A stretch of 64,000 nucleotides of DNA, taken from contig NZ_CP139960.1 in NCBI RefSeq assembly GCF_034424215.1, positions 4,588,001 to 4,652,000 of the forward strand. The letters are read 5' to 3'. This document shows positions 1 through 64,000 of this stretch, piece by piece. The position numbers and the translations under genes were made by a program. Below the pieces are notes generated by a model. The model searched no databases, was not told the DNA's origin, and saw only the letters and a list, made by a program, of their open reading frames with translations. The stretch is from Niabella yanshanensis (GTDB taxonomy: Bacteria > Bacteroidota > Bacteroidia > Chitinophagales > Chitinophagaceae). How positions within the stretch are numbered: position 1 is the stretch's first letter; each line of letters begins with the position of its first letter.

Positions 1-829
1 TGCTGACTGCCACTTTGGTATAGTGATTGGCGATATTAGACCCAAGACCTCTTGATCCTGAGTGGGAAAGCAGTCCGAGGTATTGCCCTGCCGGTAATTG
101 CAGGATGCCATCCGTTTCGGCAATGCTTACCTCACCAAATTCAACAAAATGATTGCCGCTTCCACTGGTACCCAGTTGTTTCCAGGCCCGTCCATGTAAT
201 TGCTTTAACAAAGGCAGTAAGCCAAAGGCTTCATGATCCATCACTTCGTGATCAGCGGCCTGTTTAAACTGGGCGCCGCTACCAAATAGTGTCGCTTCAT
301 TGATCTCCCTCGCGAAATAATGCTCGCGTTGCACCAGCTCCTGGGGGTTGATGTCAAAAATGCTCAGGCACATCCTGCAGCCAATATCCACGCCCACGCC
401 GTAAGGGATCACAACGTTTTCAGTTGCCAGTACGCCTCCAATAGGCAGCCCGTAGCCGTGATGGGCATCGGGCATCAGTGCACCCGCTACTGCTACCGGC
501 AATTTAGCCGCCGTATACATTTGGTGCATGGCGCCTTCCTCTATATGTTCCTGTCCGAAAATATTAAATTGGATACCTGTTTGATTCAGCGAAATGCCAT
601 TGTGCTCTAACTCTTGTTGAGGCAACAGTTGATTAGCAATGACACCTAATATTTCATCAGTACTATAGTCTTGCGGTGAAGCCAGAATGCTGCTTAAAAC
701 GGCCAGCGCTGTTTCTTTGCTTTCATGTTTGTATGCTTTTTGCATAATATTCATAGCGATCGAAATAACGGGCCCTTCGGGATAACCGATATTTCTTAAT
801 TCCTTTCCGGTTAAGCTTAATTTGCTCAT
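1..829 (-). CDS. rtcB: RtcB-family RNA-splicing ligase, C-terminus outside the window
   Basis: GTP- and Mn-dependent RNA ligase that joins a 3'-phosphate or 2',3'-cyclic phosphate end to a 5'-OH end, acting in the cytoplasm on broken tRNA and other RNA. About 276 N-terminal residues are visible of the usual 460-480. The reverse-strand translation contains PDAHHGYGLPIGGV followed by GVGVDIGCRM, which carries the Asp and Cys metal ligands, then GTSGSGNHFVEF and LSHSGSRGLG with further metal-binding His. The nucleophile His lies beyond the window edge. The start at 829 begins MSKLSLTGKELRNIGYP. A 25-bp palindrome lies 60 bp upstream, so the gene probably has its own regulated promoter. The slipin gene lies upstream on the same strand. 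Family assignment is very secure; the physiological substrate is inferred. Confidence 0.95.
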   Translation of the reverse strand, partial: MSKLSLTGKELRNIGYPEGPVISIAMNIMQKAYKHESKETALAVLSSILASPQDYSTDEILGVIANQLLPQQELEHNGISLNQTGIQFNIFGQEHIEEGAMHQMYTAAKLPVAVAGALMPDAHHGYGLPIGGVLATENVVIPYGVGVDIGCRMCLSIFDINPQELVQREHYFAREINEATLFGSGAQFKQAADHEVMDHEAFGLLPLLKQLHGRAWKQLGTSGSGNHFVEFGEVSIAETDGILQLPAGQYLGLLSHSGSRGLGSNIANHYTKVAVS

Positions 830-888
830 AAAATGTTTTTTTGAGCGGGATTCTATCCCCTCTGTTTGATAATGTAAAATTGTAGTAT

Positions 889-913
889 AACTGTGCAATG
901 TTTTTGCACAGTT
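889..913. promoter_or_regulatory. Palindromic operator upstream of rtcB
   Basis: Perfect 10-bp inverted repeat, AACTGTGCAA and TTGCACAGTT, around a 5-nt spacer. The same element with the same spacing recurs at 2836-2860 before the WYL regulator. On the rtcB side the sequence after the palindrome (TTATACTACAATTTT) resembles the sequence following the second copy (TTCTACATAAAT), so both probably abut a promoter. The divergently encoded WYL regulator is the likely ligand; this is inference. Confidence 0.8.
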
Positions 914-1095
914 TGTATTTTTATGGGCAACTGTTAACTTATGTTGCCGGTGTTGTTCGATATGTAGTTATAGTACACGCATAGCGGAGATTGATACAGA
1001 ATTGGCGATTAGGTAACCCTGCGTCTATGTTTATTTCTTAAGAACATTCAATGCCGATAATGTGCCGTCAAAAGATGTTATAAAATAGCGTATAA

Positions 1096-1123
1096 AACAT
1101 CCGACACTATAGCATCGGATGTT
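1096..1123 (-). terminator. Hairpin after the slipin gene, possible weak terminator
   Basis: Perfect 9-bp stem (AACATCCGA and TCGGATGTT) with a 10-nt loop, starting 3 nt past the slipin stop codon. In the minus direction it is followed by TTTTATA, a weak U tract. It could end the slipin transcript or attenuate read-through into rtcB, which fits a separate operator before rtcB. Confidence 0.5.
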
Positions 1124-1126
1124 GTC

Positions 1127-2227
1127 TTATTTTGGGGCCACAAAGATCTGTTTTAACTGTTCCAGCAAAGCGCCATTCCCATTTACGCTGATATTGCTGA
1201 TCTTGTCAGCAATTTTTTCAACGTATTCCAGTTCCTTCAGCTTCCACAGCACTGCATTTTCTTCCATTAGCTTTGCCGTGTTTAACAGGCTTCTCGTACT
1301 GGCCGTTTCTTCCCGCCTGGTAATGGTGTTGGCCTGTGCTTTCTTTTCAGCTACCAATACCTGGTTCATGATCTCTTTCACATCGCCTGGGAGGATGATG
1401 TCCCTGATGCCAAAGTTTAGTACTTCAACACCCAGCGCAAATGCTTGTTGAGTAACAGCGCTCATTACAAAGGCTCCGATAGCTTCTTTCTTTTCCAGGA
1501 GCTCATCAAGGCCATAGCCGGAAATGTATTCACGCAACGCGAGTTGAAGCGCTACATATAATTGCTTATCGTAGTCTTTGTTTTGCAAAATAGCTTTCTC
1601 AATATCAGCAACCCTGAACTGGGCCCAGGCATTGATACGTAAAGCTGCCTTATCTTTGGTTAAAATTTCCTGCCCGTTGATCTCAAGCTGTTGTTGCCGG
1701 CTATCGACCCTCGCAATAAATACGGGAACCGCATTTTTCCACCAATAGTATACACCGCTGTCGAGCCGGCTGTTGTATTGGCCATCTACAAACAGCACCG
1801 CCTTTTCAAAGTTTTCAATGGTTACAGTTCTTACGAAAGGTTGCACCAATGCGTGTTGCAGCAGGCTTCTGTCTATATCGGCTGGAATATCTAAAACGGC
1901 AGTATTTACTTTTAGAAAGCTATAGTTAATAGCAATGGTTTTCCAGAAGGCGTATTCTCCCGCTTTTAAAGCAGCTTTCAATAAGCCGTTTTCAAATTGC
2001 AATACTAGCTCCTGGTCTTTTACCGTAAATACTTCCAGCATTGCTGCCAGCTCATCATCCTGTAACAGGAGGTTTAAAGCAATAGGTGGATTGAATACGC
2101 CCTGCCGGTTGTAAATGGTAACAGTTTCGTTCCATAACCAGTATGAGCCTTCAGTAATGAGGCGCTGGTACACGCCGTTCCTGAATACAAGACCCGTTTG
2201 ATAGGCGTTGATTTTTACCCTTTTCAT
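1127..2227 (-). CDS. Slipin/SPFH (band 7) family protein of the RtcB neighbourhood
   Basis: 366-residue SPFH-type protein. It starts MKRVKINAYQTGLVFRNGVY and lacks the strong N-terminal membrane helix of classical slipins, but keeps the band-7 core (EILTKDKAALRINAWAQFRV, then REYISGYGLDELLEKKEAI) and the downstream helix with VEVLNFGIRDIILPGDVKEI. A helical segment rich in Glu, Lys and Ala follows (about 295-330), typical of SPFH oligomerisation. SPFH proteins form scaffold rings or arcs, usually at membranes. Slipins recur next to rtcB in bacterial genomes and are thought to belong to RNA-repair modules, but their role there is not established. A roughly 590-nt leader containing two permuted tRNA-like units precedes the gene. 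Family call is secure; function is inferred from context. Confidence 0.88.
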   Translation of the reverse strand: MKRVKINAYQTGLVFRNGVYQRLITEGSYWLWNETVTIYNRQGVFNPPIALNLLLQDDELAAMLEVFTVKDQELVLQFENGLLKAALKAGEYAFWKTIAINYSFLKVNTAVLDIPADIDRSLLQHALVQPFVRTVTIENFEKAVLFVDGQYNSRLDSGVYYWWKNAVPVFIARVDSRQQQLEINGQEILTKDKAALRINAWAQFRVADIEKAILQNKDYDKQLYVALQLALREYISGYGLDELLEKKEAIGAFVMSAVTQQAFALGVEVLNFGIRDIILPGDVKEIMNQVLVAEKKAQANTITRREETASTRSLLNTAKLMEENAVLWKLKELEYVEKIADKISNISVNGNGALLEQLKQIFVAPK

Positions 2228-2427
2228 AATATATTGTTTTTGGTTTTAAACATTATTAATATCAGTAGGCATTCCAGGCGGCAACCGATACACAGCGGAG
2301 AAAAACGAACTGAGATTTCAGATCATGCGGTTCTTCAAAAATTGCTGCAACGGCCGAATTGCTACATTTTATAAAAAAGCGAATGCCATTCAAATCAGGT
2401 CAGCTTTCCTGCAGGCTTAGTACCGGT

Positions 2428-2462
2428 GGAGGCTATAACTTTTGCTCTACGAAATAGCCTCC
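2428..2462 (-). other. Hairpin in the slipin leader
   Basis: Nine-bp inverted repeat (GGAGGCTAT and ATAGCCTCC) with a 17-nt loop, flanked by CCGG on both sides. It lies in the transcribed leader between the tRNA-like units and the slipin start. It may be a processing or stability element. The rest of 2228-2510 shows no gene. Confidence 0.35.
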
Positions 2463-2510
2463 GGCCGCCTGGCGCTTTACTGAACGCATTGATAAAGCAG
2501 TGCGTGCTGC

Positions 2511-2582
2511 TGTTTCCAGATTTTCAGTCTGGTGTTCTGCCATTGAACCATCCGAACTCATCGGAACGGGATTCGAACCCGT
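2511..2582 (-). tRNA. Circularly permuted tRNA-Phe(GAA)-like unit
   Basis: Read 5' to 3' on the minus strand the order is T arm (ACGGG, loop TTCGAAT, CCCGT), 3' acceptor strand TCCGA, 5-nt loop TGAGT, 5' acceptor strand TCGGA, TG at positions 8-9, D arm (GTTC, AATGGCA, GAAC), A26, complete anticodon arm (CCAGA, CTGAAAA, TCTGG; anticodon GAA), then AAACA as a variable loop. In linear order the T arm comes first, so the molecule is opened between positions 48 and 49. Every stem pairs, but only five acceptor pairs form. Size is 72 nt. It lies 1 nt downstream of the Lys unit. A normal-order reading fails because no T arm or 3' acceptor strand follows the anticodon arm. It could be a decayed relic; the intact stems argue against this. 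Confidence 0.7.
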
Positions 2583-2583
2583 A

Positions 2584-2659
2584 TAAAAGTCTGTTGCTCT
2601 ACCTGGTTGAGCTACTTCGTACAAAACGAAGGGGGGAGTCGAACCTCCAACACACAGAT
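2584..2659 (-). tRNA. Circularly permuted tRNA-Lys(UUU) opened in the anticodon loop
   Basis: Minus-strand order: A38, anticodon 3' strand TCTGT, 5-nt variable loop GTGTT, T arm (GGAGG, TTCGACT, CCCCC), 3' acceptor strand CTTCGT, 5-nt linker TTTGT, 5' acceptor strand ACGAAG, TA, D arm (GCTC, AACCAGGTA, GAGC), A26, anticodon 5' strand ACAGA, loop CTTTTA with anticodon TTT at 34-36. All tRNA segments have standard lengths. The anticodon stem (5 bp), acceptor stem (6 bp) and D stem (4 bp) pair perfectly; the T stem has one A-C mismatch. Total is 76 nt. Permuted tRNA genes are established in some algae and archaea, and are matured after the ends are joined into a circle. Here the break lies in the anticodon loop near residues 37/38 and the neighbouring gene is an RtcB ligase. 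Whether it is transcribed, joined or aminoacylated cannot be read from the sequence. Confidence 0.82.
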
Positions 2660-2835
2660 CCTGGCGCTATACTTCGTGTATCCATAACAGCATACAGAAC
2701 GTTACTACGCCTGCACTGTGCTGCCTGCAATACAGCTACCTGGTTTATGCATACCGGAGCAATAGCTTGTTTTGCCTTCCGGCTATATGTTGATCAAAGA
2801 ACTTTTTTGTTGTTGCTAAACAAAGATTTATGTAG

Positions 2836-2860
2836 AACTGTGCAATCATTTTGCACAGTA
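2836..2860. promoter_or_regulatory. Second copy of the operator, between the WYL gene and the slipin leader
   Basis: AACTGTGCAA, spacer TCATT, TTGCACAGTA: the palindrome seen at 889-913 with one outer mismatch and the same 5-nt spacer. On the minus strand it is followed by TAAATCTTTG (about 2821-2830), close to the Bacteroidota -7 element, which would start the leader containing the permuted tRNAs. On the plus strand the WYL start at 2896 lies 36 bp away. The site could serve both directions and allow autoregulation. Confidence 0.8.
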
Positions 2861-2895
2861 AAAAATTATTCTTTATTTTTCTGAAAATTTCTTTC

Positions 2896-3921
2896 ATGCC
2901 TGTTAACAGAAATGCTTTGATCCGTTATCGCACCATCGATAAATGTCTCCAAAACCGTCGTCGTAAATGGACGATTGAAAACCTGATGGATGCCTGCTCC
3001 GATGCCTTATACGAATATGAAGGCATCGATAAACCGATCAGCCTGCGTACCATCCGGATGGACCTCAACGCGATGCGGAGTGATAAGCTCGGATATAATG
3101 CGCCGATTATTGTTGTCGATAAAAAATACTATACTTATGAAGATCCGGGTTTTGCCATCACTGATATTCCTCTTACAACCCAGGATTTGGGTGTGTTGCA
3201 GGAAATATCCCAACTGCTCCGACAGTTTAAAGGTTTCAGTCATTTTGATGAAATGAATGACATGCTGTATAAACTGGAGGATAAGATCTATAGCGAGCAC
3301 CACGATCAGCATGCCATTATTGATTTCGAAAAGAATGAGCAACTTACCGGCATTGACTGGCTGGATCCTTTACACAAGGCCATCATTAATAAACAAACCA
3401 TTAAGCTCACCTATCAGTCCTTCAAAGCCCGGCAGGCAGCAGATATCGTACTCTACCCTTATTTATTGAAAGAGTACCGCAACCGCTGGTTTTTATTGGC
3501 CATGAACCGAAAGGGTAAGGAGATTGCCACATTTGCATTAGACAGGATGCAGGCTATTACTGTACTGCCTGGTGAGCCTTATCGTTTGCATCGCAGTTTT
3601 CATCCACAGCTGTACTTTAAGGATATTGTTGGTGTAACCCGCAATATAGGAGATAGTCCCATCAAAATTACTTTTTTAACCAATGCTGTTCAGGCACCTT
3701 ATATTAAAACCAAACCTATCCATGCATCTCAAACTATTGTGGAGCACACCAAAGATGGTATCATATTTTCCATTACGGTAATTCCCAATTTTGAACTGGA
3801 ACGCGAACTGATCGGTTTTGGCGAAGGTCTTACTGTTCTGAGCCCGCTTTTTTTTGTTCAGCGAATTAAGAAGAAAGTAAAATTGCTGTATGATAACTAT
3901 TTTGCAGAAACCAATGAATGA
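2896..3921 (+). CDS. WYL-domain transcriptional regulator of the rtcB locus
   Basis: 341 residues. N-terminal winged-helix DNA-binding domain (about 1-75, with SLRTIRMDLNAMRSDKLGY as the recognition region), a linker helix region, then a WYL ligand-binding domain (about 155-220) with VLYPYLLKEYRNRWFLLA and ATFALDRMQAI. The W-Y-L triad reads W-F-L here. A C-terminal extension follows. WYL regulators are thought to sense nucleic-acid or nucleotide ligands and are frequent in conflict and RNA-repair loci. I chose ATG 2896 rather than an upstream in-frame ATG at 2851 because the latter lies inside the operator palindrome and would add a hydrophobic stretch absent from the family. It is the best candidate for binding the two palindromes at 889 and 2836. 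Confidence 0.88.
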   Translation: MPVNRNALIRYRTIDKCLQNRRRKWTIENLMDACSDALYEYEGIDKPISLRTIRMDLNAMRSDKLGYNAPIIVVDKKYYTYEDPGFAITDIPLTTQDLGVLQEISQLLRQFKGFSHFDEMNDMLYKLEDKIYSEHHDQHAIIDFEKNEQLTGIDWLDPLHKAIINKQTIKLTYQSFKARQAADIVLYPYLLKEYRNRWFLLAMNRKGKEIATFALDRMQAITVLPGEPYRLHRSFHPQLYFKDIVGVTRNIGDSPIKITFLTNAVQAPYIKTKPIHASQTIVEHTKDGIIFSITVIPNFELERELIGFGEGLTVLSPLFFVQRIKKKVKLLYDNYFAETNE

Positions 3922-4413
3922 TCAGTAATAGAGATCGAGATGCCACGAATGCACTAATATGTCTGAACGGTTGTGACATGCTCCGGGCTTTTCTTTCGAA
4001 ATGCAGCTCTAAATTACTTCGATCGTCCTGTATAGGCAATTTTCGAAGTGTCAATTCCTGGCGTCTTAGCGACCTGGCGGTTAAGGGCTGTTTGTTTTTG
4101 ATCCGCTCATTCTAAATCCAATTACCTTTTTATCTTCAACTGGTTCGGCTTACTTAATACTATTGCCAGCTATCAGCAGGAGATCGCATAGCCGCCGTAT
4201 CATGCGGCTCATGCTGATCTTTCGCTGCTGATGTTTTACATGATGTTTTCATCAGGTTGTCAACGGAGCTGTACTTCGGCCGGGTGTCTGTTGTCCTCGT
4301 GCGTTGCAGAAGACATAGGCGTTGCTTCATCCCAATTTTCTTTTCTAAATATTATTTTTAACAGATGATAGATAGTCATCACAATTATTAAATACATCAT
4401 AATATTTGTTTTT
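3922..4413. other. Gene-poor stretch after the WYL gene
   Basis: I see no convincing gene, RNA or repeat here. A 46-codon minus-strand frame starting near 4400 begins MMYLIIVMTIYHLLKIIF and could be a tiny membrane peptide, but it has no promoter or family support. Confidence 0.4.
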
Positions 4414-4446
4414 AAAACAAAGAACCCGATCTGAAACAGACCGGGT
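4414..4446 (-). terminator. Intrinsic terminator, minus direction
   Basis: Ten-bp stem (ACCCGGTCTG and CAGATCGGGT in the minus sense, one G-U pair) with a TTT loop, followed by TCTTTGTTTT. It lies 26 nt after the stop of the possible small gene at 4473-4628. Confidence 0.65.
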
Positions 4447-4472
4447 ATACTCAATGATAGGTATATGAACTA

Positions 4473-4628
4473 TCACTTTGAAGGAGGAATCCGGTACTGT
4501 AATATATTATTGGGTTTTATGAAGGCAAAGCATGTCCGTTCATCAGTAGAATATACTGTTGTGCCAGCTTCATAAAAGCTATAACTGTTGTGTCGGGTAT
4601 TATTGTTTCGGGGTTTACATAAAATCAT
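4473..4628 (-). CDS. Possible 51-residue small protein
   Basis: Begins MILCKPRNNNTRHNSY and ends NNILQYRIPPSK. It has a polar, protein-like composition with Cys at positions 4 and 33 and no signal peptide or membrane helix. A strong hairpin with a T-rich tail follows within 30 nt, and another terminator (4661-4688) lies just upstream, leaving about 32 nt for a promoter. No family is recognised, and the frame could be open by chance. Confidence 0.3.
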   Translation of the reverse strand: MILCKPRNNNTRHNSYSFYEAGTTVYSTDERTCFAFIKPNNILQYRIPPSK

Positions 4629-4660
4629 TTTTAAATTCTTGTTTTTAATTTGCCGGGCAG

Positions 4661-4688
4661 AAAAAAGCCCCGCCTGTTGGGGCGGGGC
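4661..4688 (-). terminator. Strong intrinsic terminator, minus direction
   Basis: GC-only 8-bp stem (GCCCCGCC and GGCGGGGC) with a 6-nt loop, followed in the minus direction by TTTTTT. It ends transcription coming from the small gene at 4712-4804 or from the LytTR operon. Confidence 0.85.
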
Positions 4689-4711
4689 CTGTGTATTTTC
4701 AATGCTTTTCG

Positions 4712-4804
4712 TTAATAAAACGCATGATACATCAATACCCCAGCCCCACTGTAGCCCAACGGGCTAAAGCATTTCGCTGAATTGACATGTATTGTGCGTT
4801 GCAT
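4712..4804 (-). CDS. Possible 30-residue peptide gene with its own promoter and terminator
   Basis: Minus-strand ATG at 4804 encodes 30 residues beginning MQRTIHVNSAKCFSPLGY and ending in an aromatic tail (MYHAFY), with a single Cys at 12. Upstream is an A-rich leader (ATAAAAACAATAACA) typical of Bacteroidota start regions. Farther up is AACCTTTG, one base from the TAnnTTTG -7 element, with a TTTG box 18 nt before it. A strong terminator lies 24 nt after the stop. The coding part holds a hairpin (TAGCCC, GTT, GGGCTA), so the unit could instead be a small RNA of about 140 nt. Function unknown. Confidence 0.4.
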   Translation of the reverse strand: MQRTIHVNSAKCFSPLGYSGAGVLMYHAFY

Positions 4805-4990
4805 TGTTATTGTTTTTATTTGCTGAGCAAAGGTTAAATAAATTTTTGAAAATCAAATAACGTCCAGAAACTTTTCTTAAAAGTTTTTTCTTAATACTGT
4901 AAAGAAGAAAAGGTAACCTTAAGTATTAATATTTTTTTCAGTTAATGAAACAAAGAGTGACTTAAGATACCGGTAGCAGGCAATGGACGA

Positions 4991-5734
4991 CTAGCCCGCA
5001 AGAGATCTTTTTACAAATTCCCGTTTCGATTTAGATACCGGAATTCTGGTATTGTTGCGTAACAGTAAACTGGCCCCGTCTTCTTTCAACAGGCTTTTAA
5101 TGTATTTGGGATTGACCAGATGTGTCTGGTGACAACGAATGAAGCCACGCGGTGAAAGCAGTTCATCATATTCTTTAAGCGGCCGGGAGACCAATATTTT
5201 TTCGTTGTTGTTCAGGTAGAAAAGAACATAAGAGTTTTGCGCTTCACAATGCATAATATCTCCAAGCTCTACATAACGCGTTTCTGTGAATAATGGAAGG
5301 GCGATGCGCTGAAAGCCCCGATCGGCATTTTTCAACTGGTTGATCAAAAAATCGACCTGGGAGACGCGCTGTTTCTCCAATGCTCTTTTGCGAACTTTTT
5401 GTACAGCAGTCAATAACTCTGACGCGTCAACGGGTTTCAGTAAGTAGTCCAGCGCTGCATACTTGATGGCTTCTATGCCGTATTGGTGATAGGCCGTTAC
5501 AAAAATAACTTCAAACGACCGGGGGGTTACCCTATTCAGAAAGTCAAAAGAGGTTTCGTTTCGTAGTTGTATATCCAGAAATACCAGGTCCGGCTGATAT
5601 TCCTGTGCCAGCAACACTGCATCGTGGACGTTGCCAGCCGATCCTTCAATGTTAATTTCAGGGAAGTTGCTGTTGAGTAGCCTGGACAGGGTTTCTACGT
5701 TATGATATTCGTCATCGATGATAATTGCTTTCAT
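4991..5734 (-). CDS. LytTR-family response regulator
   Basis: 247 residues. Receiver domain at 1-115 with acidic pair D7-D8, phospho-acceptor D54 (LVFLDIQLRNETSFDF), T80 and K100 (LDYLLKPVDA). The LytTR DNA-binding domain spans about 140-245 (FTETRYVELGDIMHCEAQNS and RCHQTHLVNPKYI). It regulates transcription in the cytoplasm after phosphorylation by a YehU/LytS-type kinase. The start overlaps the stop of the upstream kinase gene (ATGA), showing a translationally coupled pair. Target genes are unknown. Confidence 0.93.
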   Translation of the reverse strand: MKAIIIDDEYHNVETLSRLLNSNFPEINIEGSAGNVHDAVLLAQEYQPDLVFLDIQLRNETSFDFLNRVTPRSFEVIFVTAYHQYGIEAIKYAALDYLLKPVDASELLTAVQKVRKRALEKQRVSQVDFLINQLKNADRGFQRIALPLFTETRYVELGDIMHCEAQNSYVLFYLNNNEKILVSRPLKEYDELLSPRGFIRCHQTHLVNPKYIKSLLKEDGASLLLRNNTRIPVSKSKREFVKRSLAG

Positions 5735-7467
5735 GCCAGCCAGTCATTTAAAGTGATTTGCACAAGCGTTCCTTTTTTATCGGTACTGACAGATAGATGG
5801 ATCGGAGTGGTTTTGTAAATATCATTCAGCAGGCTGATCCTGTTTTCAGATAGCATTGATCCTTTACCTGTTGAGGTACCGGGTGTATAGCCCTTCCCAT
5901 TGTCGCGGATACTGATCAATATGTCGGACCCACTTTTTTCAAATTGAATGGCGATGTTACCATCAGGTACAGATGAAACGCCATGCTTTACGGCATTCTC
6001 TGCAAAAGGTTGGATTAACATTGCAGGGATTTCGGTATTAATGGCGTCCATGTCTCCGCAGGTTTCAATAATATAGTGGAAACCAAATCGCATTTGTTCC
6101 ATTTGTAAATAGTCATCAAGCAGCTGTTTCTCATCTGCTAAAGATATAAGTTCCCGTTCTGAATCATTTAAAATTTTTCTTGAAAGCCTCGAGAACTTAG
6201 CCAGGTATTTATCTGCCGCAGCAGTATTATTTTTCTGCAAAAGGTTTTGTATCCCCGAAAGCGCGTTATAAACAAAATGGGGGTTTAGCTGCGCCCTTAC
6301 TAAATCCAACTTGAGACGACTTTCTTTCGCAGATTGTTCCTCATATAACAGGCGGGCTTTTTGCCTTCGTTTCCGGTAAAGAAGCATAATAATAAAAGGA
6401 ACGGACAGCAATCCCAGGGCGCTCAATACGACCATCACCCAATCTTGCAAGCTACGGGTGTGGAGCACCGTGTAGTTAAGCGTGACGCTTTGGTCGCGAA
6501 AAACATGTGCGAATCTGGTTGAAGATCCAGGTTGCAGAAATCCGGGTATAACGGCCACCCGGTACTTTCCTGGTCTGCTAAGATGCTCCAGGGGGATAGG
6601 TATCGTATAGAATGATGATCCTATGTTCACCGGTAGTTCTTTCAATAGTGAATGGGGACGGGAATTGCTGGTGTTGATCTGTTCCCACTGCCGGTTTAGT
6701 GAAATAGAATCGTCGGTTCCCTGGTAGTTGCGAATAATAAATGCGTGATACAGCGTCGGCTCATTGTCAGTAGCGAGGATTAGTTGCCCGGAACGGATAT
6801 CCTGCTGTTCATTCAGGTCAACAGTTTTTAATGTTTTCGATACAAGTGGTTTAATATCGGTGTATGCCGAGCTGTCCGGCTGATGCATAATTTTTTTTGA
6901 GGGCTTGTAAAAGTGGTAGAAAGCAGCAACGGAGGGGCGGGTTATCAATTTCGTACTCACGATTTGGGTTAGCAGGCTTTCGGGATCATTAATATGATAA
7001 GCCTGCAGGTACAATACCTTGTTGTTACAGTCAACCGGTGGCAGGAATATATTGGTTTGATAGGAACCGTCCCGTTCGTTTTGCCTCACCGTCCTTCCCT
7101 TTACCCGTTGCCAGTTAGCGGTTGCGGCGCTATCCTTTTCGAAAACGCGAAAACGTATGTCTTCGATCTTCACGTTGTGATTGACCGACAGCGATATATT
7201 AATACGGCTTGTATTGAGAAAGTAAACAATATTTACCTGCCTGGAAAGTCTGTTGACAGGGTAGTAGTAAGTAGTGCTGTCGTCGGCAGTTGATACAGAT
7301 AGTCTAAATATCCAGCCCCCGTCCGGCTTCTGTGCAGTTACGCTGCCATATAGCAGCGGCTCCTTATTTTTCATCACGGTTGGGTAATGCACCATTGTCT
7401 GTGCCTGGGTTACCAGACTATACCAGATCATTGAAAGCAGGAGTGATAGATGTCGTTTTTTTTTCAT
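5731..7467 (-). CDS. Sensor histidine kinase of the LytS/YehU (His_kinase) type
   Basis: 578 residues. Signal peptide (1-22, ending TQAQ), a roughly 315-residue periplasmic region rich in beta strands and without a recognised domain name, one membrane helix (about 343-364), then the His_kinase dimerisation segment with LNPHFVYNALSGIQNLL (H397) and an HATPase domain (IPAMLIQPFAENAVKHGV, ISIRDNGKGY). It autophosphorylates in response to an extracytoplasmic cue and passes phosphate to the adjacent LytTR regulator, which overlaps by 4 nt. The single membrane helix and large periplasmic part differ from multi-helix LytS proteins but are common in Bacteroidota. Confidence 0.92.
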   Translation of the reverse strand: MKKKRHLSLLLSMIWYSLVTQAQTMVHYPTVMKNKEPLLYGSVTAQKPDGGWIFRLSVSTADDSTTYYYPVNRLSRQVNIVYFLNTSRINISLSVNHNVKIEDIRFRVFEKDSAATANWQRVKGRTVRQNERDGSYQTNIFLPPVDCNNKVLYLQAYHINDPESLLTQIVSTKLITRPSVAAFYHFYKPSKKIMHQPDSSAYTDIKPLVSKTLKTVDLNEQQDIRSGQLILATDNEPTLYHAFIIRNYQGTDDSISLNRQWEQINTSNSRPHSLLKELPVNIGSSFYTIPIPLEHLSRPGKYRVAVIPGFLQPGSSTRFAHVFRDQSVTLNYTVLHTRSLQDWVMVVLSALGLLSVPFIIMLLYRKRRQKARLLYEEQSAKESRLKLDLVRAQLNPHFVYNALSGIQNLLQKNNTAAADKYLAKFSRLSRKILNDSERELISLADEKQLLDDYLQMEQMRFGFHYIIETCGDMDAINTEIPAMLIQPFAENAVKHGVSSVPDGNIAIQFEKSGSDILISIRDNGKGYTPGTSTGKGSMLSENRISLLNDIYKTTPIHLSVSTDKKGTLVQITLNDWLA

Positions 7468-7748
7468 AAAATATTTTGGACGAAACTATCATCCGGGAGA
7501 TCTGTACACAACCAATAACTTGTAGTTGCTTTGTTTGAGTCAGTATTTGGGTCCATTGGGTTGATAGCTGATGCGTCTGGCGTGATTTTTATGTTTTGTG
7601 GTACTCATCGTTGCTGGCTTGAAATTTAAGATACTATCTATATAAATATCAACCATTTAATCATAAAATTCCTGTAAATATTTGTAAAGATTTTGTTGTA
7701 ACGGGATTCAGCTTTAATTTTCCTGTTTTCGAACCGAATTAATAACAG

Positions 7749-10136
7749 ATGAAATATAAAATTTTGATGTTCAGATACTGCCTGCTTCTTGCAACTGCAT
7801 TATGGGTGAACAGCCTGTCTGCACAAAATGTGGTGAATCAACTGGAAAGTTATGCAACTAAATTCAGTCCGGAGCGGGCCTATCTGCACTACGATAAATC
7901 CTCTTATTCACCGGGTGAAACGATATGGTTTAAAGCTTATGTATTGAATGAAATCAGTCCGGCTACTGATAGTAAGAACTTTTATATAGACTGGATTGAT
8001 GAAAAAGGAAAGATTCTGCAACATACGGTAGCTCCCCTTGTAGATGGCCTTACCAACGGGCAATTTGATATTCCTGCGGAGTATACAGGGCGGTCGTTAT
8101 CGGTAAAAGCTTATACCAGCTGGATGCTCAATTTTGATTCTTCTTTTCTTTATCGCAAGACAATTAATATTCTCAATAAAGATTCTATAAAGTCGATTCA
8201 AAAACCGGTGGTAAAACCCGTGCTTGACTTTTTCCCTGAAAGCGGTGATCTTTTAGCTGGAGTTCCCAATAAAATTGCATTTAAAGCTATTGATCAATGG
8301 GGACGCCCGGTTAAAATTAAAGGTGTGGTTGCCGGTGGCGATGGGAAAGTTATCGATAGCCTCCGGACACAGCATGATGGAATGGGCTTTGTGTTGCTGA
8401 GTCCCTCTGCAGGTTCGGCTTTTACTGCCCGGTGGAAGGATGAGCAAAACAAGGAATATACTACGCCGCTCCCCGAGGTTAAAAAAAGCGGCGCTCATTT
8501 GGAGGTAAAAGTGGCGCCTGGCAAAAGAGAATTCAAAGTAAACCTGTCACCCGATATTGCAGCAGCCTCGGACAGCGTTTATTTGGTTGGTACGATGTTT
8601 CAGCATCCTGTATTTACCATTGCTAAAGCAACAAAAAGTGATATCGTGGGTATTGTACCTACCGCTAATCTTCCCTATGGTGTATTAACTATCACGGTGT
8701 TGGATAAAAGCTGGAAGCCATTGGCTGAACGCATTACCTATATTGATAACAATGCTCCCTATATTTTTAAGCCAGAAATGGAAGTGGTTCGTTGGGGATT
8801 GAGTTACCGGGCCAGGGACGAAGTCAGAATAACGGTTCCGGAGAATGTTGCTTCTTCACTATCTGTATCCGTAACGGACCTTAATATTGATGCGGATACC
8901 AGTGATAATATTTTATCGACTTTAATGCTGACCAGCGAACTGAAGGGTAAGGTGAATAATGCGGCGTACTATTTTACCAATCCCTCTGATGAAAAACAAC
9001 AGAAGCTGGACCTGGTAATGCTTACCAATGGATGGCGCAGGATCAATTGGCAGCAGATCGCTTCCGGCGTTATTCCCAAAGTTATTTATCCAAGAGATAC
9101 CTCGTATATGTCTTTATCGGGTACTATAACAGGCATCGTGCCGGGGTCTATAGGAGATGGCGCTGCTGCGATGATGATCCTTACGCAAAAAGATCAGCAG
9201 AATAAAATGTTGCTGGTACCGGTGCAAAGAAATGGTACGTTTAATGACCCATCGGTTATACTTTTTGACACCGCCCAGGTTTATTACCAGTTCCAGGATA
9301 AAAATCTTAAGGGAGCTACCGCACAGTTCTTGCCCAACAAGCTTAGAACGCCGCCTGTTGGTAAGTTCAATACTCACTCATTATTTCCTGATACGACCGG
9401 ATTATGGCGACACTTACTGCTCGCTGCGGAATTGAGTGATAATATACGCAAAAGCAAGTATAAGGAACTGGAAGCGGTAACAGTTCAGGCCAAGGCTAAA
9501 CCTCTGATCGATCAGATGGACGAAAAGTATTCCTCCGGCTTATTCAGTGGTGGTGATGCAATTCGTTTTGACCTAATTAATGACAAGTTTGCAATGGTGG
9601 GAGATATCTTTACCTACCTGCAGGGCAAAGTAGCAGGACTGCAGATAACGGGACAAGGTGCGGGAGCCTCCCTGAGCTGGCGTGGCGGCAGCCCACAAAT
9701 TTATGTAGATGAAATGCCTTCTGATATCAGTATGGTATCGTCCATTAATATTACAGACGTAGCGTTTATAAAGGCTTTTCGCCCGCCATTTATGGGCGGA
9801 TTTAATGGAGGCAATGGTGCAATTGCCATTTATACAAGAAGGGGTAATGATGTGAAACGGGAGCCGGGTGCCGGCATACCCAGTGCGAGGGTAGAAGGGT
9901 ATACCAATATCCGTGAATTTTACTCGCCCAAATATTTAACGCCAGAACCCGCTCCGGGAGCGGACCGGGATGTGAGAACCACATTGTATTGGAATCCTAA
10001 TGTAACCATTGATCCCCGTACTAAACAGGCGGTGATCTCATTCTATAATAACGATGTAACAGACGCTTTTAGAGTAGTGATACAGGGCATGACCGCTGAT
10101 GGCAAAATTGCTTACCTCGAAGAAAGAATGGAATAA
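7749..10136 (+). CDS. Large secreted protein: MG2-like domains plus TonB-plug-like domain
   Basis: 795 residues with a signal peptide (ending SLSAQ, about 25). The segment ERAYLHYDKSSYSPGETIWFKAYV is the macroglobulin MG2-type beta-sandwich signature seen in large Bacteroidota surface proteins. More beta-sandwich repeats follow to about 560. The C-terminal third holds a plug-like segment (GDIFTYLQGKVAGLQITG, SPQIYVDEMP, AFIKAFRPPFMGG, GAIAIYTRRG) like that of TonB-dependent receptors, but no beta-barrel follows. It is probably anchored at or beyond the outer membrane; the function is unknown and it is often annotated as a carboxypeptidase-regulatory or TonB-plug protein. A strong terminator follows at 10169, so it is monocistronic. 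Confidence 0.82.
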   Translation: MKYKILMFRYCLLLATALWVNSLSAQNVVNQLESYATKFSPERAYLHYDKSSYSPGETIWFKAYVLNEISPATDSKNFYIDWIDEKGKILQHTVAPLVDGLTNGQFDIPAEYTGRSLSVKAYTSWMLNFDSSFLYRKTINILNKDSIKSIQKPVVKPVLDFFPESGDLLAGVPNKIAFKAIDQWGRPVKIKGVVAGGDGKVIDSLRTQHDGMGFVLLSPSAGSAFTARWKDEQNKEYTTPLPEVKKSGAHLEVKVAPGKREFKVNLSPDIAAASDSVYLVGTMFQHPVFTIAKATKSDIVGIVPTANLPYGVLTITVLDKSWKPLAERITYIDNNAPYIFKPEMEVVRWGLSYRARDEVRITVPENVASSLSVSVTDLNIDADTSDNILSTLMLTSELKGKVNNAAYYFTNPSDEKQQKLDLVMLTNGWRRINWQQIASGVIPKVIYPRDTSYMSLSGTITGIVPGSIGDGAAAMMILTQKDQQNKMLLVPVQRNGTFNDPSVILFDTAQVYYQFQDKNLKGATAQFLPNKLRTPPVGKFNTHSLFPDTTGLWRHLLLAAELSDNIRKSKYKELEAVTVQAKAKPLIDQMDEKYSSGLFSGGDAIRFDLINDKFAMVGDIFTYLQGKVAGLQITGQGAGASLSWRGGSPQIYVDEMPSDISMVSSINITDVAFIKAFRPPFMGGFNGGNGAIAIYTRRGNDVKREPGAGIPSARVEGYTNIREFYSPKYLTPEPAPGADRDVRTTLYWNPNVTIDPRTKQAVISFYNNDVTDAFRVVIQGMTADGKIAYLEERME

Positions 10137-10168
10137 GTTTGTTTGAATTAAATTGAACCATAAACAGG

Positions 10169-10202
10169 AAGTCCCGGTAACTTAAATTGCCGGGACTTTT
10201 TT
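10169..10202 (+). terminator. Intrinsic terminator after the MG2/plug protein
   Basis: Nine-bp stem (AAGTCCCGG and CCGGGACTT) with a 12-nt loop and a run of six T. Confidence 0.88.
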
Positions 10203-10219
10203 AATCATCTTAAAATCAG

Positions 10220-10687
10220 TTAAGGTAATAATTCAACGCCGTCCAAAACAATAGATTCCGCGTTGATTCCCAGGCTGATGGAGCCCGCATAGTCGTAGTT
10301 GTACGGTGAGTAAGACTCTGATATACTGGATATGATTGCTTTTTTTAGCAAGGTTTCTTTTTTAGCTTCTTTCCCATAATTATCGGTCATGGTAACCAGG
10401 ATATCGTAGCTGGCTTTTTTGTTTTTGAGGGCCAGTAGCAGATCCTTTTCAAGCTTAAGGGGTGTAACAGAATAGTAAATATATTTTTTGGGTGCGTAAG
10501 AGCTATCCTCCACATAAACCTCCCTGTTGATACTATAGCTGGAGGACGCCAGTGCTGTTTTGACGGTTTTACCATTGAACGAGAAGCTCATTTCAATGGA
10601 ATAGCGTTTTTCGTTCTGCGCCCATAAACCTGGGCTCCACAATGTTACAAGAATCAGGATAAGACCTAAGGTAAACTGTTTTTTCAT
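10220..10687 (-). CDS. Secreted protein of unknown function (155 aa)
   Basis: Signal peptide (about 1-23, ending LWAQ) followed by a roughly 130-residue beta-rich domain: RYSIEMSFSFNGKTVKTAL near the start, YYSVTPLKLEKDLLLALKNK in the middle, and SIVLDGVELLP at the end. I do not recognise the family. It is convergent with the MG2/plug gene and divergent from the thioredoxin gene. Probably periplasmic or extracellular. Confidence 0.7.
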   Translation of the reverse strand: MKKQFTLGLILILVTLWSPGLWAQNEKRYSIEMSFSFNGKTVKTALASSSYSINREVYVEDSSYAPKKYIYYSVTPLKLEKDLLLALKNKKASYDILVTMTDNYGKEAKKETLLKKAIISSISESYSPYNYDYAGSISLGINAESIVLDGVELLP

Positions 10688-10756
10688 TTGTCTATATTTA
10701 ATATGAGTAATAGAACAACGAAAATATATTTTTCCCGTTTAGCATCTCAATCTTAC

Positions 10757-10764
10757 TACCTTTG
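10757..10764 (+). promoter_or_regulatory. -7 promoter element TACCTTTG
   Basis: Exact match to the Bacteroidota TAnnTTTG element, 18 nt before the ATG of the thioredoxin-fold gene. No clear -33 TTTG box is visible at the usual distance. Confidence 0.55.
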
Positions 10765-10782
10765 AATATATTTAATTTTTAT

Positions 10783-11910
10783 ATGAAGAAAATTTTATTA
10801 AGTCTAAGTCTGGGCTTATCTTTTGCAGTGTCTGCTCAAACCACCACTGCTATTATTAAAGGGACCTTAAAAAATATAAAAGAGGAAGTGCCTTTCCTGT
10901 TTTATTCTTACCGGAACGGTGACGATGTGGTAAGAGATAGTGTGCCAGTTAAAGATGCCATGTATACCATATCGGCAGAGGCCGAAATGCCTTTAATGGT
11001 GAACCTTTCTATTATCAGTCCTTCAAAAAGAGGAGCCAGTAATAGTACCGCTTCAATATTTGTAGAAAAGGGCGTGAATACCGCGGTTTCCATTGATTCT
11101 TTTTCAAATATCTCTGTGAAAGAATCCAAAGCTAATGCTGAGTATTCAAAACTTAAATCGGATATCAAGCCTTTTCAAAAGCAGATGCGTGAGTTGACAG
11201 CAGAATATCCTAAATACCGGGAGGCCAATGACACCGCTGCTATGAGAAAAGTAGAAGAGGGGTACGAAGTCCTCCAGAATCAAATGAATGAAGAGGTATA
11301 TGGAGCCTATGTTAGAAAGAATCCTTCATCCCCTGTTGCATTATACGCGCTGGGGCAGTATGCCGGATATGATATTGACGTTGCTAAAATTGAGCCCTTA
11401 TACAACACGCTGCCGGCAGCTGCCCGTGGTACTGCAGCAGGACAGCGCTTTGGCAAAAAGATAGCTATCGCCAAAGCAACAGCCATTGGAGCTATAGCTC
11501 CCGAGTTTTCTCAAGCCGATACATCGGGCAAAATGGTTTCGCTCGCATCATTCCGCGGCAAATATGTGCTGGTAGATTTTTGGGCCAGCTGGTGTGGGCC
11601 CTGTCGTGCCGAAAATCCTAATGTAGTAGCAGCATTCGATAAATATAAAGACAAAAACTTTACCGTGCTGGGTGTTTCCCTGGATGATGAAGAAAGAGAC
11701 GGGCAAAAAAAATGGTTAGCAGCTATTGCCAAAGATCATCTCACCTGGACGCATGTTTCCGATTTGAAGTTCTGGGACAACGCAGTAGCCAAACAGTATG
11801 GTATACAGGCTATTCCTCAAAATCTTTTACTGGATCCGTCTGGTAAGATCGTAGCTAAAAATATAAGAGGAGAGGAGCTACAGACGAAGCTGGAGGAGCT
11901 AATTAAATGA
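10783..11910 (+). CDS. TlpA/ResA-like thiol-disulfide oxidoreductase with N-terminal DUF4369-type domain
   Basis: 375 residues. Signal peptide (1-19, ending VSAQ), a beta-rich domain at about 20-115 of the DUF4369 kind, a helical linker, and a thioredoxin fold from about 235 with FWASWCGPCRAENPN (C271, C274) and the cis-Pro segment IQAIPQNLLLDPSG. It probably reduces or isomerises disulfides in periplasmic proteins. I chose ATG 10783 over a TTG at 10762 because the TTG overlaps the -7 element and the signal peptide starts cleanly at MKKILLSL. A terminator follows, so it is transcribed alone. Confidence 0.92.
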   Translation: MKKILLSLSLGLSFAVSAQTTTAIIKGTLKNIKEEVPFLFYSYRNGDDVVRDSVPVKDAMYTISAEAEMPLMVNLSIISPSKRGASNSTASIFVEKGVNTAVSIDSFSNISVKESKANAEYSKLKSDIKPFQKQMRELTAEYPKYREANDTAAMRKVEEGYEVLQNQMNEEVYGAYVRKNPSSPVALYALGQYAGYDIDVAKIEPLYNTLPAAARGTAAGQRFGKKIAIAKATAIGAIAPEFSQADTSGKMVSLASFRGKYVLVDFWASWCGPCRAENPNVVAAFDKYKDKNFTVLGVSLDDEERDGQKKWLAAIAKDHLTWTHVSDLKFWDNAVAKQYGIQAIPQNLLLDPSGKIVAKNIRGEELQTKLEELIK

Positions 11911-11933
11911 TGTTAGCGACAAATTTTAATAAT

Positions 11934-11958
11934 GGCCCCCTGATATGGGGGCTTTTTT
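11934..11958 (+). terminator. Intrinsic terminator after the thioredoxin-fold gene
   Basis: GCCCCC, loop TGATAT, GGGGGC, then TTTTTT. Confidence 0.9.
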
Positions 11959-12040
11959 GTGCCCGATTTTATGCAAACGATTGATCAGTTTTTTGTACTG
12001 AAGCATCAATAAATTTGTTGAAGCCCCAACAAATTATTTT

Positions 12041-13309
12041 ATGATTAAGCTACTGTCATTTTGCTGTTTATCGTTTTTGATAAGTGTTGTTCACAGCCAG
12101 CCTGTGCTATTGCCTATAGGTGGTAATGCCTGGACCTTAGATAATTCCAATAGCCTGCGGATCAGGAATAATGGAATTACCCGCTGGCAGGAGGATAATG
12201 CGGGCTTTGCAGCTTATATACGGGTAACTCGGCCCGGATTGGTAAAAGTTGGGCTGGAGACGGATAAGCTGTCGTCAGCTTCGCAATTATGGGTTTCCAT
12301 TTCAGGAGACACTAAAACGATAACTGTTAATGATAAGGATACGGTGCATTGGGCAGGAGAGTGGGTATTGAAAGATAGCGGCTATGTAGCTATCTTGGTA
12401 AGAGGGCTTAAAAAAACAGGAACTGAGTATCCTGTTGTTAGGGCACTGAAGCTGGAGGGCACTGCCATAACCAACCAGGCAAGTTATACCAAAAACAACG
12501 ACGGAAATTTTTTTCATTGGGGCAGAAGAGGACCTTCCGTGCATATGAATTACCAGTTACCAAAGGGCGTCGACGCGGAGTGGTTCTATAACGAAGTGAC
12601 CGTTCCCAAAGGTAACGATGTGCTGGGTTCTTATTTCATGGCGAATGGATTTGGCGAGGGGTATTTTGGCATGCAGGTAAACGGGCCTTTAGAAAGAAGG
12701 ATATTGTTTTCGGTATGGAGTCCTTTTCATACGGATGATCCCAAAGCTATTCCGGAAGACCAAAAAATAAAGATGTTGAAAAAAGGAGATGATGTGTATA
12801 CTGGTGAGTTTGGAAATGAAGGATCCGGTGGGCAAAGTTTTTTAAAATATAACTGGAAAGCTGAGGATACACAAAAATTTTTACTTCACGTAAGGCCCGA
12901 TGGAGCGTCGCATACTATTTATACGGCTTATTTTTTCGATCAGGAAAAAAATAACTGGAGACTGGTGGCCAGCTTCAGAAGGCCAAAGCTAGCTACCTAT
13001 TTAAAGCGTCCTCACTCGTTTCTGGAAAATTTTAATCCGGATATGGGTAATATAGAGCGTAAAGTGTTTTTCGGTAACCAGTGGGTGCTCGATACAAACG
13101 GCGAATGGCACGAACTTACTAAAGCTACTTTTACCGCAGACAATACGGCCCGGATAGGATATCGTAAAGATTACAGTGGGGGCGCCAATGACCAACGGTT
13201 CTTTTTAAGAAACTGCGGGTTCTTTAACGATTATACTCCTTATAATCAGGTTTTCGAGCGAAAGCCAACAGGTAAAAAGCCGCAGGTTAACCTGGAGCAA
13301 CTGCCATAA
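12041..13309 (+). CDS. Secreted DUF3472 protein with N-terminal DUF5077-type domain
   Basis: 422 residues with a signal peptide (1-19, ending VHSQ). The N-terminal segment GNAWTLDNSNSLRIRNNGITRW and the following beta strands match the DUF5077 type. From about 150, SYTKNNDGNFFHWGRRGPSVHMNYQLP and later LHVRPDGASHTIYTAYFF and FLRNCGFFNDY mark the DUF3472 domain. These proteins look like carbohydrate-associated jelly-roll folds, but no activity is established. A TAAATTTG -7-like element lies at 12010-12017. Confidence 0.85.
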   Translation: MIKLLSFCCLSFLISVVHSQPVLLPIGGNAWTLDNSNSLRIRNNGITRWQEDNAGFAAYIRVTRPGLVKVGLETDKLSSASQLWVSISGDTKTITVNDKDTVHWAGEWVLKDSGYVAILVRGLKKTGTEYPVVRALKLEGTAITNQASYTKNNDGNFFHWGRRGPSVHMNYQLPKGVDAEWFYNEVTVPKGNDVLGSYFMANGFGEGYFGMQVNGPLERRILFSVWSPFHTDDPKAIPEDQKIKMLKKGDDVYTGEFGNEGSGGQSFLKYNWKAEDTQKFLLHVRPDGASHTIYTAYFFDQEKNNWRLVASFRRPKLATYLKRPHSFLENFNPDMGNIERKVFFGNQWVLDTNGEWHELTKATFTADNTARIGYRKDYSGGANDQRFFLRNCGFFNDYTPYNQVFERKPTGKKPQVNLEQLP

Positions 13310-13320
13310 ACCGTATTTTT

Positions 13321-14358
13321 CTACTCCTCGTTATTAAAGTACAGCTTATAAAAACGGCCCTTATCGTCTTCGCCATGTTCAATCATTTCGCGGTTGCCAT
13401 GAATATAGATATGAAAGTTTTTGTCGAGCTTGATCACACTTTTATAAGCGCGGTTCTGGCTTTTTACAGCGGCAGGTGAAATAGAAAAGTTTTCGGCGAT
13501 ATCTATATCTCTTTCGGCTGCATAATGTTGTTTGTATTTGTCAAAGCTTTCAATAAAGTCCTGGTGATGCAATACTTCATTATTGAAAGTTTCCTGGTCG
13601 AAATGTTGTTTCTCCTTAAAAAAAGCCATGCTGCGATTGAGCATGTCGGCCTGGTCGGCCTTGGTTACGTTGTATTGCTCGGGTAAATGCTCTACAACAT
13701 AAGTTTTGTAGAGCGCCATGGTGTTTTCGGTATTGAAATATTGATCCTGCCTTTGCTGTATACGTAAGAAACTATCCGTCCAGTAGCGGGCTTCAGCCGA
13801 TTTGCTCTTGGTATCCACCACCGAAACGATAAAGCCGTTTTCCCGGTCGGTATTATAGATCATACAGCCTTTATCCAGCTTGTTAATATTAATTCCCTGT
13901 TCGCTTTCCATTTCAAATGCGTCCTCAACAGGAAACACTTTTAAGAAAGGTTCTTTCTGCTCTGATTTAAAGATTCCAATTGCATCTACCGTTTCGCCGT
14001 TCAGCAAACCTTCCCTAAAGTAAACCACGTACAGCTCACCACCTTTAACATTGGGGTGATTACCCAGGTTATATAAATGCTGTGCCAGCTGTTTCGACTG
14101 TAAAAGCGTTTGCTCGGGGTTGTCGAATATGGAGCAAACCGATTTCCATACGTCATTATTGCTGATATGTCCTTCACTGAAGAACTGGAAGTATTCCTCC
14201 GATTTAAAAGGCGTTAAAAAATACTTGATCAGCAAATCTTTTACTTCCGGGTCAAGCACCAGTTCTTTTTTGGAAAGGGTTAAATATTCCCCTTCAGACT
14301 CGTTACCAACATTATGAACGGCGATATGGGTAATAGAACTTCCTTCGAAATACTGCAT
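13321..14358 (-). CDS. Nucleoid-associated protein (NdpA/YejK family)
   Basis: 345 residues, no signal peptide. Features typical of the family: THIAVHNVGN at the start, SKQLAQHLYNLGNHPNVKGGELYVVYF in the middle, FIVSVVDTKSKSAEARYWTDSFL, and a C-terminal domain ending HIYIHGNREMIEHGEDDKGR. It is a cytoplasmic DNA-associated protein of unclear role. It is convergent with the DUF3472 gene (11 bp apart) and monocistronic. Confidence 0.9.
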   Translation of the reverse strand: MQYFEGSSITHIAVHNVGNESEGEYLTLSKKELVLDPEVKDLLIKYFLTPFKSEEYFQFFSEGHISNNDVWKSVCSIFDNPEQTLLQSKQLAQHLYNLGNHPNVKGGELYVVYFREGLLNGETVDAIGIFKSEQKEPFLKVFPVEDAFEMESEQGININKLDKGCMIYNTDRENGFIVSVVDTKSKSAEARYWTDSFLRIQQRQDQYFNTENTMALYKTYVVEHLPEQYNVTKADQADMLNRSMAFFKEKQHFDQETFNNEVLHHQDFIESFDKYKQHYAAERDIDIAENFSISPAAVKSQNRAYKSVIKLDKNFHIYIHGNREMIEHGEDDKGRFYKLYFNNEE

Positions 14359-14564
14359 GTGGTCTTATTTTAAAGGGCTGCAAGGTAAAGAAATGTTGGG
14401 AAGTTGAGTAGCAACAATGAGAGCTGATAAGTTAAAAGATTAACAGGTCTTCCATAATGGCACCAACCTCATATCATTTTTTAGTTTTACACGAAAAGAT
14501 GTACTATTTTAGAAGAGCCATAGATAGCGAGCCGCTTTATATAGTCTTTGCTAAAAATCAATAT

Positions 14565-15347
14565 ATGAAACGCAGAAAATTTCTTCATTCTTCTTTTGCG
14601 GCTGCCGCAGGTGTTACAACAATCGGCGCACATGCATCAACCGGCAAAGAGGCCGCAGTATTAAAGGAAGTATATGAATGGCGCGAGTACGAACTACAAT
14701 TTGGCGCCGATAAAAGTTTGCTGGAGCAATATTTAAAAACGGCATTGATACCGGCATTCAATAAATATGGAGTAAAGGCGGTGGGGGTATTCAAGGAGTG
14801 GAAGGAGGCTGAGCCAGCCAGGCTTTTTATACTGATTCCTTATTCTTCTGCTGAAAGCTACTTTTCCGTAAATGCCATGGTTAAAAAAGACCCGGATTAT
14901 ATTAAGAACAGCACTGCCTATAACAATGTACCGGCTGGCAAACCCCTATACAATCGTTTTACTTCCTCCCTGATGGCCGCTTTTGATGGCTGGCCGCACA
15001 TGACTGTACCGGCGGGTGTATCCCGGATATTTGAATTAAGAACCTATGAGGGGTACAGTGAAGATGCGGTAAAAAGGAAAATAAAGATGTTTCATGACGG
15101 CGAGTTTCCCATTTTTAAAAGGGCAAAACTGAACCCGGTGTTTTTTGGTGAGGTAATTGCGGGCGACAGGTTACCCCGTCTTACCTATATGGTTACCTGT
15201 AACAATATCGAAGAACGCGACAAAGGATGGGGCACTTTTGTGGCTGATCCTGAATGGAAAAGGTTGATAACCGACCCGCAATACGCAAATACCATTTCAA
15301 AGATCAGCAATGCTTTTTTGGTACCCACACCCTATTCCCAGGTATAG
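14565..15347 (+). CDS. NIPSNAP-family protein with Tat-like signal
   Basis: 260 residues. It starts MKRRKFLHSSFAAAAGVTT, a twin-arginine-type signal whose motif departs from the strict S-R-R-x-F-L-K consensus. Two ferredoxin-like NIPSNAP repeats follow (YEWREYELQF at about 34 and ISRIFELRTYEGYS-type segment at about 155, read in the sequence as VSRIFELRTYEGYS). I chose ATG 14565 because the 36 residues upstream in frame do not resemble a leader. NIPSNAP proteins have no settled enzymatic role. lepA follows on the same strand but with its own promoter. Confidence 0.88.
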   Translation: MKRRKFLHSSFAAAAGVTTIGAHASTGKEAAVLKEVYEWREYELQFGADKSLLEQYLKTALIPAFNKYGVKAVGVFKEWKEAEPARLFILIPYSSAESYFSVNAMVKKDPDYIKNSTAYNNVPAGKPLYNRFTSSLMAAFDGWPHMTVPAGVSRIFELRTYEGYSEDAVKRKIKMFHDGEFPIFKRAKLNPVFFGEVIAGDRLPRLTYMVTCNNIEERDKGWGTFVADPEWKRLITDPQYANTISKISNAFLVPTPYSQV

Positions 15348-15426
15348 CCGGCCTGCGGGCTTTGAGCCTGCAAGGGGTTGTCATAAAGCCAGCTATTAAT
15401 AGCATTCCTGTCATCTTATTTTATCG

Positions 15427-15434
15427 TACCTTTG
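15427..15434 (+). promoter_or_regulatory. -7 promoter element TACCTTTG before lepA
   Basis: Exact TAnnTTTG match 25 nt before the lepA start; the adjacent GCACGCC gives a plausible start-site region. Confidence 0.55.
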
Positions 15435-15459
15435 CACGCCTCCAAAGAGGTTTTAGAAT

Positions 15460-17253
15460 ATGAAGCATATTAGGAATTTCTGCATTATTGCACATATCGA
15501 CCATGGTAAAAGTACCCTGGCGGACAGGCTTTTACAGCAAACCAATACCATTAGCGACCGGGAGATGATGGACCAGGTATTGGACGATATGGACCTGGAG
15601 CGCGAAAAAGGCATTACCATTAAAAGTAAGGCCATCCAGATCAATTATAAATCAAAAGCAGGCGAAGATTATACGCTGAACCTGATTGACACCCCGGGCC
15701 ACGTGGATTTTAGCTACGAAGTGAGCCGTGCGCTGGCAGCCTGTGAAGGTGCTTTGTTGCTGGTGGATGCAACGCAGGGGATTCAGGCTCAAACAATTAG
15801 TAATTTATACCTGGCTATTGATAATGACCTTGAAATTATCCCTGTCATCAATAAAATTGATATGGATGGCGCGATGATCGAAGAGGTAAAAGACCAGATC
15901 ATTGAGCTCATCGGCTGTAAGCCGGAGGATATTTTGTTGGCCAGCGGTCGTACAGGATTAGGAATTGAGGAAGTGCTGGAAGCTATTGTTGATAGAATTC
16001 CGGCTCCTGAAGGAGATGAAGCAGCGCCTTTACAGGCATTGATCTTTGACAGCGTATTTAATAGTTTCCGTGGTATCATTGTGTATTATCGTATTCTGAA
16101 CGGGACTATTAAGAAGGGCGATAAAGTGAAATTTGTAAGCACCGGACAGGAATATGAGGCAGATGAGATCGGTATCTTGAAATTGAAGATGACCGAGAAG
16201 AAAGAAGTTCGTGCCGGTGATGTAGGATATATTATTACTGGTATTAAAAATGCGAAAGAGGTAAAGGTAGGGGATACCATTACTTTAGCATCAAACGCTA
16301 ACCCCGAACAAATCAAAGGCTTTGAAGAGGTGAAACCCATGGTATTTGCGGGTATTTACCCGGTTAACACCGATGAATTTGAGGAGCTGCGCGACTGTAT
16401 GGATAAACTGCAGCTGAACGACGCTTCTTTAACTTTTGAGCTGGAAACATCGCAGGCGCTGGGCTTCGGTTTCCGGTGTGGATTCTTAGGAATGCTGCAT
16501 ATGGAGATCATCCAGGAGCGCCTGGAACGTGAGTTCAATCAAACCGTAATCACTACGGTACCCAACGTAAGTTTTATTGCTTACACCACGAAAGGAGAGA
16601 AAATTACTGTGAATAACCCGTCAGAGTTTCCTGATCCGGTTAAAACAGACCGTATTGAAGAGCCGTTTATCAGGGCACAGATCATTACCAAGCCAGAATA
16701 CATCGGTAATATTATGACGCTTTGCCTGGGTAAGCGGGGCTTTCTCATTAATCAAAGCTACCTGACTACCACCCGTGTAGAGCTGGTTTTTGAGATGCCT
16801 TTAACGGAGATTGTGTTTGATTTCTATGACAAGTTGAAGTCTCAAACAAGAGGTTATGCCTCTTTTGATTATCACCCGATAGGATACCGTGATAGTGATA
16901 TTGCCAAGATGGACATATTACTCAACAATGAGAAAGTAGATGCTTTAAGCGCATTGATTCACCGCAGCCGTGCACATGAATTTGGTCGTAAGCTTTGCGA
17001 AAAATTAAAAGAATTATTGCCACGCCAGCAGTTCCAGATCGCCATACAGGCAGCCATTGGCGCGAAGATCGTGGCGAGGGAGAATATCTCTGCAATGCGT
17101 AAGGATGTAACCGCAAAATGTTATGGTGGTGACATCAGCCGTAAGCGTAAATTACTGGAAAAGCAGAAAGAAGGTAAAAAGCGTATGCGCCAGATTGGTA
17201 ACGTAGAAGTGCCGCAGGAAGCGTTTTTAGCGGTATTGAAGCTGGATGATTAG
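15460..17253 (+). CDS. lepA: Elongation factor 4 (LepA) GTPase
   Basis: 597 residues, the usual EF-4 length. G1 motif AHIDHGKST, switch region [12 protein letters not shown]3 DTPGHVDF, G4 NKIDMDGA, then domains II, III, V and the EF-4-specific C-terminal domain ([35 protein letters not shown]). A ribosome-binding GTPase that acts on stalled or mis-translocated ribosomes. Gene order and sequence look ordinary. Confidence 0.97.
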
Positions 17254-17336
17254 TGTGGATAGTTGAAAGGTTAATCAGTTGACTGGTTGAAAGGGAAAAT
17301 TTCCAGCCTTAAATTTCAAACTTTAAACTTTTTCTT

Positions 17337-17344
17337 TACTTTTG
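17337..17344 (+). promoter_or_regulatory. -7 promoter element TACTTTTG before the repeat array and tRNA-Leu
   Basis: TAnnTTTG match followed by CGACCC. It lies 109 nt before the first tRNA-derived repeat, and no other promoter is obvious before the tRNA, so the array is probably in the tRNA precursor transcript. Confidence 0.5.
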
Positions 17345-17452
17345 CGACCCTTAGTTCCTATATATCTTCAACTTTGAATCTTAGTTAAAGAAAAGAAGTA
17401 TTTGAAGTCGGGGGGGTGGGAAAGAGTTCTTAAAAAGATTGATACAATAAAT

Positions 17453-17779
17453 GCCCGGGTGGCGATCCCGATAATTCGGGAGGTAGACGCAGGAAGTAAC
17501 CATTTACTGTTGTCTCAAGTCACCCAATAAAATGCCCGGGTGGCGATCCCGATAATTCGGGAGGTAGGCGCAGGAAGTAACCATTTACTGTTGTCTCAAG
17601 TCACCCAATAAAAATGCCCGGGTGGCGATCCCGATAATTCGGGAGGTAGACGCAGGAAGTAACCATTTACTGTTGTCTCAAGTCACCCAATAAAAATGCC
17701 CGGGTGGCGATCCCGATAATTCGGGAGGTAGACGCAGGAAGTAACCATTTACTGTTGTCTCAAGTCACCCAATAAAAAT
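17453..17779 (+). repeat. Four tandem 81-82 bp repeats derived from the 5' part of tRNA-Leu
   Basis: Copies begin at 17453, 17534, 17616 and 17698 and are almost identical (one A/G change and slips in the A run). Each starts with GCCCGGGTGGCGA, the exact 5' end of the tRNA that follows at 17780, continues with a 16-nt hairpin (TCCCGA, TAAT, TCGGGA) in place of the D-loop bases AATT, and returns to the tRNA with GGTAGACGCA. It then diverges into 35 nt with a hairpin (AGTAA, CCAT, TTACT) and ends GTCACCCAATAAAAAT. CACCC can pair with GGGTG at the 5' end, giving a closed cloverleaf-like fold without a T arm. No T-loop motif is present. Confidence 0.9.
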
Positions 17780-17865
17780 GCCCGGGTGGCGAAATTGGTA
17801 GACGCACTACCTTGAGGTGGTAGCGCTGCTAACGCGGCGTGCAGGTTCGAATCCCGTCTCGGGCA
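17780..17865 (+). tRNA. tRNA-Leu(GAG)
   Basis: 86-nt class II tRNA. Acceptor strands GCCCGGG and CTCGGGC pair with one G-U. D arm GCGAAATTGGTAGACGC. Anticodon arm CTACC, loop TTGAGGT, GGTAG; anticodon GAG. Long variable arm CGCTGCTAACGCGGCG region, T arm with GGTTCGAATC. Discriminator A; CCA is not encoded. It is followed at once by an intrinsic terminator. Confidence 0.95.
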
Positions 17866-17866
17866 C

Positions 17867-17900
17867 AAGCCTTTCCAACGAAGTTGGAGAGGCTTTTTTA
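17867..17900 (+). terminator. Intrinsic terminator of tRNA-Leu
   Basis: Thirteen-bp stem (AAGCCTTTCCAAC and GTTGGAGAGGCTT, one G-U pair), GAA loop, then TTTTTTA. Confidence 0.92.
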
Positions 17901-18350
17901 TTTTGAAACGTCAAAAGCTTGCTTTTGAAAGCAGGAAAAATAAAAAAGCCTCCGCACGGCAGTGGGGGAAAGGCTTGAGTAAGCCCCTCGTGAGTATTAG
18001 GGATCATGAAATAATCCCGGTTGAGTTGAGATATCATTTTGAAACGTCAAAAGCTTGCTTTTGAAAGCAGAAAAATAAAAAAGCCTCCGCACGGCAGTGC
18101 GGGAAAGGCTTGAGTAAGCCCTCGTGAGTATTGGGGATCATGAAATAATCCCGGTTGAGTTGAGATATCATTTTGAAACGTCAAAAGCTTGCTTTTGAAA
18201 GCAGAAAAATAAAAAAGCCTCCGCACGGCAGTGCGGGAAAGGCTTGAGTAAGCCCCTCGTGAGTATTGGGGATCATGAAATAATCCCGGTTGACTGAGAT
18301 GTCATTTGAAGCGTCAAAAGCTTGCTTTTGGAAGCCGGAGAATAAAAAAA
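17901..18350 (-). repeat. Three and a half tandem 133-136 bp repeats, each with a minus-strand terminator
   Basis: Copies are marked by GAAACGTC at 17905, 18041 and 18175 and a diverged partial copy at 18308. Each contains the palindrome CAAAAGCAAGCTTTTG, a hairpin (AAGCCTTTCCCGCAC, TGCC, GTGCGGAGGCTT in the minus sense) followed by TTTT, and a second hairpin GGGAT/ATCCC around TATTTCATG. The hairpin outline resembles the tRNA-Leu terminator but inverted. They may insulate the tRNA from the minus-strand SRPBCC gene. No gene is present; minus-strand frames here are tRNA antisense. Confidence 0.88.
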
Positions 18351-18398
18351 GCGCCGTTCATTCTGGTCCCAATGCTTTTAAGAATGACACGCTACCCT

Positions 18399-18842
18399 TT
18401 AATTAATCTCATCAATTTTCACGTCGTGAGGATTGGGTGCGCCTTTTCCGTTTTCAAGAAGATCTTTTAAGCTCATCAGGAAGATAGCCCATTTGGTACT
18501 GCAATGATGCATAAATTCCGTAACTTCTTTCCAGCCCTCATGTTTAAATAGAACAACGATATAATCATCAGCCTGCTTTAATTGCCAGCTGATCACGGAT
18601 CCTATCCATTGCGGTTCCCCGGCAATAACTTCCCATTGAACCAGTTCTGTGCTAAGTGTCTTTACCCGCATGTCAAAGCCCCCTGCTGCAAAACGGAAAG
18701 CGATGGTTCCATCTACTTGGCCCGGGTTGCCACTGGTGTCTTCCGTCCACCAGCCCCTGAGCCCCTCCAGCGTTGCAAGGGCGTTGTATACTAAGTTAAT
18801 GTCTGTAACTTTTACTGCAATACGATGTAAGATGTCTGCCAT
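18399..18842 (-). CDS. SRPBCC (START/AHSA1-like) family protein
   Basis: 147 residues, cytoplasmic. Features are GLRGWWTEDTSG near 28, LVQWEVIAGEPQWIGSVISW in the central sheet and LFKHEGWKEVTEFMHHCSTKWAIFLMSLKDLLENGKGAP in the C-terminal helix. The fold binds hydrophobic ligands; AHSA1-like members have varied or unknown roles. A paralogue lies at 20096, and the regulator gene between them suggests a shared response. Tandem terminators follow downstream. Confidence 0.88.
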   Translation of the reverse strand: MADILHRIAVKVTDINLVYNALATLEGLRGWWTEDTSGNPGQVDGTIAFRFAAGGFDMRVKTLSTELVQWEVIAGEPQWIGSVISWQLKQADDYIVVLFKHEGWKEVTEFMHHCSTKWAIFLMSLKDLLENGKGAPNPHDVKIDEIN

Positions 18843-18978
18843 AACAATTGTCTTTAATAATTTATAATGATATAGGCAAAACTACATGGGGCTGTTCAGA
18901 CCGTGGATACCCGAAATGGACATCTTGGCGGGCTGATTTGGACAATCAGCAGCACTACCAAGGATAATTTGCGGGTGA

Positions 18979-19974
18979 TTAAAATATAGAACGCTCTTTA
19001 TTGTACTTGCTCTTATATTCCAGTGGTGATAAGCCGGTGATTTTCCTGAATATTTCTCGGAATGCCTTCATGTCTGCATATCCAACTTCATACATCACTT
19101 CACTGATCGTTTTCCTGGTAGATTCCAGTGCTTTTTTGGCGAACTCTATCTTCACGCGTTGCAGGTATTCCAGCGGTGTATTACCTGTTGCTTTGATAAA
19201 CCTCCTGTCAAAATTCCTGCGTCCGACAGCGTACTTTCTCGATAAGGCTTCAAAGGAAATCTTTTCGTAGTAGCAGCTTTCAATATATTGCTGTGCTTGT
19301 TGCACAACAGGGTCATCATGTGACTTTTGCCCGTTAAAGATGACGAAGTCAGACTGAGAGTGCCGGTCAATATCGATCTGGAAGATCTTGGAACAGTATA
19401 CCGCGGTAGCCCGGTCGTAGAATTTTTCAACCAGGTATAAGATCAGGTTCAGGAAGGAGTAACCACCGCCGTTGGTATAAATCCCGTTTTCGTCGGTGAT
19501 CAGCTTTTCAGTTTGTACCCTTACCTTCGGAAAAAGACCTTTGAAATGATTGGCCGTGTTCCAGTGTAATGAGCAGCTTTTCTGGTCCAGGAGCCCGGTG
19601 GAAGCGAGCAGGTAAGCGCCTGTGCACATGCACGCGAGCTCGGCTCCCTGTTTGTATTGCTGCGTCATGAATTTTACCAGCGGTTCGTTCTCTTGGGCCA
19701 GCCCATTAAAATCAGGCGCCACCGCAGGTATGATGATCAGGTCGGTTCCTTTGATATCAGCAACATTACATTGCGGCATGATCTGCAACATTCCCTTTAT
19801 AAATTGGGATTGGGTTGCAACACCCGCCAGTTGAATGTCAAAGACAGGCTCCTGTCCGTGCTCCCTGCGGTAGTTATTAGCTCCCGAAAAGATATGATAA
19901 GCGCCGATAATACAGGAAATAGTATTGGGACCTGCCTGCGTATCCGGTACCAGTATGGTCAGATGCTTGCTCAT
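18979..19974 (-). CDS. GlxA-family transcriptional regulator (DJ-1/PfpI plus AraC HTH)
   Basis: 331 residues. N-terminal class I amidotransferase-like domain (1-185) with ACMCTGAYLLASTGLLD at the nucleophile-elbow position, then two AraC helix-turn-helix motifs (about 220-325: FEALSRKYAVGRRNFDRRFI, and TISEVMYEVGYADMKAFREI). It acts as a DNA-binding regulator. The conserved segment SPLEYKSKY ends the HTH. It is divergent from the SRPBCC gene at 20096 and upstream of the paralogue at 18842 on the same strand. Confidence 0.93.
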   Translation of the reverse strand: MSKHLTILVPDTQAGPNTISCIIGAYHIFSGANNYRREHGQEPVFDIQLAGVATQSQFIKGMLQIMPQCNVADIKGTDLIIIPAVAPDFNGLAQENEPLVKFMTQQYKQGAELACMCTGAYLLASTGLLDQKSCSLHWNTANHFKGLFPKVRVQTEKLITDENGIYTNGGGYSFLNLILYLVEKFYDRATAVYCSKIFQIDIDRHSQSDFVIFNGQKSHDDPVVQQAQQYIESCYYEKISFEALSRKYAVGRRNFDRRFIKATGNTPLEYLQRVKIEFAKKALESTRKTISEVMYEVGYADMKAFREIFRKITGLSPLEYKSKYNKERSIF

Positions 19975-20095
19975 AATGGATTACTTGATTTACAAAGCTA
20001 AACCTTTGTGTTGTCCAAAACAACCCCCGACAATGTCTGAAATGCTCCTGTTTGCGGTTCCTTTTGGCTATACCTTTAGGTCAAAATAAAGTATA

Positions 20096-20551
20096 ATGAG
20101 TATTTTATCCTTTACCACTACCCCCGCAATTCATCACCGCCTGCTGATTGAAAAATCGCCCGACATTGTATATGCAGCGCTGACCACACAGGACGGATTA
20201 TCAGGCTGGTGGACACCGGATACTATCGCCCTTCCCAAAGTAGGATCGGTATCGCGGTTCAGCTTTGGTCCGGACTATTACAAGGAACTTGAGGTGGCTG
20301 ATCTGGTACCCGGAAAACTGGTTCAATGGCGTTGCCTGAAAGGTTTTGACGATTGGTTGGGTACGGTAATTACCTTTGAGCTGGAGAGGCATCCGAAAGG
20401 AACAGTTATTTTGTTTCACCATGAGGCATGGAAAGCCTATTCCAAAGAGTTCGCTTCCTGCAGTTTCGATTGGGCGCTATTTTTACGGAGTTTAAAGCAT
20501 CTTTGTGAAATAGGTAAAGGCTATCCTTACCCTGACTTTAATAAAGTTTAA
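20096..20551 (+). CDS. SRPBCC (START/AHSA1-like) family protein, paralogue
   Basis: 151 residues, related to the product at 18399-18842 (GLSGWWTPDT, KLVQWRCLKGFDDWLGTVITF, LFHHEAWKAYSKEF, WALFLRSLKHLCEIGKGYPYP). A near-consensus -7 element TACCTTTA lies at 20071-20078, with TTTG 16 nt before it. It is divergent from the GlxA-type regulator, which is probably its controller. Cytoplasmic; ligand unknown. Confidence 0.88.
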   Translation: MSILSFTTTPAIHHRLLIEKSPDIVYAALTTQDGLSGWWTPDTIALPKVGSVSRFSFGPDYYKELEVADLVPGKLVQWRCLKGFDDWLGTVITFELERHPKGTVILFHHEAWKAYSKEFASCSFDWALFLRSLKHLCEIGKGYPYPDFNKV

Positions 20552-20806
20552 AAGATATATATACCGGATCGATCCCCATGAAGGTGTAGCTGCCGTTTTA
20601 TTGGCCTGATTTGAAGCAGGATCTGGTTACCTGTGAAAAGTTGAAAGTAGGTATGGACAAGTATAGATATTTATATCTGTCCACAACTTTGTTGCACCTG
20701 CCAACAGATGGATATCGGTTGGGGACCTGATGTCTTCTGTGATTTTTCACCAGCATGATTTTTGAAGAACTTATTAAATTTGTAACGCACTTCAAAAGCC
20801 TTCTAA

Positions 20807-20935
20807 ATGAAAATGAATCTAAACCCTATCCGTTCTAAAAAGGACTGGATAACCCCTGAAACCACAGAAAATCATATGAACGGTAATGGTGGTGGCGGCC
20901 CCGATTTTGCCAGCGAGCTTCCTAATGGCTCGTGA
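20807..20935 (+). CDS. Putative lasso-peptide-type precursor (42 aa)
   Basis: Encodes 42 residues. The leader contains SKKDWITPETTENHMN, matching the K-x-W-x-x-P layout of lasso and related RiPP leaders. The tail GNGGGGPDFASELPNGS starts with Gly and has Asp at position 8, the spacing for an 8-residue macrolactam ring. GGGPDFASE with Glu at 9 is an alternative ring. The conserved Thr two residues before the core is not at its usual place. The stop codon lies 1 nt before the ATG of an asparagine-synthetase-like gene, the lasso cyclase type. A TAAATTTG -7 element lies at 20775-20782. It is too short for standard gene calling. Confidence 0.65.
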   Translation: MKMNLNPIRSKKDWITPETTENHMNGNGGGGPDFASELPNGS

Positions 20936-20936
20936 A

Positions 20937-22751
20937 ATGGCTATTGTTATTGGAAGTGTAGGCAAAAATGAAATGGCAGCTGCATCCCTGAAGCGGGCGC
21001 AGGAATGGGTTGCCTCTGCTTTCCCATGCGAAGTATTATCTTACTATCAGGATGAACATACTTTTATTGGGGTAGCGGGGGGTGTTATTTCCTGCACAGG
21101 TGATTACGTGGCAGTGGTGGACGCCCATTTCAGCCCGGAACATGTGATAGATCTCTACCGCCAATATGGTGAGGCCTGTGTGGATCAATTGGAAGGGAGT
21201 TACTCTTTTGTGATTTGGAATCGTTCTTTAAAGAAACTATTGCTGGCTGTTGATCAGATGGGCGCGCGCCCTATGTACTACAGTGATAATGAGGATTGCT
21301 TTTTGTTTGGCTCACAATTCGATGGAGTTCTGGCGGCATTGGATATTCAGCCTGTTTTTAATCCCGATTGTATATGGGAGTATATCAGAAGGAATATCGA
21401 TGCAACTTTGACTTATGCGAACGGTATACATCGATTGACAGCTGCGGGTTATTTTTACTTTGGTATCAATGAAAAAATAAGGGTGCGGCAAGCGTCAGGA
21501 TTTGCATATCGAAAGGTTGATGCTCCCCGAACGGATGCCGGTTGGGTTACTGCTTACCAGGAAGCTTTGAGGGACGCGGTAACTGATACCTTACTTCCTG
21601 ATATAACGATAGGTGTAACCTTAAGCGGTGGACTAGACTCGTCTGCAATAGCCTGCATACTTGCTAAACAGTTGGCCCGGGCAGGACGGACTTTACATTG
21701 TTTTTGTGCAACAGTACCGGAGGACTTTCCAGATTCGATTACAGATGAACGAATATATATGCAGGCAGTTGCTGACAAGTATCCCAATATAAAGCTGCAT
21801 TTTATTGATATACCCGACACCGGTATCTTCGACGGGCTAGACGAGGCAATAAAGACGGAACCTACTTTACCGAATATCTTTCATTATCATGATCGCGCGA
21901 TCCTGGAAGCTGCTAAAGCCTGTGGAGTGAAGCAGCTATATACAGGTTACGGGGGTGATTACTTCGCATCCTGGTCGGGTGATAGCGTTGCTTTTGCATA
22001 TTGGCAAAAGCAACGCTACAGGAAAGCTTTCAGGTTACTAAGGCAGCGTGCCTGTGCCGAAGGGATTTCTTTGAGACGTTCTTTTTATCGCAATATCGTT
22101 CGCCGTAGCAATACTTTAAAGTGGTTACAGGGGAGGTTGCGAGAAAGAAAGATCCATTCCCTCGAGCCTTCGAAGGTACTTACCTGGAAGTTGAAAGGCG
22201 TGACGGAAGGAGAAATAGCACGTCTGGATCATAAAAAGCAGATGGCCTTAATCATTCGTAATGGCAGTATGGGGCGCATTATCTCAGGTATCCATGCAGC
22301 GGCAGCCAGGTATGGAATTGAATTCAGATTTCCTGCTTTGGATCTTAACCTGCTTTCCCTCCTGGCAGCGATGCCACTTGAATTATTCGTGATGGATGGC
22401 AAGCGACGTGGGATGATACGAAAGGCCATGCGGGGAGTAGTTCCGGATCTGGTTCTTGACCGAAATGACAAACAGGCTTATAGCCCTGGATATCATCACC
22501 GGTTTAAAAATAGTCAACAAACGATCTGCGAACTCTTGTACCCTGAGACACCACAACCATACGGGCAATTTTTGAATCTGCAACCACTTCGTGATTACTA
22601 TCATCAGTGGCTGTCGGGTACAACCTCCCAATATGTACCAGGCTCCGATATCCGTTTTATGCAATGGATGACTATTTTGTTGATACTCCGGGGCAAATTA
22701 GGTCATGAGTTGTTGTACGATATCTGGCCGAATGTCAAAGCGGCTCAATGA
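20937..22751 (+). CDS. Asparagine-synthetase-like lasso peptide cyclase (McjC/LarC type)
   Basis: 604 residues from ATG 20937 (a second ATG at 20925 overlaps the precursor). N-terminal class II amidotransferase-like domain without the catalytic Cys2 that glutamine-hydrolysing AsnB needs. The synthetase domain has the PP-loop SGGLDSS at 230-236, GYGGDYFASW and FPALDLNLLS downstream. Lasso cyclases adenylate the Asp or Glu side chain of the core and form the macrolactam with the N-terminal amine. Loss of the Cys and the adjacent Gly-rich precursor favour this over asparagine synthesis. I see no B-type protease, PqqD-like recognition protein or ABC transporter nearby, so the cluster is incomplete here or partners lie elsewhere. 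Confidence 0.8.
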   Translation: MAIVIGSVGKNEMAAASLKRAQEWVASAFPCEVLSYYQDEHTFIGVAGGVISCTGDYVAVVDAHFSPEHVIDLYRQYGEACVDQLEGSYSFVIWNRSLKKLLLAVDQMGARPMYYSDNEDCFLFGSQFDGVLAALDIQPVFNPDCIWEYIRRNIDATLTYANGIHRLTAAGYFYFGINEKIRVRQASGFAYRKVDAPRTDAGWVTAYQEALRDAVTDTLLPDITIGVTLSGGLDSSAIACILAKQLARAGRTLHCFCATVPEDFPDSITDERIYMQAVADKYPNIKLHFIDIPDTGIFDGLDEAIKTEPTLPNIFHYHDRAILEAAKACGVKQLYTGYGGDYFASWSGDSVAFAYWQKQRYRKAFRLLRQRACAEGISLRRSFYRNIVRRSNTLKWLQGRLRERKIHSLEPSKVLTWKLKGVTEGEIARLDHKKQMALIIRNGSMGRIISGIHAAAARYGIEFRFPALDLNLLSLLAAMPLELFVMDGKRRGMIRKAMRGVVPDLVLDRNDKQAYSPGYHHRFKNSQQTICELLYPETPQPYGQFLNLQPLRDYYHQWLSGTTSQYVPGSDIRFMQWMTILLILRGKLGHELLYDIWPNVKAAQ

Positions 22752-22782
22752 ATACTGCAAAGAGTAAATGTTGTAATGGAAT

Positions 22783-22812
22783 AAAAAAATCCTTACTTGT
22801 AATAGTAAGGAT
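22783..22812 (-). terminator. Intrinsic terminator of the alpha/beta hydrolase gene
   Basis: Minus-sense stem ATCCTTACT and AGTAAGGAT around a 6-nt loop, followed by TTTTTT. It lies about 60 nt past the hydrolase stop. Confidence 0.85.
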
Positions 22813-22870
22813 AATATTGGATAGCCATGAATGGTTTGCGTGTTACCAGACGGGGTGTAGCTGTTACTGA

Positions 22871-23692
22871 CTATGACTGAATGAACGCTAAAAGATCTTT
22901 ATTGATCGTCTGGTGTTCTGTAGTTGGCATTCCGTGTGAGAACCCGGGGTAGGTAATAAGTTTTCCGTTTTTAAGTAATCTTGCAGATTTTAAAGCTGAA
23001 TTTTCTATCGGCACAATTTGGTCATCTTCTCCATGCAGCACCAAAACCGGTAAATTAACTGCTTGAAGATCTGCTGTAAAGTCGGTTTCAGAAAAAGCTT
23101 TGATCCCATCATAATGAGCAACGATCCCACCCATCATTCCCTGCCTCCACCAGTTTCTCTGTATGCCTTCTTTTATAGCCGCGCCAGCCCTGTTATAACC
23201 GTAGAAGGGGAAAGTTAAATCGATATAAAATTGATTCCTGTTGTTGAGTGTCTGTTCCCTGATGTTGTCGAAAACCTCCATGGGGACGCCGTCAGGATTA
23301 GTAGCACTTTTAACCATTACAGGAGGAACAGCGCTGATTAAAACGGCTTTTTTTGCTCTTCCGCTAGCGTATTTATTCACGTAACGAATTACTTCGCCGC
23401 CACCTGTGGAATGACCGATATGTACCACGTCTTTCAAATCTAAAAATGAAACCAGTTCAGCTACATCAGAAGCGTATTGTTCAATAGTATGATTATAGAT
23501 GTTCTGGCTGGATCGCCCATGACCCCTTCTGTCGTGCGTTATTACACGGTAGCCTTTTTGTAAGAAGAAAATTACCTGCGCATCCCAATCGTCGGATGAT
23601 AAGGGCCATCCATGATGAAACATTAGCACGGGTCCTTCCCCCTGATCTTTATAGAAAATTTCGGTTCCGTCTTTTAATTTTAGTGTGCTCAT
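22871..23692 (-). CDS. Alpha/beta hydrolase, non-haem haloperoxidase-like
   Basis: 273 residues, no signal peptide. Oxyanion segment FHHGWPLSSDDWD, nucleophile elbow GHSTGGGE (S95), acid in LHGEDDQIVP (D224) and H253 in GFSHGMPTTE. The layout matches non-haem chloroperoxidases or perhydrolases and esterases; the physiological substrate is unknown. A 20-bp palindrome lies about 90 bp upstream, suggesting regulated expression. It has its own terminator. Confidence 0.9.
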   Translation of the reverse strand: MSTLKLKDGTEIFYKDQGEGPVLMFHHGWPLSSDDWDAQVIFFLQKGYRVITHDRRGHGRSSQNIYNHTIEQYASDVAELVSFLDLKDVVHIGHSTGGGEVIRYVNKYASGRAKKAVLISAVPPVMVKSATNPDGVPMEVFDNIREQTLNNRNQFYIDLTFPFYGYNRAGAAIKEGIQRNWWRQGMMGGIVAHYDGIKAFSETDFTADLQAVNLPVLVLHGEDDQIVPIENSALKSARLLKNGKLITYPGFSHGMPTTEHQTINKDLLAFIQS

Positions 23693-24127
23693 TTTGTTTA
23701 AGTTTAATGTTGTGATTTGGTATATGAAATATTTTTGTTGTAATTGGTAGCGAATGTAGCGCAGTTAAATCCAAATCATCTTAACCCAGGTTAAGATCGC
23801 TCGTTTCTAATGCATTTTATTTAAGCAGCTTAAGGCACTGCAGGGTTCAAACAGTTTCCGGTATAACAGGGAGGCAGCGGTGTTGCGTATTAAAAAGCCT
23901 ACGTTTGTAAGCGGAATAAACCCCTGGTATCAGGGCTGAAAGCGTTAAATTAAACTTACCCGCGCGCCTTGTAAACCTGTTCTTTGGGCTTTTTATCTTT
24001 TGTCAGCTGGAACTATGACATATCCGGATATTTCATCACAAGAATCAGTAAACTGCTCCTATCTTTATAACAGGCTCTATATTTGTATATAGGTCTGAAA
24101 ATATTAACCCCATTCAGTTAAATCCTG
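23693..24127. other. Divergent intergenic region
   Basis: No gene or RNA recognised in 435 bp between the hydrolase and the YaiO gene. It contains the palindrome listed at 23778-23797. Confidence 0.6.
23778..23797. promoter_or_regulatory. Perfect 20-bp palindrome, candidate operator
   Basis: ATCTTAACC, CA, GGTTAAGAT: nine-bp arms around 2 nt, 86 bp upstream of the alpha/beta hydrolase start. The binding protein is unknown. Confidence 0.5.
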
Positions 24128-25375
24128 ATGAAAAAAAGTACTCTAAACCAACGTCTTCTACTGATATTAATTCTGGCAACCGGCTTTGCTTCCGGGTTGG
24201 GAGCTCAGAATGTGGACAGCGTTTTTAAAGTTGCCCGTGAGGCGGCTTTCGAAAGGAAAGATTATACTACAGCTATCCGGCTATCTAAAGAGGTGCTATG
24301 CGTAAGTCCTGGTTATACAGATGTCATAACTTTTCTCGGGCGGCTATATACATGGAATAAACAACCTGATAGCGCCCGCCTGTATTTCAATGAGGCTTTA
24401 CGCCAACAGCCCGATTCTGAAAATGCTTTTGCCGGACTGGCCGATATGGAGTACTGGGCCGGAAATTATGGACCTGCATTGGTTGTCGCCGGCAACGGGT
24501 TAAAAGTATTTCCGCGTTCGGAAACCTTATTGCTTCGTAAGGCCCAGGTTCTTTATGCTCAAAAGGAATATGCGGCAGCTATACCGGTTTTGGATACCCT
24601 TCTGCAGGTTCATAGAAAAAACAGCGAAGCCCGCCGGTTGGCTGTTCAGATCCAGGATCATATTGCTAAAAACGCAATAGGCGTGAGGTATGATTATATC
24701 CACTTTGATCAACAGTTTCCTGATCCCTGGCACCTCGCTGCTATAGACTATACCCGGCACACAAAAGCCGGGGCATTTACGGCAAGAGTGAATTATGCCA
24801 ACAGGTTTGCCGCTGGAGGACTGCAGTATGAACTGGAATCTTATCCCCGGTTCTCCAAAACATTTTATGGCTACCTGAATATGGGCTATTCAGATAATAA
24901 AGTGGTATTCCCAAAGTGGAAAGCAGGCGCGTCACTATTTGCCAACTTACCCAGGGCTTTCGAAGCAGAACTGGGTGTGCGTTACCTGTATTTTAACAGG
25001 GATGTTTTTATGTATACACTGTATGCCGGTAAATATTATAACAGTTTTCTCTTCGGTGCCAGAACTTTTTTAACACCACAAACTTCCTCAATTACACAAA
25101 CCTATAGTGTTATGGCCCGTTATTATTGGGGCGGACCGAATGACTATGTCGGCGTGTTGCTGGGGTCAGGCCTTTCACCTGATGATGTAAGGAGTAATGT
25201 GCAATTAAACAGCGGCTATAAAATGCGCAATTATAATGGCGAGATCAATGCAAGATTTTCGGTACAACAGCTGAACATTGTTACCGCCAATTTTTCACTT
25301 CTTAACCAGGAGTATTTGCCTGGACAAAAAGGGAACCAATTGCAGTTCGGACTGGGGTATATTCGCCGGTTTTAG
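24128..25375 (+). CDS. YaiO-family outer-membrane beta-barrel with N-terminal TPRs
   Basis: 415 residues with a signal peptide (ending LGAQ, about 26). TPR-type repeats fill about 30-180 (PDSENAFAGLADMEYWAGNY and following), and from about 185 alternating strands form a barrel that ends GLGYIRRF with the terminal aromatic typical of outer-membrane proteins. Its 3' end overlaps by 4 nt the 3' end of the convergent GT2 gene. YaiO proteins accompany exopolysaccharide synthases, and the opposite-strand trio fits an export or modification role. Confidence 0.88.
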   Translation: MKKSTLNQRLLLILILATGFASGLGAQNVDSVFKVAREAAFERKDYTTAIRLSKEVLCVSPGYTDVITFLGRLYTWNKQPDSARLYFNEALRQQPDSENAFAGLADMEYWAGNYGPALVVAGNGLKVFPRSETLLLRKAQVLYAQKEYAAAIPVLDTLLQVHRKNSEARRLAVQIQDHIAKNAIGVRYDYIHFDQQFPDPWHLAAIDYTRHTKAGAFTARVNYANRFAAGGLQYELESYPRFSKTFYGYLNMGYSDNKVVFPKWKAGASLFANLPRAFEAELGVRYLYFNRDVFMYTLYAGKYYNSFLFGARTFLTPQTSSITQTYSVMARYYWGGPNDYVGVLLGSGLSPDDVRSNVQLNSGYKMRNYNGEINARFSVQQLNIVTANFSLLNQEYLPGQKGNQLQFGLGYIRRF

Positions 25376-26808
25376 TTTTTACCCGGTATGATTGGTGTTC
25401 CAAATCCTTGCCGGGTCATTTCGCCCCATGCATTCTTTTTACGCAGGTAATCAATATACCCTTTGATAGCAGCCCATACCACGAAGGGATGGAAAATAAA
25501 AGGCTCGGTAAGCGCTGTTAGCAGTAGCTTCATCATGTCGGTGCGGCGCCGGTACATATTGTATGTCGTTACTTCCATAAAAGCTGCAAATGCAGCGTAT
25601 AGATAACCGAAGGACACGATGAATGCCAGCAGGGCGATAAACACATGCCAGTTGATCAGCTGAAAAATCGCCATCAGTAAAAAAACAACAATGCCGAAAG
25701 CCTCGATTAAGGGCGCCAGCATTTCAAAGAAAAACCAATAGGGGTAACTTACCATACCCAGTAAATGATACCGGGGATTAAAGAACATGATGCGGTGAAA
25801 CCAGAGTGTTTCTATCGTGCCCCGCGTCCAGCGATTACGCTGCCTGCCCAATATTTTGGTATTGGAAGGTGCTTCTGTCCAGCAAAGCGGATCGGGAATA
25901 TAGCTTACCTGGTAGGGCTGTTGGGCCTCTTCCATATACCGGCGCATGCGCACTACCAGCTCCATATCTTCGCCTACTGTTTTATGGTTATACCCACCCG
26001 CTTTAACTGCTATCTCTTTATCAAATGCGCCAAAAGCCCCTGAAATCAGCATCAGTCCGTTCATGCGTGCCCACGCCATGCGTCCCAGGATGAAAGCTCT
26101 TATATATTCCAGCGATTGCATTCTTGCCCAATAATTGGCTGGCAGATTTACTTTTATTAACCGGCCGTCTTTAATAATACAGGAGTTTGCGATCCGTACT
26201 ACACCACCTGTTGCAATTACCTTTTTATCCGTTTCTTCCAGGAAGGGCTTAATCATTTTGAGTACCGCATCCTGTTCCAATATACAATCCACGTCTATGC
26301 AAACAATATAGTTATTGGCAGACACATTGATGCCTACATTTAATGCGTCGGCTTTGCCGCCGTTTACCTTATCTACAACGACCAGTTTTTTATAAGCAGG
26401 GTTTTTGCTCTTATAAATACCTCTTATTTCTTTGGTGGCTATTTTATACTGTACGTGGTGAGGTGTTTTTTCGAGATCATACGCGGCTATAAGTTTTTGA
26501 AGGCTATCGTCTTTACTGCCATCATTAATAATGATCACTTCGAGGTTGCTATAATACAAAGAGAGCAGGGAGCGCACATTCTCCACTATATTGGCGCCTT
26601 CATTATAAGCCGGTGCCAGTATGCTTACGGAGGGTGCATGGGGCGAGGACGCCAGTAAGCGATAATCGGTAATTGAATTTTTACGCATATACTTACGGGT
26701 CGCTCCAATGGAGTAGAGTCCGATCCATAAGTAAAACGAAATCAATACAACAGCATAGATAAATATGCCGTAAGTAAGGAGCAGGGTAAGGAAATTCCAG
26801 ACACTCAT
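25372..26808 (-). CDS. Membrane glycosyltransferase, family 2 (polysaccharide synthase)
   Basis: 478 residues. One N-terminal membrane helix pair (about 8-33), a GT-A domain with ILAPAYNEG, D172-x-D174 (CIDVDCIL), E280-D281 (GEDMEL) and Q323-R-x-x-W327 (RQRNRW), then about four C-terminal helices (340-440). This is the processive synthase layout of PgaC, NodC or hyaluronan synthases; the sugar is not predictable. The start overlaps the stop of the HEAT gene by 4 nt, so response regulator, HEAT protein and GT2 are one operon. Confidence 0.93.
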   Translation of the reverse strand: MSVWNFLTLLLTYGIFIYAVVLISFYLWIGLYSIGATRKYMRKNSITDYRLLASSPHAPSVSILAPAYNEGANIVENVRSLLSLYYSNLEVIIINDGSKDDSLQKLIAAYDLEKTPHHVQYKIATKEIRGIYKSKNPAYKKLVVVDKVNGGKADALNVGINVSANNYIVCIDVDCILEQDAVLKMIKPFLEETDKKVIATGGVVRIANSCIIKDGRLIKVNLPANYWARMQSLEYIRAFILGRMAWARMNGLMLISGAFGAFDKEIAVKAGGYNHKTVGEDMELVVRMRRYMEEAQQPYQVSYIPDPLCWTEAPSNTKILGRQRNRWTRGTIETLWFHRIMFFNPRYHLLGMVSYPYWFFFEMLAPLIEAFGIVVFLLMAIFQLINWHVFIALLAFIVSFGYLYAAFAAFMEVTTYNMYRRRTDMMKLLLTALTEPFIFHPFVVWAAIKGYIDYLRKKNAWGEMTRQGFGTPIIPGKN

Positions 26809-27890
26809 GATGCCAGCTCGTATTTTATTTGATTAGCAATTGAATAGATGGTAGGGTTGTCGGCTGCTATATTGTTCAGCACTGTCATATTTTTGGGATT
26901 GATGGCTACTATAGCCCTGGCCGCTTCCAGTTTAATAGCGTCGTCTGCATCATCCAGCTTGCTTTTAAGAAACTCTATATCTGCTTCCGTGCCATTTATT
27001 CCTGTTTGTTTTAATATTTCCAACTTGTTTGCCGACGACTCGGCAGAATATTGTTGTTGCAATATTGCAACGGTATTTTCACCGGCAATAATGCCCAGTG
27101 TTTTGATCGCCTGGTTTCTTATTTTATGATTATCGCTATTCAGGCATTGTACTACCTCTTTGTGCACCCTGAATTGCTGGTATACTTCGGTGAGTTTAAG
27201 CGCGAAATGGACAACATAACTATTGGCTGATTGCAACCACAAAGGCAGGTGAGGCATTTCTTCACTGTTAAAACTGTCCAGCTGTTGCAGTAATTTGATC
27301 TGTTGCCATTCATGAAGCGGGTAGTTCAACGCATTAAGAAAGATTAACCCTTTAAAGCCGTCTAGCCCAACGATGGCTGTTTGTGCTTCCATACGTACAA
27401 AATCGTTGTCGCTGTTGGTATAGTCCAGTATGTCCGACAACGACTCCCGTTGTTGCATCATGTATAGCTCGTAAATACCTCTTGATCTTAGATGCCAGCG
27501 GAAGCTTTTCATTTTTGCTTCTGAGTCTTTTTTCAACCCTGTATGCTCGTATAAATGTACTACGCTGTCTGACAAATGACCCGCTACACTTTTTTTGAAG
27601 TTGATAAGATTGTCCGTGACGAATTGTCTTACATATTTTTTCTTAAAATGCACAGAAAAATCAGGCAGGGTAGCAGATGCATGCGCTTCCTCCATTGCCA
27701 TTTGTTCGCTTATCCAGTCATTAAGTTGATCGGTAATGATTTCCTTTACGCGAAAGCGTTTCTTTTTGGTGTACAAAAACAGGTAGATCATACCCACCAG
27801 AATCAAAGTGAGTATACCAAAAAAGGCTGCACTAAAATAAAGATGCTCTGGTGAGAGAAGGCGAAAGAATGCGCCGCTGTTCATGGGCAA
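26805..27890 (-). CDS. Membrane-anchored HEAT-repeat protein of the polysaccharide operon
   Basis: 361 residues. One helix near the N-terminus (about 19-40) is followed by a helical cytoplasmic region with HEAT-like repeats: NDFVRMEAQTAIVGLDGFKG, NHKIRNQAIKTLGIIAGE and DDAIKLEAARAIVAINPKN. It probably acts as a scaffold or regulator of the GT2 synthase. Gene ends overlap or abut: 4 nt with GT2, and 4 nt spacing to the response regulator. Confidence 0.85.
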   Translation of the reverse strand: MPMNSGAFFRLLSPEHLYFSAAFFGILTLILVGMIYLFLYTKKKRFRVKEIITDQLNDWISEQMAMEEAHASATLPDFSVHFKKKYVRQFVTDNLINFKKSVAGHLSDSVVHLYEHTGLKKDSEAKMKSFRWHLRSRGIYELYMMQQRESLSDILDYTNSDNDFVRMEAQTAIVGLDGFKGLIFLNALNYPLHEWQQIKLLQQLDSFNSEEMPHLPLWLQSANSYVVHFALKLTEVYQQFRVHKEVVQCLNSDNHKIRNQAIKTLGIIAGENTVAILQQQYSAESSANKLEILKQTGINGTEADIEFLKSKLDDADDAIKLEAARAIVAINPKNMTVLNNIAADNPTIYSIANQIKYELAS

Positions 27891-27894
27891 TGAA

Positions 27895-28269
27895 TTAGCG
27901 AGTTAACTGCTTTTTGATACGAATGCTCAATTCGTTCAGGCTAAAGGGTTTAGTAATATAGTCATCGGCTCCCAGGTCAAAAGCTTCCTGTACGATCTTC
28001 TCCTGCCCCATAGTGGAGAACACAATGACTTTAATTGGTTTTTCGGCGAGAGACTTGACAGCATTTACAATTTCAAGACCGGATACATAGGGTAACATAA
28101 CATCCGTAAGGACCAGGTCCGGTAGTTCAGTCGCTAATTTTTCGAGGCCTTCCTTGCCATCATTGCAGCAAATCATTTCAAAGCCCTCTTTTTTAAGTTT
28201 AGAAGCTACTGCTCTTTGTATCAATGTATCATCCTCTATAAGTAATACTTTTCCTATTTTAAATAACAT
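27895..28269 (-). CDS. Single-domain response regulator
   Basis: 124 residues, receiver domain only. Acidic pair in LLIEDDTLIQ, phospho-acceptor in PDLVLTDVMLPYVSG, T/S in IVFSTMG and Lys in DDYITKPFS. There is no output domain, so it acts by protein contact, most simply on the HEAT protein or the synthase encoded downstream. A phosphorelay from the divergent hybrid kinase (29230) is a plausible source. Confidence 0.92.
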   Translation of the reverse strand: MLFKIGKVLLIEDDTLIQRAVASKLKKEGFEMICCNDGKEGLEKLATELPDLVLTDVMLPYVSGLEIVNAVKSLAEKPIKVIVFSTMGQEKIVQEAFDLGADDYITKPFSLNELSIRIKKQLTR

Positions 28270-28300
28270 TTTTAATCGGGTTGACTATCCTATAGTTTTA

Positions 28301-28316
28301 TACATTTGTAAATGTA
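28301..28316. promoter_or_regulatory. Palindrome overlapping a -7 element in the divergent promoter region
   Basis: TACATTT, GT, AAATGTA. The left arm with the next base gives TACATTTG, a TAnnTTTG match on the plus strand, with TTGAC 17 nt before it. It sits between the response-regulator gene (minus) and the RsbQ gene (plus), so it could co-control both. Confidence 0.4.
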
Positions 28317-28423
28317 CAACAGAATAGATGATTATGATGTCTTATGGCGATATAAATAAACTTACTCAAACAATATAATCAGCTAATCTTTAAATTACGA
28401 TAACTAATAAGAAATGCCCTCTT

Positions 28424-29224
28424 ATGCCTGTAGATGTTGTTAAAAAAAATAATGTTACCGTACGAAATGAAAATGGCAGGCAAACCATTGTATTTGCACA
28501 TGGGTTTGGTACTGATCAGACAGCATGGGGTACAGTAGCCGATGCTTTTGCGGATAATTATCGATTGATATTATATGATAATGTGGGAGCCGGGCTGTCA
28601 GATCCGGCTGCATTCAGTCCGAACAAATATGATACGCTTCACTCCTATGCTGAAGACCTGCTTGGCATTTGCCGGGGGCTTAACCTGGATGACGTTATAA
28701 TGGTTGGCCATTCAGTGAGTGGTATGATCAGCCTGCTGGCGTCTATTAAAGAACCCGGCCGGTTTAAGAAATTGATATTGGTAGGCGCATCGCCCCGTTA
28801 TCTGAACAGTGAGGGATACCTGGGTGGATTTACCCAGGAAGCGCTGGATGGTTTATATGCCGCCATGGCCAATAACTATTATGCCTGGGTAAGTGGTTTT
28901 GCGCCAATGGTGATGGAAAACGCAGATAAGCCCGAACTTGCCCAGAGCTTTGCCAATTCGTTGGCGTCCATCAGGCCGGATATTGCCCAGTCCGTTGCGC
29001 GTGTCATCTTTCAATCGGACCATAGAGCGGATCTTCCGAAAGCAACTATTGAAACATTACTGCTGCAAACGAAACATGACAATGCAGTTCCCGGAGATGT
29101 GGCTTTATACCTCAATCAGCATATCAGGGGCAGTCATTTAGAAATGGTAAATGCCGAGGGGCATTTTCCACATATAAGCGCTCCTGATGAGATTATCAGG
29201 GAAATTAAAAATTTTATCGGATAA
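28424..29224 (+). CDS. rsbQ: RsbQ-family alpha/beta hydrolase
   Basis: 266 residues. Triad S97 (GHSVSGM), D219 (KHDNAVP) and H247 (EGHFPHIS), nearly identical spacing to Bacillus RsbQ and to the plant receptors KAI2 and D14. The short lid and [12 protein letters not shown] oxyanion region also match. In Bacillus RsbQ is needed to activate the RsbP phosphatase in energy-stress signalling. Here the gene is followed after 5 nt by a hybrid histidine kinase, so the likely role is to bind or hydrolyse a small molecule and activate the kinase. Confidence 0.9.
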
Positions 29225-29229
29225 ATATT

Positions 29230-32040
29230 GTGGACAATACTGCAACAGTGGACTGGCAAAAAAGATCGCTTGATTTTTTGTTGAGTTTATACCAGGTAAA
29301 AAGCGAGAAAGATGTCGCCCTGATCAGGACGAGGATTACAGACAGTTTGCAAATTCATTCGGGAGCTACGGCAGCAGCCCTTGTGCGGCTGGAAGATGAA
29401 GTGACTGCCAGGATACTTTATGCAACCGTACCGACACCATCCAGCTTTTTTGATGCGGAGTATGCGGCTGCCATCATCCGGGCAAACGAAGTAAAGGTTA
29501 CGGAAGACGCATCATTAAATTTATTGCCAGGTAAGAATATATTGTTCCCGGTTACCCACGGAACTTTGTCCGGGCTTTTCATTATTGCAACTGACAGGCC
29601 TGTTGATGAAGCTTATAACACTTTTTTGCTTCAGGCATGGGAAGGTTTAAAAGGGATGACCATGCTGGTGCAAACCTATTATTCCTTCGAGCACCTTTCT
29701 GCACGTTACAATGCTATTCTTAGTGCGGTTGATCAGGCGATCTTGTTTTTAGATAACAGGGGCAGGGATGGCTGGGTTAATACTGCTGCTTCGTTATTAT
29801 TGAATATTGATGCAGGCCGGAACTCATCCTTGGTGATTTCACGGGCCATGCAACAGTGGAGAACTACTGCAGTAAATGCGAAGGAAATCGAACAGGAAGC
29901 TGTTAAGCTGTTTTATAAGCCGGACGGCATGGTGAAGGGATGGAAATGGATATTCGGCGACCCGGTATCTAAAGTGCTGGATGTTTCCTGTGTGTCGGTG
30001 GTTTCGGATACTATCAAGGGCCGGATGTGGGTATTTGCTGATATCACGCCCATCTATGCAGCCTCAGAACAACTCAAAGAGCTTAACGCCGAACTGGATA
30101 AAAAACGCCGGTTGGCGGATGATCAGAATAAGGCAAAGTCAGACTTCCTGGCTAATATGAGTCACGAGATCCGTACGCCGATGAATGGTGTGATTGGTAT
30201 GACCAGCCTGCTGGCACTTACGCAGCTGGATGCTGAGCAGCGCGACTATGTGGATACCATTCGGGTAAGCGGAGAATCGCTGCTGTCAATCATTAATGAT
30301 ATTCTTGATTTCTCTAAAATAGAATCAGGCAAGATGGAGTTAGAAGCAGCCCCATTCCGGCTCAGTACGGCAATAGAAGAAGCCTATGACCTGATGAGTG
30401 TAAAAGCGAATGAAAAAGGACTTGATCTGCTTTATTATATCGAACCTGATGTGCCGTCGGATATCATTGGTGATGCCACCCGGTTCAGGCAAATCCTGTT
30501 AAATCTTATTTCTAATGGTATTAAATTTACCCGGCAGGGGGAGATCGAAATAACTGCGGAGAAAATAGGATTTGAAGATAATAGGTATACTCTGCAGTTT
30601 ACAGTAAAAGATACCGGTATCGGTATTCCTGCCGATAAGTTCTATAAGTTGTTTGACAGCTTTTCACAGGTGGACTCTTCTACTACCAGGAAGTATGGCG
30701 GTACCGGTTTAGGACTGGCAATCTGTCAACGGTTGGTGACTTTGATGGAGGGGGACATACGCGTGGAAAGTCAAGAAGGCAAAGGGTCTGCTTTTATATT
30801 CACCATTAAGGTGGCGGCCAATACAGCGGTTACACATTTTAAAACGGAAGAAAGGCCTTTAATCAATACATTATATGGCAAAAAAGTGTTGCTGCTTGAT
30901 GATAATGAAACCAATCTTAAAATACTCAGCAAACAATGTATTTTATGGGGTATGAAGCCTACGGCTGTAAATAGTTATACTGAAGCCATGACTGAGGTTA
31001 CCGGCGAGCATTTTGACGTGGCGATTATTGATCTGCTGATGCCGGAAAGGAATGGCGTTGAGGTTGCCCGTCTCATACGCGGGGGGAATTCAAAGCTTCC
31101 AATGGTGCTCTTTAGCTCGGCCGGTCATTTACCTGCTGATGCCGATATCAAACAATTATTCAGCGCGGTAATTAATAAACCGGCCAGGCACAACGAGATA
31201 AAAGAGGCGCTGCTCCGGATATTGGGTGGAACAGGCGTTATAGCAGTTCAACCCGAAACTGCAGCAGAACAGGGAGCAGTTTTGCCCATCCGTATCCTGG
31301 TGGCAGAGGATGATTATATCAATCAAAAATTTATCATGCGCGCCATGAAGAAGCTGGGCTATTCGATGGATCTGGCGGTGAATGGTAAAGAGGCCGTAGA
31401 AAAGGCGGGGGAGACTGCCTACCAATTGATTTTTATGGACGTAATGATGCCTGAAATGGATGGTTATGAAGCTACCCGGATCATTTTGGAACATCATAGC
31501 CACGGCGCTCGCCCCGTTATTATAGGCCTTACCGCAAATGCACTCACCGGCGATCGGGAGAAGCTTTTGCAGGCCGGCATGGATGATTATCTGAGCAAGC
31601 CCTATAAAATACAGGATTTGGAAAATTTAATTACCAAATGGTCCTCACGGCTCGCTCCGGATATGGCAATCGCTACAGATAATTACAGGTACATTAACCT
31701 GGAGTATATTATGGAACTTGCGGGTGGCGAAAACGAATTTGTCGCAGAAATTATTGAAAGCTATCTTGAAACAGTGGGCCCCAATATCCGCTTGCTGCGG
31801 GATGCTATAACAAGTAATAATGCAGAAGCTGTAACCTTTTTGTCCCACAAGCTAAAAGGATCTTTCAGGTTTATTGGTTGTACAGAGCCTGGTAATATCA
31901 TGGAAGCAATAGAAAATAACCATGAGCACGGGAACCTGGCGCAGATGCTTGAATTGTTACATGCCGTGGAAGAAGAATATGCCGGAACCGAGGAAGAATT
32001 AAAACAGGTTTTGTTAACGCTCAATACCTCCGGAGCTTAA
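29230..32040 (+). CDS. Hybrid sensor histidine kinase with two receivers and Hpt, partner of RsbQ
   Basis: 936 residues from a GTG start 5 nt after rsbQ. No membrane helix. GAF-like region at about 15-150, PAS-like region at about 155-280, coiled segment, HisKA with [10 protein letters not shown] (H312), HATPase ([28 protein letters not shown]), first receiver with D601 ([12 protein letters not shown]), second receiver with D737 ([12 protein letters not shown]) and K790, and a C-terminal Hpt with [10 protein letters not shown] (H873). A cytoplasmic phosphorelay protein whose own Hpt can pass phosphate to a free-standing receiver, such as the one at 27895. The tight spacing to rsbQ argues for a signalling pair. 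Confidence 0.93.
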
Positions 32041-32067
32041 TGAAATGGTTGGTTATTGGTTGGAATT

Positions 32068-33168
32068 CTATTTCGACCGGGTAACTATTCCCAGGGTATT
32101 CATCAGTTCCCTCGCGGCAGCTGCGCCAGCGCGGTTGGCGCCGATGGTAGATGCAGAAGGGCCGTAACCAACAAGGTGAATACGAGGTTCTTTAATAACC
32201 ATGGTAGCCAGCCTGCCTCCCATAAGGATTCCACCGGCTTCTTCTCTGGGCAATACCGGCCTCAAATGATCCAGGGCGCTTTTAAACCCTGTGTTCCATA
32301 AAATAACATCGGCCTGCTGTTCTGTTCCATCTGCCCATTTTACACCGTTGCCGGTTATTTCACTAAACATAGGGAAGCGTTGCAAAACGCCTCGTCTCCG
32401 CATGTCAATTATTTCTGCTGAAACAGGCAGGCCCGTTACCGAAACGACGGACAGGGGTATTAGCCCTTTTCTTACTCTTTCCTCAACCATTGCTACCGCA
32501 TTGTGACCCGCCATATCGTCAAAAGGCCCTTCCCTGAACTCAGGTGGCCGGCGGGCAACCCAGGTGGTTGTAGTCACCCTGGAGATCTGGTCCAGCAATT
32601 GGATCGCAGAAATGCCGGCCCCTACTATAATCACATGTTTGCCCTTAAAGTCATCCGCGGTTTTAAAATCTTTGGTGTGCAATTGTTCGCCTTCAAAATC
32701 TTTGGCTCCGGGATAGTCAGGGATATAGGGATTTTCCCAGGTACCTGTGGCATTAATGATACCTGAGGCTGAAAATAATGTGCGGTTAGAATCGATATAA
32801 AATCGTTCTTCATGCCGGTAAACCTGTTCCACTTTTACTGGTCGGTAAACCCTTATATCCATTTGCTTTTCATACAGATCGTAATAATGGGGTACCGCTA
32901 CACTGGCCTGTACTTCTTTTTCATGGGTTTCAATGGTTTTTTCGAAAGACATGCCTGGTAAATCATGAATTCTGTTTACCGTACTTAGTGTAAGTGAAGG
33001 CCAGCGGTATTGCCAGGCGCCACCAGCTTGTGGAGCTTCGTCAAGAATGATAAAGCCGGGGCCGATTTCTAATCCTTGTTTTTTAAGATGATAGGCGGCT
33101 GACAATCCTGCCTGCCCCGCGCCTATCACCACTATTTTTGTTTTGTAGCGGATCTTGTTGTTCATCAC
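32068..33168 (-). CDS. Flavin-dependent monooxygenase-like NAD(P)-binding oxidoreductase
   Basis: 366 residues. N-terminal FAD Rossmann motif VVIGAGQAGLSAAYHL, conserved GGAWQYRWPSL, and a second dinucleotide-binding motif VIIVGAGISAIQLL at about 175. It resembles CzcO/YUC-like flavoproteins; the substrate is unknown. It lies 10 nt downstream of the LLM oxidoreductase and forms an operon with it. Confidence 0.9.
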   Translation of the reverse strand: MMNNKIRYKTKIVVIGAGQAGLSAAYHLKKQGLEIGPGFIILDEAPQAGGAWQYRWPSLTLSTVNRIHDLPGMSFEKTIETHEKEVQASVAVPHYYDLYEKQMDIRVYRPVKVEQVYRHEERFYIDSNRTLFSASGIINATGTWENPYIPDYPGAKDFEGEQLHTKDFKTADDFKGKHVIIVGAGISAIQLLDQISRVTTTTWVARRPPEFREGPFDDMAGHNAVAMVEERVRKGLIPLSVVSVTGLPVSAEIIDMRRRGVLQRFPMFSEITGNGVKWADGTEQQADVILWNTGFKSALDHLRPVLPREEAGGILMGGRLATMVIKEPRIHLVGYGPSASTIGANRAGAAAARELMNTLGIVTRSK

Positions 33169-33178
33169 CGTGCTTTAT

Positions 33179-34201
33179 TTATCTCCATCCTAACCCCGGC
33201 GCTACATGTTCTAATATAGATGAGAGTACATGCACATTATAGTCTACCCCTAGGGTATTAGGGATGGTTAGTAAAACCGTATCTGCTTCCTGTATCGCTT
33301 CATCTTTGGCTAATTCTTTGATGAGTTGATCAGGCTCGGCGGCATAGCTCCTGCCAAAAATAGCCCGCTTATCGGCTTCAATGAAACCGATCTTATCGGT
33401 TCTGCCGGCTTCATGACCAAAATAGTAGCGGTCCTGCTCGCTAACGATGGCAAAAACAGACCGGCTTACCGATACCCTGGGTTCCCGCTCATGCCCTGCT
33501 TCTTTCCACGCCTGCCTGAATAACCGGATCTGCTCGGCCTGTTGTATATGGAAAGGCTTACCGCTTTCATCAAATTTAAGGGTGGAACTCTGCAGGTTCA
33601 TGCCTACCTTGCCTGCCCAAACAGCAGTAGCATCCGAGCCGGATCCCCACCAGATACGATCCTGCAGGCCCTGGGAAAAAGGCTCTAACGGCAGTAGCCC
33701 CGGAGGATTCGGAAACATCGGGTTAGGGTTGGGCTCGGCAAATCCGGTACCCTTCAATTTTTCAAAAAACTCCAATCCTTTCCGGCGTCCCATATCAGCA
33801 TCGGTTTCTCCTTCAGCTGGCTCGTAACCAAAATAGCGCCACCCATCAATAACCTGCTCGGGCGACCCTCTGCCAATACCCAGTTGGAGCCTGCCTCCTG
33901 ATATCAGGTCAGCAGCGCCCGCATCTTCCACCATATACAGCGGGTTTTCGTAACGCATGTCGATAACACCGGTGCCAATTTCGATTTTAGTGGTCTTCGC
34001 ACCAATAGCTGCCAGTAAAGGAAAAGGCGATGCCAACTGTTTGGCAAAATGGTGCACCCTGAAATAGGCACCATCCATGCCCAGTTCTTCGGCAGCTACT
34101 GCCAAGTCGATAGACTGCAACAAAGTGTCGCCCGCTGTTTTGGTACTATAAGCCGGGTGATTGGCCCAATGCCCAAAAGATAAAAATCCTATTTTTTTCA
34201 T
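33179..34201 (-). CDS. LLM-class (luciferase-like) flavin-dependent oxidoreductase
   Basis: 340 residues, TIM-barrel LLM fold: GFLSFGHWANHPAYSTKT at the start, AEELGMDGAYFRVHHFAKQ, KIEIGTGVIDMRYENPLYM, GGRLQLGIGRGSPEQ. A cytoplasmic FMN-dependent oxidoreductase of unknown substrate, paired with the downstream flavoprotein. A reduced-flavin-consuming pair is plausible, but no reductase is adjacent. Confidence 0.9.
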   Translation of the reverse strand: MKKIGFLSFGHWANHPAYSTKTAGDTLLQSIDLAVAAEELGMDGAYFRVHHFAKQLASPFPLLAAIGAKTTKIEIGTGVIDMRYENPLYMVEDAGAADLISGGRLQLGIGRGSPEQVIDGWRYFGYEPAEGETDADMGRRKGLEFFEKLKGTGFAEPNPNPMFPNPPGLLPLEPFSQGLQDRIWWGSGSDATAVWAGKVGMNLQSSTLKFDESGKPFHIQQAEQIRLFRQAWKEAGHEREPRVSVSRSVFAIVSEQDRYYFGHEAGRTDKIGFIEADKRAIFGRSYAAEPDQLIKELAKDEAIQEADTVLLTIPNTLGVDYNVHVLSSILEHVAPGLGWR

Positions 34202-34356
34202 TTATTACTCCTTCAGGGATGCAATGCAAATACGCATTCATCGCCTTTTACAACTTAATCAGATCAGTATTTTCAAAGTTATTAAATAACAACATGGGAG
34301 AACTAAAGTTCAATTAGCACGCTGACCTGTGCTTTAATTCATCCGGATACTTATTA

Positions 34357-35799
34357 TTAACGAGTAAGCCGGCTCAATACGTAGTTCCAATGCGGATTAT
34401 CCGGATCTAATTGTCGGGCTTTTTCAAAATTGATGATCGCTTTTTGCCGGTTGCCGTTTATTTTATAGGTTTCGGCAAGGCTCTCATATACGACAACTGA
34501 ATTGGGATATTCAGCAGCATTGAGTTCAAATATTTTCAGGGCCGCTGCTGTTTTTTTACTCCTTCTCAATTCAATACCCAGGTTGTTCAACTGGTTCTCA
34601 TTCAATAGAAGATGAGCGCTGCTGTTAGCTTTAAGTTGCCGATACCTGCTAATGGTTTCATTAATACCCTGTCTTTTTAGTGTTTGCCTTAACGTGTCCA
34701 ACAGCGCCCAGGGATATTGATAGGTATTGATTTTCGAACCGGGATCAATAATATGCGTGCCGATATCGGTTACTCCGTTATTAGAGTTGGAAAGTACGAC
34801 CACTGCAAATTTTTTTACTTTGTCAATACCAATGAAAGTCCGGTAGCCGGGCGTTCCTCCGTCTTTAAAAACAATATTTCTTCCGCCGTTTTGCCAGAGC
34901 GTCCATCCCATGGTAGCGTAATCAATACCACCGGCTTCTTTTTTTATCTGGCTTTGATGAGTTAGCTTCATTGCCGGATAAAGATCAGTTGCTATCCAGC
35001 CCAGGTTGGCTGCTGCAAAAGTGAGCAGGTCATTTACATTCGAGCGGAATGCACCCGCGCCATCTAATGATGCCAGGTTTAAAAATCCTACCGGTTGCCC
35101 CCATTCAGAATGGCCGATAGCCGTGTTCTTCAGAAGCGCCGGCGTAAGCGAAATAACCGTGCTTCCCATTTTTAAAGGATTGCAAATATGATCTATCACC
35201 AGCTGCTCATAATTTTTTTCTCCTGCAGCCCTTGTCAGTAGATGCCCTAATAACCCATAGGCTGTATTGGAATATCTCCACCTGGTTCCGAAATCGATAT
35301 CCGCCCGGTAAGCAGCGAGGTATTCATACAACCTGTTGATGTTGTAATCCGCATAGGGATCGTCAATGTTTTTAGGATCTGTATTAAACGGGAACCTTGG
35401 GAAGGTAGCTGTATGGACAGATAAATTCAGCAGGGTGATTTCTGTCCCGTTTCGAACAGGAACTTTGACGGATGGAGGCAGCCATTTTGAAATAGGATCT
35501 TCAAGACTGAGTTTTCCTTCCAGGCTCATATCAGCCAATATCAGCGAGGTAAAGACCTTAGTGATGGAGCCAATTTCGTAAAGGGTATTGGCATCGGGCT
35601 TTGCCGGGTTTCGATCGCTAAGCACACCTTCACTATAAATACGCCTGCCGGCCGAATCAATAATGCCAACTATAATACTTTTGCTTCTTTTACTGTTAAC
35701 AGCTTCCTTGAGAATTTGTGAGATATGGTCACCTGGTAACTGGCATCGTGCAGGAGCAAAACCTGCTAATAGCAGAACAATTAAGATATATGGTTTCAT
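34357..35799 (-). CDS. Secreted serine hydrolase (beta-lactamase/AmpC fold) with C-terminal TPRs
   Basis: 480 residues with a signal peptide (1-19, ending ARCQ). Class C beta-lactamase/PBP-like motifs are S-x-x-K in GSITKVFTSL (about 79-82), Y-x-N in RYSNTAYGL (about 180) and FKDGGTPGY for the K/HxG position. The usual THTSG segment reads VHTATF. After 390 come one or two TPRs (LETYKINGNRQKAIINFEKARQ-type segment). It is probably a periplasmic D-aminopeptidase or esterase rather than a lactamase. Confidence 0.9.
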   Translation of the reverse strand: MKPYILIVLLLAGFAPARCQLPGDHISQILKEAVNSKRSKSIIVGIIDSAGRRIYSEGVLSDRNPAKPDANTLYEIGSITKVFTSLILADMSLEGKLSLEDPISKWLPPSVKVPVRNGTEITLLNLSVHTATFPRFPFNTDPKNIDDPYADYNINRLYEYLAAYRADIDFGTRWRYSNTAYGLLGHLLTRAAGEKNYEQLVIDHICNPLKMGSTVISLTPALLKNTAIGHSEWGQPVGFLNLASLDGAGAFRSNVNDLLTFAAANLGWIATDLYPAMKLTHQSQIKKEAGGIDYATMGWTLWQNGGRNIVFKDGGTPGYRTFIGIDKVKKFAVVVLSNSNNGVTDIGTHIIDPGSKINTYQYPWALLDTLRQTLKRQGINETISRYRQLKANSSAHLLLNENQLNNLGIELRRSKKTAAALKIFELNAAEYPNSVVVYESLAETYKINGNRQKAIINFEKARQLDPDNPHWNYVLSRLTR

Positions 35800-36051
35800 A
35801 TTGCTAAATATGAGGTTTAAACTATAAAAGTTAGGTTAAATAAGACGGTGTTCCCAAAGCAAAAAGGTAAAAAGCGCTAAATGTCCTGTCAGTTGCGATT
35901 TTAAACGGTAAAAGCAGCAACGCGCAGGCGTCTTTTACACCAAAATGGAATGTATAAAATCAGCATCAGCCTGTGAAATTGATGTATTATTGGCCGTTAC
36001 CTGCAGGCTTTTATTACTTTCGCCTGGAAATTTATAGATGCGTTTTTGCGA

Positions 36052-36978
36052 ATGAGTCAATATACAAAGACAACCGCCATCGGGTTTTGTGCTGTTTTAT
36101 TGTGGAGCGCTATTGTGGGACTTATCAGGGAAGTAAGTCATTCTTTTGGTGCTACAGGTGGCGCTGCCCTGATTTATACGGTAGCTTCGCTATTCCTGCT
36201 TTTAACGGTGAAATGGATACCGCTTAAAAAGTTTCCGAAAAAATACCTGGTATATGGGGGGCTGTTCATGGTCTCCTATGAACTATGTCTGGCATTGTCT
36301 ATTGGTTACTCTCAAAATAGTAAACAGGCCATTGAAGTGGGCATGGTGAATTATCTCTGGCCAAGCCTCACCATGGTGGCTACTATTATTTTTACAAAGA
36401 AAAAGGCCAACTGGCTGATTTTTCCGGGCATTATCATTGCTATGTTGGGGATCATCTGGGTGTTGGGGGGCGAAGAGGGATTGAATATCGGAGAAATGCT
36501 CAGTAATATTCAAACAAACCCGTTAAGTTATGGTTTGGCCTTCCTTGGCGCCATCTTATGGGCTGCTTATTGTGTGGTTACCGTGCGCATGGCCAGGGGG
36601 CTAAACGGCGTAACCTTGTTTTTTATACTGGTAGCTGTCGCATTATGGATAAAGTATATCATTATCGGCGATCCGGCTGCGATGCACTTTTCTGCATCAT
36701 CTGTTATTTACCTGGTGTTGGCCGCGGGAGCCATGGGATTTGGCTATGCTACCTGGAATGTGGGGATACTGGGTGGTAATGTAACTGTGCTGACAGGGGC
36801 TTCTTATTTTATTCCGGTTTTATCTGCAGCATTGTCATCGGTGCTTTTAGCAACGCCATTAGGCTTCTCTTTCTGGCAAGGCGCTATGATGGTGTGCGCG
36901 GGCTCTACTCTTTGCTGGCTGGCAACCAGGGTGCGTTCAGAGGCGGTACCAGGGCCTGTTTCAGGTGGAGGTCATTAG
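36052..36978 (+). CDS. EamA/DMT-superfamily exporter, YddG-like
   Basis: 308 residues from ATG 36052; an in-frame TTG at 36046 is less likely. About ten membrane helices in two EamA repeats. The segments AVLLWSAIVGLIREVSHSFG, VNYLWPSLTMVATI and GYATWNVGILGGNVTVLTGASYFIPV match the aromatic amino-acid exporter YddG. Likely a metabolite or amino-acid efflux pump in the inner membrane. A near-consensus -7 element (TACTTTCG) lies upstream. Confidence 0.85.
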   Translation: MSQYTKTTAIGFCAVLLWSAIVGLIREVSHSFGATGGAALIYTVASLFLLLTVKWIPLKKFPKKYLVYGGLFMVSYELCLALSIGYSQNSKQAIEVGMVNYLWPSLTMVATIIFTKKKANWLIFPGIIIAMLGIIWVLGGEEGLNIGEMLSNIQTNPLSYGLAFLGAILWAAYCVVTVRMARGLNGVTLFFILVAVALWIKYIIIGDPAAMHFSASSVIYLVLAAGAMGFGYATWNVGILGGNVTVLTGASYFIPVLSAALSSVLLATPLGFSFWQGAMMVCAGSTLCWLATRVRSEAVPGPVSGGGH

Positions 36979-37058
36979 TTGCAGTCTTGCTCCATTTGAT
37001 TTTCTGAAGTTTTATTGCCTGTTTTGCAGACATTTGTGCCATAGTCCCATTTTGTACT

Positions 37059-40000
37059 ATGGACAATTTGATCATGAGTTTGGTGAATGAATATATCTTA
37101 CCCGGAGCAGCCATCGGCACACTTTCTGTGTTCGATCTGCTGAAGCATACCAGCAGTGCGGGTTTTATAGAACAGACAGATTTTCGGGATATCTATCCAA
37201 TAGCTATTGAGGTAAATACAGGTGTATTTACTAAACGTGATCTGACTGCAGGATTCCCGGAGGTTACCTTAAGCCAGTTAAATGACTCCATTTATATATC
37301 CTGCTCCTGCAGCAATCCATCAGGCAAAATGTGCGGGCACCAGGCTGAAGTGATCCATTGTATACTGGAACAAAAAATCTATCGTGTTTTTTTTGACGGT
37401 CCTCTACGCCATTCAGTTTTGATGTCAACCGCTAAAGCATATGGTCTTGACAAAGAGCTCAACCTGGATAGCTATTTTCGCTTACATTATAATGGAAGCC
37501 AAATTGATATCGAACCGAAAATAGCAGGCCTCCTTAAAATCGATAACCCGGCTTTTCAAAAAGAGTTGGTTCCGCAGTCCCGATCCGTTATAAAGGAGCT
37601 GGCAGCCCCGGAGGTAATGCAAAAGCCTTTGTTGGTTATTGGCAGACATCGCTATTATAACCAGTTGAACTTTACGTTGATGCATGCTGAGCGTGCAAAG
37701 GCTGGGACCATTAAAAATCCGCTGACTGCTATCGATCCCATGCAGCTGACCTGGAAATCGGACGATGCGGCGGTCATTAAATTTTATACTGCTATAGCAG
37801 CTTTTCAAAACAAATATGAGGCAGATCATGTTGCCGGGGAACTGGACGCATTGAGGCAGGTAATTAGCAATCCGTTAAAACTGGAGGCCTATTACCACGA
37901 CAGGGATATTGCCGAAAATATATCTGCAAGATCATTGCGTCGGGTGGGGCTGAATATGCTGAAGCCCGAAATAAAATTAACAGTTTTTCAAAAAGAGCCC
38001 TTTTATGAGATAACCGGCGAATTAGTATTCGAACATATTGCCTTGCCTTTTAAAGACCTGGTGATCCGGCATGACTATTTTATTGAATACCGGCAGGTTT
38101 TTCACTTAATCAACAACCCGGATATGCAACGGGTGATTAAGTTTTTCAAGTGCAATAATGAAATTTTACTGATCCATGCTTCACAGTATGAGGCATTTCT
38201 TCAATCGGTATTGTCTCCCTTAGAGTCGCTGGTGCAGATCAACTACAGTTATATTCATACCGCAACACCGGCACAATTGGCTGAACAGGATTTTACAACG
38301 GAAAGGCTTATTTACCTGCGGCAGGAAGGTCATTTTATAGCTATTAACCCGGTGATGAAATATGGATCATCAGAAGCACCGGTATATTCCCGCAAACAGG
38401 TATTCGGAACAGATCAGAATGGAAATACTTTCAGGATAGAAAGAGATCTTGTTGCAGAGCTACAGTTCACTTCATTGATCATGCAACAACATCCTGATTT
38501 TAAGGAACAGGTAAATGAGCATGAATACTTCTACTTACATAAGAACCAGCTTTTAGATGATAACTGGTTTCTGGATGCTTTTGAAACCTGGAAGAATGAA
38601 GGCATTACGATATTGGGCTTTAATGATATTAAAAATAATAAGCTCAATCCCAACAAGGCCCGGGTCTCCATCAGGGTGGTCAGCGGTACCGATTGGTTTA
38701 ATGCACGGATTAAACTCAGTTTTGGTAAAAGTGAAGCCACGCTGAAGCAGGTACACAGGGCCATCCGTAATAAAAGCAAATTTGTGCAGCTGGACGACGG
38801 CACCAGGGGCATTTTGCCCGCTGAGTGGATAGAGAAGTTCATCCGTTACTTTCATGCCGGCGACATCGAAGGAGAGCTGTTGAAAATAGCCAGGGCTAAT
38901 TTTGCTGAGGTAAAGAGTTTATTTGAAAGCGATGTATTAAGTGAAGACGTGCACCAGGAGATCGCAGATTACGAGAGAAAGTTGAGCGCGAGGTATAACA
39001 TCCCGGAAGTGGCTATACCGGAGGGGCTGAAGGCGGTATTGAGAGACTACCAGCACCAGGGCTTAAATTGGCTGAACTGGCTGGATGAATTGAACTTTGG
39101 CGGATGTTTGGCCGATGATATGGGATTGGGAAAGACGATACAGATGATCGCGTTCCTGTTATTGCAGCGGCAGAAGCGCGGACAGTTTACCAGCCTGGTA
39201 GTGGCGCCTACTTCATTGTTGTTTAACTGGGAGGACGAGCTGGAGCGATTTGCACCTTCTCTAAAGGTGACGATACATCATGGTGGCGACCGGCAGAAGC
39301 AGGTAGATGCATTTTCAAAATATGATGTGGTGTTAACCAGTTATGGAATAGTACTGTCTGATATACGTTTTCTAAAAACATTTCACTTTAATTACCTGTT
39401 CCTCGATGAGTCGCAGGCCATTAAAAACCCCGACTCCGAACGTTATAAAGCAGCCATGCAGCTGCAGGCAAGAAACCGGATGGTATTAACGGGCACACCT
39501 GTTGAGAATAATACCTTCGATCTATACGGTCAGCTTTCCTTTGCCTGCCCCGGATTGCTGGGCAGTAAACAATATTTCAGGGATATCTATTCCATTCCTA
39601 TTGACCGGTATGAATCTATCAGGCGTGCCGGTGAGCTCCAGCAAAAAGTGAAGCCCTTTATATTGCGGCGGACCAAGCAGCAGGTTGCCATTGAATTACC
39701 GGAGAAAACGGAGATGGTGATCTATTGTGAGATGAATACCGAACAGCGTAAAGTGTATGATAGCTATGAGCGGGAGCTCCGGGAATACATCTCGGCTGTC
39801 GATGATGATGATATACATAAGAACAGCATGCATGTTTTAAAAGGCTTAACAAGGCTCCGGCAAATTTGCAACTCGCCGGTGCTTATTAAAGAAGGATATT
39901 CGGGCGATCATGCAGTCAAGCTGGAACTACTGATGGAGCAAATAGAGAATAAATCCCCCGCACATAAAATTTTAGTGTTTTCCCAGTTTGTTGGTATGCT

Positions 40001-40412
40001 CGACCTGGTTAAGGCTAAACTGGAAGAGCGAAACATAGGGTTCGAATACCTGACGGGACAAACCGGAGACAGGGGCCTGCGTGTGAATAATTTTCAAACC
40101 AATGAAGCCGTGAGAGTATTCCTGGTGAGTCTGAAAGCGGGGGGAGTGGGGTTGAATCTTACTGCCGCCGACTATGTATACCTGGTGGATCCCTGGTGGA
40201 ACCCTGCAGCGGAAAACCAGGCGATTGACAGGGCGCATCGTATCGGGCAAAATAAAAATGTGGTAGCAGTGAGGTTGATTTGCCTGAACACCATTGAAGA
40301 AAAGATCGTTAACCTGCAAAAGAAAAAAAATAAACTTACCCGGAACCTGGTGAGAGCAGATGCTTCCTTTTTCAACAGCTTGTCTAAAAAGGAGTTGCTG
40401 GACATTTTGTAA
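37059..40412 (+). CDS. SNF2-family helicase with SWIM zinc finger
   Basis: 1117 residues. N-terminal SWIM-type finger (CSCSNPSGKMCGHQAEV, about 80-96), a long bacterial SNF2-associated region, then the ATPase: motif I DDMGLGKTIQM (about 690), motif II DESQAIKN (about 781), GTPVENN, and the C-terminal half with LVSLKAGGVGLNLTAADYVY and QAIDRAHRIGQ (about 1052). A DNA-translocating ATPase for remodelling DNA or RNA-polymerase complexes. Full-length, stands alone with no nuclease or methylase neighbour, so I treat it as housekeeping rather than defence. Confidence 0.93.
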   Translation: MDNLIMSLVNEYILPGAAIGTLSVFDLLKHTSSAGFIEQTDFRDIYPIAIEVNTGVFTKRDLTAGFPEVTLSQLNDSIYISCSCSNPSGKMCGHQAEVIHCILEQKIYRVFFDGPLRHSVLMSTAKAYGLDKELNLDSYFRLHYNGSQIDIEPKIAGLLKIDNPAFQKELVPQSRSVIKELAAPEVMQKPLLVIGRHRYYNQLNFTLMHAERAKAGTIKNPLTAIDPMQLTWKSDDAAVIKFYTAIAAFQNKYEADHVAGELDALRQVISNPLKLEAYYHDRDIAENISARSLRRVGLNMLKPEIKLTVFQKEPFYEITGELVFEHIALPFKDLVIRHDYFIEYRQVFHLINNPDMQRVIKFFKCNNEILLIHASQYEAFLQSVLSPLESLVQINYSYIHTATPAQLAEQDFTTERLIYLRQEGHFIAINPVMKYGSSEAPVYSRKQVFGTDQNGNTFRIERDLVAELQFTSLIMQQHPDFKEQVNEHEYFYLHKNQLLDDNWFLDAFETWKNEGITILGFNDIKNNKLNPNKARVSIRVVSGTDWFNARIKLSFGKSEATLKQVHRAIRNKSKFVQLDDGTRGILPAEWIEKFIRYFHAGDIEGELLKIARANFAEVKSLFESDVLSEDVHQEIADYERKLSARYNIPEVAIPEGLKAVLRDYQHQGLNWLNWLDELNFGGCLADDMGLGKTIQMIAFLLLQRQKRGQFTSLVVAPTSLLFNWEDELERFAPSLKVTIHHGGDRQKQVDAFSKYDVVLTSYGIVLSDIRFLKTFHFNYLFLDESQAIKNPDSERYKAAMQLQARNRMVLTGTPVENNTFDLYGQLSFACPGLLGSKQYFRDIYSIPIDRYESIRRAGELQQKVKPFILRRTKQQVAIELPEKTEMVIYCEMNTEQRKVYDSYERELREYISAVDDDDIHKNSMHVLKGLTRLRQICNSPVLIKEGYSGDHAVKLELLMEQIENKSPAHKILVFSQFVGMLDLVKAKLEERNIGFEYLTGQTGDRGLRVNNFQTNEAVRVFLVSLKAGGVGLNLTAADYVYLVDPWWNPAAENQAIDRAHRIGQNKNVVAVRLICLNTIEEKIVNLQKKKNKLTRNLVRADASFFNSLSKKELLDIL

Positions 40413-40501
40413 TGTTAAAGGTCTATCGGTACAACTTGTATCGTAACCGATTCGGTACCGGATATGTGCAATATTAAAAAATTATTATCCATTGGCGCCC
40501 C

Positions 40502-41119
40502 GTGAAGCAAAGCGATCTGATTTTTTATTTTTGCGCCGGTTTGAATAGCATAACTGCAATAAGGAATGGAGACCGCTTTGTTTTTCAACAGGTGTTTAAT
40601 CAATACCATGAAAAACTTTATTTTTTTGTTTTTTCGAAAACCCGGTCTGCGTTCCTGGCAGAAGAAACGGTTCAGATCACCTTCATCAAACTCTGGAACT
40701 ACAGGGAAAGCCTGAATGAAGCGTTTACGATATCCACCCAGATTTACCGTATTGCATCTACAACCCTGATCGATCTTTTACGCCAGCAAAATAATTCAGC
40801 CGTATTTATAAAAGAGCTGGAACAGCAGGGTGCCGGTTCTTTTTCAAACAATACTACAGAGCGGATTGAAACGGGGGAAATACAAACCGTATTAAGTCAG
40901 ACCCTGGAAAGTATGCCGCCTGTTCGAAAAAGGGTTTTTGAAATGAGCCGGATTGAAGGATTATCACATAACGAAATTGCGGCAATATTACTCATTTCAA
41001 AAAAGACGGTTGAAGGTCATATTACCAAAGCTTTAAAGCAGTTGAAAGAGAGCCTTCCAGCGGTTTTATTATTATTTTTTAAAATTTTAATACTATTTTC
41101 TGTTCTCCGGCAAGGGTAA
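40502..41119 (+). CDS. ECF sigma factor (Bacteroidota FecI-like) controlling the PUL
   Basis: 205 residues from GTG 40502. Region 2 has FQQVFNQYHEKLYFFVFS and ETVQITFIKLWNYRESL; region 4 has MPPVRKRVFEMSRIEGLSHNEIAAILLISKKTVEGHITKAL. A hydrophobic C-terminal tail follows (AVLLLFFKILILFS). An alternative TTG start at 40541 gives LNSITAIRNGDR, closer to the family N-terminus, and TATTTTTG at 40526-40533 could be a -7 element within the longer reading. The anti-sigma gene follows. It directs transcription of the SusCD operon downstream. Confidence 0.88.
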   Translation: MKQSDLIFYFCAGLNSITAIRNGDRFVFQQVFNQYHEKLYFFVFSKTRSAFLAEETVQITFIKLWNYRESLNEAFTISTQIYRIASTTLIDLLRQQNNSAVFIKELEQQGAGSFSNNTTERIETGEIQTVLSQTLESMPPVRKRVFEMSRIEGLSHNEIAAILLISKKTVEGHITKALKQLKESLPAVLLLFFKILILFSVLRQG

Positions 41120-41170
41120 GGCGTTTCTGAAACGTATACATTAAAGCAGGATAACTTAGCGAAAAGCAGT

Positions 41171-42208
41171 TTGCATACAAAAGATAACATAAAGCAATAT
41201 TTTTTACAACAGTGTAGTGCTGAGGAAGTAGCCCGTGTAGCGCAACGGCTGGAAGAAAATCCGGAAGCGGTAGCCGAATACATGACGGAGGCCGAATGGG
41301 AAACGTTTCAACAAACAGACCGGCTTTCGGCAAGGGTATCACGCAGTATCTGGCAAAAAATCCGCGATCAAACCCATGCTGAAAAAGGTAAGGTATTTTA
41401 CGTCAGGCGATGGGCGGTCGCGGCCTCTGTTTTGCTAGTGTTGGTATTAAGCTGGTATGCCGTTAAAAAGCCGGCTGTAACTCATAACGCCCTGGCGTTG
41501 GTTATTGATACGAAAAGAATCCCTAAACAACAAGTGAAAAGCAATACCGGTAAGGTTTCCATGATATTCAGGCTGAATGACGGTTCCGAAATAGAATTGA
41601 TGCCCGGTAGTGCCTTATCGTATCCCGATACTTTCATGTCGGATAAGCGATGCGTATCGCTTGGAGGCGAAGCCGTTTTTCATGTGGCTAAAAATAAAAA
41701 AATGCCTTTTGTTGTAAATAGCGGTACTATTTCGACAACAGCGCTGGGTACGGTTTTCAGAGTGAAGTCTCATGAAAAAAATGCGCATATTGAAGTTGAA
41801 TTAATAGAGGGACGGGTGGTAGTGAAAGCTTTACGTGCCGGCTCAGCTTTTAAAGAGGTCTATTTGCAGCCTGGTGAAACGATGCGGTATAACAAAGCTC
41901 TTGAAACCGGGGCCATAGAGGCTATAACAACTCCGCGTAAAAAAGCAGATACTAAGATAACGGCGACCGATAGTAGTAATAAGCACCCTTATTGGTTCCG
42001 GAACGAACCGCTTGCAAACGTATTCGACCGGTTCTCAACGCTGTATCATTTAACCATCATTTATAATAAGGCCGAATTAAGCAATATGACTTTTACAGCA
42101 AGGCTTAAAAAAGAAGATAGTCCTGACAATATACTGCAGTCTATTGCATTGCTTAATGATCTGAAGATTGAAAAAACAAACGAGGGGTATAGTGTAAAAA
42201 AAAACTAG
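41171..42208 (+). CDS. FecR-family anti-sigma factor
   Basis: 345 residues from TTG 41171, because the next in-frame ATG would remove the anti-sigma domain (QYFLQQCSAEEVARVAQRLEEN). One membrane helix at about 80-97 (WAVAASVLLVLVLSWYAV). Periplasmic FecR domain with LNDGSEIELMPGSALSYP and GGEAVFHVAKNKKMPFVV, then DUF4974 (PLANVFDRFSTLYHLTIIY). It holds the upstream ECF sigma until a signal reaches the periplasmic domain. Confidence 0.9.
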   Translation: MHTKDNIKQYFLQQCSAEEVARVAQRLEENPEAVAEYMTEAEWETFQQTDRLSARVSRSIWQKIRDQTHAEKGKVFYVRRWAVAASVLLVLVLSWYAVKKPAVTHNALALVIDTKRIPKQQVKSNTGKVSMIFRLNDGSEIELMPGSALSYPDTFMSDKRCVSLGGEAVFHVAKNKKMPFVVNSGTISTTALGTVFRVKSHEKNAHIEVELIEGRVVVKALRAGSAFKEVYLQPGETMRYNKALETGAIEAITTPRKKADTKITATDSSNKHPYWFRNEPLANVFDRFSTLYHLTIIYNKAELSNMTFTARLKKEDSPDNILQSIALLNDLKIEKTNEGYSVKKN

Positions 42209-42417
42209 TACTTCTGTTGTTTGTAATAGCCTCCACGGGCGTAGCTATCCGGCCTTTACGGGGAAGAGGATCACATTTTTTTATTTTTCTAGCGCTAAGC
42301 CATCACCCAATAACACTTCCTGTATACCATTTTTTCCTTCCAATGTTAAACAATTATTACCACCAAGGGGTTGGCTCCTATCAATCGTATAAAGCTGTGT
42401 AATTAAAATTTTTTCGG

Positions 42418-45400
42418 ATGAGCTTATTTAAACCGGGGCTTAAAAAAATACCCCAAATCTTCTGTATCATCTTTTTATTGTCAGGCCATGCGCAACTGTT
42501 TGCCCAGCAACAAGCGGTGGTGAAAGGGCAGGTAAAAGATGAGAATAATACGCCGTTGGCGGGAGTAACGGTAGTAGCGGTTAATACCCAGGCAAAAGTT
42601 ACGACGGGTACAAAAACAGACTCCTCGGGAATGTTCCAATTTAGTAACCTTACATTGGGTGGACCTTACAGTTTTGAAGTGTCTTATGTTGGTTACGAAC
42701 CTCAAACACTGATTGGTTACACGCTGAAGACCAGCTCTGATGTGTCTTTATTAATAGATTTAAAGCCGGTTGAAAGATCATTAGACCAGGTGGTAGCTAT
42801 TGGTTATGGCACGGTAAAGAAAACAGATCTGACCGGGGCCGTGTCAACTGTAAGAATGCAGGATCTGCAAAATATTCCGATTACGCGTGTGGATCAAATG
42901 TTGGCAGGAAGAATAGCAGGCGCCGAATTTATGTCTACTGATGGAACGCCCGGTTCGGGAACTACCGTCCGTATCCGCGGTACCCGCTCCATTTCAGCCA
43001 GCAACGAGCCTTTATACGTGGTAGATGGTGTAATGGACGGCATCAACAACCTGAATGATCTGAACCCTTCAGACATAGCCGGTATCAGCGTTTTAAAAGA
43101 TGCGTCTGCCACTGCTATTTATGGCTCACGCGGCGCAAACGGGGTTATTATCATTACTACTAAAGGCGGTGTAGACCGGGGAGGAAAGACCGATTTCAAT
43201 TTCAAAGTATCCCGTGGTTTTGCTGAAATGCCAGGTTATTTAGACCTGATGAATGCCACTGAATTTGCACAGTTGATGAACGATCGTTTTTATTTAGCCA
43301 GTACAGCTAATCAAACAAAGCCATTGGAAGATTATCCTTATCCTGACCCGCTGTCATTGGGAGAAGGAACCGACTGGCAAAAAACCATCACCCGCAGGGC
43401 GCCTTTTTCAAGTTATTTATTAAGTGCTTCGGGCGGTAATAAAAATACCAGGTACTACCTTTCGGGTGGTTATGATGATGCCCAGGGTGTTATTATTAAT
43501 ACAGGTATGAAGCGTTTTCAGTTCCGCCTGAACCTTGACCAGACATTTAGCAAATATGCAAAAACCGGCGTTCGTATGGCATACTCCAATACAAAGCAGG
43601 AGCAGCCTTTACGCTACCTGGGCGCTTATAACAACTGGAGTGTGTCTTTTACGAGTGTTGCTCCCGTTGTTCCGGTATATAACCCTGACGGAACGCTGAA
43701 TAGCTGGAACTCGCAGAACTACTCAGGAGGTGTATCAGATTTACCAATGCATGAGGTTACCATGAGAAAGAATACAACCGGTACGGGTACCATGAATACC
43801 ATGTTGTATCTGGACCTCATGCCGGTTGAAGGTGTTGTTGCACATTCTTCAGTGTCTTACTCCAAATCGGACATCAACACTGATGCGTTGATTTTGTCTA
43901 CAATGCCCAGTCGTGCTGCCACGGGCAATGCGACATCCAAAAGTATTAGTCAGAACGATAATATTTTAAATGAAAATACGCTCACCTATAAACATAGTTT
44001 TAAAAGCGGGCACAATCTCGATGCCATGTATGGGTTTACCGTGCAGAAACAGAATTTTTACAGAATTGGTGTAACCGGCAGCGGTTATTACAGCGACGAA
44101 ACGGCACTTTGGGATATTGGTTCTATCCCGAACAAAGCGAACCTCGGCGTGAGCGGTGCAAAAGAACTCCAGACCCGCATGTCACACCTGGCTCGTGTAA
44201 ATTATAACTATGCAGAAAAATATTATCTAACCGCTACTTTACGCAGGGACGGGGCTTCTAATTTTGCCGCTAATAATAAATGGGCCTATTTTCCTTCTGC
44301 CGGTATCCGCTGGAACGTACTGAATGAAAGCTTCATGAAGCATTCGGGGATGTCTGAGCTGGCCCTCCGGTTAAGTGCAGGCACATCGGGCAATGATGCC
44401 ATTGCACGTTACCAGTCTTTAGATCGCCTGGGGTCTACCACATCGGGCTATTTGTTCGGGGGAACACAGCCGGTAGCATTTTATCCGACCGGACTGGCCA
44501 ATTCAGGGTTGAAATGGGAAAAAACAACTACTTATAATGCCGGCCTTGATATGTCCTTATTTAATAAACGGCTTAATGTTACGCTCGAGGCTTATAAGAG
44601 CAACACTTCCGATTTACTGCTGACAGTGCAGGTACCCACGCAAACCGGGTTTTCATCCAGGTTAATGAACTTTGGTAAAACGTCTAATAAAGGTGTTGAG
44701 CTAACAATAAATTATGATGTGATACGTAAAAGAGATGTCTCCTGGGCTACCAGCCTTACCGTTGCACATAATCAACAAATGGTAGAAGATATTGGCTTAG
44801 TGGGCAGGGTGGTTACCAGCACCTACACTTATGGTGCGCAATATATGATCAACGGTTACCAGGACGGAATGCCGCTAAATGCGATTTATGGTTTTCAATA
44901 TGCAGGCGTATGGAAAAGCCAGGATGAAATCACGAGGAATGCAACAGACAAGCAATATGTATCAGCATCGGCTGCCTATTTATCTGTTGGCCGGCAGCGT
45001 TATGTAGATCAGAATCGGGATGGATTAATGAATAGCGATGACCTGGTAATGCTTGGAGATGCAGACCCGGATCTATATGGAGGATGGCAAAATACATTCC
45101 GGTATAAAAAAGCATTCCTGTCTATTTACCTCAATTATTCAGTAGGCGGTGAAATGTACTACCCGGGCGGCATGTTTAATATGACAGGGGTATACCTTCA
45201 AAACCAGCAGCAAATGATGGTAAACAGGTATCACCCGGTGCGCAATCCTGGTTCTGATATTCCAAGATCTGATTCGAAAGATGATATCCCTAACGACCGT
45301 TTCGTGTATGATGCCAGTTTCCTGCGCTTTAAAGCGGCGTCAATCGGCTATACTTTTGACCTGGCAAGAATCACAGCGTCAAAGTTGAAATCACTAGCCC

Positions 45401-45558
45401 TTTCGTTAAACGGAAGCAACCTTTTCCTCTTAAAAAATTACATAGGGTATGATCCCGAAGTAAATACCAGCGGTACTTCTTCCACGCTGCGTCGTATAGA
45501 CAACGGTTCATTTCCTCCGAACAGGACTCTCACTTTTACTGCAGAACTTAAATTTTAG
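42418..45558 (+). CDS. SusC-like TonB-dependent outer-membrane transporter
   Basis: 1046 residues. Signal peptide (ending LFAQ, about 30), CarboxypepD_reg-like domain (about 33-115, VKGQVKDENNTPLAGVTVV), TonB box region, plug (about 130-235, with IPITRVDQMLAGRIAG and GSRGANGVIIITTKGG), and a 22-strand-type barrel to the end. No STN signalling domain lies before the carboxypeptidase-like domain, although an ECF sigma/FecR pair is next door. It imports an oligosaccharide with its SusD lid encoded 5 nt downstream. Confidence 0.96.
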   Translation: MSLFKPGLKKIPQIFCIIFLLSGHAQLFAQQQAVVKGQVKDENNTPLAGVTVVAVNTQAKVTTGTKTDSSGMFQFSNLTLGGPYSFEVSYVGYEPQTLIGYTLKTSSDVSLLIDLKPVERSLDQVVAIGYGTVKKTDLTGAVSTVRMQDLQNIPITRVDQMLAGRIAGAEFMSTDGTPGSGTTVRIRGTRSISASNEPLYVVDGVMDGINNLNDLNPSDIAGISVLKDASATAIYGSRGANGVIIITTKGGVDRGGKTDFNFKVSRGFAEMPGYLDLMNATEFAQLMNDRFYLASTANQTKPLEDYPYPDPLSLGEGTDWQKTITRRAPFSSYLLSASGGNKNTRYYLSGGYDDAQGVIINTGMKRFQFRLNLDQTFSKYAKTGVRMAYSNTKQEQPLRYLGAYNNWSVSFTSVAPVVPVYNPDGTLNSWNSQNYSGGVSDLPMHEVTMRKNTTGTGTMNTMLYLDLMPVEGVVAHSSVSYSKSDINTDALILSTMPSRAATGNATSKSISQNDNILNENTLTYKHSFKSGHNLDAMYGFTVQKQNFYRIGVTGSGYYSDETALWDIGSIPNKANLGVSGAKELQTRMSHLARVNYNYAEKYYLTATLRRDGASNFAANNKWAYFPSAGIRWNVLNESFMKHSGMSELALRLSAGTSGNDAIARYQSLDRLGSTTSGYLFGGTQPVAFYPTGLANSGLKWEKTTTYNAGLDMSLFNKRLNVTLEAYKSNTSDLLLTVQVPTQTGFSSRLMNFGKTSNKGVELTINYDVIRKRDVSWATSLTVAHNQQMVEDIGLVGRVVTSTYTYGAQYMINGYQDGMPLNAIYGFQYAGVWKSQDEITRNATDKQYVSASAAYLSVGRQRYVDQNRDGLMNSDDLVMLGDADPDLYGGWQNTFRYKKAFLSIYLNYSVGGEMYYPGGMFNMTGVYLQNQQQMMVNRYHPVRNPGSDIPRSDSKDDIPNDRFVYDASFLRFKAASIGYTFDLARITASKLKSLALSLNGSNLFLLKNYIGYDPEVNTSGTSSTLRRIDNGSFPPNRTLTFTAELKF

Positions 45559-45563
45559 ATACT

Positions 45564-47069
45564 ATGAAACTAATAAAAATATTTCCACTTGCTGTACTCC
45601 TTATTATTGGAGCAGGTATTAGTAGTTGCAGCAAGTTTCTGGAGGAAAAACCTCAGAGCTTTATTAATGCTAACAACTTTTATCAGACGGAAGCTCAGGC
45701 CGAATCTGCTGTAAACGCCTGTTATTTGAGACTTACCAATATATACAGGGGGTCACTGATGCTTATGACAGAATACACCACAGACCTGGCTTATCTTGGC
45801 GCAGGCGGTGTTGACGAATCTTTTGGAATATCTCCTTCTAACCCCGGATTCGGGGATGATATGTGGACCAATCCCTACAGTGGTATTATGATCTGCAATG
45901 CTACTATTGCCGGTATCCAAAATGCAACAGCTATTGACCCTGCCAAGAAGCCTGCATTGATTGGTGAAGCAGTTACTTTGCGTGCATTATATTATTATAT
46001 ACTTACCTGTACCTTTAAGGATGTTCCTTACTATACAGCCGATGCAAGTGCCAGTTTTGATGCGCTGATGGATGTAGCACAAATGGGCAGGATGCCGGCT
46101 GCGGCTACCAGGGATAGTTTGATCGCTGATCTTCAGAAATGGGCTCCCAGCCTGCCACAAACAAAAAGCTCTTCGATTGCGAATAATAGAATAGGTGCTC
46201 CCTTAGCGTACATGCTGATTGGCAAGCTGGCGCTCTGGAACAAAAGATGGGATGTATGTGTTGATGCCATGCAAAAAATAAAGACGATCTACGGGGCGCT
46301 GTCACAGTACCCCTTAACTGATACCTGGTTTCGATATAAAAACAGGCCCGAATCTATTTTTGAAGTACAGTACTCGGGAACGATTAAAATTTCCAATGTT
46401 GCCACGCAGTTAACGCCGGCAAGGGCTTCCGGAACTTCTTCTGTCTATGATGGCGTTAACATTCCTGAGCTGGGCACTACTACCACTACATTTACTGCAG
46501 CTACACCTTCCGGCTATTTTACTTCGCTTTATGACACTACAGACCCAAGAAGGAATACAACGCTGGCTTATACCTGGAACGGAGTATGGTTCAACCGTCC
46601 CAAATCTAATAATTATACAGGCAAACCATGGCCGGGTCCCAAATTCTGGTGCCCTAACATGAGTTTGCAACAGGATAATAATAACCAGAAAGTTTTTCGT
46701 TATGCCGATGCCCTGCTGATGTTGGCCGAGGCAGCTAATGAAAATGGAGACCAGGAAACAGCAATGTCTGCTATCAACGAAGTAAAAGCCAGAGCTAAGG
46801 CGGGCTTTGTGTTGGCCAGCTATCCGGGTAAAGCGGCGTTTTTAGAAGAGCTGAAAAAAGAGCGTGCAAGAGAACTTTTTGGTGAGTATGGCCGCAAATG
46901 GGATTTAGTGCGTTGGGGCGATTTCTTTAAAAGCGTAAGCGCCACTACCGCTAATGAAGTGGCAGCTATTAAAACAAATCTGCGTGCTTACCATGAGTAC
47001 TACCCCATACCGCAAGCAGAGGTGGAACGTTCAGGCGGCATATTGACTAATGATGCATACAATAAATAA
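45564..47069 (+). CDS. SusD/RagB-type outer-membrane lipoprotein
   Basis: 501 residues. Lipobox ISSC at about 20, then EEKPQSFINANNFYQTEAQAESAVNACY, the helical SusD N-terminal domain with TPR-like folds, and LKKERARELFGEYGRKWDLVRWGDFF near the C-terminus. It binds glycan at the cell surface and caps the SusC transporter. Adjacent and co-transcribed with SusC. Confidence 0.95.
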   Translation: MKLIKIFPLAVLLIIGAGISSCSKFLEEKPQSFINANNFYQTEAQAESAVNACYLRLTNIYRGSLMLMTEYTTDLAYLGAGGVDESFGISPSNPGFGDDMWTNPYSGIMICNATIAGIQNATAIDPAKKPALIGEAVTLRALYYYILTCTFKDVPYYTADASASFDALMDVAQMGRMPAAATRDSLIADLQKWAPSLPQTKSSSIANNRIGAPLAYMLIGKLALWNKRWDVCVDAMQKIKTIYGALSQYPLTDTWFRYKNRPESIFEVQYSGTIKISNVATQLTPARASGTSSVYDGVNIPELGTTTTTFTAATPSGYFTSLYDTTDPRRNTTLAYTWNGVWFNRPKSNNYTGKPWPGPKFWCPNMSLQQDNNNQKVFRYADALLMLAEAANENGDQETAMSAINEVKARAKAGFVLASYPGKAAFLEELKKERARELFGEYGRKWDLVRWGDFFKSVSATTANEVAAIKTNLRAYHEYYPIPQAEVERSGGILTNDAYNK

Positions 47070-47081
47070 AAACGACAATTT

Positions 47082-47714
47082 ATGAACCGAATAATATTAG
47101 CTCTTGTTGCAGGCATGCTCCTGGTAACAGGTTGCCAAAAAGAGGATACAACTTTTAATACCGATCTGGCGCTTGACTCAAGGTTTATAATCCTGAATGC
47201 CCCGGCTGATACTACTAAGATTGTGGTGTATTCAGATCATAACTGGACGATGGAGAATAGAGACAACGCACCCTGGGTGATTGTGCAGAAGGGATCAGGT
47301 TCCGGTACCGCCTATGCGATAGTCGAAGTACCCGCTAATACCGATGATTATCCGCGCGCCGCAACATTGGTTTTTAAGGCTGCCGGAAAAATGGATACAC
47401 TTAAGCTTGGACAGAGAGGTTTGATTACTCCCAAAATAGCGATCACAGCGACTGCTGTAGCTCCGGGTGTGGCCGGCGGAACTGTTTCCACGGGTATCGA
47501 TGCCAGCTTACCCCTGAATAAGATGAACCTGGGTTATAGTGGAGACGGTAATACATGGATCTCTGATCTGGAAATCATCGATAATCAGCTCATCTTTAAT
47601 GTGGCGCCTAATTCAACGGCTGCAGCCCGTACAACAAAGATCTACCTGAACTATGTAGATCTGCTGGGGACCATAGCGCGCGATTCGTTGTCAGTAAACC
47701 AGGCAAAGCCTTAA
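47082..47714 (+). CDS. BACON-domain surface lipoprotein
   Basis: 210 residues. Lipobox VTGC (Cys at about 18). A BACON-like immunoglobulin-fold domain (about 30-115: YSDHNWTMENRDNAPWVIVQ, RAATLVFKAAGKMDTLKLGQRG) is followed by a second beta domain. Such proteins sit after SusD in PULs as spacer or glycan-binding surface modules. Twelve nt after SusD. Confidence 0.82.
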   Translation: MNRIILALVAGMLLVTGCQKEDTTFNTDLALDSRFIILNAPADTTKIVVYSDHNWTMENRDNAPWVIVQKGSGSGTAYAIVEVPANTDDYPRAATLVFKAAGKMDTLKLGQRGLITPKIAITATAVAPGVAGGTVSTGIDASLPLNKMNLGYSGDGNTWISDLEIIDNQLIFNVAPNSTAAARTTKIYLNYVDLLGTIARDSLSVNQAKP

Positions 47715-47766
47715 GGTAACAAAGAGCTGGTATTGGCGCTTAAAACGCTATTTAATACTTTTAAGG

Positions 47767-48843
47767 ATGAAAAAAATAATAATTTTACTGGTCTCCGTTA
47801 TTGTTTCGTGTGCGTTACATGCACAACAGCCCGCAAGGCCATCGCTGGTATATACCGATGGTTTTGACCTGAATCTGGTCGGGCAGGCTTTTCCCCTTTC
47901 CAAAAGCTATCATCGGATCGATACGGCGCTGTATCCGGAATTTCCGCCTGTCATTAAAAGATTGCTGACGCATTCGGCCGGGCTGGTGATCAGCTTTAAA
48001 ACTAATAGCCCGCGTATTACGGCTAAATGGTGTGTAACGGATTCAAAGCCTGGAAACAACATGACGCCCATCATGAATAAAGGCCTCGATCTGTATATCA
48101 AACGGGATGGCGTATGGGAATTTGCGGGAGTAGGACGTCCGGAGGGAGCTTGCAACGAGTATGTGTTAGTGCAGCATATGAACAAAGCCGAGAAGGAGTG
48201 CCTGCTATACCTGCCCCTATATGACAAAGTGAAAAGTTTATCCGTTGGGATCGATAGCGGTTACCAGATTACTAAAGGTGAAAATCCTTATACGAAGAAG
48301 AAAGTGGCTTTGTATGGTTCCAGTATTACGCAGGGGGCATCTGCCAGCAGGCCGGGAATGGCTTACCCGGCAAGACTTTCAAGAGATATGGGCATTGACT
48401 TTATCAACCTGGGTTTAAGCGGAAACGGTAAAATGGAAAAGGTAGTTGCCAATATGGTGGCAACCATCCGGGCGGATGCTTTTGTCCTGGATTGTTTTGC
48501 CAATCCCAGTCCTGAAGAAATTACACAGCGAACAGCATATATGGTGAAAGCGATCAGGGCAGCGCATCCGGCTGCGCCGATTATACTGGTACAAACCGGT
48601 CCACGCGAAAGCGGCAATTTTGATTCGGTGATCAACCAGGTGGTCCGGTTAAAAAATGAAAACACAAGGATTGAATTCGAAAAGCTGAAAAAAGAAGGCG
48701 TTCAAAACCTGTATCTCATCAGGGGAGACGAGCTCTTAGGACGCGATCATGAAGGTACAACGGATGGTGTTCATCCCAATGACCTGGGATTTGACCGCAT
48801 GCTACAGGTAATCAAACCAGAAATGGCCAAAATACTTCAATAA
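47767..48843 (+). CDS. Secreted SGNH/GDSL-type hydrolase, probable carbohydrate esterase
   Basis: 358 residues with a signal peptide (ending LHAQ, about 19). N-terminal beta-sandwich (about 25-165), then the SGNH domain: block I YGSSITQGAS (Ser at about 185), block II GLSGNGKM, block III-like DCFANPSPEE and block V TDGVHPNDLGF with Asp and His. Likely removes acetyl or other ester groups from the glycan before depolymerisation. Part of the PUL. Confidence 0.88.
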   Translation: MKKIIILLVSVIVSCALHAQQPARPSLVYTDGFDLNLVGQAFPLSKSYHRIDTALYPEFPPVIKRLLTHSAGLVISFKTNSPRITAKWCVTDSKPGNNMTPIMNKGLDLYIKRDGVWEFAGVGRPEGACNEYVLVQHMNKAEKECLLYLPLYDKVKSLSVGIDSGYQITKGENPYTKKKVALYGSSITQGASASRPGMAYPARLSRDMGIDFINLGLSGNGKMEKVVANMVATIRADAFVLDCFANPSPEEITQRTAYMVKAIRAAHPAAPIILVQTGPRESGNFDSVINQVVRLKNENTRIEFEKLKKEGVQNLYLIRGDELLGRDHEGTTDGVHPNDLGFDRMLQVIKPEMAKILQ

Positions 48844-48862
48844 ACATTTTTATTTCAATTGT

Positions 48863-49810
48863 ATGTCAAAAAAAATTTTTTATTTAACAGTACTGCTGTT
48901 TTGCAGCTGCCTGTTTCATTCAAAAGCCCGGAGCCAGTCCACTCCACAACGATTGAGCCTTGGTTTTTCCATTGGACTGGATAAGATCACTCCTGAAATA
49001 CTAACCAAAGCAAAAGCTAATAGTATTGACTATATCGAAACGTCTATCAATCGCTATATAGATAGTGCCGGTAATTTCCTGTTGACCGACGCTGAAATGA
49101 TCAACAAGGTAAAAGCAGCAAAAAAAATGGCTGATGATGCAGGAATACAAATATGGTCGATACATATGCCTTTTGGCCGGCTGATTGATATTTCCCTGTC
49201 AGATAGCGCAGGACGCCTGAGGGCATTGGGGCTGCATAAAAAAGTATTGGGCTTTTGCAAGATCTTAAAACCAAAGATCATCTTATTTCATCCCAGCTGG
49301 TTCCTGGGGCTTAATGAAAGGGAGTTTCGGAAGGCGCAGATGATAAAATCGGCTGTAGAATTAAATGCAGCAGTTAAAGCCATTAATGCTACGATGGTCG
49401 TAGAGAATATGTTCGGCCCGGAATTATTGCGCGATAAAACACGGGAACGTCCACTTTTTCGTACAGTGGGGGAGTCTGTAGAAATGATGAACAGGCTTCC
49501 CGCTGATATTTACTCGGCAATAGATCTGAATCATATAAAACACCCTGAGAAACTGATCTATGCCATGGGGCCACGCCTCAAGACCTTGCATGTGGCAGAT
49601 GGTACCGATAAGGCAGAAAATCATTTCTTCCCCTGTAGCGGGCAGGGGCATAACGACTGGATAGCTATCTTAACGGCCATTAATGCTGTAGGATACAAAG
49701 GCCCGTTTATGTATGAATGCAAGTATAAGGACGTTATCGAGTTTAAAACCTGTTATGAAAGTTTGTATCAGGCATTTATACAATCTATGAACAAAGCGGA
49801 AAATAAGTAA
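48863..49810 (+). CDS. Secreted xylose-isomerase-like TIM-barrel protein
   Basis: 315 residues with a signal peptide (ending RSQS, about 25). AP-endonuclease-2/xylose-isomerase-like barrel: SIDYIETSINRYI, IQIWSIHMPFGRLIDISL, IILFHPSWF, MVVENMFG, YSAIDLNHIKHPEKL and LHVADGTDKAENHFFPCSGQGHNDW carry the metal-binding Glu, His and Asp. Probably a sugar epimerase or isomerase, unusual in being exported. Co-directional in the PUL. Confidence 0.85.
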   Translation: MSKKIFYLTVLLFCSCLFHSKARSQSTPQRLSLGFSIGLDKITPEILTKAKANSIDYIETSINRYIDSAGNFLLTDAEMINKVKAAKKMADDAGIQIWSIHMPFGRLIDISLSDSAGRLRALGLHKKVLGFCKILKPKIILFHPSWFLGLNEREFRKAQMIKSAVELNAAVKAINATMVVENMFGPELLRDKTRERPLFRTVGESVEMMNRLPADIYSAIDLNHIKHPEKLIYAMGPRLKTLHVADGTDKAENHFFPCSGQGHNDWIAILTAINAVGYKGPFMYECKYKDVIEFKTCYESLYQAFIQSMNKAENK

Positions 49811-49828
49811 GGATCCGATTAAAAAAAT

Positions 49829-50668
49829 ATGAAAAATAAAATAATTTTTTCCTGGTTACTGGTATTGGGTACAATGGTAACAATGGCGCAATCTCCGGAT
49901 GGGCTGCCGCTGAAATTAAGAGTGGGTTCTTATAATGTCGGTCACTTTAACCAGGGTATGAAAGGTGGACTGGAAGCGAAGGGTAAGGAATATTATCCCA
50001 ACAATAAGGAAGTGACAAGCGGTTATATAAAAAAAGAGCTGCAGCGTTGGAAAAAATGGATAGGGGAGCAAAGCCTTGATATTTTTGCAGTACAGGAATG
50101 GAATTATTATTTTGACCGGGATAGTATGTTTATTGCGGGTGACGAATTGCTAAAACCCTACTATGACAATATTTATTTTGGTGATGCACATAGCTGGATC
50201 TACAATGGTATTGCGACGAATTATAAACTAACCAATCTTAGGAAGAAGTATTGGTTCCAGGATTACTATGCATTGATTGGTGATCTCAAAGTGGGTAGCC
50301 AGACGATCCAGGTGATATCGATGCATATTCCCTGGCAGAAGGAGGAACATGCCGCTGCATTGGACTCGATCACTTCAGAATTGGAGAAGTATAAATATTT
50401 TATTTGTTTTGGAGACACGAACGCTTCTGACGCTGAAATCCTGGATTTCAAAAAATCTGGTTTTAATATTGCCAATGGGGGGCCGCAGGGCTGGTTTCCT
50501 ACCAGCTCTACGGTGATATTAGATCGTATGACGGATGGCCCCGATCGTCATATTGATAATATTATTACCAGTAAGAACATCAAGATCATGAATGTTTCGG
50601 CGCCCCACACTACTTTAAACGACCAGGATCACCTGCCCATATTAGCAGATGTTCTTATTACCTGGTAG
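49829..50668 (+). CDS. Secreted endonuclease/exonuclease/phosphatase-family hydrolase
   Basis: 279 residues with a signal peptide (ending TMAQ, about 20). EEP-fold motifs: VGSYNVGHFN, DIFAVQEWNYYFD (metal-binding Glu), FICFGDTNASDAE and HIDNIITSKNIK, and a final DQDHLPILADV. Members cleave phosphodiesters or phosphate esters; the PUL setting suggests removal of a phosphate or similar group from glycan. The exact substrate is unknown. Confidence 0.85.
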   Translation: MKNKIIFSWLLVLGTMVTMAQSPDGLPLKLRVGSYNVGHFNQGMKGGLEAKGKEYYPNNKEVTSGYIKKELQRWKKWIGEQSLDIFAVQEWNYYFDRDSMFIAGDELLKPYYDNIYFGDAHSWIYNGIATNYKLTNLRKKYWFQDYYALIGDLKVGSQTIQVISMHIPWQKEEHAAALDSITSELEKYKYFICFGDTNASDAEILDFKKSGFNIANGGPQGWFPTSSTVILDRMTDGPDRHIDNIITSKNIKIMNVSAPHTTLNDQDHLPILADVLITW

Positions 50669-50816
50669 TCTGAACGGCCAGGCATTCAATAAGTGGCCAA
50701 CCGACACGGCAGGACAGTTGTATATAATTTATGGATATTTTTGTTGGCAGGGTGTTGGTTGAATGTTTCGATATCAATGCCCCGTTTGGTTGCTCACAAT
50801 TATACGATTGTCATAT

Positions 50817-53102
50817 ATGCACAGGATCTTTTTGTTAATCGCTTTAATATTAACGCAGTCTGGTAATGCCCAGCCACCATCAAATTTAACCACCGATTTG
50901 CTGGAACATACGGACAGAGTTTTTTTAGATGGCTATTTGACTACGCTTTCGTTACCTGAAACCCGCACAGCCATTGAACGTTACCAGGTTCCGGCTATAA
51001 GGAATGCCAAGCCCTGTTTGGGTTGGGTAATGAATAATGAAACGCCCAATACGGTGCAGACCGCCTATCGTATATTGATGGCGTCCAGCTGGGAAAAGCT
51101 GATTAAGGATGAAGCAGATGTGTGGGATAGCAGGAAGACCGAAAGCAATAACTCCATTGCTGTTCGTTATGATGGTAGGGCATTAGAGCCCTCAACAGTA
51201 TATTACTGGAAAGTAAAGACATGGGACAATCACGGACAAGAGAGTGTATTCTCCCCCATAAAAAGCTTTATTACCGCCTCTAAACTGGATGGTAAAACGG
51301 CAACTTATCCATTACAAATAACGGATGAATATCCTGTGCAACTATTGCAGGATACAAAGACCCGAACTTTTGTAGATTTTGGCAGAGCGGCTTTTGGAAA
51401 ACTAAAGCTTACACTGAGTTCCAAAACCGGCACAGATACAGTAATTGTTCATTTGGGTGAGCATAGTAACGGATCAAAGGTTGATCGTAAACCCGGGGGG
51501 ACCATTCGTTACGCCGTTTATAAATTGCCATTGATGGCCGGCCAGCATACTTATACCATTAAGTTCAGACCAGATCCCCGGAATACGTTGCCGAAGGGTA
51601 ATGAAAGCGGTGTTGATCCGGTATTGATGCCTGGGTATATAGGAGAAGTGTATCCGTTTCGCTATTGTGAGCTGGAAAACTATTCAGGAAAGGTTAAAGA
51701 CCAGGATGTCGTGCGACAAAGCGTTCATTATCCTTTTAATGACAATGCTGCCACATTTTATTCTTCAGATTCCGTTTTGAATAAGGTTTGGGAGCTTTGT
51801 AAATACTCTATTAAAGCAACGTCTTTTTTAGGAGTCTATGTAGATGGCGACAGGGAACGTATCCCTTACGAAGCAGATGCATTGATCAATCAAATGGGAC
51901 ATTATTATACCGACCGGGAATTTTCGATGGCACGCCATTCTAATGAGTACCTGATTTATAACGCAACCTGGCCAACCGAATGGAATCTGCAAACCCTGAT
52001 AATGGCCTGGGCCGATTACATGCATACAGGCAACCGGCAATCTATCACCAAATGTTATGATGATCTAAGAGCTAAAACATTAATGGCGCTGAAAGAAGAA
52101 AATGGGTTAATATCATCCAGGACAGGGAAGCTAAGTCCTGAATTTTATAAAAGCATTCACTTTAAAGGAAAGAATTTCAGGGACATTGTTGATTGGCCAC
52201 AAACGGGTATCGTAGGTGCTGAGAAGCAGGAGCCTGGCGAATCTGATGGATATGTGATGACTACATATAATACAGTGGTGAACGCCTATCATTACGAAGC
52301 GCTGCAATTAATGAGCCGGATAGCTGGTGTATTAGGAAACATCGCGGATCAGCAGTTATACAGGGCCGAGGCCGAAAAAGTAAAGAAGCAATTTAATGCG
52401 CTTTTACTGAATGTTAAAACCGGCATTTATAAAGATGGTATTGACACGGAGCATAGTTCACTGCACGCGAATATGTTTCCCATGGCTTTTGGAATGGTGC
52501 CGGAGAAGAACAGGCAGGCCGTTTCCGATTTTATAAAATCCAGGAAAATGGCCTGTAGTGTGTACGGCTCTCATTTTTTACTGGAAGCTATTTACAATGC
52601 CAATGATGCTGCGTATGGCCTCGAACTATTGGCATCTACGATGGAACGGAGCTGGTATAATATGATAAGAGTTGGTTCAACCGTTACATTGGAAGCATGG
52701 GATAATAAATACAAGCCCAACCAAGACTGGAATCACGCTTGGGGCGCTGCTCCCGCACATTTGATTCCGCGAAGGTTTTTCGGCATAGAGCCCATAGAGC
52801 CTGGTTTTTCTAAAGTGCGCATCAGGCCGCAGCCCGCCGGTGTTAAAGAAGCAGCTATAAAAGTGCCGACCATTCGTGGAGATATAACTGCCTTATTTAC
52901 TAATCAGCCAGGCGAAAGCTTTTTATTGGAAGTGAACCTTCCTGCTAATACAACTGGCGAGATATGGCTGCCCTTGACAGGAAAGAAAAGTAAATTGCTG
53001 TTGGATGGCAAAGAACGGCAATTTAAAAAGCATGGAGCTTTTGCGATCATCAATGCCGGATCGGGCAAGCATAGCCTTATCATAAAAAATGCCGGTCGGT
53101 AA
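50817..53102 (+). CDS. Alpha-L-rhamnosidase, GH78 type
   Basis: 761 residues from ATG 50817, giving a clean signal peptide (MHRIFLLIALILTQSGNAQ); an ATG 54 nt upstream adds a hydrophilic extension. N-terminal beta domains with VYYWKVKTWDNHGQES, then the (alpha/alpha)6 barrel: YVDGDRERIPYEADALINQ, PTEWNLQTLIMAWADYM, and LEAWDNKYKPNQDWNHAWG, followed by a C-terminal beta domain. Releases rhamnose from glycans; it is the main hydrolase visible in the PUL and indicates a rhamnose-containing substrate. Confidence 0.9.
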   Translation: MHRIFLLIALILTQSGNAQPPSNLTTDLLEHTDRVFLDGYLTTLSLPETRTAIERYQVPAIRNAKPCLGWVMNNETPNTVQTAYRILMASSWEKLIKDEADVWDSRKTESNNSIAVRYDGRALEPSTVYYWKVKTWDNHGQESVFSPIKSFITASKLDGKTATYPLQITDEYPVQLLQDTKTRTFVDFGRAAFGKLKLTLSSKTGTDTVIVHLGEHSNGSKVDRKPGGTIRYAVYKLPLMAGQHTYTIKFRPDPRNTLPKGNESGVDPVLMPGYIGEVYPFRYCELENYSGKVKDQDVVRQSVHYPFNDNAATFYSSDSVLNKVWELCKYSIKATSFLGVYVDGDRERIPYEADALINQMGHYYTDREFSMARHSNEYLIYNATWPTEWNLQTLIMAWADYMHTGNRQSITKCYDDLRAKTLMALKEENGLISSRTGKLSPEFYKSIHFKGKNFRDIVDWPQTGIVGAEKQEPGESDGYVMTTYNTVVNAYHYEALQLMSRIAGVLGNIADQQLYRAEAEKVKKQFNALLLNVKTGIYKDGIDTEHSSLHANMFPMAFGMVPEKNRQAVSDFIKSRKMACSVYGSHFLLEAIYNANDAAYGLELLASTMERSWYNMIRVGSTVTLEAWDNKYKPNQDWNHAWGAAPAHLIPRRFFGIEPIEPGFSKVRIRPQPAGVKEAAIKVPTIRGDITALFTNQPGESFLLEVNLPANTTGEIWLPLTGKKSKLLLDGKERQFKKHGAFAIINAGSGKHSLIIKNAGR

Positions 53103-53264
53103 TTGTTAGGTGTTACTTTTTTTTTAATGCATTAGTGTGGGTGGTTAACTTAAGTGGGAGCTATTCGTTTCAGGTTTATTGAAGTGGCTAAAGGAGAGAT
53201 CACTATTTTTCGTAGCTTGCTGTTTTTCCGGGCTTATTGAAACGTAAATATATCTGAAACCCCA

Positions 53265-53777
53265 ATGAAAGTTAACCCACTCATCGTATATAAAGACATC
53301 TCGTCGCCCGTTGGATTGATCAGGTTGATAGCATCCAATAGGGGTTTAATGGCCGTTTTATGGGAAGGGGAAGATTATACAAGAACTAAATTGCCTGGCG
53401 CTGTTAAGGACGAAGAAGATGCCATACTGGTGGCAGCGCAAAAACAGCTCAAAGAATATTTTGCAAAAGAAAGAAAGGTGTTCGACATACCGCTCGATCT
53501 GCAGGGGACTGAATTCCAGTTAAGCGTTTGGAAAGCATTATTGGATATTCCTTACGGCACTACACAAACCTACAGCGGGCTTGCCCGTCAGCTGGGAGAC
53601 AGTAAAGCAGTACGGGCCGTAGGAGGTGCGCTAAATAAAAACCCTGTTGCGATCATTGTGCCCTGCCACAGGGTAGTAGGTGCATCAGGCAAGCTCGTGG
53701 GTTTTGCAGGTGGTCTTGGAAACAAATCAATTTTATTGGGTATAGAAAATGGCCATAAAATGCCGACACTTTTTTAA
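53265..53777 (+). CDS. ogt: Methylated-DNA-protein cysteine methyltransferase
   Basis: 170 residues. Active-site segment VPCHRVVGA (C134), DNA-binding helix VRAVGGALNKNP, and TEFQLSVWKALLDIPYG. It transfers alkyl groups from O6-alkylguanine to its Cys. The glycosylase gene for alkylated bases follows after 11 nt on the same strand, so the two form an alkylation-repair operon. Confidence 0.95.
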   Translation: MKVNPLIVYKDISSPVGLIRLIASNRGLMAVLWEGEDYTRTKLPGAVKDEEDAILVAAQKQLKEYFAKERKVFDIPLDLQGTEFQLSVWKALLDIPYGTTQTYSGLARQLGDSKAVRAVGGALNKNPVAIIVPCHRVVGASGKLVGFAGGLGNKSILLGIENGHKMPTLF

Positions 53778-53788
53778 TCTCCGGCTAT

Positions 53789-54463
53789 ATGATAAGAGGA
53801 AAATCAAAAGATTTAATCGTAGTGGCGCCCGCATTTAACAGCAGTAATTACCAGGAGATATGTAAGTGGCTGGCCGGCCGGGACAATGACCTGAAGGTAA
53901 TACTGGATACGCATGGTTATCCTCCTATGTGGACAAGGGAAAATAATTTTGAGTCGTTGGTGCATATTATCCTGGAGCAGCAGGTTTCACTGGCTTCCGC
54001 CCTGGCGGCATTGAATAAATTAAAAGAAAAGTTAGGGTACATTACCCCCGAATCCATACTGGGTCTTACTGATGAAGAAATGAGGGCCTGCTTTGTAAGC
54101 CGGCAGAAAATGGGTTATATAAGAGGACTGGCTGTGTCTATAAAAAATAAAGAAATTGATTTAGAAGCTTTTGCTGTCATGCCGGATGAAGAAGTGCGCA
54201 ACAGTTTGGTTGCTTTCAAAGGAATTGGTAACTGGACTGTTGATGTTTACCTGATGTTTTCCCTTCAACGGGCAGATATTTTCCCGGTTGGTGATCTTGC
54301 TGCTGTAAACGCATTAAAACGATTAAAGCGGCTGGATCTTTCAACAACTAAGGAAGCTATTCTGTCAATCACCGAAACCTGGAAGCCGTTTCGGACGGTA
54401 GCCAGTATGATGCTCTGGCATTACTATTTGTCCAATACCAGAAAAAAGAGCATGCCGGTTTGA
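53789..54463 (+). CDS. DNA-3-methyladenine glycosylase (AlkA type, HhH-GPD)
   Basis: 224 residues. N-terminal helical region with SLVHIILEQQVSLASALAAL, helix-hairpin-helix GIGNWTVDVYLMF, catalytic Asp D169 in FPVGDLAAV. No iron-sulphur cluster. It excises alkylated bases; partner of the adjacent Ogt. Confidence 0.93.
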   Translation: MIRGKSKDLIVVAPAFNSSNYQEICKWLAGRDNDLKVILDTHGYPPMWTRENNFESLVHIILEQQVSLASALAALNKLKEKLGYITPESILGLTDEEMRACFVSRQKMGYIRGLAVSIKNKEIDLEAFAVMPDEEVRNSLVAFKGIGNWTVDVYLMFSLQRADIFPVGDLAAVNALKRLKRLDLSTTKEAILSITETWKPFRTVASMMLWHYYLSNTRKKSMPV

Positions 54464-54610
54464 TCAGGAATATATTTAGAAAATATTGAACGGATTACCT
54501 AAAACGATAACGCTGACCGGTCAGATTGAGGTATACAAAAGCTAACCACTGTATTAGGTCCCCTTTGTATTGTTTTCCTTCGAGTCAATGACAGGATTTA
54601 GAAACAGGAA

Positions 54611-54754
54611 GTGAATGTAGATAGTACTGGTGTTTATTGGAAGACTCTTTGCCCGCAATATAATATAAACAACTTTGAAGGCGCGGATACTCTTATGCGT
54701 ATCACACAGATAGATCTTGACGGAAATTTTACAGTGAGAGCGACTAATAATTAA
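54611..54754 (+). pseudogene. Possible C-terminal gene remnant
   Basis: An open frame reads VDSTGVYWKTLCPQYNINNF and ends LDGNFTVRATNN before a stop. Composition is protein-like, but there is no start, promoter or upstream part, and a stop lies just before. It may be a leftover of a deleted gene, or chance. Too short to assign. Confidence 0.25.
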
Positions 54755-54755
54755 A

Positions 54756-55304
54756 TTAGTATTCGTGGTAGGTACTGCGGATAAGCTGCTGGTAGGAATG
54801 TATAAATGCCGAAAACTCATTTGCCGTTGTTGGATCCGTTAGTATTCCCTGCGAGCTTATTTTTCCTTTTATTCCCTGTATCAGTAACATGCTGTCTTCG
54901 TTAAATACAGCCATTAGTGTTTTCATGATCAACTGAAGCTCTTTATGTGCTTTTTTTCCGTTGGCCGAAGCTGTAATAATGCCTAACGGTTTACCGGAGA
55001 AGACAGTAGTTGCAACACACCATTCCAGGGCATTTTTTAATCTGCTGGGGATACTGAAGATATATTCGGGTGTACAGATAATAACTCCATCAGCCAGTTC
55101 GATTTTTTTTCTGAAATGAACAACTGTTGCCGGCACCCGATCAACTGTCAATGCAGGATCAAAATGAGGGAGTTCCTGCAGCCCATCAAAAATGGAAATA
55201 TTGAAATCTTCGTTAACCTGTGCTGAAAAATGCTCTACCAGTTTTTGATTCGAGGAAGATGTGCTTGCGCTGCCAATAATGGCGAGGATTTCAAATTTTT
55301 TCAA
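54756..55304 (-). CDS. NADPH-dependent FMN reductase family protein
   Basis: 182 residues, flavodoxin-like fold. FMN-binding IIGSASTSSSNQKLVEHF, PHFDPALTVDRVPATV and GVIICTPEYIFSIPSRLKNALEW are family signatures. Reduces FMN or quinones with NAD(P)H in the cytoplasm. Stands alone; the VOC gene upstream on the same strand is 165 nt away. Confidence 0.9.
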   Translation of the reverse strand: MKKFEILAIIGSASTSSSNQKLVEHFSAQVNEDFNISIFDGLQELPHFDPALTVDRVPATVVHFRKKIELADGVIICTPEYIFSIPSRLKNALEWCVATTVFSGKPLGIITASANGKKAHKELQLIMKTLMAVFNEDSMLLIQGIKGKISSQGILTDPTTANEFSAFIHSYQQLIRSTYHEY

Positions 55305-55468
55305 AACCAGGAGTTGTTGATGATAAATAATATTTGCGGTAATCGCGCAACCATGGTTGGTTTTTATGTACCATTAAGAACAAATATATAAGATACCCGG
55401 GTATAATACCTGGTTTAAAATAACGGAAACATGTAACTGGGATAAAATCGGTGCTGCGTTGATTGCTG

Positions 55469-55837
55469 TTAGCCGCGTTCCTGCATATTAAATACCGTTC
55501 CCGCCGGGTCCATGATCCAATGCATATTGGAAGGCAGGGCTTCGATATCATCGCAGGCGTTCACATTGTTGGCTTTTAAATACTCCGTAGCCGCATCAAT
55601 ATCCGGCACCGTTAATTGCAGCCAGGTTTCCGAGTGAGTGTAATTATCCACGCAATCCAGCCATAACACATTATGCCCGAAAACAACCTTATGAGTTCTC
55701 GAAACAGTGGGGTTTTGAATAGGCTGCTCTTCCACTTCCAGCTTCAGAATATCCCGGTAAAATGACACGGTTTGCTCATATTGGTGTTTGGGTATTTTAA
55801 CAGCGATATTTATTCCTGCCTGAAAATTGATATCCAT
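55469..55837 (-). CDS. VOC/glyoxalase-fold protein
   Basis: 122 residues. Paired beta-alpha-beta modules with YEQTVSFYRDILKLEVEE, WLQLTVPDIDAATEYLKANN and HWIMDPAGTVFNMQER. Metal ligands of true glyoxalases are not clear. It could be a dioxygenase, isomerase or antibiotic-binding protein. Monocistronic. Confidence 0.85.
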   Translation of the reverse strand: MDINFQAGINIAVKIPKHQYEQTVSFYRDILKLEVEEQPIQNPTVSRTHKVVFGHNVLWLDCVDNYTHSETWLQLTVPDIDAATEYLKANNVNACDDIEALPSNMHWIMDPAGTVFNMQERG

Positions 55838-56096
55838 TATTCAAGTTTTAATAGGCCGCTTTACCGCCTGTTTTATTTAAATCGGTTGGACGCATTAAAA
55901 TTAAAGAGGCTTGAAACAAAACCGCTTGTCATGGGGCAAGAAATCAATTTTAAGCGAAGTGTAAAAAAAGACCACAAGTTTTTGCTCTAAAAAGTATTAG
56001 CTTCTTTGCCACCGTTGTTTTTATCAATACATTTATTAAAAAATTGAGAGACTCAGCCCGGTCGAACAATGTATTTTATGAATTGTTAAGAGTTCA

Positions 56097-57296
56097 ATGA
56101 CGCTATTTATGGATTTTAAGCTTATTCTGAGGGAGATCAGTAGCTATGTAGCTGATTATTTTAGGGATCATGGCTCCGAAGAGCTCCTGTACCATAATTA
56201 CGAGCATACTGCTTCAGTGGCCACGGCGGCTGCCGAATTGAATGCGCATTATGGCCTACCAGAGCAGGAGGATTTTGTGGTTCGGGCAGCTGCATGGTTT
56301 CATGACCTGGGTTATCTCGTAGACCCGGATAATCATGAGGCTGCCAGCGTGGTACTGGCAGAGAATTTTTTAAAGGAAAAACAGGTTACATCCGTCATTA
56401 TAGAAGAAGTGAAAGATTGTATACTGGCCACGCGGATGCCCCAAAAGCCCAAAAACCTGCTGCAACAAATTGTTTGTGATGCAGATATGTCGCACTTTTC
56501 AACCGATTCTTTTGCAGAAAAAAGTAAACAGCTACGCAAGGAACTGCAAACACGCTGCGGCCTGGCTATTAGCAAAAATGCCTGGCGCCACCAAACGATC
56601 TGTCTCCTGGAAGTGCACCAGTATCATACCGATTATGCAAGAGCGCACTGGAACGTCAAAAAAATGGAAAATCTGGAAGACCAGTTGAAAAGAGATAAAA
56701 AATCAAAAGAGGAGGAAACCGCCGGGATCGATGAGAGTGGCGCCAAAAAGAAAAAAGGCAATGGAGATCGCCCTGAGAAGGGAATTGAAACCATGTTTCG
56801 CATTACTTCCACCAATAACCAGCGTCTTAGCGATATGGCGGATAAAAAAGCTGATATTTTGATCACTGTAAATTCAATACTATTGTCAGCCATATTAAGT
56901 TTGCTCATCCGTAAATTAGAAAGCAATACGCATTTGGTCATACCGACTATCATTATCCTGGTAGTATCTGCGGTTACCCTTATCTATGCCATCCTGGCTA
57001 CACGCCCGAAAATTCCCAGCGGGGTTTTTAACCAGCAGGATGTTGAAAATAAAGATGTTAACCTCCTTTTCTTTGGCAATTTTTATAAAATGAATTTTGA
57101 AGACTACAAAAAGGGGATGTGGAAAGTAATGGAAGACCGGGAGTTTTTATATGGCTCACTTGTAAAAGATGTGTATTCGCAAGGTATTGTGCTGGGCCGT
57201 AAGTATAAATTGTTACGCGTTGCCTACAATGTGTTCATGTTTGGACTAATGACCGCCATTATTGCTTTTGTGATCGCTATTTTTTCTATTGTATAA
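56097..57296 (+). CDS. HD-domain phosphohydrolase fused to a Pycsar-type membrane effector (DUF5706-like)
   Basis: 399 residues; alternative start at the ATG 12 nt later. HD domain (about 25-185) with H37 in YEHTASV, H69-D70 in AAWFHDLGYL, H80 and D128/D130 in CDADMSHF. Charged linker (195-230), then FRITSTNNQRLSDMADKKADI and helices at about 254-272, 281-301 and 377-398, the layout of the PycTM/DUF5706 effectors of pyrimidine-cyclase antiphage systems. No nucleotide cyclase gene is adjacent. An HD domain in the same chain could hydrolyse a nucleotide signal. The ppk1 gene follows after 9 nt. Confidence 0.87.
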   Translation: MTLFMDFKLILREISSYVADYFRDHGSEELLYHNYEHTASVATAAAELNAHYGLPEQEDFVVRAAAWFHDLGYLVDPDNHEAASVVLAENFLKEKQVTSVIIEEVKDCILATRMPQKPKNLLQQIVCDADMSHFSTDSFAEKSKQLRKELQTRCGLAISKNAWRHQTICLLEVHQYHTDYARAHWNVKKMENLEDQLKRDKKSKEEETAGIDESGAKKKKGNGDRPEKGIETMFRITSTNNQRLSDMADKKADILITVNSILLSAILSLLIRKLESNTHLVIPTIIILVVSAVTLIYAILATRPKIPSGVFNQQDVENKDVNLLFFGNFYKMNFEDYKKGMWKVMEDREFLYGSLVKDVYSQGIVLGRKYKLLRVAYNVFMFGLMTAIIAFVIAIFSIV

Positions 57297-57305
57297 AAGA
57301 CAGTA

Positions 57306-59309
57306 ATGGAGTTAAAAGGACGTGATTTTAGCTGGCTTGAATTTAATGAGCGTTTGCTGTATGAAGCGGCGGATAACACCGTACCCCTCGCAGAGCGCTT
57401 AAAGTTCCTGTCTATATACTCCTCCAACCTGGATGAGTTTTCTAGGGTTCGTATTCCTACTATTATCGCCCTGGGAAAGGTACAAAAACAGAGTAAAGCA
57501 GATAATGCGGCCATTATTTCGGGTATCATCAACGGGCAGCAGGAGCGGTTCGGCCAGATTGTGAAGACTGTAAAAGAGGACCTAAAAAAGAACGGTGTTT
57601 TTATAGTATATAATGAGCCGATACCGGCCATCGTCTTAAAAGAGGTGACGGATTACTTTTTTGCTCACATCGCAGCCTTCCTGAGGATTGCTTATCCACA
57701 GTCTGCGGGTGATTTTTTCCCGGAGAACAATCATATTTATCTGGCAGCAGAACTTAAAAATGAAAATAGCAAACAATTAGCCGTTATAGCTATTCCCTCT
57801 GATCATTTACAGCGGTTTTTCTCTCTGAAAAAAGACGGTGTTCAATATGTGATCTTTATCGATGATATAATAAGGACGCAATTACCTCATTTATGGCCGG
57901 GTATTACGGTGGATGCGGCTTATAGTTTTAAAGTTACCCGTGATGCCGAAATTGACCTGGATGATGAATACAAAGGCAACCTGGCGCAGAAGATTGCGGC
58001 GCAAATAGCGAAGCGTGATTTTGGGTTAGTGACCCGGCTCCTGTATAATGCTGCCATGCCCGATGCGCTGTTGCAGCAATTGGTGCGCAGCCTGGGTTTG
58101 CAAAATGCAATGATCATGCCCGGCGGTGTTTACCATAATCTGAAGGATCTTTCAGCGATTCCGGTTAAGGACGCCGCTTTAAAGGATGAGCCCTGGCCTG
58201 CCTTATTGTATCCTTTACCCGCGACAACTTTACTGGAAAGTATCAGCAGGCAGGATATATTACTGCATCTGCCGTTTCATAATTATGATATGGTACTGCG
58301 CTTCTTTAACGAAGCAGCACTCGATAGAACTGTTACAGAGATCAGCATGACCATGTATCGCATATCGGGAACGTCGAAGATTGCAGAGGCCCTGATCACG
58401 GCGGCGCTGAGCGGTAAAAAAGTAACCGTTTTTGTTGAGCTGAAAGCCCGGTTTGATGAAGCCAATAATATTACCTGGGCCAGGAAAATGAAAGCGGCGG
58501 GTATCCGTATTATTTATAGTATCCCTCAAATGAAAGTGCATGCCAAAGTTGTTTTGGTGAAAAGAAAATATGAAGGTCACTGGCAATACCTGGGGCTCCT
58601 GGGTAGTGGTAATTTTAATGAAGTGACCGCCCGTTTTTATACCGACCAGGTATTGATGACCAGCAATAGTAGTTTATTGAAGGATCTGGATCAGCTCTTT
58701 CAGCTATTAAAGAAGAATAAAAAATCTTTTACAGCAGATGCGTTGGTTCCTCAGCAATTACTCATTGCGCCTTTTAATTTGCAAACCCGCTTCGCCGCGT
58801 TAATCGACAGGGAAATCGATCATGCCAGAGCAGGTCGCAAGGCTGAAATTATTGTCAAGATCAATAATCTGGAAGACGAAAAAATGATCCGGAAGCTGTA
58901 TGAAGCTTCTAACGCCGGGGTAGTTGTACAATTGATCGTAAGGGGCATTTGCAGATTGGTGCCTGGTGTAACAGGGCAGAGTGAGCATATTACGGTAAGA
59001 AGAATTGTAGATCGCTACCTGGAACACGGCCGTATTTTTAGATTCCGGAATAATGGCCGGGATGAGATTTATATGGGCTCGGCCGATTGGATGACCCGTA
59101 ATTTATACCGTCGTATCGAAGTGTGTTTCCCGGTAGTAGATAGCAAGGTGAAAGCCTCTCTGCGCGAGGTGCTGAACATTTATTTAAGAGATAACCGTAA
59201 AGCAACATGGATTACGGTAGACGGAGCTCACCATCCTATTAATGGTAAGGGCAAAAAACTACAGGCGCAGGCGGCTATGTACCGATGGGTTAAAGAACAG
59301 TGTGAATAA
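57306..59309 (+). CDS. ppk1: Polyphosphate kinase 1
   Basis: 667 residues, close to the usual PPK1 length. N-terminal FSWLEFNERLLYEAAD, conserved SNLDEFSRVR, the two phospholipase-D-like halves with catalytic H412 in MKVHAKVVLVKR and H574 in VDRYLEHGRIF. Makes polyphosphate from ATP reversibly. Gene spacing of 9 nt from the HD-PycTM gene and 11 nt to the next gene indicates an operon. Confidence 0.94.
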   Translation: MELKGRDFSWLEFNERLLYEAADNTVPLAERLKFLSIYSSNLDEFSRVRIPTIIALGKVQKQSKADNAAIISGIINGQQERFGQIVKTVKEDLKKNGVFIVYNEPIPAIVLKEVTDYFFAHIAAFLRIAYPQSAGDFFPENNHIYLAAELKNENSKQLAVIAIPSDHLQRFFSLKKDGVQYVIFIDDIIRTQLPHLWPGITVDAAYSFKVTRDAEIDLDDEYKGNLAQKIAAQIAKRDFGLVTRLLYNAAMPDALLQQLVRSLGLQNAMIMPGGVYHNLKDLSAIPVKDAALKDEPWPALLYPLPATTLLESISRQDILLHLPFHNYDMVLRFFNEAALDRTVTEISMTMYRISGTSKIAEALITAALSGKKVTVFVELKARFDEANNITWARKMKAAGIRIIYSIPQMKVHAKVVLVKRKYEGHWQYLGLLGSGNFNEVTARFYTDQVLMTSNSSLLKDLDQLFQLLKKNKKSFTADALVPQQLLIAPFNLQTRFAALIDREIDHARAGRKAEIIVKINNLEDEKMIRKLYEASNAGVVVQLIVRGICRLVPGVTGQSEHITVRRIVDRYLEHGRIFRFRNNGRDEIYMGSADWMTRNLYRRIEVCFPVVDSKVKASLREVLNIYLRDNRKATWITVDGAHHPINGKGKKLQAQAAMYRWVKEQCE

Positions 59310-59320
59310 AATTGAAGCAG

Positions 59321-60181
59321 ATGAAGCAGAAAGAGTTACTTATTTTGTTATTGACAGGATGTTTTGCATTGCTGGCCTGCGGGCAGCAGGCAGAAAAAGC
59401 GTTGGCTGCACCGCCCGGTTATGATTGGTCGGTATATGAAAAAATAATATTGCCGGATGACTTACTTGAAATTTCGGGAATTGCTTTTGCGCCGGGGCGA
59501 TATGACACGCTGTATGCGCAGCAGGATGAAGAAGGTGCGGTCTTTAAAGTAGGTATTCCGTCAGGGAAATATAAAAGAGTGAAATTCGGGGATGGGGGAG
59601 ATTATGAAGACATTGCCGTTAAGGCCGATACCCTGCTGATACTGGAGTCTGATGGTTCTTTTTATGGATTCAAGCTCGATAGCCTCGGCGAAAAAAAAGT
59701 AAAACCTTTTGGCTACTATGCGAAGATACTGCCTAAGGGAGAATATGAAGGTCTGTTTGCAGATGCTATAACAGGGAACTATTATGCACTTTGTAAATCC
59801 TGCAAAGGTGACAAAAAAAATAAGCAGGTTACGGTTTATCAGTTAGAGTGGAGCCGGGATTCCTTAATAGTGGCAGGGCATCATGCCATTGATGTGAGTA
59901 CAATAATGGCAGCTTCGGGAAAAAAGAAAGTAGCTGTTGAGCCCTCTGCATTAGCCAGGCATCCGGTGACAGGCGAATGGTATATTGTATCATCAGTGAA
60001 CAAAATGCTGGCGGTAGCTAATAAACAATGGCAAGTTACAGCCACTTATCCGTTAAGCAGGAAGCTGCTGGGGCAACCTGAAGGTATTGCATTTGATGGA
60101 GCCGGTAACTTATATATCAGCAGTGAGGGCGATGAACTGCTGGCAGGGAGAATATTGAGATTTGCTTATAAGAAGCCTTAA
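59321..60181 (+). CDS. Lipoprotein of the SdiA-regulated domain type
   Basis: 286 residues from ATG 59321 (a TTG at 59312 is a less likely start). Lipoprotein signal with Cys at 14 or 20 (LLTGC, LLAC). Beta-propeller-like domain: YEKIILPDDLLEISGIAFAP, GDYEDIAVKADTLLILESDG, and GQPEGIAFDGAGNLYISSEG. Sits between ppk1 and the phosphoesterase; role unknown but the context suggests a phosphate-linked surface function. Confidence 0.85.
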   Translation: MKQKELLILLLTGCFALLACGQQAEKALAAPPGYDWSVYEKIILPDDLLEISGIAFAPGRYDTLYAQQDEEGAVFKVGIPSGKYKRVKFGDGGDYEDIAVKADTLLILESDGSFYGFKLDSLGEKKVKPFGYYAKILPKGEYEGLFADAITGNYYALCKSCKGDKKNKQVTVYQLEWSRDSLIVAGHHAIDVSTIMAASGKKKVAVEPSALARHPVTGEWYIVSSVNKMLAVANKQWQVTATYPLSRKLLGQPEGIAFDGAGNLYISSEGDELLAGRILRFAYKKP

Positions 60182-60183
60182 TC

Positions 60184-63100
60184 ATGATTACACGGACACT
60201 TATTACACTCGTGGGACTTATCACTTCGACGGTACTTGCCGCGCAACCTCAACCGGTGCAGCGTGTTATATTAATTGGTGATGCAGGTGAGATCAACCAT
60301 GAACAAACAACGGTGATTCCCGATGCGGCTGCTAAAGTGTTGCCAGGTATTACTTCCGTTTTTTATTTAGGAGACAATGTATATCCCAGGGGTATGGGGT
60401 TACCGGGCACTAAAGCCGAAGCTGAGGGGCAGGCGATCCTGCGTTCGCAGTTCGCACCTTTACGGGCTAAGGGGGCGCCGGTATATTTCCTTCCGGGTAA
60501 TCACGATTGGGATCGCATGGGAAAACAAGGCCTGGCAAAGATCAAAGCACAGGGAGATTTTATTACTGCTCAAAACGATCCCCAACTTAAAATGATTCCC
60601 GCTAATGGCTGTCCTGATCCGGTTGAAATTTCTTTGGGCGACCAGGCGGTCGTAATCGCCTACGATTCGGAGTGGTGGCTGTTCCCCTATAATAAAGAGA
60701 ACAAAGATGCCGAATGTGACTGCGATACCGAAACGGAAGTACTGGAAAAGCTGTCAGGCTTATTCTGGAAAAATAAGGACAAGCTAATCCTGCTGGCCAG
60801 TCATCACCCTTTCCGTTCTTATGGGGTCCATGGAGGAAAGTACAATTGGAAGGATCATTTGTTCCCGTTAACTACGCTTAATAAAAATATGTGGATACCC
60901 TTGCCAGGCTTGGGTTCTTTATACCCGCTGTTGCGCAAGAGTGTTTTTATGAATGCGGAAGACCTGGGCCATCCTGAATACCAGCAACTGATACAAAGGG
61001 TGGAAGCTGTTGCGGAGGGTTTTCCGAATATCATTAAAGTGGCAGGGCATGAACATGGTTTGCAATTGATCGACGATAAAGGCCTGCAGGTGGTAAGCGG
61101 TGCGGGCGCTAAAAGCACCTATGCAAAAAAAGGAAAGCACGCGCTGTTTACTGACGAAAAGCAGGGATTTGCAGTGATCGACATTTTTGCTGATAAAACA
61201 TCCGGCATACAGTTCAATGTATACGGCAAGGATGGTGTTGTGCGTGAAGCTTATAAGCACACAGCAGGCTATACTGCCGGAGATAACAGCCTGCCTTCTG
61301 AAAGCAGTGGCCTTCGGGGGGATAGTATAACGGTTGCCGCAAAAGCGAAATACGATCAGGTAGGGCGTCTGCACCGCAAGATATTCGGAGAGAATTATCG
61401 TAAAGAATGGGCTGCCCCAACCAGGCTGCCCATAATACACCTGAGCCGGTTACAGGGCGGGCTAAAGCCCCTGCAAAGAGGGGGTGGTATGCAAACCGTC
61501 TCAATCAGGCTGGCAGATACCAGCGGCAAAGAGTGGGTGTTGCGCAGCGTTAATAAAGTACCTGATGCCGTATTGCCCGAAGGGCTGCGCAGCACTTTTG
61601 CGAGCGACCTGGTAGATGATTATGTAAGCGGCCAGCATCCTTATTCAGCGTTGATCATTCCCCCGCTGGCCAGCGCCATAAAAGTGCCGCATGCTTCACC
61701 GGTTATCGGAGTGGTAGCGCCTGATCCTAACCTGGGTATGTATAACCAGCTGATGGCAGGTAGTGTTGCGTTGCTGGAAGAAAGAGAGCCGGGTGGTAAC
61801 TCGGATAATTCGGAAAAGTTGGTAAAAGCATTATTGAAGGATAATGATAATACTTTTAAAGCGAAGACTTTTTTCAGGGCAATGTTGCTTGACCTGTTGG
61901 TTTCGGACTGGGACCGCCACGAAGACCAATGGCGTTGGCTGAATACCAGTAATACTAAAGATAAAGATTACGCGCCGGTACCCCGTGATCGCGACCAGGT
62001 ACTGAAGATCAACACCGGCATTGTACCTAAAATGATAACCCGGAGCTGGTTGATGCCAACTTTCCAGGGATTTGACAGCATAATACCGTCGGTAAAGTAC
62101 TCCCTGTACAAGCATCGTTTTGTACATGCGTTTCCTGCTTTCCAATTTGCCAAAGACGAGTGGAAAGAAATGACTGCCGATTTTGTAAATAAGATGACCG
62201 ACTCGGTAATCGACGTGGCCATAGCGCAGCTACCGGCTTCGTCGAGGACTATCCGTGGCGCAGCGTTGGCTGCAACTATGAAAAAAAGGCGCGATCAATT
62301 GCCCGCCGCAATGGACAGGTATTATAATTTTTATAACCAGGTAGTGGATCTGCGGCTTAGTGATAAAAATGAGCAGGTGCTTTTGGAAGACGCACCAGGT
62401 GGTGGCTTGCACCTCATTGTCAGGAAAATTAACAAGGATGGTGAGGTGAAAGGTAAGCTGGTAGACAGGGTGTATGAACCGGAAATTACGAGAGAGATCA
62501 GGCTGTATACCGGTGCAGGTACGGATACGATATCGGTTGGGCACTCCAATTCCCGTATCAAACTGCGGATGATCGGCGGAAAGGGCGATAAGCACATAGC
62601 TGTAGTACAACCTGGGCCAGGTATTCGTTTTTACAGCCAATCCGGCGGAGTTACCTATTCAGGTGATGAGAGTCGCATCCGTAAAAAGATCAGTGACGAT
62701 TCTTTGCAAACAGCTTTTGTTCCTGTAAATCTATATTCTAAAACCATGCCCCTGATTACCGGGGGCTTCAACCGGGATGATGGATTGATATTGGGCGGCG
62801 GATTCAGGCATATTCAACAAAAGGGATTCAGAAAACTACCGTATAGCAGTTCACAGCAACTCCTGGTATCCGGGGCCTTTGCCACAGCAGCTTACCAGGT
62901 CAAGCTAAAGGCCGACTGGATTGAAGTGGCCGGTAAGGCCGATATTGAACTGCAGGCCTTTACCTTTGCGCCACACAATACACATAATTTCTTCGGCATT
63001 GGTAATAATACGGTGTATGATAAAACGCATGCTATTACTTATTACCGGAGCCGTTACACCATTGCTCAGGTAGATCCTTTACTGCGCTGGCGCCTGGATA

Positions 63101-63792
63101 AAAACGTTACCCTCCGGCTAGGGCCTTCTTTTCAGTATTACAGCATGGAAGAGGACGATAATGAAGACCGGTTTATTCTTACACAGCCCCTGTTGAGTTA
63201 CGATAGCGCCGAGCTTACGCGTAGCAGATTATTTGCCGGTGCCTTGTTTTCCTATGAAAAAGATAGCCGTAATAGTAACCTGTTCCCAACAAAAGGCGGC
63301 TATTTTTCGTTACAGATTAGAGGTTATACCGGATTGAACCGTTATAGCCGGTCGCTGGTACAGGCCTTGCCGGTCATGGCTGTTTATATGCCACTGAATC
63401 ATCAGTCCTCCATCATACTGGCCAATAGAACAGGAGGCGGGGTGACGTTAGGTAATGCAGCTTTCTACCAGTCAATGTTCCAGGGCGGACATGATAATTT
63501 ACGGGGTTTCCGTAATTACCGGTTCGCCGGTGAGCATATGCTGTACAATAACCTGGAGCTGAGAATGCGTTTAGCGCAAATTGGCAGTTATATTCTGCCA
63601 GGTCAGTTAGGCGCTACTTTCTTCTATGATGCCGGTAAAGTATGGGCAAAAGGAGCTGATAGTGGTGAAATACACCAGGGTATCGGCGGTGGTATTTATT
63701 TTGCGCCTGCAAATATTGCAGTATTTCAATTATTGGCAGGATATTCTAAGGAAGGGTGGAACCCGCATTTCACAATGGGTTTCAGGTTTTAA
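60184..63792 (+). CDS. Metallophosphoesterase fused to an outer-membrane beta-barrel
   Basis: 1202 residues with a signal peptide (ending VLAAQ, about 20). Calcineurin-like phosphoesterase at about 25-330: IGDAGEIN, LGDNVYPRG, PGNHDWDRMG, ASHHPFRSYG, GHEHGLQ. A central region of about 450 residues follows with SDWDRHEDQWRW. The C-terminal third (about 850-1202) is a BamA/Omp85-like barrel with PTKGGYFSLQIRGYTG and FQGGHDNLRGFRNY, ending FTMGFRF. It probably hydrolyses phosphate esters at the outer membrane. Placed 2 nt after the lipoprotein gene. Confidence 0.9.
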   Translation: MITRTLITLVGLITSTVLAAQPQPVQRVILIGDAGEINHEQTTVIPDAAAKVLPGITSVFYLGDNVYPRGMGLPGTKAEAEGQAILRSQFAPLRAKGAPVYFLPGNHDWDRMGKQGLAKIKAQGDFITAQNDPQLKMIPANGCPDPVEISLGDQAVVIAYDSEWWLFPYNKENKDAECDCDTETEVLEKLSGLFWKNKDKLILLASHHPFRSYGVHGGKYNWKDHLFPLTTLNKNMWIPLPGLGSLYPLLRKSVFMNAEDLGHPEYQQLIQRVEAVAEGFPNIIKVAGHEHGLQLIDDKGLQVVSGAGAKSTYAKKGKHALFTDEKQGFAVIDIFADKTSGIQFNVYGKDGVVREAYKHTAGYTAGDNSLPSESSGLRGDSITVAAKAKYDQVGRLHRKIFGENYRKEWAAPTRLPIIHLSRLQGGLKPLQRGGGMQTVSIRLADTSGKEWVLRSVNKVPDAVLPEGLRSTFASDLVDDYVSGQHPYSALIIPPLASAIKVPHASPVIGVVAPDPNLGMYNQLMAGSVALLEEREPGGNSDNSEKLVKALLKDNDNTFKAKTFFRAMLLDLLVSDWDRHEDQWRWLNTSNTKDKDYAPVPRDRDQVLKINTGIVPKMITRSWLMPTFQGFDSIIPSVKYSLYKHRFVHAFPAFQFAKDEWKEMTADFVNKMTDSVIDVAIAQLPASSRTIRGAALAATMKKRRDQLPAAMDRYYNFYNQVVDLRLSDKNEQVLLEDAPGGGLHLIVRKINKDGEVKGKLVDRVYEPEITREIRLYTGAGTDTISVGHSNSRIKLRMIGGKGDKHIAVVQPGPGIRFYSQSGGVTYSGDESRIRKKISDDSLQTAFVPVNLYSKTMPLITGGFNRDDGLILGGGFRHIQQKGFRKLPYSSSQQLLVSGAFATAAYQVKLKADWIEVAGKADIELQAFTFAPHNTHNFFGIGNNTVYDKTHAITYYRSRYTIAQVDPLLRWRLDKNVTLRLGPSFQYYSMEEDDNEDRFILTQPLLSYDSAELTRSRLFAGALFSYEKDSRNSNLFPTKGGYFSLQIRGYTGLNRYSRSLVQALPVMAVYMPLNHQSSIILANRTGGGVTLGNAAFYQSMFQGGHDNLRGFRNYRFAGEHMLYNNLELRMRLAQIGSYILPGQLGATFFYDAGKVWAKGADSGEIHQGIGGGIYFAPANIAVFQLLAGYSKEGWNPHFTMGFRF

Positions 63793-63804
63793 CTAAAACA
63801 ACTC

Positions 63805-64000
63805 ATGGATACGTTTTTACATAAATATTTGGATATTACTCAAATCAATACGAGCTTTTCCTTTGCGCCGTATTACAGGTTTTTAAAAAAAAGGATAGAA
63901 GGGACAGATGAAGTGAAAAGGCAAATGTTTCAATATTTTGCTTCACGGATAGAAGAGGCAGGCGTGCAGGAGCGGGATGTGGCGGCGGACGAAATATCTG
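63805..64000 (+). CDS. Unidentified gene cut by the window end
   Basis: Starts MDTFLHKYLDITQINTSFSF and runs open to the edge (65 residues). Helical and charged with no signal peptide. Twelve nt after the phosphoesterase-barrel gene, probably the same operon. Too little is visible to name a family. Confidence 0.7.
   Translation, partial: MDTFLHKYLDITQINTSFSFAPYYRFLKKRIEGTDEVKRQMFQYFASRIEEAGVQERDVAADEIS

Follow-up and report, generated by a model that had tools for sequence, protein, structure and literature searches.

Upstream of the slipin and rtcB genes of Niabella yanshanensis, the parts of two tRNA-like folds are encoded in permuted order, which raises the question of whether they give working tRNAs or belong to an RNA of another kind. 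The window, the whole stretch of DNA analyzed here, comprises 64,000 nt of the 5.54 Mb chromosome (NZ_CP139960.1). Within it we find a conserved structured RNA upstream of slipin that contains two tandem permuted tRNA mimics, a pseudoknot and a long-range helix. To our knowledge, the roles of SPFH proteins in RNA repair and the substrates of RtcB beyond a few model bacteria are open; a conserved RNA heading slipin-rtcB operons offers an entry, by way of its protein partners and its response to tRNA damage, and a handle on how Bacteroidota sense or repair broken tRNAs.

Two Permuted tRNA-Like Units Lie between the WYL Gene and slipin

A sequence-only reading of this DNA had placed the units in an RNA-repair locus, and this holds: Pfam identifies slipin and rtcB in the genes that follow them. 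Read along the minus strand, the order is the divergent WYL gene, a 668-base intergenic stretch that holds both units, slipin and rtcB; in the window and in relatives alike, a tRNA-like RNA lies beside SPFH and RtcB genes. The window slipin is 89% identical to that of Niabella hibiscisoli.

2..829, minus strand: rtcB RNA ligase, 483 aa at full length, running off the window (Pfam RtcB)
1127..2227, minus strand: slipin, an SPFH/Band 7 protein of 366 aa (Pfam Band_7, 1.4e-28)
2896..3921, plus strand: divergent WYL-domain transcription regulator (Pfam WYL and WCX)

The fold of unit 1 resembles a tRNA opened at the anticodon loop, so that its parts run from the anticodon 3' strand through the variable region, T arm, capped acceptor stem and D arm to the anticodon 5' strand. 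In unit 2 the opening falls in the variable loop, and the order runs from the T arm through the capped acceptor stem and D arm to an anticodon arm of its own with a 7-nt loop. Every segment was found again at the position that the sequence-only reading had given it.

2590..2658, minus strand: unit 1 (covariation; Rfam YrlA, 40.1 bits)
2658-2654, minus strand: unit 1 anticodon 3' strand, TCTGT
2653-2649, minus strand: unit 1 variable region, GTGTT
2648-2632, minus strand: unit 1 T arm
2631-2625, minus strand: unit 1 acceptor 3' strand, CTTCGTT
2624-2622, minus strand: unit 1 cap, TTG
2621-2615, minus strand: unit 1 acceptor 5' strand, TACGAAG
2614-2613, minus strand: unit 1 U8A9
2612-2596, minus strand: unit 1 D arm
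2594-2590, minus strand: unit 1 anticodon 5' strand, ACAGA
2583..2589, minus strand: join of units 1 and 2, CTTTTAT
2516..2582, minus strand: unit 2 (covariation; YrlA model match)
2582-2566, minus strand: unit 2 T arm
2565-2551, minus strand: unit 2 acceptor stem, TCCGA/TCGGA around TGAGT
2548-2534, minus strand: unit 2 D arm
2532-2516, minus strand: unit 2 complete anticodon arm, CCAGA-CTGAAAA-TCTGG

Permuted tRNA-like RNAs of this kind escape a standard gene finder: ARAGORN, run on the plain window sequence, calls neither unit, and the Rfam tRNA model catches only part of unit 2 together with downstream bases (2495-2551). ARAGORN run on doubled windows was rejected as a test, because very many doubled pieces around both units were called tRNA; it was replaced by alignment-based covariation.

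Covariation Supports the Permuted Order

A slipin scan of genome contigs retained 80 of 130 related loci, 55 of which carry two T arms 50-80 nt apart and no more than 720 nt upstream of slipin; no T-arm pair was detected in the other 25. Alignment A1, built without reference to structure, joins the window to 51 of these 55 loci (52 sequences; L045, L059, L070 and L076 are omitted, and L077 is kept though its unit 1 is unaligned). Under the permuted structure, 92.4% of its 2138 cells pair, vs. 67.5% in shuffles; changes on both sides occur in 38 of 42 pairs (31.6 in shuffles) and in 563 cells (171.5 in shuffles), and none of 500 shuffles reaches any of five measures. Sliding the pairing partners lowers the paired cells to 37-47%. 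The claim that the stems are intact, and with it the claim that the units are a maintained RNA element and not debris, is upheld by these compensatory changes across 52 loci.

The helices that exist only under the permutation carry the argument. All five pairs of the unit 1 anticodon stem covary, with 90.6% of cells paired, as do all seven pairs of its acceptor stem, with 86.3%; both are weak at the outermost pair, which is unpaired in 23 of 51 rows at the loop end of the anticodon stem and in 18 of 46 at the cap end of the acceptor stem. The ordinary-order alternative, in which the unit 1 acceptor 5' strand would pair with the unit 2 3' strand, gains no support in A1 (55.2% paired vs. 53.4% shuffled). 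In 188 pairs of neighboring ordinary tRNA genes, pairing between the 3' acceptor strand of the first gene and the 5' strand of the second amounts to 49%, vs. 87% for the unit 1 acceptor strands in 46 gap-free rows. Since the permuted pairing covaries and the ordinary order stays at shuffle level, we conclude that the feature is real and maintained, and that both units fold into tRNA-like forms only when permuted, as had been claimed. The outcome that would have spoken against this claim, relatives with uncompensated stems or segments in ordinary order, was looked for in these loci and did not appear.

Unit 1 Keeps the tRNA Core, and Neither Unit a Fixed Anticodon

The names tRNA-Lys(UUU) and tRNA-Phe(GAA), which the sequence-only reading had attached to units 1 and 2, do not survive comparison. 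Y32-U33 is present in only 12 of 51 unit 1 rows and the anticodon loop is not conserved; the window is among those 12, which explains the UUU impression, and the apparent anticodon comes from the join at 2583..2589, a segment of 3-12 nt in relatives with no conserved sequence. Unit 2 has a seven-base loop with a paired stem in 44 rows, with U33 in 35 and a purine at position 37 in 43, and these 44 loops hold 23 different triplets. Of the marks of a permuted tRNA gene, the 3' part is encoded upstream of the 5' part with stems formed across the permutation, and a conserved anticodon loop with U33 is lacking in both units. CCA is found in none of the 52 unit 1 caps and in 5 of the 52 unit 2 caps, and ordinary Lys(UUU) and Phe(GAA) genes are present elsewhere in the genome. 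Local alignment of four pieces did not favor an origin from the Lys or Phe tRNA of this genome; the best-scoring tRNAs for the pieces were Thr, a tie of Phe, Pro and Thr, Ser, and Tyr, respectively.

What is kept is the core. In unit 1, U8, A9, A14 and A58 are found in all 51 rows that have a letter there, G15 in 45 and C48 in 44 of 51, and the D-loop GG in 51 of 52; these are the residues that hold the tRNA L shape. The units are probably protein-binding tRNA mimics, not working tRNAs.

The Units Belong to a Larger RNA

Alignment of the upstream region extends conservation well past both units, and the extent of this conservation suggests a larger RNA of perhaps about 550 nt.

2688..2736, minus strand: 5' domain of two conserved hairpins, 2736-2720 and 2718-2688 (alignment)
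2484..2511, minus strand: H-type pseudoknot, AGCAG-C-ACGCA-CTGCT-TTATCAA-TGCGT (pattern in relatives)
2464..2472, minus strand: 5' strand of a long-range closing helix, CCAGGCGGC (by eye)
2274..2282, minus strand: 3' strand of the same helix, GCCGCCTGG, 46 nt before the slipin start codon

The 5' motif pattern is matched in 47 of the 80 slipin loci, and alignment A2 comprises the window and 43 of these 47 (L043, L044, L045 and L070 omitted). One of the two hairpins is nearly invariant, and in the other a given pair has both of its bases replaced in as many as 16 of 44 sequences. The pseudoknot pattern occurs in 40 of 50 loci (50 of the 52 A1 rows), vs. a mean of 3.25 and a maximum of 9 in mononucleotide shuffles; its second stem varies on both sides, with CACC/GGTG, CATC/GATG and CAGC/GCTG in relatives and ACGCA/TGCGT in the window. 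The scripts for pseudoknot and helix patterns select for the motif and lean toward it, and of the two only the pseudoknot has a shuffle control.

The long-range helix is compensatory, by eye, between the window and L001, where it reads CCGGGCGGC/GCCGCCCGG. It pairs AAAGCCGG with CCGGCTTT in 12 loci, AAAGCCAG with CTGGCTTT in 8 and AAAGTTGG with CCAACTTT in one, and other variants exist. Both motifs are present in 33 of 80 loci and are fully paired in 27 of these 33, a count that has no control and whose patterns favor pairing. The 3' strand starts 34-62 nt before the slipin start codon in most relatives that have the helix and 75-157 nt before it in some. On the minus strand between the RNA and slipin, a scan that recognizes only sigma-70-type promoters and hairpin-plus-T terminators found no terminator and one promoter-like site, 2393-2366, at shuffle level.

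Distribution in Bacteroidota

We ran model R1 on 59 relatives and on 395 genomes of the phylum, scoring 48 and 7 first-look candidates per genome, respectively, so that absences are not firm. All 13 loci fetched from the relatives, at 150 to 60.6 bits, lie upstream of slipin, as do all 16 fetched from the phylum sample at 100 bits or more; with two loci common to both sets, these make 27 distinct strong matches, every one on the same strand as slipin and preceding it. Tandem ordinary tRNA genes also match R1, with scores of up to 85 bits, and the raw tallies of 59/59 and 394/395 genomes are therefore not counts of the element. One further match of 61.6 bits in a relative (G058) falls on ordinary tRNA genes (L134), and of 31 fetched loci with weaker matches and no slipin, 30 are ordinary tRNA genes and one is L178, described below. 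Within the genus, 7 of 17 genomes have a match of at least 85 bits, a patchy occurrence within the limits of the first-look filter.

Among the 80 slipin flanks, some of which are cut short, tblastn matches rtcB in 46, a WYL protein is matched in 24, and at least three ordinary tRNA genes on the same strand are found in 33. Arrays of ordinary tRNA genes lie on the same strand beside the element and slipin in L065 (up to 19 genes), L134, L162, L163, L165, L168 and L169; their appearance is that of a reserve tRNA operon tied to RNA repair. In L072 and L025, two RlaP nucleotidyltransferases occupy the space from slipin to rtcB. A search of 50,697 phage records gave one weak slipin match.

Relation to YrlA and Other tRNA-Like RNAs

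Burroughs and Aravind reportedly predicted, in 2016, a novel tRNA-like molecule as a partner of SPFH/Band-7 modules; the likeness to the present element is that of a tRNA-like RNA beside SPFH modules in RNA-repair systems.

The sequence-only reading was not aware of an accepted bacterial example of a permuted tRNA gene in an RNA-repair operon; the topology does, however, have a bacterial relative in the tRNA-like module of the YrlA family. In a sensitive scan with the Rfam YrlA model (RF02553), unit 1 scores 40.1 bits (E 2.2e-7; model positions 23-88 of 114) and unit 2 scores 29.8 bits, both below the gathering score (40.1 at best vs. 69 bits). The alignment covers the tRNA-like module, whose T arm, capped acceptor stem and D arm follow one another in the same order in both units, and nothing in the window matches the portion of the model that binds Ro. 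According to the accessible part of PMC8394870, this module resembles the D, T and acceptor arms and binds PNPase, the basal stem of the Y RNA binds the Ro60 protein Rsr, and Y RNA genes, YrlA among them, occur in some bacteria inside RNA-repair operons with rtcA-rtcB. The Niabella element shares with YrlA the order of parts, closed by a helix that corresponds to the anticodon stem, and the occurrence in RNA-repair operons; unlike YrlA, it has two modules in tandem inside a longer RNA, an anticodon arm belonging to the second module, and slipin as partner gene, with neither a match to the Ro-binding part in the window nor a Ro60 gene in its genome. Ro60 (PF05731) is absent from 38 of the 39 genomes searched, the Niabella genome included. 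The RNA thus shares the Y RNA module but, judged by gene content, is not a Ro60 partner.

The one genome with Ro60 is a relative (G022) in which a YrlA-type RNA lies downstream of the TROVE/Ro60 gene (L085 2566-2680; 34.3 bits, below gathering) and a slipin-linked tandem is carried separately (L138). L178 (1468-1595) holds a single YrlA-like unit whose acceptor hairpin is capped by UUCG; slipin has no match within the 3 kb fetched around it. L044 and L070 have a further permuted unit about 560-610 nt upstream of slipin, beyond the usual place; in L044 the sequence GAGTTACTTCG stands before it, a feature that the L085 Y RNA shares.

Single records give a lead, and no more, that in several phyla the slot before slipin may be occupied by tRNA-like RNA, its parts in either of two orders. 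In Pseudomonadota, a Photobacterium record shows a pair of adjacent ordinary-order tRNA-like genes upstream of slipin-rtcB (L188 4665-4806) and a Burkholderia record one (L187 4220-4292), all with odd anticodon loops. In a Subdoligranulum record (Bacillota), read by eye and from a single-sequence fold, the corresponding region shows a permuted arrangement of a T arm, an acceptor hairpin with a cap and additional arms. No tRNA-like match was obtained in a Citrobacter record with rtcR, slipin and RlaP or in an E. coli record with slipin and a nucleotidyltransferase.

The permuted tRNA genes of Cyanidioschyzon merolae and some archaea resemble the element in placing the 3' part upstream of the 5' part with a short intervening sequence and in keeping core tRNA residues, but the C. 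merolae genes keep U33 and give tRNAs via circular intermediates (PMC3978253, available in part), whereas the anticodon loop is not conserved in the Bacteroidota element. In Anabaena, a single repressor, TrcR, controls a tRNA array, rtcB and slipin in a translation-stress response (PMC10272220, main text in part). These components recur among the Bacteroidota loci, and the likeness supports a shared stress role; the difference is that the Anabaena regulator is an RHH repressor, vs. WYL here, and that its genes are not in one cluster, and the term tRNA-like is absent from the main text of that paper as far as it was available. Tandem permuted units were not found described in the partly accessible literature searched on permuted tRNAs and on tRNA-like RNAs linked to SPFH, slipin or RlaP.

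Palindromes near the RNA and rtcB

A genome scan for TGTGCAA-N5-TTGCACA without mismatch returned only two sites in 5.54 Mb (control 0).

2839..2857, no strand: palindrome TGTGCAATCATTTTGCACA, a candidate operator for both the divergent WYL regulator and the RNA
892..910, no strand: second perfect palindrome, TGTGCAATGTTTTTGCACA, upstream of rtcB

That the only two perfect sites adjoin the RNA and rtcB counts for a repair RNA under WYL control; against it, only 3 of the 12 WYL-bearing relatives checked (L020, L061, L063) were found to carry a palindrome of this kind, and none of them showed a promoter pattern of the Bacteroidota type. A third putative WYL operator of the Niabella genome, with one mismatch (C1:5087920-5087938, L084), lies inside or at the end of the open frame of a HAD-family hydrolase.

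Possible Functions of the RNA

Based on the fold, the neighboring genes and the YrlA likeness, we tentatively propose, with confidence a little short of even, that the element may be a tRNA-mimic RNA of the RNA-repair operon that acts like the YrlA module without Ro60. In this view, RNA damage would lead to its transcription under WYL control, and a protein of repair or decay would recognize it by its tRNA shape. The two L-shaped bodies could recruit tRNA-handling proteins to the slipin-RtcB machinery, with which the RNA would work much as a Y RNA does. It would not decode and probably would not be charged. The match of the YrlA model to both units, in the same order, counts for Y-RNA-like action; the scores below gathering and the missing Ro60 count against it, as does the fact that the link between the tRNA module and PNPase is known, in the sources as far as available, from other bacteria.

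The fixed position before slipin suits an mRNA leader equally well. It is possible, if somewhat unlikely, that the element acts in cis on the slipin mRNA, with the mimics and the pseudoknot binding RtcB or another tRNA-binding protein; such a leader would sense tRNA damage and, by feedback, tune translation or termination. Consistent with a leader are the same-strand position upstream of slipin in all 27 strong matches, the closeness of the long-range helix to the start codon in the window and in most relatives that have it, the lack of a detected terminator, and the precedent of tRNA-like operators such as that of thrS mRNA (PMC8394870, as far as accessible). However, the scan was confined to the promoter and terminator types named above and its one promoter-like site lies at shuffle level, the tRNA-like units upstream of slipin in other phyla vary in length and order, and the Y RNA of Salmonella is likewise co-operonic with its protein partner (PMC8394870, same limits).

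Less probable still is that the RNA serves as a decoy or sensor for anticodon nucleases, the unit 2 loop being cut in place of real tRNAs and resealed by RtcB. The tRNA-like unit 2 loop and its 23 triplets, as in a diversifying target, would fit this, and Leu-like D arms occur with Leu-type triplets in 7 of 12 cases vs. 5 of 35 (Fisher p 0.005, kinship uncorrected). Hughes et al. suggest that YrlA may be a competitive inhibitor of a nuclease (PMC7790460, available in part), but YrlA fragments were not detected in that Salmonella work, which in the accessible text implies that YrlA itself is not cut by the Salmonella nuclease; moreover, an anticodon loop proper is lacking in unit 1, U33 of unit 2 is not strict, and 25 of 80 loci lack a detected T-arm pair. 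An extension with as little likelihood is that of a large, Ro60-free repair RNA that would act as bait and sensor for tRNA-cutting nucleases in the service of SPFH-RtcB systems. Its presumed design, tandem permuted mimics with an exchangeable anticodon arm within a pseudoknotted RNA, we regard as equally speculative and improbable; if it were true, the permuted topology would let a cut RNA stay together for resealing by RtcB.

That the units are genuine permuted tRNA genes, matured by RtcB to working tRNAs as in red algae and some archaea, appears very improbable. The permuted order and the adjoining RtcB gene would agree with it, and the short caps do not exclude it, since known permuted tRNA genes have intervening sequences of 1-74 bp (PMC3978253, available in part), but the scarcity of Y32-U33 in unit 1 and the changing triplets of unit 2, the unit 1 caps without CCA (in spite of the few unit 2 caps that have it), the ordinary Lys(UUU) and Phe(GAA) genes and the patchy occurrence within the genus all speak against it. 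Debris of a decayed ordinary tRNA array, brought to mind by the tRNA genes near 33 of the 80 related loci, is the least credible reading of all, given the compensatory changes under permuted pairing in 52 loci and a cross-pairing of only 49% between neighbors in real arrays.

Elsewhere in the window, a lone tRNA gene lies at 17780-17866 on the plus strand; the Rfam tRNA model matches it at 46.6 bits, and ARAGORN finds its anticodon unassignable (reported as tg).
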